Shown: one piece after another, positions 1 to 64,000 of the stretch
How the letters are laid out: each line of letters starts with the position of its first letter
How positions within the stretch are numbered: position 1 is the first letter of the stretch
Assembly: GCF_000296835.1 (NCBI RefSeq)
Contig: NZ_CAKE01000025.1
Span: forward strand, 1 to 64,000
Source: Lactobacillus hominis DSM 23910 = CRBIP 24.179
Lineage (GTDB): Bacteria; Bacillota; Bacilli; Lactobacillales; Lactobacillaceae
Reading direction: 5' to 3'
DNA length: 64,000 nucleotides
Position numbers and translations under genes: made by a program
The notes under the pieces: model-generated
Databases searched by the model: none
Seen by the model: the letters and a program-made list of their open reading frames with translations, nothing else
What the model was told of the DNA's origin: nothing

Positions 1-14
1 AAATATCATCAAAC

Positions 15-57
15 AAAAAGAACCAAACAACTATTCTTTAGTTGCTTGATTCTTTTT
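15..57. terminator. Hairpin terminator at left edge
   Basis: An A-run, two interrupted arms (CAACTA with TAGTTG, AAAGAA with TTCTTT) and a T-run form a hairpin that can work in both directions. It lies just past the stop of the small minus-strand gene and probably ends that transcript. Confidence 0.6.
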
Positions 58-108
58 CAAAACTATTCATCAACAGGATTTGACAAACAGCCACTTGTTT
101 TATCAAAA

Positions 109-393
109 TTAAAGACTAGCTCCCCATAAATTATTTCCCAACTCATTCATGGAGAATAATTTATCCCATAGAGCTTGTACTTTCTCATTAAATTCTATAT
201 TATCAGATATTTTAACAATTGGAGCATGATTTAAAAAGTATTGTAGTTGCCCTGTAAAAGCTACTCCGTTACTATTCTTTATCGTTTGTAAGCTCTCAGA
301 AACATATTGTGTGATCGAATTCGACGGATAATATTCACATAATGCTCTATCTAACTCACTCATAACCTGCACAACTTTTTCTTTAGATACCAT
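109..393 (-). CDS. Small helical protein, possibly bacteriocin-immunity-like
   Basis: A 94-residue, mainly helical cytoplasmic protein with no signal peptide or membrane segment. Its size, charged helices and mid-protein FLNHAPIVKISDN segment remind me of enterocin-A-type immunity proteins, which protect a producer from its own pediocin-like bacteriocin. I see no diagnostic motif, and no bacteriocin gene lies in the window. It appears to be a single-gene unit with a promoter at 441-469 and a terminator at 15-57. The ATG at 393 has only a weak purine-rich ribosome site. An unrelated small protein is equally possible. Confidence 0.45.
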   Translation of the reverse strand: MVSKEKVVQVMSELDRALCEYYPSNSITQYVSESLQTIKNSNGVAFTGQLQYFLNHAPIVKISDNIEFNEKVQALWDKLFSMNELGNNLWGASL

Positions 394-440
394 TTTAATT
401 TTTCTTTGTTTTTAATATAACCGCTTTCATTTGCACTTTT

Positions 441-469
441 ATAATACTATACGATATTATTCGCTTCAA
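441..469 (-). promoter_or_regulatory. Promoter of the small immunity-like gene
   Basis: Read on the minus strand: -35 TTGAAG (464-469), a 17-base spacer and -10 TATTAT (441-446), about 50 bases upstream of the start codon. Confidence 0.55.
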
Positions 470-512
470 TATTTTTAACAAAAGTTTTTGCCCTTTAACA
501 TTACTTTGCAGT

Positions 513-539
513 AAAAAAGACAGCCGCAGCTGCCCTTTT
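513..539 (-). terminator. Terminator after helD
   Basis: GCAGC and GCTGC arms within a short stem, followed on the minus strand by a T-run. It starts directly after the helD stop codon. Confidence 0.65.
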
Positions 540-2843
540 CTATTTATTCACATAAGTATTTTTATCTAAATTATCAAACAAAGGACTTAATTGATTCTTA
601 TAAATCAAATCTAGCTTGTACATTGCGCGTGAAGTGATCGTGTAAAGTAATTGCGTTTCATCTAGTTCATGATAATCATCTTTAGAAACATCCCACGCAA
701 CTACCGCATCAAACTCTAACCCCTTAGCCAAATAAGATGGCATAATCAAGGTTCCTTCAACTAAACGCTGGTTAGCAGATGCCACTAACGTTGCCTTGAT
801 GTTACGCTTTTTAAGTTCTTCGCTTACTTTTTGAGCTTGCTCTAGCGTCTTAGTGATAATTGCGGTCGTGAGTTTTGCTTCGTCGTTTTCTTTCAAGATA
901 TCAACTAAAGCATCATATTCGCCATTTTTATCATCACGCTTGTAAAATGCAGGCTTTGGACCTTGACGATCAAAGGCTTCAATCTTTTCGCCTTGACGCA
1001 GAATTTGCTTAGTAAAGTCAGTCAATTCTTTAGTTGAACGATATGACTTAGTTAACTGCACGACATCAGTTTTCTTAGGGTCGAATAATTTAGAAATCTG
1101 ACCTAATAAAGTCTTGCTTTCATCTTTAGTAAAGATTGCCTGGTTTAAATCGCCCAGCATAGTAAATTTAGCACGTGGGAAGTTATACTTCAGATATGCC
1201 AATTGAAATGGCGTATAATCTTGAATTTCGTCAATAAAGGCATAGCGCATGCTGTAATCAGTTCTACGTCCTGTTACTAAGTCGTAAAGATAAAGATATG
1301 GTGAAATATCGCTCATCTTAATCTTATGATCAATAAAGCTTTGCTTAACTTGTTCAACATGCTCATGCCATTGGTCTTCAGTAATATTCCATTTAGACAA
1401 ATCAATTAATTTCGGCACAGCTCTTAAAAATGCCAAGTATTGACCACGAATATTCAAAAAGCGGTTTTGATTAATCTTACGTGCCACTTTCTTCAATTGA
1501 TTAATAACAATCTTACGTGCCAAAAAATGCTCTTCTTTAGCGCTAGATTCAAATTCTTGATCTGGACGATCGTACAACTTATTAAGTTGTTCTTGATCAA
1601 GCGATTCAATTGTCCGACTCACCCAGGCCTTGCGCGTTTCAGGTTCAACGCGGTGATTCAAGCTAGAAATCAAAGCTTCCTTAGTTGTTTCAATTCGATT
1701 TCTCAGATGATAGTTTTCATTGAAGCTATAGTAGATCTCTTTGATTTTTTCTTTATCGTAAAATGGCTTTTTCGGATCTTTAAAAATAATATTTCTAAAG
1801 AGCATACCATTTTTTTCAAGATGGTTAGCATATCGCGTCACTGCATTAAAGAAAGTAAGCGAATCCTTCAAATTGGCAATATGGCTATCTTGCTTTTTAT
1901 CTTCAAATTGCTCAAATAAGGTTTCAACGTCCATCCCTGGCACACGTCTTGAAACAAACTGCCAGTAAGTCATTTGTACCATGTTTTGTTCGCCCATTTC
2001 AGGCAAAACATTTTTAACGTAGTCATTAAACAACTGGTTAGGACTGAACATAATAACGTCGCTAGAAGTTAAATTGCCACGATAGCGATAAAGTAAATAT
2101 GCCACTCTTTGCATAATGGCACTTGTCTTACCCGATCCAGCTGCGCCTTGCACAAAGAGTAAGTCAGCGCTGGTATTTCTGATAATTTTGTTTTGTTCTC
2201 GCTGAATAGTTGTCACAATTGACTTCATTTGCGTTGACGACTTTTCGTTAAGAACGTTTAACAGCATTTGATCGCCAATTGATTCATTAGTGTCAAACAT
2301 ATTAGTGATCTTGCCATCTTCAATTAAGAATTGACGCTTTTTAGTCATATTTACTGTTTGCTCACCATCAGGTGCGTTATAAGTAACTTCGCCTAATTTG
2401 CCATCATAGTAAATAGAAGAGATTGGTGCACGCCAGTCATAAATTAAGAAATGGTCATCTTTATCTGCAAATGAGCCTAAGCCAATATAAATTGTTTCAG
2501 GGTCTTCGCCCTTTTCTTGAAAATCTACACGAGCAAAATATGGCTTTTTCTCGAGTCTCTTCAAAGTAGAAAGCTGCTTAGCCGAATGTTGCCACGCATT
2601 TTGCCGCTCTTGCAGCATTTGTTGCTGCTGATGAATTGATAAAGCAGTATCCATTGAAGTAGAATACCCATCGTAGTCTAACTTTAAATCATCAAAAAAG
2701 TGGGCATTTAGGTTTTGAGCTTCAGATTGTGCTCGGTTAATGGACTTATCTAATTGTCCCTGACGAGTTTTAATTAAGCCCAAGACATCATCTAAATGTT
2801 TTTGTTCTTTTTGTTGTTCGGTTTCTTTTACCAAATTAATCAC
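540..2843 (-). CDS. helD: HelD-type RNA polymerase-recycling ATPase (UvrD/Rep-like)
   Basis: A 767-residue superfamily 1 ATPase. The N-terminal 190 residues are a charged coiled-coil arm. A Walker A motif (GAAGSGKTSA) sits near residue 235, a DEIQDYTPFQ motif II follows in the middle, and LTKSYRSTKEL and GLEFDAV motifs are towards the end. This order is that of HelD, which pulls stalled RNA polymerase off DNA with ATP and recycles it. The length fits Firmicute HelD (about 770). It is monocistronic, with a terminator at 513-539. DNA helicase IV is the alternative name, but the coiled-coil arm favours HelD. Confidence 0.9.
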   Translation of the reverse strand: MINLVKETEQQKEQKHLDDVLGLIKTRQGQLDKSINRAQSEAQNLNAHFFDDLKLDYDGYSTSMDTALSIHQQQQMLQERQNAWQHSAKQLSTLKRLEKKPYFARVDFQEKGEDPETIYIGLGSFADKDDHFLIYDWRAPISSIYYDGKLGEVTYNAPDGEQTVNMTKKRQFLIEDGKITNMFDTNESIGDQMLLNVLNEKSSTQMKSIVTTIQREQNKIIRNTSADLLFVQGAAGSGKTSAIMQRVAYLLYRYRGNLTSSDVIMFSPNQLFNDYVKNVLPEMGEQNMVQMTYWQFVSRRVPGMDVETLFEQFEDKKQDSHIANLKDSLTFFNAVTRYANHLEKNGMLFRNIIFKDPKKPFYDKEKIKEIYYSFNENYHLRNRIETTKEALISSLNHRVEPETRKAWVSRTIESLDQEQLNKLYDRPDQEFESSAKEEHFLARKIVINQLKKVARKINQNRFLNIRGQYLAFLRAVPKLIDLSKWNITEDQWHEHVEQVKQSFIDHKIKMSDISPYLYLYDLVTGRRTDYSMRYAFIDEIQDYTPFQLAYLKYNFPRAKFTMLGDLNQAIFTKDESKTLLGQISKLFDPKKTDVVQLTKSYRSTKELTDFTKQILRQGEKIEAFDRQGPKPAFYKRDDKNGEYDALVDILKENDEAKLTTAIITKTLEQAQKVSEELKKRNIKATLVASANQRLVEGTLIMPSYLAKGLEFDAVVAWDVSKDDYHELDETQLLYTITSRAMYKLDLIYKNQLSPLFDNLDKNTYVNK

Positions 2844-3012
2844 CTATTTTGTGCTAATCTAAAAACTTTGCATACTATTTTATCACAAATGTATACGCTT
2901 ACCAAGCTTTAGAAATTTTCTTAAACTTATGATAAAAAATCAGTTTTTACACTTTTCTTAATTATTAAATACTATAATAATTACAATCAATTTTTAACAT
3001 CGAGATGAAAAA

Positions 3013-3660
3013 ATGAAAAGATTTATTCGTAATATAGTAATTCTTTTACTATTAGCATTTTCAGGTCTTTATACTTACCAGCATGCTGGCCCATACTTGC
3101 AAAGAACTTTTGGCACAACTGATATCTTGCCCTACGTATCTTATCGCGTGCAAGAATTTATCAATCCGCAAAAAACCATTCAAAAAGATGAATCGCCTAA
3201 TAATTCAGGCGACAACCATACTTTTAATAAACCAGTAGCTAATGTTTATTTAGATTTAAGCGATCCAACTTTAAGAACCGCCAGTATTGATGCTTTGAAT
3301 GCCTGGAATAATACTGGCGCATTTACTTTTAAAATGATTAACAATAAACAAAACGCACAAATTATTATTAAAGCCATGGATGATGGCGAAACTAACGCGG
3401 CCGGTCTTACTAATACACAGTACAATTCTTTAACAGGACACTTAACTAAGGCAACGGTTAACCTTAATAGTTATTATTTGTTAAATCGTGCCTATGGCTA
3501 TAATATGAATCGAATTATTAATACTGCTGAGCATGAGTTGGGCCATGCAATTGGATTAAATCACCGTCAAGATGTCTCAGTAATGTATCCGCAAGGCTCG
3601 TTTTACACGATCCAACCAAGCGATATTCAAAATGTAAAGAAATTATACAAAGAAAACTAA
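3013..3660 (+). CDS. Membrane-anchored matrixin-like zinc metalloprotease (M10 type)
   Basis: A 215-residue protein. Residues 6-20 form a hydrophobic signal/anchor, then a short low-complexity linker (about 52-72) leads to a single catalytic domain. The zinc site is HELGHAIGLNH at 174-184 (ligands H174, H178, H184; general base E175), followed by the Met-turn methionine M191 in SVMYP, so it is a metzincin. There is no propeptide cysteine switch and no C-terminal binding domain. It probably acts outside the cell close to the membrane; the substrate is unknown. It stands alone: a TATAAT lies at 2973-2978 upstream and a shared terminator follows. Confidence 0.8.
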   Translation: MKRFIRNIVILLLLAFSGLYTYQHAGPYLQRTFGTTDILPYVSYRVQEFINPQKTIQKDESPNNSGDNHTFNKPVANVYLDLSDPTLRTASIDALNAWNNTGAFTFKMINNKQNAQIIIKAMDDGETNAAGLTNTQYNSLTGHLTKATVNLNSYYLLNRAYGYNMNRIINTAEHELGHAIGLNHRQDVSVMYPQGSFYTIQPSDIQNVKKLYKEN

Positions 3661-3667
3661 TATATGC

Positions 3668-3720
3668 AAAAAGCAGCCAATTCAACGCACTTATGTGATG
3701 TGTTAATTAACTGCTTTTTT
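3668..3720. terminator. Bidirectional terminator between metalloprotease and GH1 gene
   Basis: AAAAAGCAG at one end and CTGCTTTTTT at the other enclose further pairing (AATT, CGCAC with GTGATG). It serves the convergent genes on both sides. Confidence 0.7.
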
Positions 3721-3721
3721 A

Positions 3722-7082
<3,361 letters not shown>

Positions 7083-7086
<4 letters not shown>

Positions 7087-7940
7087 TTTTTCTTCCCCTT
7101 ATAATCACTAATTATCTTATTGATATGGATTGCCAAATACATAATGTCTTCATTGCTTAGCTCGTAATTATATTTTTCATCAATATAATCTCTAATCTTT
7201 AATGCACATTTATAAGACTCAATATCGCTATTTTTTATTACCTTTAAAATTTCCTGACTCAAATCGCCAAATTCTTGATGCTTGCGATCATACATCATAC
7301 CCTTCCAAAAGAACTTCAGATGAACCGCGAAGCGATTATAAGTTAGAGATTGATAATCAATATCAATGTTGAAATAATATTTGACTATCTTGGTAATATT
7401 TTTAATAAAATTAACTGACTTTTGAAAATCGCCAATGTCATTGCCTAACTCGCCACTAATAATGTGAACTGCAATAAATCCAGCCTCATCATCTGGAAAT
7501 TTTAAATCAAATTGACGATCTAATAGCTTCAAAGCCCATAAGCCATAAGAATATTCTTTGGGATAATAGTTTTTTAGTTCCCATAAAAATTTATTACTCA
7601 AATACATCCCTTTTTTGGCTCTTTCAACGCTTGTTGCTAAGTGATCAGTTAAAGTTATATACACGCTATCTGCTAGATCGATATTTTCTTCATTTTTTAA
7701 GCGATCCACAATTTTTTGCGAAATCTGAAAAAAGATTGGATCAGTTTCATGTATTGTTTCCAGCAATAGCTTTTTCTGCTTACCTGAAAAAGGAGTAAAT
7801 ATCTTATAAATTTTTCTTGGGTCTATTTCATCATTTATCTTCTTGCCATATGCTAGGCCCTTTCCTAATACGATAATTTCCTCATTATTTTCATTTTCAG
7901 TGAGGACCGCGCCATTATTTAATATTTTCTTGATCTTCAC
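7083..7940 (-). CDS. licT: BglG/LicT-family transcription antiterminator
   Basis: A 285-residue regulator. The first 55 residues are the CAT RNA-binding domain (starting MKIKKILNNGAVLTEN). Two PTS regulation domains follow at about 70-170 and 175-280, with conserved histidines in DHLATSVERAKKG, AVHIISGELG, AVHLKFFW and YLAIHINK. The active dimer binds the RAT hairpin and stops the overlapping terminator from forming. A RAT element and terminator lie in this gene's own leader, so it is autoregulated and drives bglP and the GH1 gene behind it. Confidence 0.93.
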
Positions 7941-7961
7941 TTACTTATCCCCCATTTTCTT

Positions 7962-8005
7962 CAAAAAAAAGACCCACCTAGCCCGTCTAATACGGTCTAA
8001 GTGGG
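7962..8005 (-). terminator. Regulated leader terminator of the bgl operon
   Basis: On the minus strand ACCCACTTAG and CTAGGTGGGT form a strong stem around an ACCG/ACGGG core, followed by eight T residues, 22 bases before licT. Its 5' arm overlaps the end of the RAT element, so the two structures exclude each other. Confidence 0.88.
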
Positions 8006-8036
8006 TTTTGTGCAAAATCGAATTTGTTACAATTCC
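8004..8036 (-). promoter_or_regulatory. Ribonucleic antiterminator (RAT) for LicT
   Basis: The minus strand begins GGAATTGTAAC and ends TTTTGCACAAAACC. This agrees with the LicT/SacY/BglG target (GGATTGTTAC, loop, GCAGGCAAAACC) in both conserved halves. The last bases form part of the downstream terminator arm, the expected geometry for antitermination. Confidence 0.87.
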
Positions 8037-8059
8037 ACTTTAATTCACTTGTTATTTAC

Positions 8060-8088
8060 ATGATATCGTTTTCATTAAATATTTGCAA
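8060..8088 (-). promoter_or_regulatory. bgl promoter with overlapping CcpA (cre) site
   Basis: On the minus strand: -35 TTGCAA (8083-8088), a 17-base spacer, -10 TATCAT (8060-8065). The cre box TGAAAACGATATCA (8061-8074) matches TGWNANCGNTNWCA at every position and covers the -10 region, so CcpA bound there should block initiation when preferred sugar is plentiful. Confidence 0.87.
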
Positions 8089-8107
8089 TAGTATTCATAA
8101 ATATTAT

Positions 8108-8464
8108 TTAATCATCGCTACCAGCCAGCATATGCCAAGCAAAAAAGCCAATACCAATAACTAAACTAATAAACGCATATAAAAATAACCATTTATTGAA
8201 AAATCCGCCACCAATACCAGCTAATCCAGCAATCAGCAATAAAACTAAACCAGTTATATCGCCGCCCATATAGGGACTTTTTTCTAAGCAGATATAAACA
8301 ATTCCAGCGCCCATAAAAAGACCGCCCATGATTATTTCTAAAATACCACTGACAATATTTCGATCTTGCCACAAACCAATTAATCCGCCAAGTAATCCTT
8401 CAATCAGCAACCAGCAAGACAATACTATCAGCAAAATCCCGATAACTAATTTTGTGACTCTCAT
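8108..8464 (-). CDS. Four-helix membrane protein, unknown function
   Basis: A 118-residue protein made almost wholly of four hydrophobic segments (about 5-28, 38-58, 70-87, 92-112) with short polar loops, one reading LEKSPYMGGDIT. The start has a good AGGAGAG site eight bases upstream. I do not recognise a family. It stands alone upstream of the bgl control region and is unlikely to share its regulation, because the bgl promoter fires in the direction away from it. Confidence 0.6.
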   Translation of the reverse strand: MRVTKLVIGILLIVLSCWLLIEGLLGGLIGLWQDRNIVSGILEIIMGGLFMGAGIVYICLEKSPYMGGDITGLVLLLIAGLAGIGGGFFNKWLFLYAFISLVIGIGFFAWHMLAGSDD

Positions 8465-8554
8465 TTTTATCTCTCCTCATGTATCTTAATATAGTCTATC
8501 CACTTATATTATTAGAACATGAGTGAATAATTTCAATGAAATTTACTTTTTAAA

Positions 8555-9319
8555 TTAGTTTGCACTAATATCCATCTCTAAACTTACAGGACAGTGATCA
8601 GATCCAGGAATTTCAGTTAAAATATTTGCTTTCTTAATTTTAGAATCCAAAGAATTGGAAACCAAAATATAATCTAATCTCCACCCCTCGTTCTTTTCAC
8701 GACCATGATACCTGTAGCTCCAATAACTATAGATATCTTTTTCATTAGGATGTAAATACCTAAAAGTATCAGTAAATCCTGAGTTTAAAAGCTTGGTAAA
8801 GTCGTCTCTTTCTTGCTCGGTAAAACCTGCATGATGGTGATTTTCACTGGGCTGAGCTAAGTCAATTGGTTCATGGGCTACGCTCATATCGCCACCAATG
8901 ATAACTGGCTTATTAGCTTCTAGCTTTAATAAATATTTTCTAAAAGCTTGATCCCAAGCAATCCTAAAATCTAATCTTTGTAGTTGCTCGCCAGAAAATG
9001 GTACGTAGGTTGTGACAAAGTAAAAATTAGGATATTCCAAAGTGATTGTACGTCCTTGCTGGTCAAATTCTGAAACGCCAATTCCATTTGCGACAGCTAG
9101 TGGTTTTATCTTCGTAAAAATCGCCGTACCATCAAAGCTTTTTTCTTTAGAATAATTCCAATATTGATAATAGCCTGTTGTGTCAATACTTACTTCATTC
9201 GGTGACAGGCGAATATCTTGCATACCAAAAATATCCGCATTTAATTCTTTAAAAGTATCTAAAAAACCGTGTCTCATTGCAGCACGAAAGCCATTTACAT
9301 TCCAAGAAATAAATTTCAT
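8555..9319 (-). CDS. ExoIII/AP-endonuclease family protein with altered active site
   Basis: A 254-residue member of the exodeoxyribonuclease III family, which cuts DNA at abasic sites in base excision repair. Conserved parts: SWNVNG with N7, GGDMS with D144, RLDYILV with D216, and SDHCPV with D241/H242. Two key positions differ from the usual family: the metal-binding Glu of LQETK is Asp35 (MQDIRL) and the Asn of GDLN is Ser146. I chose the ATG at 9319 over one 33 bases upstream because the family starts MKFISWN and an AGAAGA-type site precedes it. It may be a less active or specialised paralogue. Confidence 0.8.
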   Translation of the reverse strand: MKFISWNVNGFRAAMRHGFLDTFKELNADIFGMQDIRLSPNEVSIDTTGYYQYWNYSKEKSFDGTAIFTKIKPLAVANGIGVSEFDQQGRTITLEYPNFYFVTTYVPFSGEQLQRLDFRIAWDQAFRKYLLKLEANKPVIIGGDMSVAHEPIDLAQPSENHHHAGFTEQERDDFTKLLNSGFTDTFRYLHPNEKDIYSYWSYRYHGREKNEGWRLDYILVSNSLDSKIKKANILTEIPGSDHCPVSLEMDISAN

Positions 9320-9481
9320 AGTAATTCTTCTTTCTTTATCAAGGCCACGCATTTCTACCCATATCTTTATTGTACAAGCAGGCTTTAAATTAATTAAACA
9401 ATTCGAATTAGTAATTTATTTTTAGGCAAAAATAAAGAGATATAATGTTAGATATAATAAACAACGCACGAGGTATTATTT

Positions 9482-10132
9482 ATGAAAAAAATTTATATTG
9501 TACGCCATGGACAAACTTTTATTAACAAATACGACAAGATGCAAGGTTGGTGCGATACGCCACTCACAGATAAAGGAATTTCTGATGCAAAAAAAGCTGG
9601 CGAAGTTTTAGCAAACATACCTTTTGATATTGCTTTATCTAGCGATTTAAAAAGAGCTAGCGAGACTTGCGATTATATCATTGATAAAAATTGCAATCGC
9701 GATGAACTGCAACATATTGCTAGTCCATTTTTTAGAGAACAATTTTATGGCTTTTTTGAAGGGATGAATTCCGATGAAGCCTGGCGCATGATCGGCGGAC
9801 CTCACGGCTATCCTAAACGACAAGATTTATTATTGAATGTAGATATCAATACAATCAAGGACTACATTCATGAAGCCGATCCTTACCATGATGCAGAAAA
9901 TTCTAAGCAATATTGGAAGCGTCTTGATCAGGGCTTTGACTTAATTCGCCAGCTTGATGGTGCGGAGAATATTTTATTAGTCACTCATGGCTTTACCATT
10001 CGTAGTATCGTAGGACGTTTTGGCGAGGGCAAGTTTCCACTAGTACCTGGTCCTGCAAATGGATCAATTACGATTATGAACATGACTGATAATGATCTAA
10101 AGATTACAGCCTATAATAAATTAAGTTTATAG
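9482..10132 (+). CDS. Histidine phosphatase (phosphoglycerate mutase-like)
   Basis: A 216-residue cytoplasmic enzyme. IVRHGQT at residues 6-12 carries the phosphohistidine; LSSDLKRASET and LLVTHGFTIRS carry the remaining catalytic Arg, Glu and His. The superfamily covers phosphoglycerate mutases and broad phosphatases, and the substrate cannot be told from sequence. Two TATAAT boxes (9441-9446, 9453-9458) lie upstream, and the ribosome site is CGAGGT. Only eight bases separate it from the ferrochelatase gene, so the two are probably co-transcribed. Confidence 0.85.
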   Translation: MKKIYIVRHGQTFINKYDKMQGWCDTPLTDKGISDAKKAGEVLANIPFDIALSSDLKRASETCDYIIDKNCNRDELQHIASPFFREQFYGFFEGMNSDEAWRMIGGPHGYPKRQDLLLNVDINTIKDYIHEADPYHDAENSKQYWKRLDQGFDLIRQLDGAENILLVTHGFTIRSIVGRFGEGKFPLVPGPANGSITIMNMTDNDLKITAYNKLSL

Positions 10133-10140
10133 GTATTATT

Positions 10141-11085
10141 ATGCAAGGATTACTATTAGTTAATTTAGGTTCGCCTAAAACCCCCACAACCAAAGATGTA
10201 AAACAATATTTAAAGCAATTCTTAGGCGACCAAAATGTTGTTACCCTTCCTAAATGGTTCTGGCAGCCAATTCTTAAAGGAATTGTATTACCAATGCGAT
10301 CATGGCGGTCAGCTACTTTTTACCAGCATATCTGGCTTAAAGAGGGCTCCCCGCTGATTGTTTATACTCAAAAAATTACTGATCAAGTTCAAAAAAAGCT
10401 ACCAAATTGGCAAGTTAAAATGGCAATGACTTATGGCGAGCCCTCTATTTCACAGCAGTTATTTGCCTTAAAAAAGTCTGGCTGCAATCAAATCACAGTA
10501 CTTTCACTTTTTCCGGAATATACGCTTTCAACTACTGCTTCGATCATTGAACAAGTTAAAGCAACCCAAATTCCAACCAAGATCATTGATCGCTTTTATC
10601 AATATGGTTCTTACCAGGATGCTTTCGCTAATCACATTCAAAAAGCATGGGATCAAAAAAACTACGATCAATTATTTATTTCTTACCATGGCATCCCTTC
10701 GAGCGAAATAAAGCATGGCGATCCTTACTTAGACGAATGCCTCTCTCATACTGAAATGCTTAAAAAGCGACTGAACATTCCGGAAGATAAAATCAAAATG
10801 GTTTTTCAATCTAAATTTGGTCCAATGCCTTGGCTAAAACCATATTTAAAAAATTCGCTTCTTGAAACGGTCCAAAAAGGTAAGCGTAATATTTTAATTG
10901 CTGCACCTTCATTTGTCACAGAATGTCTTGAAACAATCGAAGAAGACTACACTCAAAATTATCAAACATTTCGAGAAAACGGTGGCGAAAATTTGGACCT
11001 AGTGCCTGCTTTAAACGACGATCCGCAATTTATTAAATTTATTGCTGACCTAGTTCAAGAGAAAGTTCAAACTGAAAATGAATAA
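10141..11085 (+). CDS. hemH: Ferrochelatase, protoporphyrin (proteobacterial) type
   Basis: A 314-residue enzyme that inserts ferrous iron into a porphyrin. The active-site His is H183 in SYHGIP and the Glu is E264 in ECLETIEE. The sequence runs much closer to E. coli HemH (LLVNLG, VKQYLKQFL, EGSPL, FQSKFG, PWLKPY) than to Bacillus CpfC, and the Tyr that marks coproporphyrin ferrochelatases after the first glycine loop is absent (GSPKTP here). No other heme synthesis gene is visible, so it presumably uses imported protoporphyrin. It overlaps mntH by eight bases, which fits shared iron supply. Lateral origin is likely. Confidence 0.92.
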   Translation: MQGLLLVNLGSPKTPTTKDVKQYLKQFLGDQNVVTLPKWFWQPILKGIVLPMRSWRSATFYQHIWLKEGSPLIVYTQKITDQVQKKLPNWQVKMAMTYGEPSISQQLFALKKSGCNQITVLSLFPEYTLSTTASIIEQVKATQIPTKIIDRFYQYGSYQDAFANHIQKAWDQKNYDQLFISYHGIPSSEIKHGDPYLDECLSHTEMLKKRLNIPEDKIKMVFQSKFGPMPWLKPYLKNSLLETVQKGKRNILIAAPSFVTECLETIEEDYTQNYQTFRENGGENLDLVPALNDDPQFIKFIADLVQEKVQTENE

Positions 11086-12403
11086 ACAAGATAAAACTAG
11101 CCTAGAAGGTATAAATAATTCCGTAGCTGTCCCTAGTGTTTATGAAAGTAGTTTTTTCAAAAAATTTCTTGCATATTCAGGACCTGGTGCCTTGGTTGCA
11201 GTTGGCTACATGGATCCAGGCAACTGGTTAACATCTTTAGCAGGTGGTAGTCAATACAAATATGAACTACTCTCAGTCCTTGCCATTTCTATTTTTATTG
11301 CGATGTTTATGCAATCTTTATCTATCAAGATTGGCGTCGTAAGTCGAGACGACCTGGCACAAGCAATTGCTAAAAAAGTTTCTAGACCAATTCGATATTT
11401 ACTGTGGATTTTAAATGAAATAGCAATGATGGCTACAGACTTAACTGGTGTTGTTGGAACTGCCTTAGCCTTAAAGATGCTTTTTAATTTGCCACTAGTT
11501 TTCGGTGTATTAATCACTATCTTAGATGTTTTTGTTGTCTTATGGTTTATGCGTTTTGGAATTCGTCGCATTGAAGCAATCGTTGTGATCGCAATTCTAA
11601 CTGTTGGGATTATTTTTGCCATTGAAGTTGGGCACGTTCATCCTAATATTGAAAATATCCTAGCCGGCTTTGTTCCCAATAGTACCATTTTAACGAATCA
11701 CGAAAAATTGATCCTCAGCTTAGGCATTGTTGGGGCCACAATTATGCCACATAATATCTATCTTCATTCATCGTTAGCTCAAAGTCGTCGCTATGATATC
11801 AATGATCCCAAACAAGTTGATGAAACTTTACGTTTTGCTAATTGGGACTCGATTGTGCATTTAGTAGTAGCTCTAATTATTAACTGTTTATTGTTAATTT
11901 TAGGTGGGACGATTTTCTTTAATAAAAGTGACCAACTCGCTAGCTTAATGTCGGTGTTTACTGGGTTAAATAATGTGCAAGTTGTTGGATCTCTAGCAAG
12001 CCCAATTATGTCCTATTTGTTTGCTTTTGCGCTGCTTGTTACAGGATTAATTTCTTCCATAACTAGTACTTTAGCAGGACAGATTGTAATGGAAGGATAT
12101 TTAAATATTAAACTTGCCCTTTGGCAGCGCCGATTATTAACACGACTCGTCACTTTAATTCCAATTTTGATTATTGGATTTTTAGTGCATTTTAACGAAA
12201 AAATCTTTGAAAGTATAATCGTTTACGCGCAAATTGCATTAAGCATTGCATTGCCTTTTACACTATTTCCATTAATCTTTTTGACGAGCAACAAAAAGAT
12301 CATGGGAGTCCACGTAAACAAAAAATGGCAAACAGTGCTGGGAGTAATTTTAGCAGCAATCATTACTCTACTTAATGTGCAATTGATTGTTTCAACTCTA
12401 TAG
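11078..12403 (+). CDS. mntH: Nramp-family Mn2+/Fe2+ transporter
   Basis: A 441-residue membrane protein with eleven predicted helices. The metal-binding DPGNW motif is in the first helix (near residue 46), and MPHNIYLHSS with the second metal-site region is near 223. It imports divalent metal with protons. The start lies inside hemH (eight-base overlap), so the two are translationally coupled; Fe2+ import beside a ferrochelatase is a plausible partnership, though Mn2+ is the usual main substrate in lactobacilli. A terminator follows. Confidence 0.93.
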   Translation: MNKQDKTSLEGINNSVAVPSVYESSFFKKFLAYSGPGALVAVGYMDPGNWLTSLAGGSQYKYELLSVLAISIFIAMFMQSLSIKIGVVSRDDLAQAIAKKVSRPIRYLLWILNEIAMMATDLTGVVGTALALKMLFNLPLVFGVLITILDVFVVLWFMRFGIRRIEAIVVIAILTVGIIFAIEVGHVHPNIENILAGFVPNSTILTNHEKLILSLGIVGATIMPHNIYLHSSLAQSRRYDINDPKQVDETLRFANWDSIVHLVVALIINCLLLILGGTIFFNKSDQLASLMSVFTGLNNVQVVGSLASPIMSYLFAFALLVTGLISSITSTLAGQIVMEGYLNIKLALWQRRLLTRLVTLIPILIIGFLVHFNEKIFESIIVYAQIALSIALPFTLFPLIFLTSNKKIMGVHVNKKWQTVLGVILAAIITLLNVQLIVSTL

Positions 12404-12407
12404 ATAT

Positions 12408-12447
12408 AAAAAATCTTCTCTCTAAATTATAGAAAGAAGATTTTTTT
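12408..12447. terminator. Bidirectional terminator, mntH / ABC permease
   Basis: AAAAAATCTTCT and AGAAGATTTTTTT form perfect arms around a 15-base loop between two convergent genes. Confidence 0.85.
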
Positions 12448-12448
12448 C

Positions 12449-14320
12449 TTAATTATTCTCTTTTCTCAAAACGATTCCTTGGTAAAGTACTACAGTCAAA
12501 ATGTAGTAAATCACATAAAGTACTCCGAAGATTGTAAATGGGATCCAAATTTTATCATATGGATTCTTAAGCAGGGACTTGAAGAATTGAAGTCCAAACA
12601 ATACATCAATTACACCAAGTACAGCAGGTAAGGCAAACAACACGCCAATTTCTTTTGCAATTGAAGATTTAAGCAAACTCTTTCTTGTCCCCATCTTCCA
12701 AAGCATGTTATATCTTGGCTTATCGCTGTTAGCTCCAGATAGCACTTTAAACATCAATGTTGAAGCAAGCATTGCTAAGAAGGCAAGACCCAAGAAGAAG
12801 CCCATAAATTCAAATCCAGAGGCCATACTTGAAATCAAACGATAAGAGCCGGTTTTTGAATTTGTTAAATATACATTTACGCTATCCCCAGTTGTCTCAG
12901 GGTTGCCGATCATTTGATTTACAGCTGCCTTTTGCAATTTTTCAATATTATCAAAATTGCTTCTGAAGTTATTCACAAGCAGCAATTCTACTTTTTGATT
13001 CTTCGCTTTTAGTTGATCGTATTTATCTTGAGATACAATCTTTACTCTTGCGCCAGAATATGGAGTAAGTGAAGCTAATTGATATCGCATCTCCGCTCCG
13101 GCACTAGAGTTTTCATCTTGCATCTTCTTAGATGAGAAAGTTCTAGTTGAGTAATTTTGTTGACCGTTTTTATCTACATAAAAATGACGGTACTTTAATT
13201 TACCCTGGTTAATTTCATTCTCAGAAACATATAAAGTTTCAGGATTTTCTTTATTTTTCTTATCTTCTACAATCCTATAATTCAAAGAAGTAGTTGAACG
13301 AACAGAGACATTCCTCAAATCTTTCTTAACTGTCGCATTCTTCTTATATAAAACTACGTCGTAGTAAGTGGCTTCTAAAGTCTGGTCAGTTAGATTGTTA
13401 AAATTTAATCCAACAGTAATTGCTCCTAAAGCAAGAGCAAATAACAAGGAAACAATTGAAAGAATACGAGTGTAGTCAGTTAATCTGAATTTTAATTGAC
13501 CCAAAGTGAAAGAATGAAGTTTCTTATACTTGAACTTGTTGTTCTTTCTTAAAAGATTAACGACACCGGTGAAAAATGAATCAAATACAAAGTATGATCC
13601 AATTACGATTGTGAAGAAACCAATCACAATTGAGTTTGTCATCAGTTCCTTATAATCTGCCATTGCCCAGTAACCTACTGCAAGTAAGCCAATGCCTAGA
13701 ATGGCTTCAATAAACTTCCAAGCGGTATTATGGCGAAGCTTGACAGGTTTTTGGTTTTCACGAAGCAAATTAATCACATTGGACTTAATGAGCTTGTGTC
13801 TATTCCAAAGTGCTGCCAAGAAGAATAAAACAGCAAAGAAAAGCAAAGTCCAAAGTAGAGCTGGTAAGTAAAAACCAACAAATTTATGAAGATGTAATCC
13901 AAGTTGCGAGATCAATAATTGTGAAACCAGTTGCGTTAAACCAATTCCGATTACCGAGCCTAGAATAGTTGCCAAAAATCCAACTACTAGGGTTTCAAGG
14001 AAGATCAAACTCCCAATCTTGCTGGTTCTAGCTCCCAGCATCATGTACATCCCGTAATCTTTTTGCCGCATGCTCAGCAAAAAGCTATTCGCATAGACAA
14101 TGTAGACCAAGGTAATAATTGCCAAAAGCGCAATTCCAAAGCCGAAAACTACTCTTGTAATACTAAAAGCTACTTGAATAGATCCCTTTAAAGAAGAAGT
14201 ATTAGTCGCAATCGACATGAACATATAAAAGATTGCACTAGCAAACGTTAAGCCAGAAAAAAGAACTAAATAGTCTTTGAACCGGCTTTTAATTCCGGTT
14301 AATGATAATTTCCAAAGCAT
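12449..14320 (-). CDS. BceB/VraG-like ABC permease (FtsX type)
   Basis: A 623-residue membrane protein with FtsX-type helices at both ends and a large extracellular domain (about 310-500) between helices VII and VIII. This is the layout of BceB/VraG permeases, which export or sense antimicrobial peptides bound to lipid II cycle intermediates. It is the second gene of a pair, 19 bases after its ATPase. Most such pairs sit beside a BceRS two-component system; none is next to this one. The drug or peptide it answers to cannot be inferred. Confidence 0.87.
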   Translation of the reverse strand: MLWKLSLTGIKSRFKDYLVLFSGLTFASAIFYMFMSIATNTSSLKGSIQVAFSITRVVFGFGIALLAIITLVYIVYANSFLLSMRQKDYGMYMMLGARTSKIGSLIFLETLVVGFLATILGSVIGIGLTQLVSQLLISQLGLHLHKFVGFYLPALLWTLLFFAVLFFLAALWNRHKLIKSNVINLLRENQKPVKLRHNTAWKFIEAILGIGLLAVGYWAMADYKELMTNSIVIGFFTIVIGSYFVFDSFFTGVVNLLRKNNKFKYKKLHSFTLGQLKFRLTDYTRILSIVSLLFALALGAITVGLNFNNLTDQTLEATYYDVVLYKKNATVKKDLRNVSVRSTTSLNYRIVEDKKNKENPETLYVSENEINQGKLKYRHFYVDKNGQQNYSTRTFSSKKMQDENSSAGAEMRYQLASLTPYSGARVKIVSQDKYDQLKAKNQKVELLLVNNFRSNFDNIEKLQKAAVNQMIGNPETTGDSVNVYLTNSKTGSYRLISSMASGFEFMGFFLGLAFLAMLASTLMFKVLSGANSDKPRYNMLWKMGTRKSLLKSSIAKEIGVLFALPAVLGVIDVLFGLQFFKSLLKNPYDKIWIPFTIFGVLYVIYYILTVVLYQGIVLRKENN

Positions 14321-14339
14321 AATTATTTCCTTTCTAGTA

Positions 14340-15086
14340 TTAACGTCTACCTAATTCAGCAATAATTTCTTGGTAAAATTCCTCACGGCTCTTCATGCCT
14401 TTTGTCAATTCATTACCAATTTTTCCGTCTTTAATAAAAAGAATTCTTTGAGCATAAGAAGCTGAATATGGATCGTGAGTTACCATCAAAATTGAAACCT
14501 TATCTTTTTCATTCAAAGCTTTCATGGTTTCTAGCAATTCCATTGCGCTTTTTGAATCAAGCGCACCAGTTGGTTCATCCCCATAAAGAATAGCCGGCTC
14601 ATGAACAAGGGCACGAGCTGAAGCCACACGCTGTTTTTGGCCACCAGAAATTTCTGCTGGATACTTGTCCAAAATTTGTTCAATCCCCAAACGCTGTGCG
14701 ATTTTTTCAACTTTGGGTTTAATTTGACTTGCTTTTACATTTTGTAAAGATAATGGTAAAGCAATATTTTCACGATTAGTTAAGTTATCGAGTAAGTTGA
14801 AATCTTGGAAAATAAAACCAATTTCTTGTCCTCTAAAGTCAGCCACTTGGTTTTTATTTAAGTCAGTAATATCACGATTGTTAATCAAAACCTTGCCACT
14901 TGTTGGCTGATCTAAAGTAGATAAAATATTTAAAAGCGTTGTCTTACCAGAACCCGACGCACCCATAATTCCTACGAATTCGCCACGTTCAACATCAAAT
15001 GAAATACCTTTTAAAGCTTGGTATTGCTTTTGTCCCTTTTTACCATAAGTTTTAGTAATATCTTGGACTTTAACAACTTCAGTCAT
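14340..15086 (-). CDS. BceA-like ABC transporter ATPase
   Basis: A 248-residue nucleotide-binding protein of the MacB/LolD/BceA group. Walker A is GASGSGKTT near residue 42, the Q-loop is FIFQDFNLLD, the signature is SGGQKQR, Walker B is ILYGDEPTGALDS and the H-loop is VTHDP. It powers the permease encoded just downstream. Transcription starts from a strong promoter with a palindromic operator right after the -10 box (15106-15162), so this operon is repressor-controlled rather than controlled by an adjacent kinase. Confidence 0.92.
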   Translation of the reverse strand: MTEVVKVQDITKTYGKKGQKQYQALKGISFDVERGEFVGIMGASGSGKTTLLNILSTLDQPTSGKVLINNRDITDLNKNQVADFRGQEIGFIFQDFNLLDNLTNRENIALPLSLQNVKASQIKPKVEKIAQRLGIEQILDKYPAEISGGQKQRVASARALVHEPAILYGDEPTGALDSKSAMELLETMKALNEKDKVSILMVTHDPYSASYAQRILFIKDGKIGNELTKGMKSREEFYQEIIAELGRR

Positions 15087-15105
15087 CTTAATTCCTCGTT
15101 TCGTT

Positions 15106-15162
15106 ATAGTGTAATACGTACCTGTTACACTATATATTACCGACTAGTTTTTCATTTGTAAA
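15106..15162 (-). promoter_or_regulatory. Promoter plus palindromic operator of the BceAB-like operon
   Basis: On the minus strand: -35 TTTACA (15157-15162), 17-base spacer, -10 TAATAT (15134-15139). Directly downstream is a perfect nine-base inverted repeat, ATAGTGTAA (15106-15114) and TTACACTAT (15125-15133), with a ten-base spacer. Its place over the start site suggests a repressor; GTGTA...TACAC arms resemble those of GntR/YtrA-type regulators, but the protein is not in the window. Confidence 0.8.
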
Positions 15163-15184
15163 GCACTTTTTTCTTTAAATTTTC

Positions 15185-15213
15185 TTAATATATGATCTGA
15201 CTTTAGGTATAAT
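15185..15213 (+). promoter_or_regulatory. Promoter of the permease leader transcript
   Basis: A perfect TATAAT (15208-15213), preceded after 17 bases by a weak -35 TTAATA. It would start a transcript that includes the leader ORF and permease gene. Confidence 0.55.
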
Positions 15214-15248
15214 GATTTTAAATATTACTAATATAGAGAGGCTTTTTA

Positions 15249-15329
15249 ATGAGATCTAAAAATAAATCGCATTACATTTTGGATCTCTTTTCTTTTTATT
15301 TCTTTAATCCACCACCTCTTTTTAATTAA
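15249..15329 (+). CDS. Candidate leader peptide, Phe/Pro-rich (26 aa)
   Basis: An ATG preceded by AGAGAGG opens a 26-codon frame whose second half encodes LFSFYFFNPPPLFN: six Phe, one Tyr and three consecutive Pro (CCA CCA CCT). The stop lies 41 bases before the permease start. The third Pro codon begins the arm that can pair with the permease ribosome binding site. Known leader peptides work by ribosome stalling at such codon runs. Whether it is translated, and whether the signal is an amino acid or polyproline stalling, is inference. Confidence 0.5.
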   Translation: MRSKNKSHYILDLFSFYFFNPPPLFN

Positions 15330-15358
15330 AAAAGTGTATCTAGGAAAATAAAAAGAGG
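15315..15358 (+). promoter_or_regulatory. Ribosome-site-sequestering hairpin before the permease
   Basis: CCTCTTTTTA (15315-15324) and TAAAAAGAGG (15349-15358) are perfectly complementary over ten bases with a 24-base loop. The right arm contains most of the AAGAGGAG ribosome binding site of the permease. The left arm lies in the last codons of the leader ORF, so a ribosome there would free the site. No T-run follows, so translational rather than transcriptional attenuation is expected. Confidence 0.6.
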
Positions 15359-15370
15359 AGAAAATTTTAA

Positions 15371-16822
15371 ATGGATTCTTTTGATAGCGCCCATAAGCGC
15401 AAACAATTAACTTGGCCCGTCATTGCTTTAATGGACTTTGTCACAGTAATTGGTTTTGATGATATTATTTATAACTTTCAAAACCAGGGCTTAGCTGTTG
15501 TCAGCGACTGGATTTTATTGCTAGTTTTATTCGTTATTCCCTATGAATTAATCGTGGGACAATTAGGTTCGACATTTTCTGACGACGGAGGCGGTCTTGC
15601 ATCTTGGATTAGACACACCTCCGGTGACAAAATGGGCTACATTACAGCATGGTGTTATTGGGTAGTATCTTTGCCATACTTAGTTGACGTCGCAAATTCA
15701 ACTGTTGTTTCTTTTGCTTGGCTATTTAAGGGTCACGCATTAAGCGATAGCGAAATGAGCAACTGGGCTTTTGCCTTATTTACTGCCTTGATTTTTGTGG
15801 TCTTTATATTCTTCCAACACCGTTTTGCAAACTCACTGCAATGGTTATCAATCATTGGCGGTGGCGCCATGTTTATCGCAACTGTCTTGTTTGTAATTAT
15901 GACAATTGTTTATTTGGGACAAGGTCGTCCAATTGCAACGCAGCCATTTCATTTTAAGAATTTCTTGCCAACCTTTGATATGAAATTCTTAATGTCACTA
16001 GGCCTACTAATCTTTGCCATGAATGGTGCTGAATTTGTTGCACCATATGTCACTGAAATGAAAGATGGCCCCAAGAACTTTCCTAAGGCAATGTACATGC
16101 TAGCTATCATGACTGGATTTTTGACAATCTTTGGTTCATTTGCTTTAGGTGTATTTTTCAACGCTCATCACTTGCCAAACGACTTAAAAATGAACGGTTC
16201 CTACTATGCTTTTCAAGCAATGGGAACTAAATTTGGTCTAGGCAATTTCTTTTTATATTTATTTATCATCACGCAAGCCATCTACATGCTGGCTCAATTA
16301 GCAGTGCTGGTTGACGGTGGAGCGAGAATTTTCTTATCTGATACTGCCAAACGCTACCTTCCACGCCAACTTACTAAGACTGATAAAAATGGTCTGCCTG
16401 TTAATGGTTATTGGCTTACAACATTTATTTGTTCAGTACTTTTATTTTTGAGTTCAACTCTTCCTTCAGTAAACGATATTTTTAACCAATTATTGAACTT
16501 AAACGGAATTGTTTCACCATATGTAACTGGTCTGCTATTTTGGGCATTTATCAAGATCCGGGTACATGAAGATGAATACCCATCTGAATATGTTTATATT
16601 AAAAACCGCAAATTTGCGATCTTTGTTGGTTGGTGGTGCCTGATCATCACCTTAGTTGGTGCGACATTTGGCATCGTCCCAATTGATGCCAAGGCTGGGT
16701 CTGGCACTTGGTGGCATATGTTAATTTTGAATATTGTTGAGCCATTATTTATGATCGGATTAGGGATCGTCTTACCGTTAATTGCTAAATGGCAAAGAAG
16801 ACACGATTCTGCAATCAAGTAA
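15371..16822 (+). CDS. APC-family amino acid permease
   Basis: A 483-residue membrane protein with about twelve helices, related to the YjeM and glutamate/GABA-antiporter branches of the APC superfamily. The first helix holds DFVTVIGFDDIIYN in place of the usual small-residue motif, and the N-terminal half contains SDDGGGLASWIRHTSG. The substrate is not evident. The ribosome site AAGAGGAG is good but can be masked by pairing with the end of the upstream leader ORF. It is transcribed alone, with a terminator just after it. Confidence 0.87.
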   Translation: MDSFDSAHKRKQLTWPVIALMDFVTVIGFDDIIYNFQNQGLAVVSDWILLLVLFVIPYELIVGQLGSTFSDDGGGLASWIRHTSGDKMGYITAWCYWVVSLPYLVDVANSTVVSFAWLFKGHALSDSEMSNWAFALFTALIFVVFIFFQHRFANSLQWLSIIGGGAMFIATVLFVIMTIVYLGQGRPIATQPFHFKNFLPTFDMKFLMSLGLLIFAMNGAEFVAPYVTEMKDGPKNFPKAMYMLAIMTGFLTIFGSFALGVFFNAHHLPNDLKMNGSYYAFQAMGTKFGLGNFFLYLFIITQAIYMLAQLAVLVDGGARIFLSDTAKRYLPRQLTKTDKNGLPVNGYWLTTFICSVLLFLSSTLPSVNDIFNQLLNLNGIVSPYVTGLLFWAFIKIRVHEDEYPSEYVYIKNRKFAIFVGWWCLIITLVGATFGIVPIDAKAGSGTWWHMLILNIVEPLFMIGLGIVLPLIAKWQRRHDSAIK

Positions 16823-16834
16823 ATTCAAACTATT

Positions 16835-16875
16835 AAAAAATCCACGACTTATCACAGGTCGTGGATTTTGTTTTA
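16835..16875 (+). terminator. Terminator after the permease
   Basis: AAAATCCACGAC and GTCGTGGATTTT form perfect arms followed by a T-rich run. Confidence 0.85.
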
Positions 16876-16904
16876 TTGCTTTTTACTATAAAAAAACTTA
16901 TAAT
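16876..16904 (+). promoter_or_regulatory. Promoter of hflX leader
   Basis: TTGCTT (16876-16881), 17 bases, then TATAAT (16899-16904). A transcript from here would carry a leader of about 110 bases before hflX. Confidence 0.6.
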
Positions 16905-16920
16905 TTTGATACTAACTTAT

Positions 16921-16985
16921 GAGGATGTGATTAAATTGATTTTTCAAAAAAGGTGGATTGTCCTTTAATTGGACCCAAAAATCAA
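16921..16985 (+). promoter_or_regulatory. hflX leader with candidate short ORF and alternative hairpins
   Basis: GAGGATG (16921-16927) precedes a TTG-started ten-codon frame (16936-16968; MIFQKRWIVL). The same stretch holds a nine-base inverted repeat, TTGATTTTT (16936-16944) with AAAAATCAA (16977-16985), enclosing GTCC/GGAC pairing. An alternative AAAGG/CCTTT hairpin (16949-16966) cannot coexist with it. A short ORF overlapping competing hairpins is typical of ribosome-sensing attenuators. No clear T-run follows, so the exact mechanism is uncertain. Confidence 0.5.
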
Positions 16986-17022
16986 AATAACAATTGAATA
17001 GTTTTTAGACAGAGGTGATTTT

Positions 17023-18303
17023 TTGATAGAAACTAAGTCTAAACAAATCAAAGCTTTCATAGCTGGCGTTAACTTGAAAGATCCTAATTTTGACTACTAC
17101 ATGACTGAACTGCGTGAATTAGCTCGTGCTAATAACATGGAAGTAGTCGGTCAAGCTAGCCAAAATGCAGAAAATATTGTAGCTGGAACTTATTTTGGAG
17201 TTGGTAAAATCAATCAAATTAAGGCTATGGCTCAGGGATTAAAGGCTAAAGCTTTAGTGATTAACGATGAGCTAACTCCTACGCAGATCCGAAATTTGGA
17301 ATCGATGACTAAATTAAAAGTCGTCGACCGTACTGAATTAATTTTAGAAATTTTCTCAAATCGTGCTAAAACTAAGCAAGCCAAGCTTCAAGTACAACTA
17401 GCTCGCTTGCAATATGAACTTCCACGCCTGCATCCTTCGGAAAACAGTCTTGATCAGCAACGTGGCTCTGGCGGTGCAAGCGGTGGTTTTGCCAACCGTG
17501 GTTCTGGTGAAACAAAACTTGAATTAAACAGGCGAACAATTGGTAAACAAATCAGCGCTATTAAAAAAGAACTTAAAGAAATTTCTAAACAAGAAGACGT
17601 CAAATCTGCACGTCGCAACAATTCTCGCCTGCCACAAGTTGCATTAGTCGGCTATACGAATGCTGGTAAATCCACAACGCTCAATGAACTTTTAAAAGTA
17701 TTTAGTGAAGATAGCGACAAAAAGCAAGTCTTTGAAAAGAATATGCTTTTTGCTACGTTAGACACCAGCGTGCGGCGCATCGATTTACCTGACGATCGCA
17801 GTTTTATCTTATCTGATACGGTTGGCTTTATTTCAAAACTGCCACACAATTTAATTGAGTCTTTTAAAGCAACTTTGCAAGAAGCAAAGCAAGCTGACTT
17901 ATTAGTCAATGTAGTAGACAGTTCTGATCCCAACATGGTTCAAATGACTAAAACTACGCAAAAAGTTTTACAAGAAATCGGCATTACAAACGTGCCAATG
18001 ATTACAGCTTATAACAAAGCCGACTTAACTGAGCGTCAATTTCCACAAATTGAAGGAAACGATATCTTATATAGCGCTAAAGATAAAGATTCAATCAAAG
18101 AATTAGCAAGGTTAATTTCTAAAAAGATCTTTTCTAACTATGAAAAAGTAAATCTGTTAATTCCACTAAGCGCAGGTAAAGAACTATCTTACATGCACGA
18201 ATATGGCAAAGTCACTAAAGAAGATTACGAAGACGACGGTATTCACATCACAGCTCAACTTTCCCCTAGTGACTTAATTAGATATAAAAAATATCAAGTC
18301 TAA
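17023..18303 (+). CDS. hflX: GTPase HflX, ribosome-splitting factor
   Basis: A 426-residue GTPase that binds 50S subunits and splits stalled ribosomes. The N-terminal nucleotide-binding-like domain (1-180) contains the glycine-rich segment GSGGASGGFANRGSGETKLE. The G domain has GYTNAGKST (G1), DTVGFI (G3) and NKAD (G4), and a short C-terminal domain follows. The start is a TTG with an AGAGGTGA ribosome site. The gene is monocistronic with a structured leader at 16921-16985 and a terminator at 18307. In Listeria a homologue (HflXr) is induced by ribosome-targeting antibiotics through a leader, a precedent for that architecture. Confidence 0.93.
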   Translation: MIETKSKQIKAFIAGVNLKDPNFDYYMTELRELARANNMEVVGQASQNAENIVAGTYFGVGKINQIKAMAQGLKAKALVINDELTPTQIRNLESMTKLKVVDRTELILEIFSNRAKTKQAKLQVQLARLQYELPRLHPSENSLDQQRGSGGASGGFANRGSGETKLELNRRTIGKQISAIKKELKEISKQEDVKSARRNNSRLPQVALVGYTNAGKSTTLNELLKVFSEDSDKKQVFEKNMLFATLDTSVRRIDLPDDRSFILSDTVGFISKLPHNLIESFKATLQEAKQADLLVNVVDSSDPNMVQMTKTTQKVLQEIGITNVPMITAYNKADLTERQFPQIEGNDILYSAKDKDSIKELARLISKKIFSNYEKVNLLIPLSAGKELSYMHEYGKVTKEDYEDDGIHITAQLSPSDLIRYKKYQV

Positions 18304-18306
18304 AAT

Positions 18307-18333
18307 AAAAACGGCCCAAGGGCCGTTTTTTTA
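18307..18333. terminator. Bidirectional terminator, hflX / L,D-transpeptidase
   Basis: AAAACGGCCC and GGGCCGTTTT form perfect arms around a tiny loop, with T-run and A-run flanks, between convergent genes. Confidence 0.88.
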
Positions 18334-19524
18334 TTTGTCATATATAATTACTGGTTCCATCTCTTCAACTACATCCCAGACCTTTTTAATCTCACTAGGC
18401 TTAACATTTACGCAGCCATGTGAACCGCCTTTAAGATAAGCTGTCTTAGACCAATCCGTTCTCCAACTAGCATCATGAAAGCCACATCCACTAATAGTAA
18501 ATGGCATCCAATACTTAACAGGAGAAGCATAGCTAGAACCGTCATCGTTAGATCCACGCAATACGCTTGGAGATTGCTTATATTCAATATACCAAACCCC
18601 AGTCGGTGTTGCATCGCTTGTCTGAGTACGTGGATTCTTAGCTGCAGTTCCTGTTACCACATCGTCTAAAACAAGTACTCTTTTACCATTTTTATAGAAC
18701 CAGGCTTTTTGCTGCTTTAAAGAAACTACGATATAGGTATCGCCAATGCCATGATTTGACATGCCGTAGCCTGTACCATAAGTACTAAAGCCTAAGCCAT
18801 AGATATAATTCTTACCTTGGACTTCTGATTTTCCATCAATGATTGCTTTTTCAACTGCTGGAATCAAATGCTTAGTGTTAATTGCCCAGCCATAGCTTTC
18901 ATTTTTAACGGTAATAGTTTTGCCATCAGGTAGTTTAAATGGATAAGACTTGTGAAAAGTAGTAACTTCCTTATTAATTGACTCGATTTTTGCTTTTAAA
19001 GGTTCAACATTTTCAAAATGATATTGACCTTCGTAATAAGAAACTTTTGGCAATAATTTATCACGTTTAAAAACATAACTCTTACCGTCAATGTGGTAAG
19101 TTACGCTTCTATTTTTGATAGCATTTAGCTTATTTTCAGCTGTAATCAAATCCTTGTTTTCAAAATTATACTTTTTATTTGAGTCATATTTTGTATGTTG
19201 CTCATCAAAATATTTTTGGATTTCTTTTTTGGAAATAATCTCTTTATCAGTCTTAGAAAAAGAAATTTTGTCCTTTTCTAAAGTTGCTCTATTTTTAGCG
19301 TTCTTATTAACTTTAATATAAGCCTTATTCTTAGTTAACTTGCCAACATTAACATCGTAAATAGTAACATTTTGATTGAAATGCGTTTTATTAAACTTCT
19401 CTTGAGCAGCTAATTTAGCATTATTATGATGCTGAAAAATTAAAAAGCCACCCAAAATAATCACAACAATAGCAGCTACAGCTATTAACAAATTAGTATA
19501 GCGATTATTAGTCTTTTGATTCAT
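18331..19524 (-). CDS. L,D-transpeptidase (YkuD domain), membrane-anchored
   Basis: A 397-residue envelope enzyme. Residues 11-29 are an uncleaved signal/anchor. The region 45-240 is lysine-rich and resembles the peptidoglycan-binding-4 domain common in these proteins. The C-terminal YkuD domain (about 265-395) ends with SHGCVN, whose catalytic Cys is C371. Such enzymes make 3-3 peptidoglycan crosslinks or attach proteins to the wall. Lactobacilli with Lys-type stem peptides may use it differently from DAP organisms. It is monocistronic, with terminators on both sides. Confidence 0.88.
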   Translation of the reverse strand: MNQKTNNRYTNLLIAVAAIVVIILGGFLIFQHHNNAKLAAQEKFNKTHFNQNVTIYDVNVGKLTKNKAYIKVNKNAKNRATLEKDKISFSKTDKEIISKKEIQKYFDEQHTKYDSNKKYNFENKDLITAENKLNAIKNRSVTYHIDGKSYVFKRDKLLPKVSYYEGQYHFENVEPLKAKIESINKEVTTFHKSYPFKLPDGKTITVKNESYGWAINTKHLIPAVEKAIIDGKSEVQGKNYIYGLGFSTYGTGYGMSNHGIGDTYIVVSLKQQKAWFYKNGKRVLVLDDVVTGTAAKNPRTQTSDATPTGVWYIEYKQSPSVLRGSNDDGSSYASPVKYWMPFTISGCGFHDASWRTDWSKTAYLKGGSHGCVNVKPSEIKKVWDVVEEMEPVIIYDK

Positions 19525-19572
19525 ATTCTTATTAACGCTCCATACTTTTTGGATTGCGTAACATTATAACAT

Positions 19573-19606
19573 AAAAAAGACTGCCAATAAACTCAGCAGT
19601 CTTTGA
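19573..19606 (-). terminator. Terminator after NlpC/P60 gene
   Basis: AAAGACTGC and GCAGTCTTT arms, followed on the minus strand by a T-run, 20 bases after the NlpC/P60 stop. Confidence 0.78.
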
Positions 19607-19625
19607 TTTAATATTCATTTATTAA

Positions 19626-20336
19626 TTAAAATACACGAACACCGTATGATGGGTAGAAGTAGCTACTGATTGAAGCAACAGTTACGTTTTGACCAGGTTG
19701 TGGAGCGTGAATGTATTGGTTGTTACCTAAGTAGATACCTACGTGGTAGTTGCCCCAGAATACTAAGTCGCCTGGTTGTAATTGGCTTACAGAAACACGC
19801 TTACCTGCGTTTAATTGAGTGTAAGTAGTACGGCCAATATTCTTGCCAGCACCCTTGCTGAATGCGTATGAGGTTAAGCCAGAGCAGTCAAAACTACTTG
19901 GACCAGCAGCACCCCAAACGTAAGGCTTACCAATTTGTTGCTTAGCAATGTTAATTACGGCTTGTGCTTGGCTAGTTGCATTAGTAGTTGCAGTTGAAGC
20001 TGCTTGTGATACAGCAGTATTAGCTGAAACAGTGTACTTAGCCATGATCCATTGATTTAAACCTAAATCATACCAAGTATTGCCTTGTGAGTCCTTAACA
20101 GTTTTGATTACTTTGTAACTTGAACCGTGTTGTAAATATTGACCAGTTGTATGTCCACCTTCGTAGTTGCTCCATACAGCAATACCATAACCTGGTACGT
20201 AGTTAACTTTAACTACTTGGCTAGCTGCTTGAACATGAGCAGCAGGTTTTACAGAATTAGTAGCAGCTACACCGGTCAGAGTTAAAGCAGCTGCGGCAGT
20301 TAATTTAACAAATTTAGATTTAAAATTCAAAGTCAT
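19626..20336 (-). CDS. Secreted NlpC/P60 peptidoglycan endopeptidase
   Basis: A 236-residue secreted hydrolase. Signal peptide 1-38 (cleavage near VQAAS). Residues 41-103 form an SH3-like or surface-layer-type wall-binding module containing NYEGGHTTGQYLQHG and TWYDLGLNQWI. A short Ala/Thr linker leads to the NlpC/P60 domain (125-236) with catalytic C151 in FDCSGL, H198 in YHVGIY and H210 in YIHAP. It cleaves stem peptides during wall growth and separation. A perfect WalR box at 20452-20468 points to WalKR control, as for many Firmicute wall hydrolases. Confidence 0.9.
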   Translation of the reverse strand: MTLNFKSKFVKLTAAAALTLTGVAATNSVKPAAHVQAASQVVKVNYVPGYGIAVWSNYEGGHTTGQYLQHGSSYKVIKTVKDSQGNTWYDLGLNQWIMAKYTVSANTAVSQAASTATTNATSQAQAVINIAKQQIGKPYVWGAAGPSSFDCSGLTSYAFSKGAGKNIGRTTYTQLNAGKRVSVSQLQPGDLVFWGNYHVGIYLGNNQYIHAPQPGQNVTVASISSYFYPSYGVRVF

Positions 20337-20451
20337 TCTCTCCTAAAATAATTATCTTTTTTTCTTTTATTAATTTTCAGTAGCGAAAATGTTTTTTATC
20401 AGTTGCTACGTTTTGTAATCTCAATTGACAAGGTCTATTGTAAGATGCAAT

Positions 20452-20468
20452 TGTTACAGACGTGTTAC
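20452..20468. promoter_or_regulatory. WalR (YycF) box upstream of NlpC/P60 gene
   Basis: TGTTAC-AGACG-TGTTAC on the plus strand fits the TGTWAH-N5-TGTWAH direct repeat perfectly. It lies about 115 bases upstream of the NlpC/P60 start; a possible minus-strand -10 (TACAAT, 20437-20442) is just downstream, placing the box at about the -35 position. Confidence 0.6.
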
Positions 20469-20545
20469 AGAATTAAACCGAGCTAGTTACAATTTTTGCA
20501 AATATTTAGTATTTTTTGTAACAAATCTTAATAAAAGCTTATATA

Positions 20546-21103
20546 TCAAGCATTTCTTAGGCTAGAAATTATTTTATCAAGAGAACTTTTTGTTTCTTGC
20601 CAGTTATTATTTTTTAAAATATGCGCATTTTTTTCTAGTTCTGGACGTAAACTTAAATCGCGTTTAAATTCAGCACTATTTAGCCTTTTTTCAATTTCTG
20701 CAGGATCATCGCCACGCTTAACCAGACGCTTTTTTAAAACATCGCGATCATCAACAGCCAGATAAATGAAATATACTTGATCTCCTAAAACATCTAGATA
20801 GGACTTTACCCCATCAGTTTCAACTATTAAAGACACAATATCATTTTTATCCCAAGCATGCTTTAATGCTTCTTTACTTGAGCCATATTGATATTGACCA
20901 TATTTAACATGTTCAAAAAAATGCAATTTCTTAAAGCTGTCATCGTCTTCAAAATAATATGACTTTCCCTGTATTTCTCCTTTTCGCATTGGTCTTGTAG
21001 TATGTGTAATTACTCGCGGAATATTGTATTTTTCATTTAAATAATTCGATACAGTTGTTTTTCCGACTCCACTTGGACCAGCAATAATAATAATTCTTTG
21101 CAA
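20546..21103 (-). CDS. Guanylate kinase homologue
   Basis: A 185-residue P-loop kinase: Walker A GPSGVGKTT at 9-17, GMP-binding THTTRPMRKGE at 34-44, and an adenine-side RGDDPAEIEKRL segment near 130. It would phosphorylate GMP to GDP. It is about 20 residues shorter than the housekeeping Gmk and sits away from the usual rpoZ neighbourhood, so it is probably a second copy with an altered role. It is divergently transcribed from the next gene. Confidence 0.8.
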   Translation of the reverse strand: MQRIIIIAGPSGVGKTTVSNYLNEKYNIPRVITHTTRPMRKGEIQGKSYYFEDDDSFKKLHFFEHVKYGQYQYGSSKEALKHAWDKNDIVSLIVETDGVKSYLDVLGDQVYFIYLAVDDRDVLKKRLVKRGDDPAEIEKRLNSAEFKRDLSLRPELEKNAHILKNNNWQETKSSLDKIISSLRNA

Positions 21104-21191
21104 AATATCTCTCTCCTGCTTGAAATTCGATCCTAACTATAATAGTATTTCACTATTGTAGAACAAATCTTAACAGAAAAGGGCAATTATA

Positions 21192-21497
21192 ATGAAAAAA
21201 GCTGATGTTAAATTAGGTCAAATTGTCGGAGCAAAGTCCGAAGAAGAGTTAAAGCATCCCTTTGAAGGCAAAGTGGAAAAAATTTATGAAAATTCAGCTC
21301 TTTTAGCGATCACTTCTTACGATCCTGAAGATGAAGCATCTGTGAGCGAATTAAACAATAAAATGGTTATTAACTTTAAAAAGCTAAAAAAGGTTAAAAA
21401 ACCTGCAAACACTAAAACTGCCTCTACAAATGATGTTAAAATTTCTAAAGTTGAACCAACAAAAAATGCTAAAGATAAAAAAGACAGCGATAAATAG
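21192..21497 (+). CDS. Small DUF2187-like basic protein
   Basis: A 101-residue cytoplasmic protein. Residues 5-67 resemble the small KOW-like beta-barrel of DUF2187 (VKLGQIVGAK, HPFEGKVEKIYENSALL, NKMVINFKKLKKV). The C-terminal 33 residues are a Lys/Thr/Asp-rich disordered tail. The function is unknown; the fold and charge would suit nucleic acid binding. It is a single gene followed by a terminator. Confidence 0.6.
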   Translation: MKKADVKLGQIVGAKSEEELKHPFEGKVEKIYENSALLAITSYDPEDEASVSELNNKMVINFKKLKKVKKPANTKTASTNDVKISKVEPTKNAKDKKDSDK

Positions 21498-21505
21498 TTT
21501 TCATT

Positions 21506-21534
21506 AAAACGAATCGACAGTCGGTTCGTTTTTT
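21506..21534 (+). terminator. Terminator after the DUF2187-like gene
   Basis: AAAACGAA and TTCGTTTT arms followed by a T-run. Confidence 0.75.
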
Positions 21535-21588
21535 AATGGCTTTTCTAACTTATACTTTAGTAAAGAATTAATTTTAGAGGACACGACA

Positions 21589-23121
21589 TTGCAAAAGAAG
21601 ATACGCGCGGGCTTATTTTGGTTCGTCTTACTCCAACCTTTTTTAGATTTTTACTGGTTTTATAATCCTCCACTATCTGAGATCTTCCATTTCTCAATCC
21701 CAACAATCTTCAGAATAGTAGCGGTTGCCGTACTAGTGGGGCTGTATTTTAGCCAAAAACGTAGCTGGCAAATTCTTAAAAAACAATGGTGGATTATTGC
21801 TTATATTGGATTAATGGTTGTTTATACGATTGTCCACTTATGGCATGTTCGTCACTTTAACAGTATTTCGCCAAACAGTTATGGCTACTCAGCTGGTCAA
21901 GAAATTTTCTATTTAATTAGAATGTTCTTACCTTTAGTCATTATTTATTTAACTGAAGCTAGCCACTTTAGCGAAAAAACTGTTATCCGCACTATCCAAG
22001 CTTTAGTAGGAACTTTTTCAGGAATTATTGTAATTACTAACCTATTTACTTTTTCTCTAGGTTCTTACGGTGGCTGGATTAAAGAAAATATTTTCGGCTG
22101 GTTCTTTGGACCGCACTTGAGCTTTTTCTACACTGCTTCTAAGGGATTTTTTAATTTTGCTAACACTACTTCAGCTATCTTGTTTATGCTTGTACCATTA
22201 ATGGCTTATGTGCTAGTTAAAGAATTTAATTGGATCAACATTACGCTCTTTACGCTCCAAGGCTTATCAATGGTAATGCTAGGAACCAAGACTGCAAGTT
22301 TAGGTTTTGGCTTAGCTTGCGTAATTTTTGCAATTGCATACTTAGTTCACTGCTTTTTGGTTAAAGATATCAAGTTTTCTTGGAAACTTGTTGCAACAGT
22401 TGCCGTAATTGGTGGTTTATATGCAGCATTGCTACCAAAAAGTCCAATGCTTTCAAGATCTAATTTAGATGCTAAAATCACTGAAACGCGTGAAAAATCT
22501 AAAAAGCCCGAAAGCGAAGACAAGTTAAATAAAAAACTTGCTAAAGGATTAAAGAAAAACAAGGGTGCTAAACGCCGTAAATTCTTAGTTACTTTTATTA
22601 AAAAGTACTATCCAAACTATTCTTTAAACCAAAAATTCGTTCATAAGAGCTATCCATATCAGCGCGACCCCGAATTTTGGCACAAAGTAATGAAGTGGCC
22701 TGTTGCTAGTCGATTAAACAATCGTCAAGTTGAACAAGCAATGCTCGATCAAATCATCCATAAAAATAATAGCTCACTAGATAAATGGCTAGGTATTTCT
22801 TATGTAAGAATGTCGAACATCTTCAACTTAGAGCGCGACTTTAAGTCCCAGCGCTACACTTTAGGTATTATTGGAACAATCCTCTTTTTAGGAGTATATG
22901 TTGCAATTTTAATCTATGCGATAGTTTATTGGTTCATCAAAAAGAATTGTCGTACATTGCTGATTTCAAGCTTAATCTTGGCAAATGGATTAGCGATTGC
23001 TGCAGCTTACTATTCAGGAAACGTTATGGACTTTTTAACTGCAACTATCATTTTAGGATTCTTTAACGGCTATATGCTCAGCCAAGTAAATGAACGTAAA
23101 AAAAATAAGAGAATTGCCTAA
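21589..23121 (+). CDS. O-antigen-ligase/polymerase-like membrane protein
   Basis: A 510-residue polytopic protein with ten or more helices and one large polar loop (about 285-420) rich in Lys and Arg. Such a loop late in the protein is typical of Wzy polymerases and O-antigen-ligase-like enzymes, which join or transfer lipid-linked glycans outside the membrane. It starts with TTG behind AGAGG. No glycosyltransferase or flippase gene is nearby, so it is not part of an exopolysaccharide cluster here. Its glycan substrate is unknown. Confidence 0.65.
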   Translation: MQKKIRAGLFWFVLLQPFLDFYWFYNPPLSEIFHFSIPTIFRIVAVAVLVGLYFSQKRSWQILKKQWWIIAYIGLMVVYTIVHLWHVRHFNSISPNSYGYSAGQEIFYLIRMFLPLVIIYLTEASHFSEKTVIRTIQALVGTFSGIIVITNLFTFSLGSYGGWIKENIFGWFFGPHLSFFYTASKGFFNFANTTSAILFMLVPLMAYVLVKEFNWINITLFTLQGLSMVMLGTKTASLGFGLACVIFAIAYLVHCFLVKDIKFSWKLVATVAVIGGLYAALLPKSPMLSRSNLDAKITETREKSKKPESEDKLNKKLAKGLKKNKGAKRRKFLVTFIKKYYPNYSLNQKFVHKSYPYQRDPEFWHKVMKWPVASRLNNRQVEQAMLDQIIHKNNSSLDKWLGISYVRMSNIFNLERDFKSQRYTLGIIGTILFLGVYVAILIYAIVYWFIKKNCRTLLISSLILANGLAIAAAYYSGNVMDFLTATIILGFFNGYMLSQVNERKKNKRIA

Positions 23122-23142
23122 CCTGGCAATTCTCTTATTTTT
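23102..23142. terminator. Bidirectional terminator overlapping two stop codons
   Basis: AATAAGAGAATTGCC and GGCAATTCTCTTATT are perfect arms; each contains or abuts the stop codon of one of the two convergent genes. Confidence 0.88.
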
Positions 23143-23764
23143 TTACTTGTCTTACAAATGTTTGATCTGGCACTCTGATCAAATAATATTGCGTTGCAGT
23201 TCTTCCCGCATGTAACCCTAAACCGTTATACCAGTTGCGTTTATATGTTGCAGTATAAACAGCGACATAGGCATTTTGATAATGGCTATCAGCTTTTTTG
23301 AGTTCTTTTTCAGAATATGGAATGGCACTAGCTGCTACAGATAATGGATTTGTACCGTCAGAAATAGATGCATAGTTACTGTTAACTGTCATCTTAGTAC
23401 CATTACTGTACCAGCGATAGCTTTGCCGTGGAGCTGTATTATTGCTCGAAGTTGCAGTAACATAATACGAACCTTTTTTATCAGTACTTAAAATTAGGGA
23501 TTCATACTCTACTTTACTATCAATCAATGACTTATTTTGTAAATCAGGATGGCTAAAGAAAGTTAAAAATGACATAGAAATTACAGCACCTAAAAAGATT
23601 ATTACCTCAAGCGCATCTAGCAAGGTCGTACTCCATTTAAATCTTTTACGATCCTTAACAATCATCATTATGTGTCTTTTTCGAATGTTTTGAATAATAA
23701 AAACTAAATATAAAACGATAACCAACCACGCCAAAATTCCCAAGATATTCCAGCCAATTGTCAT
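23135..23764 (-). CDS. Membrane protein, unknown (LVIS_2131-like?)
   Basis: A 209-residue protein with N-terminal helices at about 4-25 and 50-72 separated by a basic cytoplasmic loop, followed by an extracellular domain of about 135 residues rich in Tyr, Ser and Asn. The layout recalls a small family seen in Lactobacillaceae under the name LVIS_2131, but I am not certain of the match. No catalytic motif is visible. It stands alone between a convergent gene and the divergent nrdI. Confidence 0.55.
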   Translation of the reverse strand: MTIGWNILGILAWLVIVLYLVFIIQNIRKRHIMMIVKDRKRFKWSTTLLDALEVIIFLGAVISMSFLTFFSHPDLQNKSLIDSKVEYESLILSTDKKGSYYVTATSSNNTAPRQSYRWYSNGTKMTVNSNYASISDGTNPLSVAASAIPYSEKELKKADSHYQNAYVAVYTATYKRNWYNGLGLHAGRTATQYYLIRVPDQTFVRQVKK

Positions 23765-23849
23765 AGATAAAAAACCCCCTCTTTTTCAATAGTTTAAGTA
23801 TACGGTAATTTTATGATTTTGGGGTAATTTTTTTCTCACTAAAGAATAG

Positions 23850-23878
23850 TTGACAAGTTTTGAAAACAATTTCACAAT
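23850..23878 (+). promoter_or_regulatory. Promoter of nrdI-nrdF-like operon
   Basis: A perfect -35 TTGACA (23850-23855), 17 bases, then CACAAT (23873-23878). Confidence 0.55.
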
Positions 23879-23925
23879 TAACATGTAATGTTATTAAATA
23901 TGTTAAAAAATTAGTTAGGCAGATT

Positions 23926-24384
23926 ATGGTTGCAGTAGCTTTTTATACAATAACTGGGCAAACCGCGCACTTTATTGATAAAACCGGTTTAGTTGCCCAC
24001 CAAATCGAAGATGCAAATCCACATTATGATATGGGGGAAAAATATGTTCTAGTTTTACCTTCATATCAAGATTTTATGATGGACTCAGTCGTAGATTTTT
24101 TAACCTACAAGAATAATAAAAAGAATCTTATTGGTTTGATTGGATGCGGAAACCGTAACTTTAACGATTTATTTGCCCAAACTGCTAAGAAGATTTCTGT
24201 TACTTTACATGTTCCCATACTTTATTTATTAGAATTAAGCGGTAACAGCGAAGATGTAGTAAATGTGCGCCAAATTATTGAGCAACTTTCGCAAAGCGAT
24301 AAAACTGCTCAACAAAAGGCCAAAGAAGTTGAAAAGCCTAAAGAATTAGGTAATATTAGTTTTTTGAGTGATTATAGGCAGTAA
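23926..24384 (+). CDS. nrdI: NrdI, flavodoxin-like activator of class Ib ribonucleotide reductase
   Basis: A 152-residue flavodoxin-like protein. The FMN phosphate loop is TITGQT at the N-terminus, and GCGNRNFNDLF and LLELSGNSEDV match the flavin-ring loop and ELSG motif of NrdI. In class Ib systems NrdI supplies the oxidant that assembles the Mn2-tyrosyl radical of NrdF. I start at the ATG at 23926 because NrdI begins directly with the first beta strand; an upstream TTG would add 22 residues lacking homology and would overlap the promoter. It is followed after two bases by the NrdF homologue. No nrdE or nrdH is adjacent. Confidence 0.85.
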   Translation: MVAVAFYTITGQTAHFIDKTGLVAHQIEDANPHYDMGEKYVLVLPSYQDFMMDSVVDFLTYKNNKKNLIGLIGCGNRNFNDLFAQTAKKISVTLHVPILYLLELSGNSEDVVNVRQIIEQLSQSDKTAQQKAKEVEKPKELGNISFLSDYRQ

Positions 24385-24386
24385 AG

Positions 24387-25334
24387 ATGACTAAACCATA
24401 TTTTAAAGCAGCAAACTGGAATGTTATGGAGCAACAAGTAGATAAATCTGCTTGGTCGCGTTTAAATGATATTGTTTATGAACCAGGAAGAATTCCCCTT
24501 CATAAAGATAAAAAAGAGTTTTTAACTCTCTCACCTATTGAGCAAAAAACATTATTACACAGTTTTGGCTCTCTTTCTTTAAGTTCAACTTTGCAAATGC
24601 AAAAAGGCATTAGTGCTATTAAACAAGATGCTGTAAATGCTAAAGAAGCAGCGGTTTTTAATGCACTGCAATATTTGGAATCAATTAATAATAAATCTTA
24701 TAGCTACGCTCTAGACCAATTAGGCACGCCCGATCAAAGAGATGAAGCCTATAAATGGGCCGACGAAAACCCATATCTCCAACAAAAAATGTATTTCTTA
24801 AATACTGTCTATCAAAGTGGTACTTCCTTGCAAAAAAAGGTAGCGCAGGTCTTTATTTCAACAGCGCTTTATCATTCAGCCTTCTTTGCTTCTTTATATC
24901 TATTTGGACAAGGAAAATTGCCAAGAACAGCAGAATTAATTAAATGCGCTTTGAGAGTAACTTCTTTTAACGGGATGTATCCGGGCATTAAATTTAGAAT
25001 TGCCTTCAACGAACTTTCTAAAGATAAGCAAGAAAAACTTCATGAATGGATTTATGACTTAGCTGATCAGATGTATGAAAATGAAGAAAAGCATATTGCT
25101 TATATGTATCAAAATACGGGCTGGGCTGACATGGTAAATCACTACGTCAAATACAGCCTTAACAAGGCCTTAATGAATCTAGGACAAGACGCCAAATACC
25201 CTGAAACAGCTGATAATATCGACCCAGTTGTAATGCAAGGATTAGTTGAAAGTGCTGATGGCGAAGACTTCTTCTTTTACACTAACCGCCATGCTTTAAC
25301 TAAATTTCGTGAAATAAAACATTTCGATGAATAA
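24387..25334 (+). CDS. NrdF-like R2 homologue lacking most metal ligands
   Basis: A 315-residue protein that aligns from end to end with class Ib NrdF (WSRL, IPL, LSPIEQKTL, NKSYS, QGKLPRTAELIK, KALMNLG). By alignment with Salmonella NrdF, five of the six metal ligands are gone: D67 is Ser67, H101 is Asn101, E158 is Ser158, E192 is Thr192, H195 is Asn195. Only E98 and the radical Tyr105 remain. The conserved Trp near 31 is Tyr, and the C-terminal tail lacks the usual SYV and acidic-W-F elements that serve radical transfer and NrdE docking. It cannot hold the normal dinuclear site. A metal-free radical enzyme, a regulatory pseudo-subunit or a new function are all possible; the pattern differs from the known class Ie (VPK/QSK) variants. 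Confidence 0.85.
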   Translation: MTKPYFKAANWNVMEQQVDKSAWSRLNDIVYEPGRIPLHKDKKEFLTLSPIEQKTLLHSFGSLSLSSTLQMQKGISAIKQDAVNAKEAAVFNALQYLESINNKSYSYALDQLGTPDQRDEAYKWADENPYLQQKMYFLNTVYQSGTSLQKKVAQVFISTALYHSAFFASLYLFGQGKLPRTAELIKCALRVTSFNGMYPGIKFRIAFNELSKDKQEKLHEWIYDLADQMYENEEKHIAYMYQNTGWADMVNHYVKYSLNKALMNLGQDAKYPETADNIDPVVMQGLVESADGEDFFFYTNRHALTKFREIKHFDE

Positions 25335-25354
25335 CTGAATTAATCAAACAAACA

Positions 25355-25400
25355 AAAAGTCATTTAAATCGACAAATTTTCGTTGATCTAAATGACTTTT
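25355..25400. terminator. Bidirectional terminator after the NrdF-like gene
   Basis: AAAAGTCATTTA and TAAATGACTTTT arms with further internal pairing, between convergent genes. Confidence 0.8.
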
Positions 25401-25887
25401 ATTTTTTATCGTCTTTTTTGCTATCGGCATCTTTATCATAGCTTCTAACGACCTTTAATTTCTCGCTGATATCGCTAGCAAGTTGATCTGTGTATTTATC
25501 CGTATCGGCCTCAATTTCGCTTACAGAAGCTAAAATATCGATTCTGAAATGAGATACATTTATATAATCAGAAATTGTTTCAAAATAAATATTTACTTCA
25601 TATTCATCTTCGTCATTGCAGAAATTGCTAATCTTCTTGTAATTAGCAAATGGCAAATTAATAATATTACTTTCTAAAGCAAAGGTAACTGGGCGTTGAC
25701 CTGCAACTGCCAATTGCGTCTGAATTAAAGAATTGTGTTTGGCAGCTTGAACGACCTCTTGGATCATTTTTTTAGCAAATGCTTTAATCTTAGTTTTGTT
25801 TAATTCACTATATTTAATTGTTTCAAGATCTTGAAGATAATCTTGATCTTCTATTTTTTTAGTAATTTCTTCTTGTTTAATTTTCAC
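25399..25887 (-). CDS. Hypothetical protein, acidic/lysine-rich
   Basis: A 162-residue soluble protein with no signal or membrane segment. It starts with a charged helix (KIKQEEITKKIEDQD), continues with helical and beta-strand segments (VNIYFETISDYINVSHFRID) and ends in a Lys/Asp tail. I do not recognise a family. Upstream on the same strand is the structured RNA that terminates about 85 bases before this gene, so read-through could link them. Confidence 0.5.
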   Translation of the reverse strand: MKIKQEEITKKIEDQDYLQDLETIKYSELNKTKIKAFAKKMIQEVVQAAKHNSLIQTQLAVAGQRPVTFALESNIINLPFANYKKISNFCNDEDEYEVNIYFETISDYINVSHFRIDILASVSEIEADTDKYTDQLASDISEKLKVVRSYDKDADSKKDDKK

Positions 25888-25971
25888 AATAAAAAACCTT
25901 CATAATCTATAGCATCACTAATAAGATAACTAATTATGTATATTCTTGCAAATATTTTTATATTCAACAAA

Positions 25972-26139
25972 AAAAGCCAGCTAAAAAGCTGGCTTTTGGC
26001 GAAGAAGATAAAAAATTATCTCAGGGTCTTCGTTTCACAGCCGAAGGAGCCCAACATCAGTACTTCCCGTACTTTGATATTTAAATCAAGATGTCTTCTG
26101 TCAAAGAACGCATCTCGCGTTTTCCTCGACTCGTCGCAC
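25972..26139 (-). ncRNA. Unassigned structured RNA with terminator
   Basis: On the minus strand, about 168 bases between a TATAAT box (26145-26150) and a strong terminator. Pairing found by eye: AACGC/GCGTT (26107-26121); a three-way junction with no unpaired bases, ACATC (26094-26090) with GATGT (26058-26054), enclosing TTGAT/ATCAA and AGTAC/GTACT hairpins; an outer ACAG/CTGT stem; CGAAGA/TCTTCG (26032-26000) enclosing AGATAA/TTATCT. The terminator arms are AGCCAGCT and AGCTGGCT (25975-25990) plus T-run. No long ORF explains it. It does not match 6S, SRP, tmRNA, RNase P, T-box or lysine/Mg riboswitch signatures that I know. It could be a trans-acting RNA or a leader of the hypothetical gene at 25399-25887. 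Confidence 0.6.
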
Positions 26140-26144
26140 CTATT

Positions 26145-26150
26145 ATTATA
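26145..26150 (-). promoter_or_regulatory. -10 box of the structured RNA
   Basis: A perfect TATAAT on the minus strand, six bases before the RNA 5' end proposed here and overlapping the stop region of the upstream exporter gene. No convincing -35 box is visible. Confidence 0.4.
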
Positions 26151-26631
26151 CAAAATTTTGCTTACTTTTTCTATTCTTGCGAATCTTAAAAAACACCTCA
26201 GCTACTAATTGTGCTAGCAAAAAGCCCATTGCAATTGCAATCGTAACAATCGCTACCCGCAAGATCAAATCTTCTGCATCAGAAAGCTGACCATCAACTA
26301 AAGCGCGGACTGCTTGATATGCTGGAACACCTGGTACTAATGGGACAATTCCTGGAATATTGAAGACTGTAACAGGACACTTTTTTATTCTGGCAAAAAC
26401 AACGCCTAAGATTCCTATTAAAAGCGCACCTAACAAATTTGATCCCAAACGTCCCAAGCCTAATTGGTAGCCCCACCAATATACCATCCAGCCAGCGGTT
26501 CCACTAAAGCCACATAAAATCAAGGCACGATGTGGCACATTGATAATTAAGGCAAAACCTACCGCAGAAATCCATGCAAATGTAAAATTAATTATTATTT
26601 CAACCCAATATGGCATCACAAGATCCCCCAT
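26146..26631 (-). CDS. Threonine/serine exporter, small subunit (DUF3815/ThrE_2)
   Basis: A 161-residue membrane protein with about five helices, including SAVGFALIINVPHRALILCG and the FNIPGIVPLVPGVPAYQ segment typical of the ThrE_2 half. It pairs with the larger subunit encoded just upstream (16-base overlap) to form a two-gene version of ThrE, which exports threonine and serine by proton antiport. The stop region also holds the -10 box of the structured RNA. Confidence 0.85.
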   Translation of the reverse strand: MGDLVMPYWVEIIINFTFAWISAVGFALIINVPHRALILCGFSGTAGWMVYWWGYQLGLGRLGSNLLGALLIGILGVVFARIKKCPVTVFNIPGIVPLVPGVPAYQAVRALVDGQLSDAEDLILRVAIVTIAIAMGFLLAQLVAEVFFKIRKNRKSKQNFV

Positions 26632-27398
26632 AAAAGTTTAATCGCAATACCGATTCCGCCACCTAATGCAATAGCGGTCAATAAAGCTTCAGTAGCCCTA
26701 ACAATTCCTGATAAAATATCGCCACCAAATAAATCGCGCAAGGCATTTGTAATTGCAACTCCCGGCACTAAGGTCATCAAAGAGCCAATTAAAATATTAT
26801 CTACTAATAACTTGGGAAAAATTTTACACAAGCCAATAGTCAAAAAGCCCATAAAAATCGCTGTAACAAGTTCAGCCAAAAACCGAATATTGGTGTATTT
26901 TTTTATTGCCAAATATACTCCATAGCCAACACCACCAACAACAGCGGCCGCTGGAAAATCAATCCAGTCGTAGTCATTCATAAATAAAACCATTAAAGTA
27001 CAACTTAAAATAGTTGCACCAAAAATTTGCAGCCAAATAGGAAAATTAGGCGTGGAATTAGATAGGTCCTGCAATTTGGTTTGCAACTGCTTTAAAGTAA
27101 TTTTTTTAGCCGCAAATTCTCGAGATAAATTATTAACTCGATCAACTAATTCCAGATTAATATTTCTATCCTTAATCTGGGTAACTTGAGTATAAGAATG
27201 CGGCCCTAAACTCATAAATATTCCAGTTGGAGTGGTAAAACATCTTGCGCCTTCAATTCCGGCATTAGATGCAATTCGTCGCATTGTATCCTCAACGCGA
27301 TACATTTCACTGCCACCTTGAATCATTAATCTACCAGCTTTTAAACAAGTATCTAACACTTCAGCCACATATTGCGGCTCCAAATCTTTTTGGTCCAT
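26616..27398 (-). CDS. Threonine/serine exporter, large subunit (DUF1212/ThrE)
   Basis: A 260-residue protein. The soluble N-terminal part (1-110) holds the DUF1212 signature GGSEMYRVEDTMRRIA; about five helices follow (from 125), with LVPGVAITNALRDLFGGD near the end. It is the partner of the small subunit and is encoded first in the operon, 24 bases after the ABC-F gene on the same strand, so the four genes from 29353 to 26146 may be one transcript. Confidence 0.87.
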   Translation of the reverse strand: MDQKDLEPQYVAEVLDTCLKAGRLMIQGGSEMYRVEDTMRRIASNAGIEGARCFTTPTGIFMSLGPHSYTQVTQIKDRNINLELVDRVNNLSREFAAKKITLKQLQTKLQDLSNSTPNFPIWLQIFGATILSCTLMVLFMNDYDWIDFPAAAVVGGVGYGVYLAIKKYTNIRFLAELVTAIFMGFLTIGLCKIFPKLLVDNILIGSLMTLVPGVAITNALRDLFGGDILSGIVRATEALLTAIALGGGIGIAIKLLWGIL

Positions 27399-27422
27399 TT
27401 TTTACCTCATTGAAGCTTATCC

Positions 27423-28964
27423 TTAATTCATGGTTTCAATATCTATTGTCTTATCTACCCAATTGCCTCTAAAGAAATCACGCTCATGACTAACAATTAT
27501 TACGCCACCTTCAAAGTTGATAATTGCTTTTCTAAGCGAATCTTTAGTTGCTACATCTAAGTGATTTGTAGGTTCATCTAAGAATAATAAGTTGCTTGGC
27601 TCAAATTGCATCTTAGCTAATTTGACTTTTTCCTGTTCACCACCAGATAGTTCTTTTAGCGGACTCATCGCCTGTTGGGCTGTTAAACCCATTCTAGCTA
27701 AAGCTTGTCTTAATTCGCGCGGACGCAAACGTGGGAATTGTTCTTGCAGATATTGCAGTGGCGTCATATTTTTATTAGGCCAAACTAAATCTTGCTGAAA
27801 ATAAGCAAGCTTAGCAGTTGCCGATAATTCAAAATTGCCATAGATTGGCTTGAGTTTGCCCAATAAAGTTTTCAGCAATGTCGTCTTACCAATACCGTTA
27901 AATCCAGTTACAGCAACTTTTTCACCGTTGCCGACGCTAAAATTAAAGGCGGATTTTACTAGAGCTTTATCATAGCCAATAATTAGATCTTGCGTTTGCA
28001 ATAATAAATTCGAAGCCGTCGCTACATAAGGGAAAACTACATGGGCTACTTTATTATTTTGTGGTGGCGTCAAAATATCCATCTTAGCCAATTGCTTTTC
28101 TCTAGACTTCGCACTCTTAGATCTTGATCCAGCTTTATTTTTACGAATATAGTCTTGCGTCTTTTTAATTTTTCTTTGCTGGTTGGCATATGCTTTTAAA
28201 TAGCTTTCACGATCAGCTTCTTTTTGGCGCAAGGCATGTTTTAAATCGCCAGTATAACGAGTGATTGTACCAAAATCAATGTCAATAATACAGTTCGTAA
28301 TTCTGCCTAAAAAATCATAATCATGAGAAACCACAATAAAGGCGCCCTCAAAATTATTTAAATAATCTGCTAGCCAATCAATGTGATTGACGTCGAGATA
28401 GTTCGTCGGCTCGTCTAATACCAATACGTCTGGATTTTGCAATAAAAGCTTAGCCAAAATCAATTTAGATCTTTGACCACCTGATAATTTGGACACATCG
28501 CGATCATACCCTAATTCAAGTAAGCCCAAGCCGCTAGCTACTCGATCAATTTCGGTATCGATATCGTAAAATCCTTTTTCTTCAAGCAAAGTTTGAATTT
28601 TACCTGCTTTATCTAATAAAGATTCATCGCTATTTTCACTATATTTAACATAAAGATCGTTTAATTCTTTTTCTTTTTGATAAAGAAAATCAAAAGCAGT
28701 TTTCAAAAAATCTTTGATACTTAAGCCTGGCTCCAAATGCGCATACTGATCTAAGTAGCCTACATGCAATTTGTTTTGCCATTTAACAACGCCATCATCT
28801 TGAGTGATTTCGCCAGTTAAAATCTTAATCAGCGTCGACTTGCCTACACCATTTTGACCGGTAACGCCCATATGATCTTCTTTATTTAGAACAAAAGATG
28901 CATTCTCATATAAAGTTTTATCAATAAAAGTTTGACTTAAGTCTTTTACTGTTAATAGACTCAC
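27423..28964 (-). CDS. ABC-F family ATPase (ribosome-associated)
   Basis: A 513-residue soluble protein with two ABC domains and no membrane part. Domain 1 has GQNGVGKST and LSGGQRSK, with LDEPTNYLD; domain 2 has GFNGIGKTT, LSGGEQEK and LDEPTNHLD. The linker (about 240-310) is Lys/Arg-rich, as in ABC-F proteins that reach the ribosomal E/P site. Members either tune translation (EttA-like) or protect ribosomes from antibiotics. The linker is not long, which favours a housekeeping role. The start overlaps the upstream gene stop by four bases. Confidence 0.9.
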   Translation of the reverse strand: MSLLTVKDLSQTFIDKTLYENASFVLNKEDHMGVTGQNGVGKSTLIKILTGEITQDDGVVKWQNKLHVGYLDQYAHLEPGLSIKDFLKTAFDFLYQKEKELNDLYVKYSENSDESLLDKAGKIQTLLEEKGFYDIDTEIDRVASGLGLLELGYDRDVSKLSGGQRSKLILAKLLLQNPDVLVLDEPTNYLDVNHIDWLADYLNNFEGAFIVVSHDYDFLGRITNCIIDIDFGTITRYTGDLKHALRQKEADRESYLKAYANQQRKIKKTQDYIRKNKAGSRSKSAKSREKQLAKMDILTPPQNNKVAHVVFPYVATASNLLLQTQDLIIGYDKALVKSAFNFSVGNGEKVAVTGFNGIGKTTLLKTLLGKLKPIYGNFELSATAKLAYFQQDLVWPNKNMTPLQYLQEQFPRLRPRELRQALARMGLTAQQAMSPLKELSGGEQEKVKLAKMQFEPSNLLFLDEPTNHLDVATKDSLRKAIINFEGGVIIVSHERDFFRGNWVDKTIDIETMN

Positions 28965-29353
28965 TGCTGTCGCCTTCCTTCTTTATTTTTTAATTCAGTT
29001 TGTTTTTTATCATATTCTTGCAATTGATATAAAACTTTAGCCCAGTGACGCTTAGGAATAATTAATTGCAGTTTATTGTTGTATATAGGGAAATCACTAG
29101 CTTGCATCCCTGTAATTTGTGCCAGTTCTTGATCAGTTAAATGATATTTAGCAGCAATACGCTTAATTTCATAAGAAGCATGCCCCCTAAAATAAGACAA
29201 TACATAAAAGAAAATAGCGAAGATTGCGGCAATTCCAACTGAAACAGTTAAATTCAGTTTAAAAGTACGCAAGCAAATAAATAAAGCCGCAATAAAACCA
29301 ATTAAAGCCGATATAACGCCATAAATTACTGGAAAAAGAGTTCTCACTTTCAT
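28961..29353 (-). CDS. Small membrane protein, unknown function
   Basis: A 130-residue protein with two N-terminal helices (about 7-28 and 33-53) and a cytoplasmic tail including YEIKRIAAKYHLTDQELAQITG, which looks like a small helical domain. I start at the ATG at 29353 because AAAGGTGAA lies just upstream; an earlier ATG would add 18 residues of poor character. It overlaps the ABC-F start (ATGA), so the two are translationally coupled. No family recognised. Confidence 0.6.
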   Translation of the reverse strand: MKVRTLFPVIYGVISALIGFIAALFICLRTFKLNLTVSVGIAAIFAIFFYVLSYFRGHASYEIKRIAAKYHLTDQELAQITGMQASDFPIYNNKLQLIIPKRHWAKVLYQLQEYDKKQTELKNKEGRRQQ

Positions 29354-29381
29354 AGTTTCACCTTTTCTAAGCAAAAAAAAT

Positions 29382-29398
29382 ATTACACTTTGGTTACA
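29382..29398. promoter_or_regulatory. WalR (YycF) box between ABC-F operon and 3D-protein gene
   Basis: On the minus strand TGTAAC-CAAAG-TGTAAT fits TGTWAH-N5-TGTWAH exactly. A near copy with a four-base gap (TGTAAT-AAAT-TGTTAA) lies about 30 bases further upstream on that strand. The box is 29 bases before the small membrane protein and 185 bases before the secreted 3D protein. Confidence 0.5.
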
Positions 29399-29582
29399 AG
29401 ATGACATTATCTTAACAATTTATTACAAGCATCTATAAATCTGTAATTTTTGTGTCCTAATAGTGCAATAAATGCTTTTTATAATGTAAGTATCGATTAT
29501 TTAAAGGATAACAGTTTTATTACTTAATCTGCACTTAATTTTTAGAATTTATAAAAAGTATTTACTTAGGAGGAGTAATATC

Positions 29583-30224
29583 TTGTTTAAGCGTCAATTC
29601 GCAGTCCTTTTAACTGCAATTTCATTTTTAATTTTATTTGGTTTTACTAATACATCTACATCATCAGCTGAAGCTGATGGTAGCTTCGAAGTTTCTAGCG
29701 AATTAGTTAAGGAAACTATGAAGCCGCAATTATTGAAAAAGCAACTTCAAGATAAAAAAGACGAAGCTATTCGCAACGCTAAACTTAAGGAAGTTCAAGC
29801 TGAACAAGCTCGTTTAGAAAAAATTGAAGCTGAGCAAAAAGCTGCTCAAGAAAAAGCCAAGGCGCAAGAACTTGCTAAGCAAAAACAGGCTTCTTCGCAA
29901 GCTCCAAGTGCCAACAACACTGCTCAAAATAACCAATCTCAAAGCGTCTCTGGCGTAAATAAAGGAACTTTCAAGCTTTCTTTCTACGATCCAGCTGCAA
30001 TGGGTTCAAATATGGGCTACGGCGGTGTTGCCGCTAACTTATCAGTATTTCCTCGTGGAACTAAGTTAAAGATTACCTTGCCTGATGGCACAGTCTGGAT
30101 TCGTGTAGTTAATGATACTGGTGGTTTTGCTGCTGCTAACCCACGTCAATTAGACGTTGCAATGCCTAACAGTCAAGTTCCTGCTGCCGGAGTTTTGATG
30201 GCAACAGTTGAAGTGATTGGCTAA
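29583..30224 (+). CDS. Secreted 3D-domain protein (YocH/RpfB-type, probable wall hydrolase)
   Basis: A 213-residue secreted protein. Signal peptide 1-29; a long charged Glu/Lys/Ala/Gln coiled coil (about 35-100); a Ser/Gln/Asn linker; then a 3D domain (about 127-213), a double-psi barrel with Asp in VNDTGGF and LDVAMPN. The same fold is found in MltA-type transglycosylases and in YocH, a WalR-controlled hydrolase of Bacillus. The start is TTG behind a very strong AGGAGGAG. A WalR box lies in the upstream gap. Confidence 0.85.
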   Translation: MFKRQFAVLLTAISFLILFGFTNTSTSSAEADGSFEVSSELVKETMKPQLLKKQLQDKKDEAIRNAKLKEVQAEQARLEKIEAEQKAAQEKAKAQELAKQKQASSQAPSANNTAQNNQSQSVSGVNKGTFKLSFYDPAAMGSNMGYGGVAANLSVFPRGTKLKITLPDGTVWIRVVNDTGGFAAANPRQLDVAMPNSQVPAAGVLMATVEVIG

Positions 30225-30241
30225 AATAAATGAATAATTAC

Positions 30242-30280
30242 AAAAAGAACTTTCTAGATATTAACCTAGAAAGTTCTTTT
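30242..30280 (+). terminator. Terminator after the 3D-protein gene
   Basis: AAAGAACTTTCTAG and CTAGAAAGTTCTTT form perfect arms, then T-rich sequence. Confidence 0.85.
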
Positions 30281-30362
30281 ACTTTATATTATATTTTGAT
30301 AGAACAGCCACTGTTATTAATAAAGATATTTCAATACTATATATTCTATTGGAAGACGACAA

Positions 30363-31193
30363 ATGAAATTAAAAGCTTTCCTTACTGGGTTCAGTGCTGT
30401 GGCCATCTTACTTGTATCTGGCTGTTCAAATAGCCATTCAGCTTCAAAAGAAAGCAATGTCGAAAAAGAAACTTCAGCATCTGTTTCTAACGATATAGAA
30501 TTTGGCAAAGACGAAGATGGAAAACCCCTCTTTTTCTCTGACATTTATGGAAGTCGCAAAGATTCAAAGATTGACTATAATGTGGGTTACAATGCATATA
30601 TGGGGCAAAAAACAACCTATATTGATAGTCTTCATGTAGAAAAAAATGACGACTCTGAAAATGATGATGGAAATTACAGAGCAGCCACTAGCGACTTCAA
30701 GTCTGTCGTCAACTATGACTATCTTAAAGATATCCTAATTGATAAAAATGTAACTATTATGCCAGATGCATTAGCAAAACAAGCTAACTTTGAAAAATCA
30801 ACTAAAACTGTTAAAGGGAAAAGCAAGACTACTTACAATATTGAGATGGATATCGATTCTTCCAAAAAACATAGTACTGAATTAGCTCATGTTTATCTTC
30901 CAATTATTAGAAAGACATTGATTCGATCCAAAGAAATCGATAAAGCCTTAACTACTCTTGAAAAGGCTAAATTTGATAGTTTTTCTTATGAAGCAAAAGT
31001 TGACGCTAAAACAAAAGAGGTCACCTATTTCAATATAGATATGAATACGACTAGTGATGATGGTGCTTCAATGATGATATCTATCAGTTATGATAACAAG
31101 AAAACTTCTCATAGTTTTGAAATCCCATCATATGTTAAAGAAAACTCAGAGAAAATTTCAAAAAATGAATTAGAAATCTTACAAAATATCTAG
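30363..31193 (+). CDS. Lipoprotein, unknown function
   Basis: A 276-residue protein. The signal peptide ends in a lipobox with the lipidated Cys at 21 (LLVSGC). A Ser-rich linker is followed by a soluble domain of about 230 residues with alternating Lys-rich helices and beta strands (for example TKEVTYFNIDMNTTSDDG). Its layout resembles secreted DUF6612-like lipoproteins, but this is not certain. It stands alone and has its own terminator. Confidence 0.65.
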   Translation: MKLKAFLTGFSAVAILLVSGCSNSHSASKESNVEKETSASVSNDIEFGKDEDGKPLFFSDIYGSRKDSKIDYNVGYNAYMGQKTTYIDSLHVEKNDDSENDDGNYRAATSDFKSVVNYDYLKDILIDKNVTIMPDALAKQANFEKSTKTVKGKSKTTYNIEMDIDSSKKHSTELAHVYLPIIRKTLIRSKEIDKALTTLEKAKFDSFSYEAKVDAKTKEVTYFNIDMNTTSDDGASMMISISYDNKKTSHSFEIPSYVKENSEKISKNELEILQNI

Positions 31194-31248
31194 CTTATTG
31201 ACTTTAACTAAAAAAGAACTAAGATAATACTGTCAACAGATACATAAG

Positions 31249-31285
31249 AAAAGAGAACCAATTATTTCGATTGGTTCTCTTTTTG
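31249..31285. terminator. Bidirectional terminator, lipoprotein / LCP gene
   Basis: AAAAGAGAACCAAT and ATTGGTTCTCTTTT form perfect arms between convergent genes. Confidence 0.88.
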
Positions 31286-31297
31286 CCTTTCATTAAA

Positions 31298-32446
31298 TTA
31301 ATTAGTTCCATCCCAGGCAATAGTGTCAGAATGCTGTGAATAAATTACGTAATTTTCAAAAGCAGTTGGATCACTCCACTTCAGCCCTTTTTGTAAGCTA
31401 TTTTGACGTGTCTCTTCGTTTTTCAGCTTTTGCTTAGGTAATCCTAGGCTGCTTCTAATAAGATCAGACACACGCTGTAATTCTTTAGTTGACGCTACTT
31501 GTAAAGAAGCTCCGCCAATCCAGGCATCGTGGCCATGAATATAACCGCTTTGCATGTTAGATGCGCAGCCTCGATAATTCATTGCAATCGTCATCATATC
31601 ATTGAAAGTTAAATTAGTTTTTACGTATTTAGCTAAAACATTCAAAATCTTGCGATAATTATTTACCGAGTTAAGTGACATCCCCTCATGCACTATTTGC
31701 GTGATAATTTGTCGCTGACGCATTTGACGTCCATAATCGCCTTTAGGGTCTTCTTTTCTCATTCGGGAATAATCTAAAGCTTGTTTACCATTTAAATGCA
31801 TCTTACCTTTTTTAAACTTGGTATTGTAAGTAAAACTAAATGGCACGTTAACATCTACGCCACCTAATGCATCAACCATACTTTCTAAAGCTTGCATATT
31901 AACTTCCATATAATAATCAATTGGTGCATTTACTAAATGAGAGACCGTTTTTTGAGCAGCTTTACTACCTCCAACTTGATAAGCAGAGTTAACGCGGAAC
32001 ATATAATATTTTCCTTGATCGCCTAAAACATCAACTAACAGATCTCGCGGAATAGACGTCATCGTAGCCTGCTTTTTTTGGGGATTCATTGTCACTAAAA
32101 TCATAGTATCAGAATTACCGCGATCATGCCGACCTTCAATTCCCTGATCTACTCCTAAAATCAAAATTGAGACAGGCTTATTTTGCGCAATCGCAGCTGA
32201 CGTTTTTCCGGAGCCATGGTAAGCTTGACGCGCAGTAGTCATAGCTGCAAAATAAATTCTTCCAAAATAGGCTAAGCCAATTCCCACCATAAACACGGCA
32301 ACTAAACCGATAATTTTTCCAATTAGGTGCTTTTTGTTGCTTTTATTTTTTTCTGCCGCAAACACACGGTTATGTGACAGTTTTTTTATCGTATCGTCTT
32401 GAGTTTGGCGATAATTTTCCCGAGTATTAGGATTTTTTGGATCCAT
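31298..32446 (-). CDS. LytR-CpsA-Psr (LCP) family glycopolymer ligase
   Basis: A 382-residue protein with a basic cytoplasmic N-terminus, one membrane helix (about 43-65) and an extracellular LCP domain. Typical motifs are LILGVDQG, RGNSDTMILV, TSIPRDLLV, and the conserved Arg/Asp in ALDYSRMRKEDPKGDYGRQ. LCP enzymes attach teichoic acids or capsule chains to peptidoglycan. It is divergent from pepF and monocistronic. Confidence 0.9.
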   Translation of the reverse strand: MDPKNPNTRENYRQTQDDTIKKLSHNRVFAAEKNKSNKKHLIGKIIGLVAVFMVGIGLAYFGRIYFAAMTTARQAYHGSGKTSAAIAQNKPVSILILGVDQGIEGRHDRGNSDTMILVTMNPQKKQATMTSIPRDLLVDVLGDQGKYYMFRVNSAYQVGGSKAAQKTVSHLVNAPIDYYMEVNMQALESMVDALGGVDVNVPFSFTYNTKFKKGKMHLNGKQALDYSRMRKEDPKGDYGRQMRQRQIITQIVHEGMSLNSVNNYRKILNVLAKYVKTNLTFNDMMTIAMNYRGCASNMQSGYIHGHDAWIGGASLQVASTKELQRVSDLIRSSLGLPKQKLKNEETRQNSLQKGLKWSDPTAFENYVIYSQHSDTIAWDGTN

Positions 32447-32540
32447 CTTAACTTTCCTTCTTCTTTTCTTCTAACACCTAATTTAAACATATTTTTGCCG
32501 ACAATTTTTACTTGTTTTTAATTATTAAAAAAGTTTTACT

Positions 32541-32569
32541 TTTTCGCAAGCGAAATAATGTTCTATAAT
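32541..32569 (+). promoter_or_regulatory. Promoter region of pepF with palindrome
   Basis: TATAAT at 32564-32569. A 14-base palindrome, TTTCGCAAGCGAAA (32542-32555), covers the place where the -35 box should be and could be an operator. Confidence 0.45.
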
Positions 32570-32609
32570 TAATCCTAATTACTGCTTAACTAAGAAAGAA
32601 GGAAGATTT

Positions 32610-34409
32610 ATGGCTTTACCAAAACGAAGTGAAGTAAGCGAAGATTTAAAGTGGGATCTTAGTCGCGTTTTTAAAGATGACGCTGCTTGGGAGAAAGAAT
32701 ACGACAATGTCGCAAATGATATCCAAGATCTTGCTAATTTTAAAGGAAAACTTTCTAAATCAGGAAAAGATCTCTATGAGGCAATTAGTGCCATGCTTGA
32801 AGTCGGTCGTAGATTAGACAAGGTGTATACTTATGCCACTATGTCTAGCGACGTAGACACAAGCGATAGCCATTATTTAGGCTACAGCGCTAAAGTTCAA
32901 GCTTTAGCTGGTCAATTCGGCGCTGCTATCTCATTTGTTGATCCAGAGATCTTAAGTATTTCCCCAGAAAAGCTAGCTAAGTTTATTGAAGACGAACCTC
33001 GTCTTAACGAATATAAACACCGCCTAGAAATGGTTACGCGCAAGCGCCCACACACTTTGTCAGCTGACCAAGAAAAATTAGTTGCTGACGCAAGCGATGC
33101 TTTAGGTTCTTCATCTAACACCTTCAACGTTTTAACTAACTCAGACATGGAATATGGCTTTACTCAAGACGAAAACGGCGAAATGGTGCAATTATCTGAC
33201 GGACTGTATTCTTTATTAATTCAATCTCAAGATAGAGATGTTAGAAAAAACGCCTTCCAGACAATGTATGATGCTTACGGACAATTTGAAAATTCGCTTG
33301 CTTCTACCTTATCTGGCGTCACTAAAGCTCATAACTATAATGCTAAAGTTCATAAATATGATTCAGCTCGTCAAGCTGCTTTAGATGAAAATGGTGTCCC
33401 TACAACTGTTTATGACACTTTAATTAAAGAAGTTAATGCGCATCTAGATTTGCTTCATCGCTATGTTGCTTTGCGTAAAAAGATCTTAGGTCTTAAAGAC
33501 CTACAAATGTACGACATGTACGTGCCTTTAACTGGCAAGCCTTCTTTAACTTATACTTTTGAAGAAGCTAAAAAAGAAGGTAAAAAAGCTTTAGCTCCTT
33601 TGGGTAAGGACTACCTAAAACATGTTGATTACATCTTTAATAACCGCGTCATCGACGTCGCTGAATCGCAAAATAAGGTTACTGGTGCATATTCTGGTGG
33701 CTCTTACGATACCGATCCTTATGAACTGTTAAACTGGGAAGATAATGTTGATTCGCTTTATACTTTAGTTCACGAAACAGGTCACTCAGTGCATTCATGG
33801 TACACTAGAAATACACAGCCTTACGTATACGGCGATTATCCAATTTTTGTGGCTGAAATTGCTTCAACAACTAACGAAAATATTTTAACTGAATACTTCT
33901 TAGATCATATTCAAGATCCAAAAACTCGTGCTTTTGTCTTAAATTACTATCTTGATTCATTTAAGGGTACTTTATATCGCCAAACTCAATTTGCTGAATT
34001 TGAACAATTTATCCACGAAGCTGACGCAAAAGGACAACCTTTAACAGCTGATGTTTTAGACAAGTTTTATGGTGATTTAAACCAGCGTTACTACGGAGAT
34101 AGTGTTGAACCCGGTGGCGATATTGCTAAAGAATGGTCCAGAATACCTCACTTTTACTATGACTTTTATGTTTATCAATACGCTACTGGCTTTGCCGCTG
34201 CTACTGCTTTGGCTAACAATGTGGTTCATGGTACCGACAAACAAAGAGAAGCTTACATTGGCTTTTTGAAGTCTGGATCTAGTGATTATCCGACTGAGAT
34301 CATGAAAAAAGCTGGCGTAGACATGACTAAGCCAGACTATTTAGAAGAAGCCTTTAAGACATTTGAAAAGCGTCTCAACGAATTTGAAGGCCTTATCGAT
34401 CAACTTTAA
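32610..34409 (+). CDS. pepF: Oligoendopeptidase F (M3B)
   Basis: A 599-residue cytoplasmic zinc peptidase that cuts peptides of roughly 7-17 residues. The zinc motif is HETGH with H388, E389 and H392; the third ligand follows in FVAEIASTTNE. The whole-length helical fold and the PGGDIAKEWSRIPHFYYDFYVYQYATG segment match PepF. It has a good AAGAAGGAAG ribosome site and is monocistronic. Confidence 0.93.
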   Translation: MALPKRSEVSEDLKWDLSRVFKDDAAWEKEYDNVANDIQDLANFKGKLSKSGKDLYEAISAMLEVGRRLDKVYTYATMSSDVDTSDSHYLGYSAKVQALAGQFGAAISFVDPEILSISPEKLAKFIEDEPRLNEYKHRLEMVTRKRPHTLSADQEKLVADASDALGSSSNTFNVLTNSDMEYGFTQDENGEMVQLSDGLYSLLIQSQDRDVRKNAFQTMYDAYGQFENSLASTLSGVTKAHNYNAKVHKYDSARQAALDENGVPTTVYDTLIKEVNAHLDLLHRYVALRKKILGLKDLQMYDMYVPLTGKPSLTYTFEEAKKEGKKALAPLGKDYLKHVDYIFNNRVIDVAESQNKVTGAYSGGSYDTDPYELLNWEDNVDSLYTLVHETGHSVHSWYTRNTQPYVYGDYPIFVAEIASTTNENILTEYFLDHIQDPKTRAFVLNYYLDSFKGTLYRQTQFAEFEQFIHEADAKGQPLTADVLDKFYGDLNQRYYGDSVEPGGDIAKEWSRIPHFYYDFYVYQYATGFAAATALANNVVHGTDKQREAYIGFLKSGSSDYPTEIMKKAGVDMTKPDYLEEAFKTFEKRLNEFEGLIDQL

Positions 34410-34420
34410 ATTAAAACGCA

Positions 34421-34462
34421 AAAAAAACAGGCTTTCCAATTTAACGGAAATCCTGTTTTTTT
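34421..34462. terminator. Bidirectional terminator, pepF / metal ABC permease
   Basis: AAACAGG...TTCC and GGAA...CCTGTTT pair between convergent genes, with A- and T-runs outside. Confidence 0.82.
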
Positions 34463-35252
34463 AACTTCTAAACATTTGAACAAAATATGTGCCTAAGTAA
34501 ATAAATACTTCAATAATTGCAATAAAGAACGTTACTGGCCAATTAGTTAAAAATCCTAAATAAAGACCAGCCCATACCCCAATTAAAGCAATTCCAATCG
34601 ACCATAAAATCATTGATCCGATGCTGCGTCCTAAATAACGCGCGCTTGAAGCCGGCAGTGTCAATAAAATAAAGACTAATAATGAACCAACTATTTGCGA
34701 ACCAATCGAAACTGACATCGCTAAGGCGATTAAGAATACAACGCCAACGGCACCTGCTTTTACGCCATGAGCCATGGCTCCAATATGGTCAAACGAATCA
34801 AAGTTCAGCGGCTTTTGCACGCAAAAGATAAGCAAAAGCACAATCACTGACAAAATAACTAATTGCACTACCCCAGACCGATCTACGCCGATAATACTAC
34901 CAAATAAAATATTAGTAGCGTAGCGACTATTGGAATTAGAAATAGCTAAAAACAAAACTCCCAACCCAATAAATAAGGCTGAAATAGCGCTGATTGAACT
35001 TTCTTTTTGATCGCTGTGCATGGTTAATTCACCAACACCAATTGAACCAAGCAAGGTAAATAAAAGCATCCCCCATAAAGGTGCGATTCCCATAAATACA
35101 GCAAAAGCGGCTCCGGCAAAGCCAATTTCAGATAAGGTGTGGGCTAAAAAACTAAAGTTTCGTGCAACAACATAAACTCCGACAACTCCACAAGTGATTG
35201 CAATAAAAGTACTTGCTAAGAAGGCATAACGCATAAAATCAAATTGAAACAT
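34461..35252 (-). CDS. Metal (Zn/Mn) ABC transporter permease
   Basis: A 263-residue protein with eight or nine helices, of the ZnuB/MntB ABC-3 family (HTLSEIGFAGAAFAVFMGI, LPASSARYLGRS). It is the last gene of the binding protein-ATPase-permease operon and shares one base (TAATG) with the ATPase gene. Confidence 0.9.
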   Translation of the reverse strand: MFQFDFMRYAFLASTFIAITCGVVGVYVVARNFSFLAHTLSEIGFAGAAFAVFMGIAPLWGMLLFTLLGSIGVGELTMHSDQKESSISAISALFIGLGVLFLAISNSNSRYATNILFGSIIGVDRSGVVQLVILSVIVLLLIFCVQKPLNFDSFDHIGAMAHGVKAGAVGVVFLIALAMSVSIGSQIVGSLLVFILLTLPASSARYLGRSIGSMILWSIGIALIGVWAGLYLGFLTNWPVTFFIAIIEVFIYLGTYFVQMFRS

Positions 35253-35905
35253 TATTCGTAATCCTCCTCAAAATCGCTCATTTTTCCTTGCTGAATGCTT
35301 TCATGATCTAAATAAAGATAAGTATTCATATACTTTTTAGCTAAAGCAACGTCATGAGTCACAAACAAGACAGTCATTTCATGCTTTTTATTCAAATGAT
35401 CAATCAAGTTCATTAACTCTTCTTTAGCTACCGGATCCAAGCTGGCAGTTGCTTCATCCAAAATAATCATATTCGGATGATCTAACAACGCTTGAGCTAA
35501 ATAAGCACGTTGTTTTTGACCACCTGAAGCTTTACCCATTCGCGTATCTTGAATTGCTGTTAGATGCGTTTCCTGTAATTCATGTTCGATTTGTTTTTTG
35601 ACTTCTTTAGTTTTAAAAAGTGGGGCATTTAAGCCAATAAATGCCTTAATAGACAAAGGATAATCCTTATCTATATTTCTAAATTGCGGTACATAGCCTA
35701 ACTTAACATTATCTGAAAATTCATAATTTCCAGCAGTCGGATCAAGCAAATTCATCAAAATATTGATTAAAGTGGTTTTTCCAGCACCATTAGGCCCTAA
35801 AAGAGCTGTCATTGATCCTTTTTTGAGACTAAAATTAATGTCTTTAAACACTACTTTAGAGTCAAATTTCATTGTTAAATTTTCGACCTTTAAAATATCA
35901 TTCAA
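35252..35905 (-). CDS. Metal (Zn/Mn) ABC transporter ATPase
   Basis: A 217-residue ABC ATPase: Walker A GPNGAGKTT, Q-loop VPQFRNID, signature ASGGQKQR, Walker B MIILDEATASLD, H-loop VTHD. Its short length and VPQ motif are typical of the ZnuC/AdcC/MntA-type group. It energises the permease just downstream. Confidence 0.92.
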   Translation of the reverse strand: MNDILKVENLTMKFDSKVVFKDINFSLKKGSMTALLGPNGAGKTTLINILMNLLDPTAGNYEFSDNVKLGYVPQFRNIDKDYPLSIKAFIGLNAPLFKTKEVKKQIEHELQETHLTAIQDTRMGKASGGQKQRAYLAQALLDHPNMIILDEATASLDPVAKEELMNLIDHLNKKHEMTVLFVTHDVALAKKYMNTYLYLDHESIQQGKMSDFEEDYE

Positions 35906-35940
35906 ACACTTTCGCCCCTCTTTCTAATATTTACATAGTA

Positions 35941-36822
35941 CTATTTTTTAGAAATTTCAGCTAATTTAGTGTAGTTTTCCTTCACCCAAGCTAAATAAGT
36001 CATATCAGTTGGAATAGTTTCTCTGACATTTAGAACAGGAATATCGTTTGCCTTGCACTTTTTAACTAAAGTATTAACAGTACTGCTGCTTGCCTGAGTA
36101 TTATTTACAAAAAAGGCAATCTTACGATGATTAATTGCATTATTCATTTCGTTAATCATTTTTGGACTTGGATCAGTACCATTTTCAACAGCTTCTTCAA
36201 ATCCCTTATCGCCAATCTTATATCCGGCTTCTTGCAAAGCATAATCAAAAACTGGTTCACTTACATAAACTGGCTTACTATTCTTGCCGTCGATTGAAGT
36301 TGCTAATTTCTTGATCTTATTAACTTTTGCTAAATACTTTTCCCCATTTTCTTGGAAGTACTTAGCATGCTTTTTATCTAATTTAGACAACTTCTTAACT
36401 AGGTAATCGACATACTTTTGTGGCATATCTAAGTCGTACCAAATATGAGGATTATCGCCTTTTTTAAGTCCCATTAAGTCATTGCCAACCATAACAACTT
36501 TTTTACCAGAAGACTTAGCTAAATTATTCATCCAGCTATCATAGCCTAAACCGTTGGCCACAACGATATTAGCTGAGCTGACAACTTTTGCATCAGCTGT
36601 AGTTGGTTCAAAATCATGTGGATCAACTGAGCTTTTCTTAATAATGGCATCAGCTTGACCATATTTACCTACAACATTTTTAGCAATATCGGCATATACA
36701 TTAGTTGTAGTAACAATCTTAATTTTGCCATTACTATTATTATTTGACTTTGAGCAGGCGCTTAAAGTAAGAGCCGCCCCTAACATTAATGCTATAAAAG
36801 CAATAAATTTTCTTAATTTCAT
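35941..36822 (-). CDS. Metal-binding lipoprotein of ABC transporter (cluster A-I)
   Basis: A 293-residue extracellular lipoprotein with the lipidated Cys at 23 (LSAC). Likely ligands are H69 in VDPHDFEPT, H126 in NPHIWYD and E189 in VSEPVFDY. An acidic third ligand is typical of Mn/Fe binders such as PsaA, while Zn binders use His here, and the His-rich loop of zinc proteins is missing. So Mn2+ or Fe2+ is at least as likely as Zn2+. It is the first gene of the operon, with an AAGGAATT ribosome site. Confidence 0.87.
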   Translation of the reverse strand: MKLRKFIAFIALMLGAALTLSACSKSNNNSNGKIKIVTTTNVYADIAKNVVGKYGQADAIIKKSSVDPHDFEPTTADAKVVSSANIVVANGLGYDSWMNNLAKSSGKKVVMVGNDLMGLKKGDNPHIWYDLDMPQKYVDYLVKKLSKLDKKHAKYFQENGEKYLAKVNKIKKLATSIDGKNSKPVYVSEPVFDYALQEAGYKIGDKGFEEAVENGTDPSPKMINEMNNAINHRKIAFFVNNTQASSSTVNTLVKKCKANDIPVLNVRETIPTDMTYLAWVKENYTKLAEISKK

Positions 36823-36891
36823 AATTGTTAATTCCTTACTAAATATAAATTATTGATTTCTGAATTTTGAAATCTTACCAGAATAAACTAA

Positions 36892-37689
36892 TTATTTACT
36901 TATGTCAAGTAAGTGAATTATTTCTTTTTGCACGCTACTATCTTCACTTGAGCCGATTATTTGCTTAGCAGCTTTTTTGGCAACTGGTAAAGCGGTCGCA
37001 GTTACAAAACTTTGACCAGTAAATTTAAGCATTGCAACATCGTTTTCGCTATCGCCAAAACTAACCATGTCTTTGCTATTAATGCCTAATTTTTGGCTTA
37101 AATATTTTAAGCCGACTGCCTTATTCATTCCAGGAGTAGACATATCGATAGAATCAAATCCTCCTGCTACGAATCCGACTTGTGGATATTTTTGTTTTAA
37201 ATAAGCTAAAAATTCTGGCATTTCATCTGGCGGAACAATTAGGCTAACTTTAAAGACGCGATCATTAACTTCACCGTAGCTGTCAACTTGCTTAAGCTTT
37301 TTAAAGAAGCGTTGGTTGCTTTCAAAATGTTCTTTACCGTCTTTTTTTAGAACATAAGCGCTCGTCAAAGCAGCTACAATACTTGGATAACCTGATTCTG
37401 CAGCTATTTTTAACAACAATTCATATAAATCCTGACTCAAATTATCTATCTTAAGCACTTGCCGACCTTGAGCAACTAAAGCTCCATTTTCAGCCACAAA
37501 ATACATTTGTTCACTATATTCTTGTGGAAAACGTGCAAAAATATTTTCGTACTGATTACCACTCGCAATCACAAGCTTCACGTTATTTTGTTTCATTAAA
37601 TCAAAATCTTTTTTAAATAAGTCCATATCATATGTCTTGTCAGCTTTCAGCCAAGTGCCATCCATATCCGTTGCAATTAGTTTAATCAT
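36892..37689 (-). CDS. HAD-type sugar/nucleotide phosphatase, Cof family
   Basis: A 265-residue cytoplasmic phosphatase of HAD subfamily IIB. The nucleophile motif is ATDMDGT near the start, and SFGDSENDVAMLKF holds the Mg-binding aspartates. The Cof-type cap domain lies between. Its substrates, as in other Cof phosphatases, are probably sugar phosphates or FMN. I use the ATG at 37689 because GGAGAA precedes it; an ATG four codons earlier has no ribosome site. Confidence 0.85.
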   Translation of the reverse strand: MIKLIATDMDGTWLKADKTYDMDLFKKDFDLMKQNNVKLVIASGNQYENIFARFPQEYSEQMYFVAENGALVAQGRQVLKIDNLSQDLYELLLKIAAESGYPSIVAALTSAYVLKKDGKEHFESNQRFFKKLKQVDSYGEVNDRVFKVSLIVPPDEMPEFLAYLKQKYPQVGFVAGGFDSIDMSTPGMNKAVGLKYLSQKLGINSKDMVSFGDSENDVAMLKFTGQSFVTATALPVAKKAAKQIIGSSEDSSVQKEIIHLLDISK

Positions 37690-37730
37690 TTGTTTCTCCA
37701 TTTATTTACTAGTTATATTTTAACTATACT

Positions 37731-37760
37731 AAAAAGCGCTACCAGAAAGTAGCGTTTTTT
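37731..37760 (-). terminator. Terminator after 1-phosphofructokinase gene
   Basis: Arms CGCTAC and GTAGCG lie inside A/T runs; on the minus strand a T-run follows. Confidence 0.75.
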
Positions 37761-37784
37761 AAATAATATGAATCTAAATAATTC

Positions 37785-38699
37785 TTATTGGATCTTTTGA
37801 ACCTTAATTTGTGGCAGCAGCGTATCAATTTGACTCTTAACTGCAATACCTTCACTAAATGCTGTAGCGCCACCACAAGCAGCACCAACTTGCAAAGCCT
37901 TAACTGGATCTTGAGTTTGGTAATAAGTGCCAACAAAACCAGCAATCATTGAATCGCCAGCTCCCACAGAATTGACAGTAATTCCTCGAGCAGGATTTGC
38001 ATAATAAACATGGTCATGAGTTAGCAAGTATGCTCCTTGATCAGCAAGTGAAATCAAGACATTTTGCGCACCCATTTCTTGAAGCTTTTTAGCAGCTTTC
38101 AAAATATCTTCTTTATTAACTAAATCAACATCAAATAATTCAGCTAATTCATGTTGGTTAGGCTTAATTACTAAAGGATGATACTTTAAGCTATCTAGTA
38201 AAGCTTGACCAGTAGTATCAATGGCAAATTCAGCGCCAGCTTCTTTAATTGTTGGCAATAATTGTTCATAAAAATCGCTTGGTAAACTTGGTGTTAAACT
38301 ACCGCTCAAAACAACAATGTCGCCTTTATTCAAATCATCTAAGCGTGCTTTAAAAGCAGTTATTTCTTGTTGATCAATTTCAGGACCAGCTGCATTAATT
38401 TCAGTTTCTTTTTGAGCATGCACTTTAACATTAACGCGTGTATCGTCAGAAATTGTGACAAAGTCATTGACGATTTGCTTTACGTTTAATTGGCGCACTA
38501 ATTCTTTTCCCGTAAAGCCACCGACAAAGCCCCAGGCAGTATTATCAACATCTAATTGGTTTAAAATTTGCGAGACATTAATTCCCTTGCCGCCAGCTAA
38601 AAATTGACAATCATTCGAGCGATTTACTTTTCCAGCTTTTACTTTTTTTAATTGAATTACGTAATCAAGTGCTGGATTTACAGTAACAGTGTAAATCAT
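37785..38699 (-). CDS. 1-phosphofructokinase / tagatose-6-P kinase family (PfkB)
   Basis: A 304-residue sugar kinase: FLAGGKGINVS substrate motif near residue 35 and NSVGAGDSMIAGF with the catalytic Asp near residue 250. It most resembles FruK, which converts fructose-1-P to fructose-1,6-bisphosphate; LacC-type tagatose-6-P kinase is possible. The usual partners fruR and fruA are absent. I use ATG at 38699 since AAGGAGG lies seven bases upstream, rather than the GTG one codon earlier. Confidence 0.85.
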   Translation of the reverse strand: MIYTVTVNPALDYVIQLKKVKAGKVNRSNDCQFLAGGKGINVSQILNQLDVDNTAWGFVGGFTGKELVRQLNVKQIVNDFVTISDDTRVNVKVHAQKETEINAAGPEIDQQEITAFKARLDDLNKGDIVVLSGSLTPSLPSDFYEQLLPTIKEAGAEFAIDTTGQALLDSLKYHPLVIKPNQHELAELFDVDLVNKEDILKAAKKLQEMGAQNVLISLADQGAYLLTHDHVYYANPARGITVNSVGAGDSMIAGFVGTYYQTQDPVKALQVGAACGGATAFSEGIAVKSQIDTLLPQIKVQKIQ

Positions 38700-38792
38700 C
38701 ACAAAGCCTCCTTAACTTGAATTAAGTTTAATTCATCTTTTAATTTCTTTCTTCCATCTAGATACTATCATAATTGTTTTTAAGTCAAAATA

Positions 38793-38827
38793 AAATACTA
38801 CTTTCAATGCATCGAAAGTAGTATTTC
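38793..38827 (-). terminator. Terminator after the DUF3278 operon
   Basis: AAATACTACTTTC and GAAAGTAGTATTT are perfect arms just past the DUF3278 stop. Confidence 0.8.
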
Positions 38828-38833
38828 TTAGGG

Positions 38834-39346
38834 TTATTTATTATCTTTAACCACTTTAATGCGGTTAGCAAACATGAATCCTGCAAAAAAACCAAAGACA
38901 ACAGTTCCGAGAACAAAAATAATCAATGAATCCCAAGAAATTAATGGAAGGTCATTTGTTAGGGCTAAAAAGATGGTTTCAAAAATTCCAAATAATAAGC
39001 CACTGATCCACCCTCTAAGATGCGCGTGCTTTTTAGCTTGAGCATAGTCGTTTTCTTCGACTTCGTTTGAATCTAATTGATATTTTTTAATTTGGTGCAT
39101 TGCATAAAAACTAAAAGTCATAAAGGTAATAAACCAACCAATCGTTACTGTCCAAAATGCAACTTCGGCATTAACCAGCGAATTAAGAATTAAACCTAGT
39201 AAAACTAAAAAGTCCATCGGAATCCATGTTAAGAAGAACAAGTTATTACCAATACGCTCCATTTGCTGGCGCTTATATTCATCAAGCGGCCCTTCAATTC
39301 CATACCAAAACTTCATGTATCTGACCATTAAACTATTCTTTTCCAT
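38834..39346 (-). CDS. DUF3278-type membrane protein
   Basis: A 170-residue protein. After a cytoplasmic start containing KFWYGIEGPLDEYKRQQ, the DUF3278 hallmark, it has four helices in two pairs (about 28-50, 55-80, 112-132, 140-160). The function of the family is unknown; it nearly always sits beside a small XRE regulator. I use the ATG at 39346 with GGTGA upstream; it overlaps the end of the regulator gene by 14 bases. Confidence 0.8.
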   Translation of the reverse strand: MEKNSLMVRYMKFWYGIEGPLDEYKRQQMERIGNNLFFLTWIPMDFLVLLGLILNSLVNAEVAFWTVTIGWFITFMTFSFYAMHQIKKYQLDSNEVEENDYAQAKKHAHLRGWISGLLFGIFETIFLALTNDLPLISWDSLIIFVLGTVVFGFFAGFMFANRIKVVKDNK

Positions 39347-39539
39347 GATCCTCACCATCCCAAAACAAAGAATTTAAATCAGTATCTAACATATGCGCTA
39401 AATGCAAACATAAATCCAAAGAAGGATTATATTTGTCATTTTCAATCAAATTTATTGTTTGACGTGCAACTCCAATCTCTTTGGCTAGAGCCATCTGTGA
39501 CAAGCCTTTTTGTTTGCGATACTCTTTTACGTGATTCAA
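39333..39539 (-). CDS. Small XRE-family repressor
   Basis: A 68-residue protein that is little more than one helix-turn-helix (KGLSQMALAKEIGVARQTINLIEN). It lacks a ligand domain, like YozG-type regulators of DUF3278/DUF2178 membrane proteins. It is the middle gene of a three-gene operon. Two near-identical operators flank the operon promoter (39789-39861), so it probably represses its own operon. Confidence 0.88.
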   Translation of the reverse strand: MNHVKEYRKQKGLSQMALAKEIGVARQTINLIENDKYNPSLDLCLHLAHMLDTDLNSLFWDGEDHGKE

Positions 39540-39571
39540 AGTAATTCACCTAGTTCACATTTTTTTACATG

Positions 39572-39775
39572 TTAATCAATAATTTTTTCTTCTTGCGAAT
39601 CTTTCTTATCTTCCTTAATGCGCCCGCAAGTAATCACTAAAAGAATCAGGGCTAATAAATATAAACCAGTTTTATAATCTAGCAAGCTATTCATCGCTAA
39701 TTGAACAGACAAGCCACTTGCAGTCAAAATTATTAGCACGTAAATAAGCAGTTTTTTTATTATTGAAATTTTCAT
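39572..39775 (-). CDS. Small two-helix membrane protein
   Basis: A 67-residue protein with helices at about 7-25 and 33-52 and a highly charged C-terminus (KEDKKDSQEEKIID). I start at the second of two adjacent ATGs, five bases after GGAGG. It is the first gene of the XRE/DUF3278 operon; no function known. Confidence 0.6.
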   Translation of the reverse strand: MKISIIKKLLIYVLIILTASGLSVQLAMNSLLDYKTGLYLLALILLVITCGRIKEDKKDSQEEKIID

Positions 39776-39788
39776 CATTTCCTCCATA

Positions 39789-39861
39789 TGTCCAATATAT
39801 GTGACATTCTTTATGTAATATATAATAGACTTTTCTGCATAAATGTCAACTATATATGACA
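39789..39861 (-). promoter_or_regulatory. Promoter with two TGTCM-N8-TGACA operators
   Basis: On the minus strand: -35 TTGACA (39844-39849), 16 bases, -10 TATTAT (39822-39827). Operator 1, TGTCA-N8-TGACA (39844-39861), covers the -35; operator 2, TGTCC-N8-TGACA (39789-39806), lies between start site and ribosome site. Both have an AT-only or nearly AT-only centre. This is the pattern of an autorepressed XRE operon. Confidence 0.7.
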
Positions 39862-39872
39862 AAAAAAGTATA

Positions 39873-39909
39873 AAAAAATAAAGCGTCCTATTTGGACGCT
39901 TTATTTTTA
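39873..39909 (-). terminator. Terminator after the GH31 gene
   Basis: AATAAAGCGTCC and GGACGCTTTATT are perfect arms overlapping the GH31 stop codon, followed on the minus strand by a T-rich run. Confidence 0.85.
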
Positions 39910-42198
39910 CGCTAGAACGTATTTGTCATGCGCTAACTTAAATTCAACTGTTTTATCAGGCAGTTCTACCTTAATTCTTTGATATAGTGGATAATCATGA
40001 TGAAGTAAATTAATATCGATACTCTCTGAACCAACATTTAAGTCATACAGATTATATTTACCATTTTCATAAGAAAAATCAGTCCCATTATCTTGATAAT
40101 GCTGATAGCTTGTATGATCGCCATAAAGCTTAAATGTAATTTCTTTTTGAGGTTCGGTGCTAATATGATCAACTTCTTTGCTCCAAGGCAAAATCGTATT
40201 TTTCTTAATAAAGATTGGCAATTTATCAATTGGCGCATCAACTAAAATCGTCGTCTGTCCTTCATATTCTGTTTTATCCCAAAAATCAATCCACTTGCCA
40301 GCCGGCAAATAAACCATGCGCTTAGTCTTACCTTGCTGAATAACTGGAGCAACTAATATGCTATCTCCAACTAAATACTCATCATTTAAGTTATACACCT
40401 GTGGATCGTTTTCGTAATTCAAAACAAGTGGTCGCATAATTGGCAGGCCAGTCTTATTTTCTTGGTAAAACTGATCATACAAATAATCAATAAAGCGATA
40501 TCTCAACTTCAAATACTTGCGATAAATCGATAAAGTTGGCTCGCCAAATGACCATGGCTCTTGACTGCGCGTACCTAAAGCTGAATGGTTTCTAAATAGT
40601 GGGCTAAAAAGTGCACCTTCAATCCAGCGCGTTAACAATTCTGGCGTTGTATCACTGCCAAAACCACCAATATCAGTTCCGGCAAAACTAAAGCCACTTA
40701 AACCTAAATTGCATAGTTGCGCAATCATCATTTGTAAATGTACCCACAGGCTGTGATTATCTCCGGTCCAAATTGTGGAATACTTTTGCGTGCCAGCATA
40801 AGCCGCTCTGGTAATTACAAAAGGACGTTTATGAGAATATCTCTTTAGTCCTTCATAAGTTGCCTTAGCCATATTGTGGCCATAAACATTGTGCATCTTG
40901 GCATGCGTAGACTTATTTTCTTCATCACTAAAAACAATATCTTCCGGAATATCACCATTAAATGAAGCAGGCTCATTCATATCATCCCAAATACCACTAA
41001 CTCCAATATCCACAAGATAGCGGCAATTATCTGCCCACCACTTGCGAACTTGTTTGCGACCAAAATCGGGATAAACTGCATCGCCTGGCCAAACACGATT
41101 TACATAAATTGTGCCATCAGGATTTTGCACAAAATAGCCTTTTGCTAACCCTTCTTGATAAATGCCATATTGATCATCTTTTTTAACGCCAGGATCAATA
41201 ATCGTGACCACTTTAAATCCCATATTTTTGAGTTTTGAGACAAATTCTCGTGGGTCCTCATAAGTATCCGTTCTCCAAGTGAAAACGCGATATCCGTCCA
41301 TATAATCAATATCTAGATGAATTACATCGCAAGGCAAGTCATACTCGCGCAATTTTTCAGCAATTTGCAGCACTTTTTCTTGGCTAACGCTATAACCCCA
41401 GCGTGATTGTTGATAACCTAATGTCCATTTTTGCGGTAGCGGCGTTTTCCCAGTTAGATAAGTATAATTTTCCACAACCTTTTTCAGACTAGCTCCACCG
41501 ATAATATAGTAGTCCAAATTTCCATTAGCTGCAGAATAAAAGTAATAGTTATTGCTTTCTTTGCCTAGATCAATGTGGCTTTTATAAGTATTGTCAAAAA
41601 ATATTCCGTAGGGATGCTGATTCTTTAATCCTAATAAAAATGGCACCGATTTATAAAGACGAGTGAAGTTTTCAACTTGTGGAGCAGGATTATCGGTATT
41701 CCAGTTATCGTAAGCATAATGACGTTTATTCAAAAAACCAGTTTTATCGCCTAGACCATAAAATACTTCATTATCAGCCAATTTTTTTACCACTTCAAAA
41801 TAAGTTGGGCTGTTGAGTAAATTACCGCTGACATCGTGACCTTCCTGTTCAGCTAAGCGCTTTTGATCTTCACTCATTTGCCGGTCTAGTGGCTGGCGCG
41901 CATGACGATAATCAAGAATTAAAGGATTTTTATCCCTGTCATAAACATCAATTTTGCCATCAGCAAAGATATTCACAATTAAAGCACTGGTCTTTAATTC
42001 CATATGATCACGATTTTCAGTAATTTCAAAGTCTGTTTCTTGAACTTTGTTTCCTTCAATAGCATATGAATTTTGCGTGCAGCCATGATTTTGAAATACG
42101 TGAATTATTTCTGGCGTCAGCACAGTTAATTCAAATGAACTAGTAGCGCAATCTATAAATATTCTTTGTCCATCAACTTTATAACTTAAATTTTGCAT
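39907..42198 (-). CDS. GH31 alpha-glucosidase
   Basis: A 763-residue cytoplasmic glycosidase. N-terminal beta-sandwich (about 1-230), catalytic barrel with the nucleophile Asp in WDDMNEPASFN and the acid/base region FAGTDIGGFGSD, then C-terminal beta domains. It releases glucose from alpha-linked oligosaccharides such as maltose or isomaltose derivatives. I use the ATG at 42198, six bases after GAGGT, rather than one ten codons earlier. No signal peptide and no adjacent transporter. Confidence 0.9.
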   Translation of the reverse strand: MQNLSYKVDGQRIFIDCATSSFELTVLTPEIIHVFQNHGCTQNSYAIEGNKVQETDFEITENRDHMELKTSALIVNIFADGKIDVYDRDKNPLILDYRHARQPLDRQMSEDQKRLAEQEGHDVSGNLLNSPTYFEVVKKLADNEVFYGLGDKTGFLNKRHYAYDNWNTDNPAPQVENFTRLYKSVPFLLGLKNQHPYGIFFDNTYKSHIDLGKESNNYYFYSAANGNLDYYIIGGASLKKVVENYTYLTGKTPLPQKWTLGYQQSRWGYSVSQEKVLQIAEKLREYDLPCDVIHLDIDYMDGYRVFTWRTDTYEDPREFVSKLKNMGFKVVTIIDPGVKKDDQYGIYQEGLAKGYFVQNPDGTIYVNRVWPGDAVYPDFGRKQVRKWWADNCRYLVDIGVSGIWDDMNEPASFNGDIPEDIVFSDEENKSTHAKMHNVYGHNMAKATYEGLKRYSHKRPFVITRAAYAGTQKYSTIWTGDNHSLWVHLQMMIAQLCNLGLSGFSFAGTDIGGFGSDTTPELLTRWIEGALFSPLFRNHSALGTRSQEPWSFGEPTLSIYRKYLKLRYRFIDYLYDQFYQENKTGLPIMRPLVLNYENDPQVYNLNDEYLVGDSILVAPVIQQGKTKRMVYLPAGKWIDFWDKTEYEGQTTILVDAPIDKLPIFIKKNTILPWSKEVDHISTEPQKEITFKLYGDHTSYQHYQDNGTDFSYENGKYNLYDLNVGSESIDINLLHHDYPLYQRIKVELPDKTVEFKLAHDKYVLA

Positions 42199-42257
42199 AA
42201 TCTGACCTCGATTATTTGCAGCTTCCAATACGCCTTTATCATAACAAAAAAGAGCTA

Positions 42258-42304
42258 AAAAAAGAGGACCTGATTCACATTATGTGTGTCAGATCTTCTT
42301 TTTC
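42258..42304 (-). terminator. Terminator after the surface protein gene
   Basis: A long imperfect stem: AAAAGAGGACCTGA...CACA with TGTG...TCAGATCTTCTTTT, ending in a T-run on the minus strand. Confidence 0.75.
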
Positions 42305-42321
42305 TATTTATTCAAAATAGT

Positions 42322-45300
42322 TTATTTATTTTTCTTACGATTAATTTCTTCAAAACCAACTACTAAAGTAGTTAAGCCTAATGACAGCATACCAGCAACT
42401 TCAGCTGCAATATTATGCTTAGCATTAGTTTGTGGCAAAGTACGACTATTCTTCTTAACCGCTTTTCTGGTAGCAGTCTTTTGAACGCGCGCCATACGTG
42501 AAGTAGCATAGTTTGGCTTTGAAATAGTACGCTTAGCAAGTTTATGAACAACAGGTTTCGACTTATCTTCAACTTGTGGTGTTGTTTCTATTTCAGAAGG
42601 TGTCTTGTTAGTATCATCTGGAGTTTTATCTTCAGGAGTTTTACCATCTGGAGTCGTTGGATCTGTTGATGGGTTACCAGTGTCTGGATTCTTAGAGTAA
42701 GTAATTACAATCTTAGGATCTACATAATCAACTTTAACTGGATCAACGCTTTCAACTTTTGCCTGACTCGGAGTGTAGCCTGCTACTTCTGGTGCATCAT
42801 ATTCGGCAAATGATCCTGTAGTCCAATCACTATAGGTTACTTCACCAGTTACTTCATCAACAGTTGCTGTTCTTGTTAAGTTAACTGTTTGACTTGCATC
42901 AATCTTTGTGCCGTCTGGCTTAATAACAGTAATTGTTCTCTTTACTGTCTTGTTCAAATCATCCTTGGCAACTCCAGTTGGATAATGCTTGTCTGGATTA
43001 TCTGGAAGCTTGTCTTTCGGAGTCTTTGGATCTGTTGGTGGAACAACAACTTTAGCGTGTTCTACTTTAACATTTACTGTTGGGATACCAGAGGTTGTAA
43101 CCTTTTCAGTCTTTGGGAGGTTTTGACCAGGCACAATCTTCCAGCCTTTTGGAGCTACTGGCTTAATAGCAACAGTTTCACCTGTTTTACCAGTTAATGT
43201 AGTTTTACCAACTTCGTTCTTATCTTTATCAATGTAAGAAATCTTTCCTGTTTGGGTATTTGGCACGTAGTTCACAGTTACGATAGAATCCTTAGTCTTA
43301 TCTGGATCTACGACTACCTCAGCAACTGAATAAACCTTATTTCCATCAATTGTAATATTGGGAGTATAACCATGAATTGTTGGAGCTGAGTATGCTGGCC
43401 ACTTATTAGTACCTTCGGCCTTCCAGTCATTCCACTGATAAGTCTTAGTCCCATCGGCATTAGTAATAATGTAACCAACATTGCCCTTTGCATCTTTACG
43501 ATTAAATTTAACCTCTTGAGGAGCTGGTTGATCCCCACTTATACCTTCTGGATAATTAACTTTAATCGTACGAGTTATGGTCTTTTGGGCTGGATTTTTA
43601 TCATCAGGTTTAATTGGCGTCTTAGTTTCAACATATTTAACAGTTATTTTGCTGTTCTGGGTAGTAGCAGTGACATTCTTTACTGCTGGTACTTCACTGA
43701 CAAACTTGTCGGTAATTGTTGCAGTATATTCAGAACCATCATTTTCCTTAATTACAGGTGTTGCTACACTTTCAAAACTACCACTACCTGCAGTGCTATT
43801 AACAACATGCCAATTATTATAAGTAATGCCATCACCTGATGCATTTTGGTGACCGATATAGCCATCTTCATCGGCTCTAGTAAATTCAACTGTTTGTAAT
43901 TTATCTTGATATTGGTCTGCCTTATCTGCTGGTACACCCGTAAACGTTATAGTACGAGTTACTGTCTTTTGGGCTGGATTATCAGCATCCGGCTTAATTA
44001 ATGGTGCTATTCTTACTAAAACTCGGTTGACCGTACTGCCTGTGAGACCATCCATGCTATCAGCAAGTGATTCTCCGTTATCATCACCATTTTCATCAGT
44101 TGCATAAAATGCACTACCATAATTTGTCGAATCTGCATCTTTTCTTGTAACTGTATAGTAAGCATATTGATATCCTGGCATTTGCATATCTGGAGCGATT
44201 ACCCAGGTAAAGTTATAATTTTTGAGCAAATTCTTTAGTTCAGATGAATTTTCAACTAAAACATCAGTATTTGGATCTCCCGACCTAGTTTCAATTCCAG
44301 CAAAAGCATCTACTGCATTAGGTAATTCAGCCCCTTGAACAGCATCCAATCTTCCTACTGAAATAGCACCATCTTGTGAGTTACTATATGCTCTTTTTAC
44401 TAGCTTATTTAATATATCTCCTTTAAAAGTTTTAACAACTTTGCCCTTTATATCGTCAATTTCAATAGCTATATCTTTTGGATTCTTTAAAGCAGGGAGA
44501 CCATCTTCAGTATCATAATTTCCTTCTGAATCTCGTTCAGAAAGTACGGGTTTAGTTGTCCACTTAACAACTGCTCCTTCAGGAAGCTTACCCAAGCCAT
44601 AAATAAAGTTAGCTGGATCCATATTGTTTTCATTTAATGGGCCTCCATAAGGGTCATCAGACGGACTTATAACTTCGCTTTCTTGTTGGCTCTCATCGTC
44701 GCTATCATAGATAACGCCGTATTTATCATTCTTAATTGCGTCAGTTGGTTCCACTAACACATTAACAGTTTTGTCTTTTTTACCAAAGTAGCCAAGAGGA
44801 TATAATTTTTGATTAATATTTGCGCTACTCCCAAAGTTTTCATCACTATGTACTTTATAACCGAGAAGCTTAATAGAATTCTCTAATAATTGACCTGCAC
44901 TATCAAAACCCGGAACAGGAGAGCTATATTCATCATCACTTGCTTTGCCAATCCAACTATGACTTAAAACAACTTGATTAGAATCATTATCAACAAAGTT
45001 AACAGTATTTCTAACTTGACCTGCCTTTTTTGCCTCACCATTTCTGACTTCTAAAGGAACATCGATATCAAGAGTCTTAGTTACCTCGTTGCCATCGTCA
45101 TCGTCATCGTAAGTTTTATATGAAATTTCTGCTTTACCAGTTACAGTACCAACTTTAGACACATCTGGATTTTCAATCCATTTAGCAGAGATTGAACCCT
45201 CTTCAATTGAAGATTGACTAATTTGATGAGCATAAATATAGGCACCATTCATTAATGCCTTAGGATCAAGTTCTGGTACTTCCCCTTTAATCGCAATTTG

Positions 45301-45690
45301 TGGAAGAATTTTTGCCTCTTTTTTTGCTAGATCCATTGGATCTTCGGGTTCTTCAGGACCATCAGGCTCTTCATTTGAAGCCTCAACAGATTTGTTTGCT
45401 GGATCATTAGTACTATCTACTGCTTTAGCTGAATCAGCTTTAATAACAGCAGAAGTTACTTCTCTGTTATCCCCTTGCTTTTGATCAGCATTCTTTACAT
45501 CCGCTGTCTCACTATTTACTTCATTATTCTTCTCCACTTGCTCGGCTGCATCTCCATCAACACTAGCAGCGTGAACAGTTTGAGCATTCACTCCTCCTAA
45601 ATAAATTGTTGCACCAATTAAAACAGAAGCACCACCTATAGATAATTTTCTAATACTATAATGATTCTTACGATCACCAAATTTGCCCAT
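42322..45690 (-). CDS. Sortase-anchored MucBP/Mub-repeat surface adhesin
   Basis: A 1122-residue wall protein. The signal peptide has YSIRKLSIGGAS at 11-22 and is cut near residue 41. A disordered acidic segment (42-125) is followed by a Rib-like strand region (127-215), then about 350 residues of unassigned beta-rich sequence. Repeat 1 (about 572-690), repeat 2 (about 700-810) and repeat 3 (about 905-1000) each start with a K-x-V/I-x-RTI motif and resemble Mub B-type units; a MucBP-type domain lies between 2 and 3. A Pro/Thr stalk leads to LPQTN (1085-1089), a hydrophobic helix and basic tail. It is expected to bind mucin or another host glycan. LPQTN rather than LPXTG is common for sortases of this group. 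Confidence 0.9.
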   Translation of the reverse strand: MGKFGDRKNHYSIRKLSIGGASVLIGATIYLGGVNAQTVHAASVDGDAAEQVEKNNEVNSETADVKNADQKQGDNREVTSAVIKADSAKAVDSTNDPANKSVEASNEEPDGPEEPEDPMDLAKKEAKILPQIAIKGEVPELDPKALMNGAYIYAHQISQSSIEEGSISAKWIENPDVSKVGTVTGKAEISYKTYDDDDDGNEVTKTLDIDVPLEVRNGEAKKAGQVRNTVNFVDNDSNQVVLSHSWIGKASDDEYSSPVPGFDSAGQLLENSIKLLGYKVHSDENFGSSANINQKLYPLGYFGKKDKTVNVLVEPTDAIKNDKYGVIYDSDDESQQESEVISPSDDPYGGPLNENNMDPANFIYGLGKLPEGAVVKWTTKPVLSERDSEGNYDTEDGLPALKNPKDIAIEIDDIKGKVVKTFKGDILNKLVKRAYSNSQDGAISVGRLDAVQGAELPNAVDAFAGIETRSGDPNTDVLVENSSELKNLLKNYNFTWVIAPDMQMPGYQYAYYTVTRKDADSTNYGSAFYATDENGDDNGESLADSMDGLTGSTVNRVLVRIAPLIKPDADNPAQKTVTRTITFTGVPADKADQYQDKLQTVEFTRADEDGYIGHQNASGDGITYNNWHVVNSTAGSGSFESVATPVIKENDGSEYTATITDKFVSEVPAVKNVTATTQNSKITVKYVETKTPIKPDDKNPAQKTITRTIKVNYPEGISGDQPAPQEVKFNRKDAKGNVGYIITNADGTKTYQWNDWKAEGTNKWPAYSAPTIHGYTPNITIDGNKVYSVAEVVVDPDKTKDSIVTVNYVPNTQTGKISYIDKDKNEVGKTTLTGKTGETVAIKPVAPKGWKIVPGQNLPKTEKVTTSGIPTVNVKVEHAKVVVPPTDPKTPKDKLPDNPDKHYPTGVAKDDLNKTVKRTITVIKPDGTKIDASQTVNLTRTATVDEVTGEVTYSDWTTGSFAEYDAPEVAGYTPSQAKVESVDPVKVDYVDPKIVITYSKNPDTGNPSTDPTTPDGKTPEDKTPDDTNKTPSEIETTPQVEDKSKPVVHKLAKRTISKPNYATSRMARVQKTATRKAVKKNSRTLPQTNAKHNIAAEVAGMLSLGLTTLVVGFEEINRKKNK

Positions 45691-45885
45691 TTGAATATCT
45701 CTTACTTTGATAATTAAATAACATTAACATTTAACACAATAAAACTATAACACTTTTCTAGGGTTATAAAGCAATTACTTCATTCTTACATATATGCGAA
45801 TACGTATGATGATTCTGTACTTCAATGCAAAAATGACTTTTTTAAATAATTTGTATAGTATTATTTAATTTTTCATGACTATATT

Positions 45886-45929
45886 AAAAAAACTCTGCAA
45901 TAGCGTTTACTTACTACAGCAGAGTTTTT
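45886..45929. terminator. Terminator after racD
   Basis: AAAAACTCTGC and GCAGAGTTTTT form perfect arms with an 18-base loop between racD and the upstream region of the surface protein. The remaining stretch 45691-45885 is AT-rich and probably holds that gene's promoter (a TATAGT-like box near 45750 on the minus strand), but I cannot define it well. Confidence 0.82.
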
Positions 45930-45931
45930 GT

Positions 45932-46681
45932 TTACTTATACATGTATTTTTTAGTGGCCTCTTTAGGATCCATTCCATTGCGGATCTTTAAAGCAAGTTC
46001 AATTGAAACATCCGCAATTATAGATTGTGGATCAATCACATTATAAGGATGATCAGGTGCTTTTTCTTGTGCTAAGGACAATTCAGTACATCCCAGTAAA
46101 ATAACATTGCAACCATATTTATCATGCATTGTTTGCAAAATCTTATGATAAAGATCGTGATCCACAATTCCTTTTTCTTTAATATCAGTGTAAATTAATT
46201 CATTTACCATTGGCTGAATTTCGCTTCCGCCAAGCTCAGCCTTTTTGCCAACACGCTTTAATTCATCCACATATAAGTGATCATAAATTGAACCCTCGGT
46301 CGCAATTAAACCAATTTTTTCTTCTTTTGGAAAATCTTCCACAAACTTATGCACCGCAATTCGCATCATGTGTAAAAATGGCACATCAGTCAATGCAGCT
46401 AGATCATCGTAAAAATAATGGGCTGTGTTACATGGCATCACAAAAAAATCAGGATTTAATTTGGCTTGACCTAAAACGTCTTCTTTTAAATCATAAAAGA
46501 AATTAGGCTTACTATGGTCCTTAATATAAGCAGTTCGATCAGGAATCTGAGCATCATTTACCAAAATATAATTCAAATAATCTTGGTCTTTGTTGATTTT
46601 AACGCGATGGTTAATTAAGCGAACATAACTTTCAGTCGCAATTGTACCCATCCCGCCGATAATTGAGAAAAAATGCTTCAT
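45932..46681 (-). CDS. racD: Aspartate/glutamate racemase
   Basis: A 249-residue cofactor-independent racemase. The two catalytic cysteines are in MPCNTAHYF and LLGCTELSL; it starts with IIGGMGT, typical of the aspartate racemase branch. It follows murE by 12 bases. Lactobacilli with L-Lys peptidoglycan use D-Asp for the cross-bridge, so this enzyme most likely supplies that D-Asp. Confidence 0.88.
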   Translation of the reverse strand: MKHFFSIIGGMGTIATESYVRLINHRVKINKDQDYLNYILVNDAQIPDRTAYIKDHSKPNFFYDLKEDVLGQAKLNPDFFVMPCNTAHYFYDDLAALTDVPFLHMMRIAVHKFVEDFPKEEKIGLIATEGSIYDHLYVDELKRVGKKAELGGSEIQPMVNELIYTDIKEKGIVDHDLYHKILQTMHDKYGCNVILLGCTELSLAQEKAPDHPYNVIDPQSIIADVSIELALKIRNGMDPKEATKKYMYK

Positions 46682-46693
46682 CTTATGTCCTAA

Positions 46694-48271
46694 CTAGTTT
46701 TCTTTATCTGCATCTTTTTCTAATTCGTTGATAACTCTTTCAGCAACCTTGATATCAGTTGGATATGGAGTATCTACGCCGCGGATCTTTTGGAAAGGAT
46801 CTGCACCTTTACCACAGATTAAAACAATATCGTCTTTATTAGCCATAGCAATAGCATCATGAATAGCCTTTTCACGATCTAATTCTATCGTTACATCAAC
46901 TTTAGTATGGTCAATGCCAGCATCGATTTCTTCAGCGATATCTTGTGGATCTTCAAATCCCGGATCATCTGTAGTTAAAAATGCCTTATCTGCATAAGCA
47001 GTTAAACTTTCGCTAAAGCCAGGTCTACGTGATACGCCTTTATCTCCAGGAGCTCCAACAACTACGATAATCTTAGGGTTGTTGAATTCTTTCTTCATAA
47101 AGCTCATTAACGCCATCATTGAGGCCTTGTTATGGGCGTAATCCACAATGACTGTGCCGTGACCATCTGAAGGCAAAGCTTCCATACGTCCTGGAATAGT
47201 AACGTGACGAATTCCCTTAGCGCATTGGTCATGATTTTCGCCGGCAAGTCCAGCCCCAATAATTGCGGCAGTACCGTTCATTTCATTAAAGTCACCAATC
47301 ATTTGCAAAGTATATGCGCCAGCAATTGGTAATTTTTTAGCTTTTTCAGAAGCACAAAATAGCTTAAATTTAGTTTCAACCATGTCAGTTTCAACTGATT
47401 GGAAGCGGAAATCAATTGGTTGTTTTAAATTAGGATTTTCAAAGTCGTTGCTTGAAAATAGATAAATACTATCTGGATTAGTAGTTGTGGTTGCTGCTGC
47501 ATAGATCTCATCAAAATGATCAGACATTGCATTAATAATACACTTACGCGAGTTAACCATTAATTGCAATTTGCAATGCAAGTAATCCGCAAAGTTAGGG
47601 TGTTCATTTGGTCCAATATGGTCTGGCGTGATATTTAAGAAAAAGCCTAAGTCATAAGTTAAACCAAATACACGATTCTTCTTATATGCCTGACTAGAAA
47701 CTTCCATTACCAAGTGAGTCATACCATTATCAACAGCAGTTCTCATATCGCGGAACAAGTCCAAACTTTCAGGCGTAGTTAGGCTTGACTTGAAGCGATC
47801 TTCAGGCTTAGGACCTACTACATCATCCACTGATGAAATCAAAGCAGTGCGTCCGCCATTAATTTCATCAAGCATCCCTTTCAAAAAGTATGCTGAAGTG
47901 GTTTTTCCCTTGGTACCAGTGAAGGCAACAACATATAAGTCATCTTGCGGAAATCTAAAGAAGGCTGCTGACAATAATGCCATTGCCTTTGATACGTCAC
48001 GTACAATTAAGGCATGCATTCCCTTACCTTCTGGATAAGGCTGCTCTGCAACGTAACAAATTGCGCCGTTTTCTTTTGCCATTGACAAATAAGTTGGTCT
48101 AAAACCGGCTCCCTTACAGAAAAATAAGGTGTTAGTTTTAATATCACGTGAGTCATAAGAAATGTAGTCCATCTTAGTTGGAACTGCATCTTGAACAGCA
48201 CTTGACTTAAGCAAATGATGCTCTTTCAAGATTAAAATACACGTATTTAATGTAATGCTAGATTCGCTCAT
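46694..48271 (-). CDS. murE: UDP-MurNAc-tripeptide synthetase MurE
   Basis: A 525-residue Mur ligase that adds the third amino acid to UDP-MurNAc-L-Ala-D-Glu. ATP-binding GTKGKTTSAYF near residue 120, the central domain with VMEVSSQAYKKNRVFG, and the C-terminal domain with DYAHNKASM and LTTDDPGFEDP. The DNPR motif of diaminopimelate-adding enzymes is missing, so L-lysine is the likely substrate. It precedes racD, tying precursor synthesis to D-Asp supply, and follows a two-component system on the same strand. Confidence 0.9.
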   Translation of the reverse strand: MSESSITLNTCILILKEHHLLKSSAVQDAVPTKMDYISYDSRDIKTNTLFFCKGAGFRPTYLSMAKENGAICYVAEQPYPEGKGMHALIVRDVSKAMALLSAAFFRFPQDDLYVVAFTGTKGKTTSAYFLKGMLDEINGGRTALISSVDDVVGPKPEDRFKSSLTTPESLDLFRDMRTAVDNGMTHLVMEVSSQAYKKNRVFGLTYDLGFFLNITPDHIGPNEHPNFADYLHCKLQLMVNSRKCIINAMSDHFDEIYAAATTTTNPDSIYLFSSNDFENPNLKQPIDFRFQSVETDMVETKFKLFCASEKAKKLPIAGAYTLQMIGDFNEMNGTAAIIGAGLAGENHDQCAKGIRHVTIPGRMEALPSDGHGTVIVDYAHNKASMMALMSFMKKEFNNPKIIVVVGAPGDKGVSRRPGFSESLTAYADKAFLTTDDPGFEDPQDIAEEIDAGIDHTKVDVTIELDREKAIHDAIAMANKDDIVLICGKGADPFQKIRGVDTPYPTDIKVAERVINELEKDADKEN

Positions 48272-48320
48272 TATTTCTCTCCAAATTTAAATCAATTCAG
48301 CATAAATTATAGCACAACCA

Positions 48321-49472
48321 CTACTGCGCTTGGGGGCCATTTAAAGGTAAACGAATAATAAAACTTGTCAACTTGGCATCAGACTTACAAGTGATTTCAC
48401 CGCCATGCAAGGCAACAATACTTTGAGTAATTGCAAGGCCCAATCCAGTACCGCCAGTTTTTAGATTTCGCGAAGTTTCCACACGGTAAAAACGTTCAAA
48501 AATTTTCTTCAAAGATTTGGCTGGAATTTGTTCACCATTATTTTCAACGCGTAATTCTACTTGGTCGTTATTAACCTTATTGGCAATTAAACTAATCTTT
48601 GTCGCGCCATGGCCATACTTAAGAGCATTAGAAATAAGGTTATTTAACACACGCACAATCATTTTAGCGTCTGCTTGAATAGTTAAATCATGCGGGCGAC
48701 AAATAACTTCAAAACCAATATTTTTCTTTTCAGCTTCTAATTCAAATCCAGCTTCCACTTGTTCGAGCATCGAATTTACATGCAGTGGTGCTAAAACTAA
48801 TTTTGTCTTAGTTGAAGAACGTAAAGTTGTGTATTCAAATAAATCATCTGCTAAAGATTTCATTTGCAAAGCCTTATCATAAGCAATTGCTACGTATTTT
48901 TTGCCATCATCATCGTTAATATTAGGTTGAGTTTTTAAAAGCCCTAAATAGCCAATAATCGATGTCAGTGGCGTGCGAATATCGTGCGAAACGTTCGTAA
49001 TCAAATCATCTTTAGACTGCTCAATCTGTCTTTCTTCTTCCATAGAAGCCACAGTACTATCAACTAAAGCATTGATCGAATCGATAACTTTTTGTAAATC
49101 AGTCTTTACGATAAAAGGAATTCGATGATCTAAGTGACCGTCCGCAATATAGTGCAGCTCGCTAATTACATGCCGCAGCTGCATTTGGTGATAGCGTCTA
49201 ATTAAACGCCAATACACTACAATCGCATCAAAAATCAGCATGATAATAATAAAGCCACGCTGCCAAGACCACAAATGTGCGCCATTCCACAAGGTAATCG
49301 TCTTTTTTAGAAAATAGATACTATTTTCTAAACGCGGATCATTTAAAACAGCTAAATTAATTAAGATAACTATGGATAAATTGAGTAGCAGTAAAAGAAT
49401 AACCGTAATTACTCCTTCACCAAATAATTCACTTTTTTCCCTGGTAGTTAATTTAACTTTTTGTCTTTTCAT
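48321..49472 (-). CDS. Sensor histidine kinase
   Basis: A 383-residue membrane kinase. Helices at about 18-40 and 70-90 frame a short outside loop of about 25-30 residues, followed by a HAMP-like region, a dimerisation domain with NVSHDIRTPLTSIIGY (phospho-His in SHD), and an ATPase domain with NNLISNALKYG and TGGTGLGLAITQ. The tiny sensor loop resembles VanS/YkoH-type or intramembrane-sensing kinases. It is four bases downstream of its response regulator. The signal is unknown. Confidence 0.9.
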   Translation of the reverse strand: MKRQKVKLTTREKSELFGEGVITVILLLLLNLSIVILINLAVLNDPRLENSIYFLKKTITLWNGAHLWSWQRGFIIIMLIFDAIVVYWRLIRRYHQMQLRHVISELHYIADGHLDHRIPFIVKTDLQKVIDSINALVDSTVASMEEERQIEQSKDDLITNVSHDIRTPLTSIIGYLGLLKTQPNINDDDGKKYVAIAYDKALQMKSLADDLFEYTTLRSSTKTKLVLAPLHVNSMLEQVEAGFELEAEKKNIGFEVICRPHDLTIQADAKMIVRVLNNLISNALKYGHGATKISLIANKVNNDQVELRVENNGEQIPAKSLKKIFERFYRVETSRNLKTGGTGLGLAITQSIVALHGGEITCKSDAKLTSFIIRLPLNGPQAQ

Positions 49473-49475
49473 TGG

Positions 49476-50162
49476 CTAAGCTTCTACTTTGTATCCTACG
49501 CCCCATACAGTCTGAATAACTTCTTCGCCATTAGTTGCTTTTTGAATCTTATCACGTAAGTGCGATACGTGAACCATAACAGTCTTAGCTGAAACAACTG
49601 ATTCTTGCTGCCATACGCGTTCAAAAATTTCATCAGCGCTAAATACGCGGTTAGGGTGACTAGCAAGCATATATAAGATTCCAAACTCTAATGCAGTTAA
49701 CTGAATCGTTGTGCCATCGATAGTTTTAACTTCATGAGAGTCTTTATTAATAATTAAAGGTCCAACTTCCAAAATATCTGGCTTATCAGTCTTAACTTCT
49801 TTTTGGCTTCTACGCAAAAGCGATCTAACTCTAGCCATAACTTCTAGTGGATTAAATGGTTTTACCACATAGTCATCAGCCCCGGTAATAAGGCCTTGAA
49901 TTTTATCCATATCGCCAGTTTTAGCAGAAACTACCAAAATTGGAATTTCAGAATCTTTTCTAACTTCTTTGATTACTTCAATACCTGACATTTGTGGCAT
50001 CATGATATCCAAAATCATACATGCAATATCGGGATTAGTAGATAATTTTGTTAATGCTTCTTTCCCGCTGTAAGCAGCTAAAGGCTCATAGCCTTCATTT
50101 TTTAGATAGATACTTAAAAGTTCTACAATTTCCTTATCATCATCAACGACTAAGATTTTCAT
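49476..50162 (-). CDS. OmpR-family response regulator
   Basis: A 228-residue regulator. The receiver domain has DDDKE, phospho-acceptor Asp near residue 52 in MILDIMMP and the conserved Lys in VKPF; the C-terminal winged helix contains LTALEFGILYMLASHPNRVFS and the VWGVGYKVE end. It forms a pair with the kinase behind it. The gene order regulator-kinase-murE-racD on one strand with small gaps suggests it may influence envelope synthesis. Confidence 0.92.
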   Translation of the reverse strand: MKILVVDDDKEIVELLSIYLKNEGYEPLAAYSGKEALTKLSTNPDIACMILDIMMPQMSGIEVIKEVRKDSEIPILVVSAKTGDMDKIQGLITGADDYVVKPFNPLEVMARVRSLLRRSQKEVKTDKPDILEVGPLIINKDSHEVKTIDGTTIQLTALEFGILYMLASHPNRVFSADEIFERVWQQESVVSAKTVMVHVSHLRDKIQKATNGEEVIQTVWGVGYKVEA

Positions 50163-50271
50163 AGAGATAAATCCTCCCTACTATGAATTATATTTCGTTA
50201 AAACTTATTAATAATATTTTACATATTTTTTGTAGCTAAACTAAAAATAGCGTCTTCCTTAATAAAATTAT

Positions 50272-50305
50272 AAAAAAAGATGTGCACTTTGAGCACATCT
50301 TTTTA
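50272..50305 (-). terminator. Terminator after the exporter operon
   Basis: AAAAGATGTGC and GCACATCTTTT are perfect arms overlapping the stop codon of the second exporter gene, followed on the minus strand by a T-run. Confidence 0.87.
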
Positions 50306-52159
50306 TTGGATTTCACGTTTTCCTGTATATAGTTCGTAATAGTAACCTTTTTGTGCCAGCAATTCTTGCTGATTACCACGTTCAATAATTCGACCATGAT
50401 CAAGTACCAAAATTAAATCTGAATTTACAATAGTTGAAAGTCTGTGGGCTATTACGAAACTTGTTCTTCCAGCAAGCAAGTTGTCCATCCCTGCTTGAAC
50501 CATTTTCTCAGTTCGAGTATCAATACTTGAAGTGGCCTCATCTAGAATCATTACCGGTTCATCAGCAATCATCGCACGGGCAATACTCAAAAGTTGCTTT
50601 TGACCTTGAGATAAGTCACTACCATCCCCATCAATGACAGTTTCATAACCATGATCAAGCTCATGAATAAATTCATCAGCATGAGCCAAACGAGCTGCCT
50701 GATAAACTTCATCATCACTGGCATCCGGTTTACCAAAACGGATATTATCCATAATCGTTCCTGTAAACAAGTGCGTTTCTTGTAAAACAATCGATAATGA
50801 ATGACGCAAATCGTCTTTTCTAATTTGAGAAATTGGAATACCGTCATAAGTGATCGTACCTGAGTCAATTTCATAAAAACGATTAAGCATGTTAGAAATA
50901 GTGGTCTTACCGGCACCCGTCTCACCTACTAAGGCAACTTTCATACCAGGCTTGGCATTAATATTAATATCATGTAAAATCGGATGTCCTGGAACATAGG
51001 AGAAGTTTACGTGGTCAAAAATAATATGGCCCTTGATTGGAACTTTCTTAATTTGACCGTCTTTTTCAGGAACATTCCAGTACCATTGACCTTTGACTTT
51101 TTCATCCTTAGAAATAATGACATCGCCATTATCAACTTCAGAAGGTTGGTCTAGTAATTCAAAGATTCGATTAGATCCGGCTAATGCCAAAACAATTGAG
51201 TTCAACTGCTGTGAAATTTGAGAAATTGGCATTGCGAATGATCTTGATAATTGCAAGAATGATGCAATTGCACCCAATGTTAACGGAGCCCAGCCATTAA
51301 TTGCAGCCGCGCCTCCTAAAAAGGCAATCAAAACGTAGAGTAAATTCCCCATATTACCCATAATTGGGAACAAAATTGTGGCATAAGTGTTGGCTTTTCC
51401 GGAAGCTTGTCTTAATTCATCATTGAATCCATCAAAACCTGCTTTAGATTGTGGCTCGTGTGAAAAGACCTTGATGACTTTCAAACCATTAAGCATTTCT
51501 TCATCGTAGCCATTGATTTGTCCTAATTTTTTTTGCTGAACTTTAAAGTAATAACTAGATTTTGTAGTTAAGAATTTTACAATACCAATTGAAAGGGCAA
51601 AGATTAAAAATGAAAACAGAGTTAATTGCCAGCTCAAAGAAAACATTGCAATCACTACAAAAATTAAACTCAAAGATGAATTAATAAATTGTGGAATAGA
51701 CTGCGAAATCATTTGCATCAAAGTATCAATATCATTAGTATATCTACTCATGATGTCGCCGTAGTTATTTTGGTCAAAATAAGAAATTGGCAGTGACTCC
51801 ATGTGAGCAAACATTTTATTTCTAATGTTAAATTGAACCTTTTGAGCTAATATGGCCATCAAAACATTAAATAAATAGCCTGCCAGTACCCCAATTAAGA
51901 ATACGCAACCCATAAACAATACTGCATCAAGTAAAGGCGTATAGTTTGGATTGCTTTGGCGAGTAAGTGGAACAATATATTGGTCAATTAAACGCTCAAT
52001 AAATAGCGATCCATAAACCGCTGCACCAGCACTAAGCACAATACTGATCATTGAAATAATCAGCATCGCTGGAGAAGTGCGATAAACAACTTTTAATAAA
52101 CGGCCTAAGACTTGTTTATGATTGCCTTTAGCTTTATTTTGAGTTTGTGTTTGATCCAT
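50303..52159 (-). CDS. Heterodimeric ABC exporter subunit (LmrD-like)
   Basis: A 618-residue half transporter with six N-terminal helices and an ABC domain with Walker A GETGAGKTT, signature LSQGQKQ and canonical Walker B MILDEATSSID with catalytic Glu. It carries the competent catalytic residues of the pair and lies nine bases behind its partner. Family members export drugs or lipids. Confidence 0.9.
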   Translation of the reverse strand: MDQTQTQNKAKGNHKQVLGRLLKVVYRTSPAMLIISMISIVLSAGAAVYGSLFIERLIDQYIVPLTRQSNPNYTPLLDAVLFMGCVFLIGVLAGYLFNVLMAILAQKVQFNIRNKMFAHMESLPISYFDQNNYGDIMSRYTNDIDTLMQMISQSIPQFINSSLSLIFVVIAMFSLSWQLTLFSFLIFALSIGIVKFLTTKSSYYFKVQQKKLGQINGYDEEMLNGLKVIKVFSHEPQSKAGFDGFNDELRQASGKANTYATILFPIMGNMGNLLYVLIAFLGGAAAINGWAPLTLGAIASFLQLSRSFAMPISQISQQLNSIVLALAGSNRIFELLDQPSEVDNGDVIISKDEKVKGQWYWNVPEKDGQIKKVPIKGHIIFDHVNFSYVPGHPILHDININAKPGMKVALVGETGAGKTTISNMLNRFYEIDSGTITYDGIPISQIRKDDLRHSLSIVLQETHLFTGTIMDNIRFGKPDASDDEVYQAARLAHADEFIHELDHGYETVIDGDGSDLSQGQKQLLSIARAMIADEPVMILDEATSSIDTRTEKMVQAGMDNLLAGRTSFVIAHRLSTIVNSDLILVLDHGRIIERGNQQELLAQKGYYYELYTGKREIQ

Positions 52160-52168
52160 TTATCTCAC

Positions 52169-53893
52169 CTACTTTCCTTGATCGTCTTGGTAAGTTGCAA
52201 TTGAACGATAAAGTTCATTCTTCTTCATCAATTCATCATGCGTACCAATATCTTCAATCTTACCGTGGTTCATGACAATAATTCTGTCAGAATCCTTAAT
52301 TGAAACAATTCTTTGCGAAATAATAATCTTCGTTGTTTCTGGCATATCATCGCGCAAGGCTAAACGAATCTCTCTTTCAGTGTTGGTATCAACAGCCGAA
52401 GTAGAATCATCCAAAATCAAAATCTTTGGATTCTTTAACAATGCTCGAGCAATAGTAATACGCTGTTTTTGTCCACCAGAAACGTTGTTTCCGCCTTGTT
52501 CAACCATTGTGTCATAGCCATCTGGCATTTCGCGGATAAAGCCATCTGCGTGAGCAACCTTAGCTGCAGCTACCACTTGTTCATCAGTCGCATCTTCATT
52601 ACCCCATTTGAGGTTTTCTTTAACAGTGCCTGAGAACAAAACATTGTTTTGTAAAACCATGGCCACATTATCACGCAAAGTCTTTAAATCATAAGACTTA
52701 ACGTTATGTCCTCCAACTCTTACAGCACCAGAAGTTGCATCATAAAGTCGCGGAATCATCGATACTAAAGTAGATTTAGAAGAACCAGTTTCACCGATAA
52801 TTCCGATAGTTTCACCAGGTCTAATTCTTAAATTAATATCATCTAAAGCCAAGTGCTTTTCACCAGGTTCGTACTTAAAGTTAACGTGGTCAAAAACAAT
52901 CTCACCATTAGTAACGTCTCTTAATGGCTTTCTTGGGTTTTCAATTGCAGGTTCTTCAGTTAAAACGTCCGCAATACGCTTACCACTAGCGTTTGAAATA
53001 ACCAATTGCGTTGCAATCATGGCCAAAATATTCAAACTAAATAAAACTGAGTTTGAATATGAAAACATTGACACTAATTGTCCAGTCTGCAGGCTGCCAC
53101 CCACAATTTCTTTAGCACCAAACCAAGAAATAAGCAGCATCGACAAGTCCAAAATAAATGTCAATAGTGGTACGTTAAGCGACATGATCTTTTGTGCGGC
53201 TGAAAAAAGCTTATAAATAAATCCAGTAGATTCTTCAGCTTTTTCAATTTGAGATTCTTCTTGAACATAAGTCTTAACTTCACGAATCCCACGTACGTTT
53301 TCACGAACAACTTGGTTTAAAGAGTCATATCCCTTAAAAATTCTTGGGAAATATGGATAAGCACTTTTAATGATTAAAAATAATCCAATAACTAGAATTG
53401 GTCCTAAAACTACGAAGACTAATGCTAAACGTGGGCTTACAATAAATGACATGATAATTGAGAAAATCAACATCAATGGAGCACGTACGGCAATTCTAAT
53501 TAGCATTTGATAAGCATTCTGCACGTTAGTTACGTCAGTAGTTAATCTTGTAACCAAACTTGCACTTGAAAACTTATCGATATTTTCAAAAGAAAAATCT
53601 TGAATATGATAAAACATATCCTTACGTAAATTGGCGGCAAATCCTGCGGCTGCATGTGCAGCCACATAACTTGCAGCTGCCCCAGTAGCTAGAGAAAGCA
53701 AGGTAATTACAAAGAGAATGAATCCCCACTTATTAATGTAGCCCATATTTCCTTTCATAATTCCGTTATCAATTAAAATACCTACCAAATATGGAATCAG
53801 CATTTCAATTAACGCTTCAATGGCTACCAAAACTGGCGATGTCAATGACAACTTCTTGTATTGTCGAATTGACTTTCGCAACGTATTAACCAT
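52169..53893 (-). CDS. Heterodimeric ABC exporter subunit (LmrC-like)
   Basis: A 574-residue half transporter with six helices and an ABC domain: Walker A GETGSSKST, signature VSGGQKQR and Walker B LILDDSTSAVD. The Asp in place of the catalytic Glu marks the degenerate half of LmrCD/BmrCD-type heterodimers. It is transcribed first, with a possible attenuator hairpin in its leader (53931-53960). Confidence 0.9.
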   Translation of the reverse strand: MVNTLRKSIRQYKKLSLTSPVLVAIEALIEMLIPYLVGILIDNGIMKGNMGYINKWGFILFVITLLSLATGAAASYVAAHAAAGFAANLRKDMFYHIQDFSFENIDKFSSASLVTRLTTDVTNVQNAYQMLIRIAVRAPLMLIFSIIMSFIVSPRLALVFVVLGPILVIGLFLIIKSAYPYFPRIFKGYDSLNQVVRENVRGIREVKTYVQEESQIEKAEESTGFIYKLFSAAQKIMSLNVPLLTFILDLSMLLISWFGAKEIVGGSLQTGQLVSMFSYSNSVLFSLNILAMIATQLVISNASGKRIADVLTEEPAIENPRKPLRDVTNGEIVFDHVNFKYEPGEKHLALDDINLRIRPGETIGIIGETGSSKSTLVSMIPRLYDATSGAVRVGGHNVKSYDLKTLRDNVAMVLQNNVLFSGTVKENLKWGNEDATDEQVVAAAKVAHADGFIREMPDGYDTMVEQGGNNVSGGQKQRITIARALLKNPKILILDDSTSAVDTNTEREIRLALRDDMPETTKIIISQRIVSIKDSDRIIVMNHGKIEDIGTHDELMKKNELYRSIATYQDDQGK

Positions 53894-53930
53894 AAACGCC
53901 CTCCTTCTTAAAAACAGTCCTTAAAAACAA

Positions 53931-53960
53931 AATAAATAGACGACTCTGCGCCTATTTATT
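53931..53960 (-). promoter_or_regulatory. Leader hairpin before the exporter operon
   Basis: AATAAATAG and CTATTTATT form a nine-base perfect stem; on the minus strand TTGTTTTT follows. It lies 38 bases before the LmrC-like start. It could end transcription from the DUF1129 gene or act as an attenuator. A longer GAGCTAA/TTAGCTC pairing (53968-54013) lies just upstream. Confidence 0.45.
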
Positions 53961-54022
53961 AGTTTTTGAGCTAACAATAAAACTTACAAAGTAGTTGTTA
54001 ACTTTCTATATTAGCTCTTTTT

Positions 54023-54862
54023 TTATTTTTCGTCACGCTGTCTTGCTTGATCAATACGTGCTTGACGTGCTGGATCAACAATGTGATAGCGTTTTTTTAA
54101 ATAATATCTAACTGCAATTGCAATTCCTGCAAGCACAATTAAAACCCACGGATTAAGCGGCGGATTGATTGTTTGCACAGGTTTTAAACTAGTTGCTGTT
54201 ACCCAAACAAACATTAAAATAATCGAACCAATTCCTCCTAAAACAATTTTCCAGGTAGGTTGACGGTCTGATTTAGGCTTAACCAGCCAATTACTGTAAT
54301 AAGTCATCAGTAATCCTAAGCCAAAGACAAGAGCAATTAAGGTAATAACACCAAGTTGTCCTTGCTTTTGAGCTTTAGGACCAGAGAATAATTCTACTAG
54401 GCCGTAAAGACCACCAAATAGTGCCAAATAAAGCAAGCTGCTGTCAGCTACTTGAAGCCAAAAGTTTTGCTTCACGGGTTTAGCTTTAGGGTGAGCTAAT
54501 TCGTGAGCTTTTTGACTGGGTGCCATTTGATAAAGCGTACTTGCTGGAATTCCCTTATGTTGCGCAATAATGATCTCTGGCAAAATATTATCAATTACTG
54601 GCTCTACTTGATTCATTGAGAAGTTTTCATTATCAAGCAAAAACTTTTCTAAGCGGAAAACGTAGTCTGAATTTTTGTTGCTGAGCTTACTGCGTAATTC
54701 TTTAGGATCAGTATTTTTAATACTTTCTTCTTGATCCGCTTGTTGCGCCCTCTTTTTTAACTTTTCTTGTTGCTCTACATTAGTAGCTTTATTTTTTTTG
54801 CTTTCTTGACTAGCAGCACTTTGGAGATTTTCTTTTTCTTGATCTTTTTTTGAATCCATCAA
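54023..54862 (-). CDS. DUF1129 membrane protein
   Basis: A 279-residue protein. The first 60 residues are a charged, Lys/Glu/Gln-rich tail; a helical soluble domain (65-130, with VEPVIDNILPEIIIAQHKG) precedes four membrane helices (about 150-255). This fits the DUF1129 (YoaR-like) family of lactobacilli, of unknown function. It follows ychF on the same strand and is probably co-transcribed with it. Confidence 0.75.
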   Translation of the reverse strand: MMDSKKDQEKENLQSAASQESKKNKATNVEQQEKLKKRAQQADQEESIKNTDPKELRSKLSNKNSDYVFRLEKFLLDNENFSMNQVEPVIDNILPEIIIAQHKGIPASTLYQMAPSQKAHELAHPKAKPVKQNFWLQVADSSLLYLALFGGLYGLVELFSGPKAQKQGQLGVITLIALVFGLGLLMTYYSNWLVKPKSDRQPTWKIVLGGIGSIILMFVWVTATSLKPVQTINPPLNPWVLIVLAGIAIAVRYYLKKRYHIVDPARQARIDQARQRDEK

Positions 54863-54868
54863 ATTCTC

Positions 54869-55969
54869 CTAAACATTAAATCTAAATTCAATAATATCAC
54901 CGTCTTGAACAACATAATCTTTACCTTCAAGACGAAGTTTTCCGGCTTCCTTGACTTTTTGCATAGTTTCAAGTTGGTCCAAATCATCAAATGAAACAAC
55001 TTCTGCACGAATAAATCCACGTTCAAAATCTGAGTGAATGACACCGGCAACCTGAGGGGCCTTCATTCCTTCATGGAAAGTCCATGCACGAGTTTCAGGA
55101 CCACCAGCAGTAAAGAATGTACGAAGGCCTAAAATGTGGTAGGCAGCCTTAATCAAGCGATCAAGACCAGATTCTTCAACGCCCTCCATTTCCAGAAATT
55201 CTTTTCTTTCATCGTCATCCATTGCAGCAATTTCTTCTTCAGTAGCAGCACTAATACCCAAAGCTTCAGCGTTTTCGCTTTCTGCATGCTTTTTAACGAT
55301 TTGGTAGTACTTGTCGCTTTCTGGATCAGCCATTGAGCTTTCAGCAATATTAGCAACATAAATTACTGGCTTAGAAGTAAGCAAGAACAAGCCCTTAACA
55401 ATCTTTTGTTCATCTTCGTTAAAGTCGATTGAACGAGCTGCTTTTCCTTCTTCAAGAACTGGCTTTAATTTATTCAAAACGGCCATTTCAGCCTTAGCTT
55501 CTTTATCGCCTTGTTGAGCAACCTTTTGAACCTTACCAATACGACGGTTAACTGCATCTAAGTCAGCAATCGCTAATTCTAAGTTAATAGTATTAATGTC
55601 TTCTTCCGGATCAACTTTCCCAGTTACAGAAGTAATGTTGTCATCGTCAAATGCACGAACAACATGGACAATTGCATCAGTTTGACGAATATTTTCAAGG
55701 AATTTATTACCTAAACCTTCGCCTTTTGATGCACCCTTAACTAATCCAGCAATATCAGTAAATTCAAAGGTAGTATGAACGATTTTTTTAGCTGGAATTA
55801 ATTCTTGAATACGAGCTAAACGTGAATCTGGAACTTCAACCATCCCGACGTTTGGTTCAATAGTCGCAAATGGATAGTTTGCCATTTCAGCTCCCGCTTT
55901 AGTGATTGCGTTAAACAAAGTTGACTTTCCTACGTTAGGCAAGCCAACAATACCTGCAGTTAATGCCAT
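54869..55969 (-). CDS. ychF: Ribosome-binding ATPase YchF (OLA1 family)
   Basis: A 366-residue P-loop protein: GLPNVGKST at 8-16, FTDIAGLV as G3 and the atypical NIAE as G4, which gives preference for ATP over GTP. A coiled-coil insert (about 125-165) and a C-terminal TGS domain with GFIRAEVVSFDDL follow. It binds ribosomes and affects stress responses. The usual neighbour downstream of the parB-DUF951 block in lactobacilli. Confidence 0.95.
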   Translation of the reverse strand: MALTAGIVGLPNVGKSTLFNAITKAGAEMANYPFATIEPNVGMVEVPDSRLARIQELIPAKKIVHTTFEFTDIAGLVKGASKGEGLGNKFLENIRQTDAIVHVVRAFDDDNITSVTGKVDPEEDINTINLELAIADLDAVNRRIGKVQKVAQQGDKEAKAEMAVLNKLKPVLEEGKAARSIDFNEDEQKIVKGLFLLTSKPVIYVANIAESSMADPESDKYYQIVKKHAESENAEALGISAATEEEIAAMDDDERKEFLEMEGVEESGLDRLIKAAYHILGLRTFFTAGGPETRAWTFHEGMKAPQVAGVIHSDFERGFIRAEVVSFDDLDQLETMQKVKEAGKLRLEGKDYVVQDGDIIEFRFNV

Positions 55970-55984
55970 TTCTTTCTCCTTTAT

Positions 55985-56236
55985 CTAATCTCCGAAATGT
56001 GGTACAGCAATTTCGTTAGTTGGGACATAATATTCTAAACTTTTAGCTTTAGGATCATCCGCCATCGTAACAACTTTTTTCAAACGCTTATTAAAATCTG
56101 ACCGCGACATCATCACAATATGGCCACATCCCATACACTTAAGTCGAATATCTGCACCCATTCTTAAGATTTCCCACTTGTTTTCGCCACAAGCATGTGG
56201 TTTTTTCATCTGAACTAAGTCACCCAAATGATACAT
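55985..56236 (-). CDS. DUF951 small zinc-finger-like protein
   Basis: An 83-residue protein beginning MYHLGDLVQMKKPHACG, the DUF951 signature, with a later CMGCGH. Three cysteines and a histidine suggest metal binding. Function unknown; it is nearly always found between parB and ychF in Firmicutes, as here. Confidence 0.88.
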   Translation of the reverse strand: MYHLGDLVQMKKPHACGENKWEILRMGADIRLKCMGCGHIVMMSRSDFNKRLKKVVTMADDPKAKSLEYYVPTNEIAVPHFGD

Positions 56237-56262
56237 GAAAAACCTCCAAAAATTATATATTT

Positions 56263-57156
56263 TTATTCCTTATCTAAGTTAACACCTAAAAGATCTAAAA
56301 TTCTATTCAATTCCTCAGTCGAAGCAAATTCAATTGCTAAATGACCGTTTCCTTTTTTGCTTTCAGTAATATTAACATTAGTGCCGAACTTACCAGCCAA
56401 TTGACTTTCACTAGCTTTAATGAAAGTAGATTTTTTAATCCGCTTTGGCTTAGGTTGCTTGTTTTTCTCATTCATCTTATTGACTAATGATTCAAGCTGG
56501 CGAACAGTGATGCCTTCTTTAACAACCTTTTTGGCTAAGGCATCGATACCTTCTTTATTTTTTAAACCTAATAAAGTTCTAGCTTGCCCCATAGAAAGTT
56601 CGCCATGTTGCAATAAACGCTTAGTTTTTTGTGGCAGTGTCAACAAACGCAAGTAATTAGCAATATATGGACGAGACTTTCCTAAACGCTTAGATACTTC
56701 TTCTTGGGTTAAGCCAAGATTTTTTTGAAGCATTTCGTAAGCTTGGGCTTCTTCAAGCGGAGTTAAATCTTCACGCTGCAAGTTTTCTAAAACTGCGACT
56801 TCCATCATTTGAGCTTCATCAAATTGACGCTCAATAGCTGGGATAGTCTTCTTTTTAGCAAGCTTAGAAGCACGATAGCGTCGTTCGCCGGCAATTATTT
56901 CATAACCACTAACTGCGGACTTACGAACAATAATTGGCTGAAAAACGCCATTTTCTTTAATTGATTCAGCCAATTCTTTTAAGCTCTTATCATCAAAAGT
57001 TTTACGTGGCTGATAAGGATTAGGACGAATTTCATTTAAAGCAATTTCATTAACTTCTTCAGTTTCTTGAACTTGAGGACTTTCTTCAAATAAGGCTTCT
57101 AAGCCTTTACCTAAGCCTCTTTTTTTAGATTCTTTATCTTTAATATTTCTTGCCAT
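56263..57156 (-). CDS. parB: Chromosome partitioning protein ParB (Spo0J)
   Basis: A 297-residue CTP-dependent clamp that loads at parS sites. CTP-binding boxes NPYQPRKTF and AGERRYRASKLA, then LQREDLTPLEEAQAY, a helix-turn-helix with TQEEVSKRLGKSRPYIAN, and a C-terminal dimer domain. It overlaps parA by 17 bases. It differs from the noc paralogue by its N-terminus (KKRGLGKGLEALFEE) which matches Spo0J. Confidence 0.95.
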   Translation of the reverse strand: MARNIKDKESKKRGLGKGLEALFEESPQVQETEEVNEIALNEIRPNPYQPRKTFDDKSLKELAESIKENGVFQPIIVRKSAVSGYEIIAGERRYRASKLAKKKTIPAIERQFDEAQMMEVAVLENLQREDLTPLEEAQAYEMLQKNLGLTQEEVSKRLGKSRPYIANYLRLLTLPQKTKRLLQHGELSMGQARTLLGLKNKEGIDALAKKVVKEGITVRQLESLVNKMNEKNKQPKPKRIKKSTFIKASESQLAGKFGTNVNITESKKGNGHLAIEFASTEELNRILDLLGVNLDKE

Positions 57157-57913
57157 GAGCTTTTAGCACCTCTTTTGCTAGAGAGTCATAAACTTGTGCA
57201 CCACGAGATTTAGGTGCATATTCTGTAATTGGCTTACCATAGCTTGGAGCTTCAGCCAATTTTGTGATTCTTGGAATAATTGTCTTATAAACTTTCTTAC
57301 TAAAGTAAGATTGAACTTCTTTAACAACATCTGCACCTAAATTAGTACGTGCATCAAGCATTGTTAACAAAACGCCTTCTACGCCTAAGTTTTTGTTAAA
57401 GTGCTTTTGAACTAAGCGAATGGTGTTTAATAATTGACTTAAACCTTCCATAGCATAGTATTCACTTTGAACTGGGATCAAAATCGAATCAGATGCAGTA
57501 AAAGCGTTAATCGAAAGCTGACCTAAAGATGGTGGACAATCAATAAAAATAAAATCATATTGGTCGCCGACTTCATCAATTCCTTGCTTCAATCTAGTTT
57601 CTCTAGCCATTAAAGACGTTAATTCCATTTCAGCTCCAGCTAATTGAATCGTAGCAGGAACTGCATCAAGATTTTTAGCCGAAGTATGATGAATTGTTTC
57701 AGAAATTGGAATTTCGTCAATTAAGACATTGTAGACATCCTTATCTACTGATGATTTTTCAATTCCCAAGCCGGAAGTGGCATTTCCTTGTGGATCAATA
57801 TCTACAATTAATACTTTATAACCATGAGCAGCAATGCTTGCTCCTAAGTTAATGGTTGTAGTTGTTTTTCCTACGCCACCTTTTTGGTTTGCAACAGATA
57901 TAATTTGAACCAT
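57140..57913 (-). CDS. parA: Chromosome partitioning ATPase ParA (Soj)
   Basis: A 257-residue deviant-Walker ATPase with KGGVGKTTTTINLG at 11-24, IDPQGN and IDCPPSLG. It works with ParB in origin segregation and replication control. It lies between the noc and parB genes, the common Firmicute arrangement near oriC. Confidence 0.95.
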   Translation of the reverse strand: MVQIISVANQKGGVGKTTTTINLGASIAAHGYKVLIVDIDPQGNATSGLGIEKSSVDKDVYNVLIDEIPISETIHHTSAKNLDAVPATIQLAGAEMELTSLMARETRLKQGIDEVGDQYDFIFIDCPPSLGQLSINAFTASDSILIPVQSEYYAMEGLSQLLNTIRLVQKHFNKNLGVEGVLLTMLDARTNLGADVVKEVQSYFSKKVYKTIIPRITKLAEAPSYGKPITEYAPKSRGAQVYDSLAKEVLKAHGKKY

Positions 57914-57929
57914 TTTGTCTCCTTAATCC

Positions 57930-58784
57930 CTACTTTCTCAGCAGTTCAATCGTAATTTTGTAAGAATCTTTTTCTTTATCTTCTTTATATTTAACTTCTA
58001 AACCAGATTCACGAGCCATTTTAATTGCTTGCTTAATTGTATTAACTTGCACTTTAAAGTCGCTGCCGGTCTTAATAACTGTCTTTTTCTTTGGCTGTTT
58101 AGGTTTGTCTTGCTTTGTCTCTTGTTTTTCAAGGTCTGCAAAATAACCATCAACATCGCTTGCCATTAATTCAGTTTCTTTAACAGTTAAACCTTTTTTA
58201 ACAATTTCGCTAACTGCACGGTCTTGATCTTCGCTACTTAAAGAAAGCAATGCTCGTCCATGACGCTGACTAATCTTTTTAGAAACTAAAAAGCTCTGCA
58301 CTTTCGGAGTTAAACGCAATAATCTAATCTTATTAGCAACATATGATTGCGTCTTTCCAACTTGCTTGGCTAATTCAGTCTGAGTCAAATCATTGACCTT
58401 CATTAGCTCAAGATAGGCTTGGGCTTCATCAATTGGGTTAAGATCTTCACGCTGCAAGTTTTCAATTAAAGCAAGCGAAGCAACCTTTTCATCGTCCATT
58501 TCTTCGACAATTGCCGGAATCTTAGCCCATTTTAAAGATTGTGCTGCGCGATAGCGTCGTTCACCAGCAATTATTTCGTATTTTTCGGGCTCGCTACTAT
58601 CTTTACGAACAATAATTGGCTGCAGTAGCCCTTGCTCTTTTAAAGTTTGCGCAAGCTCAGCAATTGACTCTTCATTAAAAGTTCTTCTTGGCTGATAACG
58701 ATTAGGAACAATTTGATCTAATTCAATTTCTTGAACTTGTTTATTTTCTGGGACTTTATTTTTATGTCCAAAAAATAGTGCCAT
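57930..58784 (-). CDS. noc: Nucleoid occlusion protein Noc (ParB paralogue)
   Basis: A 284-residue ParB-like protein with NRYQPRRTF and AGERRYRAAQSL CTP-binding boxes and an HTH region TQTELAKQVGKTQSYVAN. I start at the ATG at 58784 with AGGAAGAGG upstream; this exposes the N-terminus MALFFGHKNK, similar to the membrane-targeting FFG helix of Bacillus Noc. Noc keeps division away from the nucleoid. It lies between rsmG and parA as in Bacillus. Confidence 0.88.
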   Translation of the reverse strand: MALFFGHKNKVPENKQVQEIELDQIVPNRYQPRRTFNEESIAELAQTLKEQGLLQPIIVRKDSSEPEKYEIIAGERRYRAAQSLKWAKIPAIVEEMDDEKVASLALIENLQREDLNPIDEAQAYLELMKVNDLTQTELAKQVGKTQSYVANKIRLLRLTPKVQSFLVSKKISQRHGRALLSLSSEDQDRAVSEIVKKGLTVKETELMASDVDGYFADLEKQETKQDKPKQPKKKTVIKTGSDFKVQVNTIKQAIKMARESGLEVKYKEDKEKDSYKITIELLRK

Positions 58785-58804
58785 GTCCTCTTCCTCCAAT
58801 AACT

Positions 58805-59524
58805 TTATAGTGGCTTACGATTTGGCGTACCAGCTTGGCGCGGATACTTCTTCGGAGTTTTAGCTACTTTTTCAATTAATACTAAATTTCTTTCATCGTC
58901 AGTATTTGGCAATGCTAATTCAACGATTTTTTTGGTTTTCCCACCTAAAATCTTAATTGCATCTTTAGCATCAGTTAATTCTTCGTTAGCTTTAGGTCCC
59001 TTTAAGGCTACTAAATCTCCGCCAATCTTAGCTAATGGTAAACAGTATTCGCTTAAAACGCTCATTTTCGCCACTGCTCTTGCAGTCACAATATCAAATT
59101 TTGCCCGCAAAGCTGGATTTTGACCGGCATCTTCAGCTCTACTATGAACTAAAGTAATATTTTCAAGATTTAATTTTTGAATTAAACTGTCTAAAAACTT
59201 CAGACGCTTACCTAAAGAATCAATAATTGTGACCTTTAAATCTGGTCGCAAAATTTTTATTGGTAAAGATGGAAAACCAGCTCCTGCACCAACATCGCAC
59301 AAACTAGCATCTGTTTTAAAAACTTCAGGAAAAGTAAATAATGGCGTTACACTATCATAAAAGTGCTTTAAATAAACTTCATCTTCATCAGTAATGCGCG
59401 TTAAATTAACTTTTTCATTTACCTGAATCAAATCTTGATAGTATATTGCAAACTGCTGTTTCTGCTGCAAGGAAAGATTAATCCCATTTTCAGCAAGAGC
59501 TTTTTCAAAAATATCTGGATTCAT
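58805..59524 (-). CDS. rsmG: 16S rRNA G527 methyltransferase RsmG
   Basis: A 239-residue SAM-dependent methyltransferase (GidB) that makes m7G in helix 18 of 16S rRNA. SAM-binding [16 protein letters not shown] and the [11 protein letters not shown] motif are clear. Its ribosome site GGTGA is immediately after a GTGAAAC/GTTTCAC inverted repeat. Confidence 0.94.
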
Positions 59525-59550
59525 TTTTCACCCGTGAAACCTTGTTTCAC
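59524..59550. promoter_or_regulatory. parS-like half-site cluster before rsmG
   Basis: The stretch holds three parS half sites: TTTTTCAC, GTGAAAC and GTTTCAC. The first two are in the normal parS orientation but two bases too far apart; the last two form an inverted repeat with a three-base gap. No perfect TGTTTCACGTGAAACA was noticed in the window. Confidence 0.4.
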
Positions 59551-59708
59551 ATTCTATAATTTACCTCAAAAATGCATAAATAACAATTAGATTTTTATGC
59601 TTAACGTATTAATTATGGAGTATTTTTTATAAATCGTCAAAGAAACTAATAGGATTCACTCAAACTAATTTTTATCGGTTATAATATTAGCCAAAGGAGA
59701 GGATTGCT

Positions 59709-60245
59709 TTGATTGTTACCTTATTGGTTTTATTGTATTTAGGCTACCAAACTTATAAAGGATACAAGTTAGGTTTTTCAAGAAGAATTATTAATTTGAT
59801 TTTTGCAGCAATTATCTTTGCGGCTGCTATTTTGGGACAAAACGATTTAGGAAATTGGTTCTACACGCAATTTTCGGGTAGTGTCGTTCCAACTACTGGA
59901 AATATACCATTAGAATTAATGGGATATCGCTTTTTAGCCTTCTTTATCATTTTCTTTATTGGTAAAATGATCGTCAAAATTATTAAAGGCTGGCTGCCAA
60001 CTAAAGATCCAGAGAAAAAGAGCTTTAGTACTTTATTAGATGATGTATTAGGCGCAATCATTTCATTTGTCGCAGCCTACTTTGTTGTATACGTTGTGCT
60101 CTCAATGTGCAATGTCTTTCAAAACCAGTGGTTTATTCAGCAAACGATTGATTCGCCAATTTTAAGAGTTATCATCTATAACACTCCTGGTTTATCTAAC
60201 GGAGCTTTCAAGGCAGTCTTTGGTATCAGTCGAACTTTAGGATAA
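59709..60245 (+). CDS. CvpA family membrane protein
   Basis: A 178-residue membrane protein with four helices (about 2-22, 28-46, 72-92, 110-135) and the glycine-bearing YKLGFSRR start typical of CvpA (colicin V production) homologues. It starts with TTG behind AAAGGAGAGG. Function in Firmicutes is unclear; it is often linked to envelope stress or division. Divergent from rsmG and monocistronic. Confidence 0.82.
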   Translation: MIVTLLVLLYLGYQTYKGYKLGFSRRIINLIFAAIIFAAAILGQNDLGNWFYTQFSGSVVPTTGNIPLELMGYRFLAFFIIFFIGKMIVKIIKGWLPTKDPEKKSFSTLLDDVLGAIISFVAAYFVVYVVLSMCNVFQNQWFIQQTIDSPILRVIIYNTPGLSNGAFKAVFGISRTLG

Positions 60246-60246
60246 A

Positions 60247-60288
60247 ACAAAAAGAGCTTCACTTTAAAAATAGTGAAGCTCTTTTTTA
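60247..60288. terminator. Bidirectional terminator, cvpA / apbE
   Basis: AAAAGAGCTTCACT and AGTGAAGCTCTTTT form perfect arms between convergent genes. Confidence 0.87.
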
Positions 60289-60291
60289 CTC

Positions 60292-61218
60292 TTATACGCC
60301 TACGCGCTCCATGCGGTCATCATTATAGATGAAAATAGCACCAAATCTGCCTTCTGCATCATTTTTCCAATCTTTAATTGGATGACCGGCAAAAAATAAT
60401 CGCTTGCATTCTAGTTCTGCTTGAACTGAATCGCGTGTAAACAAAGTAACGCCTGCTACGTTAGTTTGCACTGGATAACCAGTTTTAGGATCAATAATGT
60501 GATGGTACTTTTTACCATTGATTTCTAAAAATCTTTCATAAGTACCAGAAGTAACAGCTGAACATTCTCCAACTGTAGCAGTGGTTAAGTTATCGCCACG
60601 CTTTTTCTTAGGATCTTGGACGCCCAAAACCCATTTACCATTTTCACGACGCGGACTTGAACCAACAAATAAGACATTGCCGCCCAAGTTAATGATGCCG
60701 GCGCGAATATCGTAAGCATGCCATAAATCTCTAATTCGATCTGCAATATAGCCCTTAGCAATTCCACCAAGATCCAATTCCATGCCCTTTTTAGTTAAAA
60801 AGACTGTCTGGTTATTATCATCTAAGACAACGTCGTCTGGATCAGTCAAAACCATTTTTTCTTTAATTTGGACATCAGTTGGAACATGTGCGCCTTTAAA
60901 GCCAATATGCCACAGTTTTACCACTGGACCAATCAAAGCATTAAAGCCAAAGTTTTCGCGACTTTTTTCAACGGCTAATTTAATCAAGCGATAAGTACTG
61001 GTTGAAACTTGCACGGGGTGAAGTCCTGCTGCGTGATTAACATCCATAACTTCTGACTTGTCGCGGTTGACAGTCAAACGATCTTCATAGCCTGCAATTA
61101 ATCTAAATGATTGATCCAAAATAAATTCGTCTTGTGAACCAAATATTTGCAGGGTTATAACTGTCCCTAAACCGCGTCCCACTTTAGAAATTTGTTTTTG
61201 TGAATAATCTTCGATCAT
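60292..61218 (-). CDS. apbE: FAD:protein FMN transferase (ApbE)
   Basis: A 308-residue flavin transferase that links FMN to Thr or Ser of target proteins. LDLGGIAKGYIADR, NLGGNVLFVG and YHHIIDPKTGYP are family motifs. It lacks signal peptide and lipobox, so it works in the cytoplasm, unlike the FmnB of extracellular electron transfer. Its likely targets are cytoplasmic flavin reductases such as fumarate reductase-like enzymes. It follows the phosphatase gene with one base between. Confidence 0.88.
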   Translation of the reverse strand: MIEDYSQKQISKVGRGLGTVITLQIFGSQDEFILDQSFRLIAGYEDRLTVNRDKSEVMDVNHAAGLHPVQVSTSTYRLIKLAVEKSRENFGFNALIGPVVKLWHIGFKGAHVPTDVQIKEKMVLTDPDDVVLDDNNQTVFLTKKGMELDLGGIAKGYIADRIRDLWHAYDIRAGIINLGGNVLFVGSSPRRENGKWVLGVQDPKKKRGDNLTTATVGECSAVTSGTYERFLEINGKKYHHIIDPKTGYPVQTNVAGVTLFTRDSVQAELECKRLFFAGHPIKDWKNDAEGRFGAIFIYNDDRMERVGV

Positions 61219-61219
61219 C

Positions 61220-62020
61220 TTATGCCTTCTTTGGTTCTAAATAAAGATTACGTAATTGTTCTACCATATCTGGTGTTACGCCAATTTGATTTTTAAGATA
61301 CTCGTCTAACCCGCCGTATTCTTTATCAATTAATAATAAAGCAGTATCTAAATATTCGTTAGCAACGCTACCTAAAGAACGCATGCAAGCTCTTAAAATA
61401 TCATTGCCGCCTTCTTTAATTATTTTTTTATCTAAACGTGCCCGATAATCAGTTAGAGCATAGTTAGAATAAAGATAATCTTCACGAATAACTGTCAAAT
61501 CAACGCCTAAAATATGCATGATGTATAAACTAGCAAAACCAGTACGGTCTTTGCCTTCAGAGCAGTGATAAATAGTGGCGCCAGTTTCATTATTAGCTAA
61601 AAGTTCTAATAAATCATGATAAGCTTTTTGAGAATGAGCTGAATTTACCGTAATTTCGTATTGGTGACACATCCCTTTAAAGCCCGCATATTGATCCTTA
61701 TCGTACATTTTACGTAAAGCTGCTCTTTTTTCATCAGGAACGCCCACTTTTTCATCTTCATGTACTGACATATCAAAATGCTCTACATTTACCGGAACTT
61801 TATCGGGAGCCGTGCGAATTTCGCTTGGCGTACGCAAGTCTACGATTTTATTTAAACCATAATTTACCAAATATTCTTCATCTTCAGGCGTCATATTCAC
61901 CAATTTACCAGTTCTTAATAAACGATGACTCTTTATTTTTCTGCCATCAATACCTTCATATGCACCTAAATCACGTGCATTGTTAACTTTCGTTAATGGC
62001 AAGTTAAGTGGCTTTATCAT
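61220..62020 (-). CDS. Tyrosine-protein phosphatase (LipA/PTP-like)
   Basis: A 266-residue phosphatase. The P-loop HCSEGKDRTGF holds nucleophilic Cys, Arg and the Lys/Asp typical of the PTP-like phosphatases of Gram-positive bacteria (LipA, MptpB, lmo1800). NNARDLGAYEG at the start is another family mark. It may act on phosphotyrosine or phosphoinositides. Co-transcribed with apbE. Confidence 0.87.
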   Translation of the reverse strand: MIKPLNLPLTKVNNARDLGAYEGIDGRKIKSHRLLRTGKLVNMTPEDEEYLVNYGLNKIVDLRTPSEIRTAPDKVPVNVEHFDMSVHEDEKVGVPDEKRAALRKMYDKDQYAGFKGMCHQYEITVNSAHSQKAYHDLLELLANNETGATIYHCSEGKDRTGFASLYIMHILGVDLTVIREDYLYSNYALTDYRARLDKKIIKEGGNDILRACMRSLGSVANEYLDTALLLIDKEYGGLDEYLKNQIGVTPDMVEQLRNLYLEPKKA

Positions 62021-62098
62021 CCACTCACCATCCTTTATAATTATTTTTTATATTAAATTCTCTTCATGGCTAATTTTAGACTATTTTTAGCATAAATA

Positions 62099-62133
62099 AA
62101 AAGAAAACCAGATAAAAACCTAGTTTTCTTTTA
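62099..62133 (-). terminator. Terminator after the second FMN reductase
   Basis: AAAGAAAAC and GTTTTCTTT arms with T-rich sequence beyond on the minus strand. Confidence 0.65.
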
Positions 62134-62146
62134 AAAAAAGCATTTT

Positions 62147-62701
62147 TTATTTTTTACTTTGCTCTACAAAAGCTACGAAGTTCTTAAATGCAGCATCTAC
62201 GCTCTTAATTTCGGCTTCATCAAGCAAGTCGCCGGTGTTTTTGTCGAACTTATCAGCAGCATGACCAATTAAAACTTCATTTCCTGGTAAAACGTTGGCG
62301 CTTTGATCTGGTGAAAGCAAAATTTCACGCATTTCTTCTTGGGCTCTTGAAGCGCCTTGAATACCGTATGAAGTACCCAAAACCATTACTGGCTTCATCT
62401 TCATCACGTTGCCATCGCCTTGAGCATGGCTTCCAGTCCATTCCATAGCTGACTTAAGTGCAGCAGGGATGCCGTGGTCGTATTCAGGAGTTGCGATGAT
62501 AATACCATCTGCTTTTCTGATTTTATCCCTAAATTCGTCAATCTTACTATCAGGTTGAGCTTCTTTTTTGAATTGAGGAAGATCAGCAATTTCAAACACT
62601 TCAATATCAGCTTGATCTTGGTAGCGTTTAGCCATAAATTGCTCTAAAAAACGATTGTATGAAAAATCTGCGTTTGTTCCAACGATTGCAAGTAATTTCA
62701 T
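62147..62701 (-). CDS. NAD(P)H-dependent FMN reductase, copy 2
   Basis: A 184-residue flavodoxin-fold reductase. GTNADFSYNRF binds the FMN phosphate; ATPEYDHGIPAALKSAMEW is the flavin-stacking motif of the NADPH-dependent FMN reductase family. It follows the first copy by 17 bases. Such enzymes reduce FMN, azo dyes or quinones. Confidence 0.87.
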   Translation of the reverse strand: MKLLAIVGTNADFSYNRFLEQFMAKRYQDQADIEVFEIADLPQFKKEAQPDSKIDEFRDKIRKADGIIIATPEYDHGIPAALKSAMEWTGSHAQGDGNVMKMKPVMVLGTSYGIQGASRAQEEMREILLSPDQSANVLPGNEVLIGHAADKFDKNTGDLLDEAEIKSVDAAFKNFVAFVEQSKK

Positions 62702-62718
62702 TAGCTTATCTTCCTTTC

Positions 62719-63252
62719 TTACTTAACTTCATTGTAAAATTCATCAAATTCGTCAAAGAAGTGATCCAAGAACTTAACTGTTCCTTCTGGTAAATCACCA
62801 TTTTCGTCGAATTGCTTTGGAGCAGTACCCATCATAAATTCATCACCGTTAAATACTTTGGCACTGAATCCTGGAGAAGATAAAACAAGCTTCAAATGAC
62901 TTTGACCACGAGATGAACCTTGTGGCAAAACTGAAGTACCAACGATTACAACTGGCTTGTTCTCAAATGGGTGTTCAGCTGAAGAAAGCCATTCAAGTGC
63001 ACTCTTTAATGCGGAAGGAACTGAGTGCTGTTGTTCTGGCGTAGCAATCAATACTGCATCAGCGTCAGCAACTTTTTGAGCCAAGTTTTTTACGCTTTCA
63101 GGCTCTTGCATCCCCTCCTTAAACATTGGCAAATCTCTTACTTCTGCCAATTCAATGTCATATCTATTTTCAAAATGTTTTTGGATAAAATGTAACAAAT
63201 CACGATTATATGAGTGATCTGCATTACTTCCCACGATAGCAAGCAATTTCAT
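62719..63252 (-). CDS. NAD(P)H-dependent FMN reductase, copy 1
   Basis: A 177-residue paralogue of the next gene ([30 protein letters not shown]). The usual Tyr of the flavin motif (PEYDHG) is Gln here, so substrate or flavin mode may differ. I use the ATG at 63252 because AAAGGTGAA lies just upstream; an in-frame GTG three codons earlier is part of that site. Confidence 0.85.
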
Positions 63253-63346
63253 AAATTTCACCTTTCTTTTTCTTCTTTAAAAAAATCTGTTCACAATCAA
63301 TTATACAACTTGATTTCAACTTGCAAAATCACTTCTTAAATTAGAC

Positions 63347-63376
63347 AAAAAAAGACGCTACCTAAGTAGCGTCTTA
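63347..63376 (-). terminator. Terminator after the TetR gene
   Basis: AAGACGCTAC and GTAGCGTCTT are perfect arms followed on the minus strand by a T-run. Confidence 0.87.
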
Positions 63377-63392
63377 ATTGCTAATTAAAAAA

Positions 63393-64000
63393 CTAGCCCA
63401 ACTTTTCTGCTAATGAAGCATCTTCGTCTGCTGCAAACAATGGACTTTCTTCAGTATTAGTAAGACGATCATTAAGCATAGCGTCGTGAATTTGTGCTTC
63501 AAGGACGTTAACCATTTGATCTTGACTAAAGTCAACCATTTGATTAATTTGCAAAGCAGCAATACCAGTTGCTGAAACCCAATTGGTGATTACGATATGA
63601 CGGATACGTTCATTTGAAAATTCAGATGCGTCAAATTGTTGTTTGAACTTATCGATTCCCAAATCCATTAAAGTATCTGAAATCATTTGACTACCAAATT
63701 TACCATCTACAAACATTGCGCGGAACAAACCCACATGTTCCTTAGCAAAGTAAATGTAAGATAAATCAAGGTCGATCAATGGATCACCAGTAAAGTTTTG
63801 TTGCAAAGTATTGTTTCTGAGTTCATCAGTAATTCTCTTCAATACTTGTGTACGTAAATCAGTCATGTTCGCAAATTCCAAGTAAATTGGTTGCGTTGAA
63901 CAATGTACTGCCTTAGCAATATTTCTTGCAGTTAAGCTTTCAATTCCATCACGAACTGCCAACTTGTAAGCTGCATCCAAAATCTTTTGCTTGTCAATTT
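63393..64000 (-). CDS. TetR-family regulator, N-terminus beyond window
   Basis: At least 202 residues. The open frame continues to the window edge (IDKQKILDAAYKLAV), so the true start lies outside; an internal TTG at 63980 is not a likely start. The HTH is ESLTARNIAKAVHCSTQPIYLEF. The C-terminal helices would bind a ligand. It precedes the two FMN reductases on the same strand, separated by a terminator, and may regulate them. Confidence 0.85.
   Translation of the reverse strand, partial: IDKQKILDAAYKLAVRDGIESLTARNIAKAVHCSTQPIYLEFANMTDLRTQVLKRITDELRNNTLQQNFTGDPLIDLDLSYIYFAKEHVGLFRAMFVDGKFGSQMISDTLMDLGIDKFKQQFDASEFSNERIRHIVITNWVSATGIAALQINQMVDFSQDQMVNVLEAQIHDAMLNDRLTNTEESPLFAADEDASLAEKLG

Follow-up and report, generated by a model that had tools for sequence, protein, structure and literature searches.

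The gene at 24387..25334 of the window (the whole stretch of 64,000 nucleotides of Lactobacillus hominis DNA that was analysed) encodes a NrdF-fold protein, hereafter NrdF*, which lacks five of the six dimetal ligands of canonical NrdF and is coupled to an intact nrdI. We put at about even the chance that the products of nrdI and nrdF* have been repurposed as a redox module of two proteins that is independent of ribonucleotide reductase (RNR). The descent of the pair, the constraint acting on it, its residue changes and the absence of an R1 are supported by the data.

Identity and metal site of NrdF*

The open reading frame has an ATG start and 315 codons for amino acids, matches PF00268 at 181.5 bits (Pfam cut-off 33.6) and is the sole PF00268 match in its own genome. 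Its score was 347.6 against NF007183, above the cut-off of 320, and 256.4 against TIGR04171 (class Ib NrdF), below the cut-off of 355. The top solved relative by sequence was S. sanguinis NrdF (4n83, E 4.7e-85), and Salmonella NrdF (1r2f) was matched at E 3.1e-57; the alignments span residues 4-300 or 6-298 of the solved NrdFs (6-298 for 1r2f), and the 1r2f alignment is gapless at the active site, as the sequence-only reading of this DNA had claimed. The predicted model (pLDDT 84.5, pTM 0.85; low confidence at 24-29 and 288-315) also had 4n83 as its nearest PDB entry in Foldseek (TM 0.81/0.89), and the window protein is a NrdF in sequence and in fold.

In Salmonella numbering the protein has S67, E98, N101, Y105, S158, T192, N195 and Y31, and among the ligands D67, E98, H101, E158, E192 and H195 it has E98 alone. 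The 1r2f alignment thereby bears out the earlier statement that positions 67, 101, 158, 192 and 195 had become Ser, Asn, Ser, Thr and Asn, with Glu98 and Tyr105 retained. The gene and its key codons are as follows, with residue counts taken over 29 NrdF* and 26 canonical NrdFs from 25 other Lactobacillaceae genera.

24387..25334, plus strand: nrdF*, encoding the NrdF-fold protein that lacks five of the six dimetal ligands (profile, structure-relative alignment, predicted model)
24585..24587, plus strand: Ser67, ligand Asp in canonical NrdF; S in 29/29 NrdF*, D in 26/26 canonical
24678..24680, plus strand: Glu98, the one ligand kept; 29/29 NrdF*, 26/26 canonical
24687..24689, plus strand: Asn101, canonical ligand His; N in 14 and A in 15 of 29
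24699..24701, plus strand: Tyr105, radical-tyrosine position; 29/29 NrdF*, 26/26 canonical
24858..24860, plus strand: Ser158, canonical ligand Glu; E in 15, S in 12 and N in 2 of 29
24873..24875, plus strand: His163, in place of channel Tyr163; H in 29/29 NrdF*, Y in 26/26 canonical
24960..24962, plus strand: Thr192, canonical ligand Glu; T in 28 and S in 1 of 29
24969..24971, plus strand: Asn195, canonical ligand His; N in 19, S in 9 and G in 1 of 29
25164..25166, plus strand: Lys260, channel-entrance residue retained; K in 28/29 NrdF*, 26/26 canonical

Across the family, Asp67, His101, Glu192, His195 and Asp191 are lost in 29/29 NrdF*, and Glu158 is lost in 14 and kept in 15; all six ligands and Tyr163 are present in 26/26 of the canonical NrdFs fetched from outside Lactobacillus. 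The S/E/N/S/T/N pattern of the window protein is conserved in part: S67, E98 and T192 hold in 29/29, 29/29 and 28/29, whereas positions 101, 158 and 195 vary. Trp31, which we take to be a radical relay residue of NrdF together with Asp191, is tyrosine in the window protein and changed in 13/29 NrdF*, and the C-terminal tail of canonical NrdFs, with its docking element, is absent from the window protein and missing in 28/28 whole NrdF* proteins; both alterations had been noticed beforehand. Twenty-five columns are fixed differently, with one residue in NrdF* (at least 27/29) and another in canonical NrdF (at least 24/26), and they include 67, 102, 162, 163, 192 and 204. Of the 142 positions at which the 26 canonical NrdFs all agree, 52 are retained in at most 2 NrdF* and only 39, Tyr256 being one of the canonical residues kept, in at least 27/29; the retention of Tyr105 or of Glu98, taken singly, is accordingly weak evidence.

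NrdF* thus resembles the class Ib R2, the dimanganese, NrdI-activated NrdF, in fold, length, gene neighbours and nrdI partner, and in having Tyr105, Glu98 and the channel residues Lys260 and Asn264. It differs in the loss of the ligands and of Asp191, in His163 for Tyr163, in the missing NrdE-docking tail and in the missing nrdE. A smaller metal site might have replaced the dimetal site, for example with one metal at Glu98 and His163 (each 29/29), joined by Glu158 in the half of the family that has it (15/29); the ligand histidines, Asp67 and Glu192 are, however, lost in every member, and we regard such a replacement as quite improbable. The kept Glu98, the newly fixed His163 and the partly kept Glu158 would leave room for weak or new metal binding.

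The metal-free class Ie R2 (R2e) is the other natural comparison. R2e is likewise NrdF-derived, with the old metal site broken and the tyrosine and nrdI kept, and two variants, VPK and QSK, are named in the available text of PMC11846895. According to the same text, the QSK structure has a new Lys, and its histidines and Asp occupy their normal positions (PMC11846895). R2e has its three glutamates changed, both histidines and the Asp kept, a new Lys and an R1 partner, whereas NrdF* keeps Glu98, which is changed in R2e, and has neither the histidines, the Asp and a Lys there nor an R1. At 98, 158 and 192, where class Ie would have VPK or QSK, the window protein has E98, S158 and T192, and the class Ie histidines and Asp are N101, N195 and S67. 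These residues exclude a class Ie identity, and the earlier suggestion of a route different from class Ie holds; judged by its sequence, NrdF* is a subfamily separate from class Ie.

A second NrdF with V98/P158/K192, of the class Ie VPK type, was observed in two genomes, L. kefiranofaciens (G026, locus L086) and L. kitasatonis (G028, locus L087), where it lies in the order nrdF-nrdI-nrdE. NrdF* is present in the same genomes, so the two kinds coexist. R2lox is also an R2 fold serving outside RNR; it has a Mn/Fe site and is not known to have a NrdI, whereas NrdF* is without the ligands and keeps NrdI. In a review network of more than 31,000 R2 sequences, the node colours mark either Ia/b-, Ic-, Id- and Ie-like sequences or the conservation of the tyrosine (PMC8463856, section 9). 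No recognisable description of a NrdF without the ligand histidines was found in the literature searched, whose coverage excludes most subscription journals.

Descent, distribution and constraint

The pair is flanked by two genes on the opposite strand.

23135..23764, minus strand: left neighbour, LVIS_2131-family gene (NF040508), found near nrdIEF in 4/26 canonical loci
25399..25887, minus strand: right neighbour, 162 aa, with no Pfam or NCBIfam match

For the 26 canonical loci, flanks of about 4 kb were retrieved to the left and right. In L085, a minus-strand LVIS_2131 gene is followed by nrdI-nrdE-nrdF on the plus strand and then, about 2.8 kb on, by a minus-strand gene related to the 162-aa one, an arrangement that matches the window in order and strands; L061, L063 and L080 have its left part, and no LVIS_2131 relative was found within the fetched flanks of the other 22 loci. 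BLAST relatives of the 162-aa gene (27-37% identity) lie upstream or downstream of nrdF in 4/26 canonical loci. Relatives of this gene also lie close to nrdI-nrdF* in many Lactobacillus loci. Based on the synteny shared with L085, L061, L063 and L080, the Lactobacillus line most likely started from an nrdI-nrdE-nrdF operon, from which nrdE was then lost. In the midpoint-rooted tree, in which NrdF* has a long branch, it does not fall inside the Lactobacillaceae NrdFs, so its descent rests on synteny.

A search of 75 genomes of the same genus gave 30 matches, one of which (G005) is a remnant only, leaving 29 genomes with NrdF*. The 29 proteins form a single clade in the tree with support 100/100, and its pattern of presence requires at least six changes when mapped on an rpoC tree built from 60 genomes. 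Across 38 Lactobacillaceae genera, represented by 396 genomes, NrdF* (439-531 bits) was confined to one genus (g1) among the matches listed, and the best match of the NrdF* query in the other 37 genera reached 327 bits. A two-peptide-pattern scan of 84,980 species genomes gave 19 confirmed relatives, all titled Lactobacillus. Some of the species genomes in the analysis are MAGs, two of which may be mixed. A recent mobile origin was considered and rejected, as none of the 619 matching records of the phage collection and 429 of the plasmid collection reached 60% identity at its best place.

The nrdF* frame is intact in 28/29 holders and frameshifted in L022. For 12 nrdF* pairs, 11 of them within one subclade, dN/dS was 0.060-0.124; three further pairs, with dS of 1.42-1.60 and hence near saturation, gave 0.032, 0.049 and 0.064, the lowest being that of the window gene and its nearest relative, also with synonymous sites near saturation. 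For 33 nrdI pairs the ratio was 0.031-0.205. A decaying pseudogene would have dN/dS near 1 and broken frames, and the values of 0.03-0.12 with 28/29 frames intact are far from this. Close relatives show the same ligand loss and not normal ligands, and dN/dS is low; a pseudogene or a sequencing error, which the sequence-only reading had named as possible refutations, was rejected on these grounds.

Some copies are nevertheless broken: nrdI is interrupted in 3/29 loci (L007, L009, L016) and has a changed end in L012, and in G005 (L032/L092) what is left of nrdI and nrdF* lies at the syntenic position, the two genes having been lost together and recently. Together with the L022 frameshift, these breaks indicate that some strains can do without the pair. 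They and the long tree branch are what could be expected if NrdF* were a functionless, slowly decaying remnant of a class Ib RNR; however, the low dN/dS, the intact frames, the new residues fixed in NrdF* and the gains in NrdI largely refute this explanation, which we hold to be very unlikely.

The NrdI partner and its channel

The gene upstream of nrdF* and its two family-specific features are as follows.

23926..24384, plus strand: nrdI, 152-aa flavodoxin-like NrdI (PF07972, 107.4 bits; TIGR00333 above cut-off)
24145..24147, plus strand: NrdI Cys74 in the GCGNRNF loop; Cys in 26/27 Lactobacillus NrdIs of this locus and 0/14 other NrdIs
24355..24378, plus strand: NrdI C-terminal motif ISFLSDYR; this type of motif in 25/27, and in 0/14 other NrdIs

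The start at ATG 23926 was picked from the conserved beginning of its relatives, the listed open reading frame beginning upstream at TTG 23860, and the PF07972 and TIGR00333 profile runs covered 23920-24381. With a TIGR00333 score of 77.4 against the cut-off of 74.65 and a stop codon (24382-24384) 2 bases upstream of the nrdF* start, the nrdI is intact and coupled to nrdF*, as had been proposed. In the 14 other NrdIs the position of Cys74 is Ser, Gly or Thr; the exceptions to ISFLSDYR are L009, with an early stop, and L012, with its changed end; and QDFMMDS occurs in 27/27 NrdIs at this locus and 0/14 elsewhere. The 27 NrdIs compared exclude L007 and L016, where nrdI is broken. In the same-genus search, every NrdI match above 40 bits came from a genome with NrdF* or from G005, where a remnant of NrdF* is left. 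The possibility that the NrdI tail is left over from the end of NrdE was also considered, and no resemblance was seen among the NrdE C-termini compared. With the NrdR-box consensus, no match with at most 3 mismatches, and no consistent one with 4, was found within 200 bases upstream of nrdI in a scan of 37 loci, the nrdI start of L085 not being located.

In B. cereus NrdF, the channel that leads from the NrdI flavin to the metal site is lined by Ser162, Tyr166, Lys263, Asn267 and the backbone of 195-196, according to the available part of PMC9462851. By a shift of 3, which Glu161 and the alignment suggest, these would correspond here to 159, 163, 260, 264 and 192-193. K260 is kept in 28/29 NrdF* and N264 in 27/29, position 193 is S or T in 26/29 and position 159 is T or S in 20/29. 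The NrdI partner gene and channel residues of a class Ib R2 are thus present, though with Tyr163 changed to His, and at the level of sequence the NrdI channel is in part kept and in part altered. From the kept residues we infer that NrdF* would dock NrdI.

In L. taiwanensis DSM 21401 (L014 1039-2436/L041 3539-4936), nrdI and nrdF* form a single frame of 465 aa, which stems from one A fewer than in L013 in the A run before the nrdF start. It may reflect slippage, a true fusion or a read error and is not binding evidence; the predicted model of the fused L041 frame had a pTM of 0.65.

Chemistry of the class Ie kind might also account for the kept Tyr105 (29/29), channel residues and nrdI, with NrdI oxidising Tyr105 to a metal-free tyrosyl or DOPA radical that acts on a partner other than NrdE. 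The relay residues are altered, Asp191 in 29/29 and Trp31 in 13/29, and no new radical acceptor was found. As a precedent, R2e acquires DOPA, with no metal bound, when co-expressed with NrdI, and the route to the modified tyrosine of class Ie is said to be unknown, both in the part of PMC11846895 available; QSK R2e, however, has both histidines, the Asp and the new Lys, and NrdF* has none of them (PMC11846895). On balance we consider this explanation rather unlikely.

Reductase content of the genomes and the role of the pair

The lack of nrdE, first noted beside the pair, extends to the whole genome, which has no PF02867 match for a class I R1 and no TIGR02505 match for a class II reductase. 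A canonical Lactobacillaceae NrdE protein query gave zero matches in 8 genomes including this one, none of which is a positive control, and the PF02867 model recovers full NrdE in G026 and G028 and so works as a control. The window protein has neither the NrdE of a class Ib R2 nor the tail for docking it, nor has the genome the R1 of a class I RNR. The sequence-only reading had suggested a regulatory decoy that binds R1 (NrdE), for which NrdF descent might speak; however, the docking tail is absent and the genome has only a class III NrdD, with no class I or II R1, so a decoy is scarcely conceivable and, for this genome, ruled out.

The NrdD lies on another contig than nrdI-nrdF*. In the 60-genome set, NrdD is present in 23/26 genomes with NrdF* and in 10/34 without it (Fisher p 5e-6), which might suggest that NrdI-NrdF* shields or re-reduces NrdD/NrdG under O2. 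The association comprises 4 independent pairs on supported branches and may reflect descent, the two genes are on separate contigs in L. hominis, and in G038 (L. rodentium) and G043 nrdI and nrdF* are intact although PF02867, PF13597 and TIGR02505 match nothing there; an accessory role for class III is thus improbable. G038 and G043 group as sister species on the rpoC tree and are therefore treated as a single event. In each of 6 genomes examined, including those of L. hominis, G038 and G043, two strong matches to deoxynucleoside kinases were found, and such paired kinases would point to salvage. No NrdD, NrdJ or PF02867 match was seen in 13/60 genomes (G008, G038, G041, G043, G044, G048, G050-G055, G074), and these Lactobacillus genomes are apparently without RNR.

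Considering the above results, the evidence favours the third proposal of the sequence-only reading, a new NrdI-dependent activity. A repurposed redox pair is preferred because the NrdI channel is largely kept, the NrdE face is lost, the site is rebuilt, and NrdI and NrdF* are present together. The available text of PMC9462851 describes that R2b binding tunes the NrdI flavin toward superoxide, and faster superoxide production is cited there. Since R2b-bound NrdI makes superoxide faster, an R2 without metal might still serve NrdI as an activator and a reaction chamber. By sequence, NrdF gave up four or five of the six ligands as well as the tail that docks NrdE, the pair remaining under purifying selection. 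In the model that we propose, NrdF* would still dock NrdI and would speed or direct the reduction of O2 by NrdI. Reduced oxygen species would travel along the kept channel to a polar pocket rebuilt from Glu98, Tyr105, His163, Ser67, Thr192 and Asn102, in which the old dimetal site is presumably no longer held. The output of the pair would serve something besides ribonucleotide reduction, the likeliest candidates being the handling of O2 or reactive oxygen, or the oxidation of some partner, in which the new tail and Cys of NrdI may take part. NrdI docking, oxygen chemistry, the lack of metal and any partner are what we infer in this model. A bolder form of it, a metal-free and R1-independent use of the R2 fold in which NrdI delivers reduced oxygen to the Glu98/Tyr105/His163 pocket and an oxidant or radical is made outside DNA precursor synthesis, is put forward tentatively, as possible but somewhat doubtful.

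To our knowledge, NrdI has been regarded only as an activator of NrdF proteins inside RNR. The chemistry of NrdI and NrdF may serve another purpose, as the pair has outlived the catalytic subunit through a radiation of species, and a role outside RNR is possible, as two sister species keep the pair without a recognisable RNR. NrdF* is a natural test of NrdI and O2 acting on an R2 fold without the old metal site. That many Lactobacillus species keep an apparently metal-free NrdF relative with its flavin partner suggests a new redox job for the pair.
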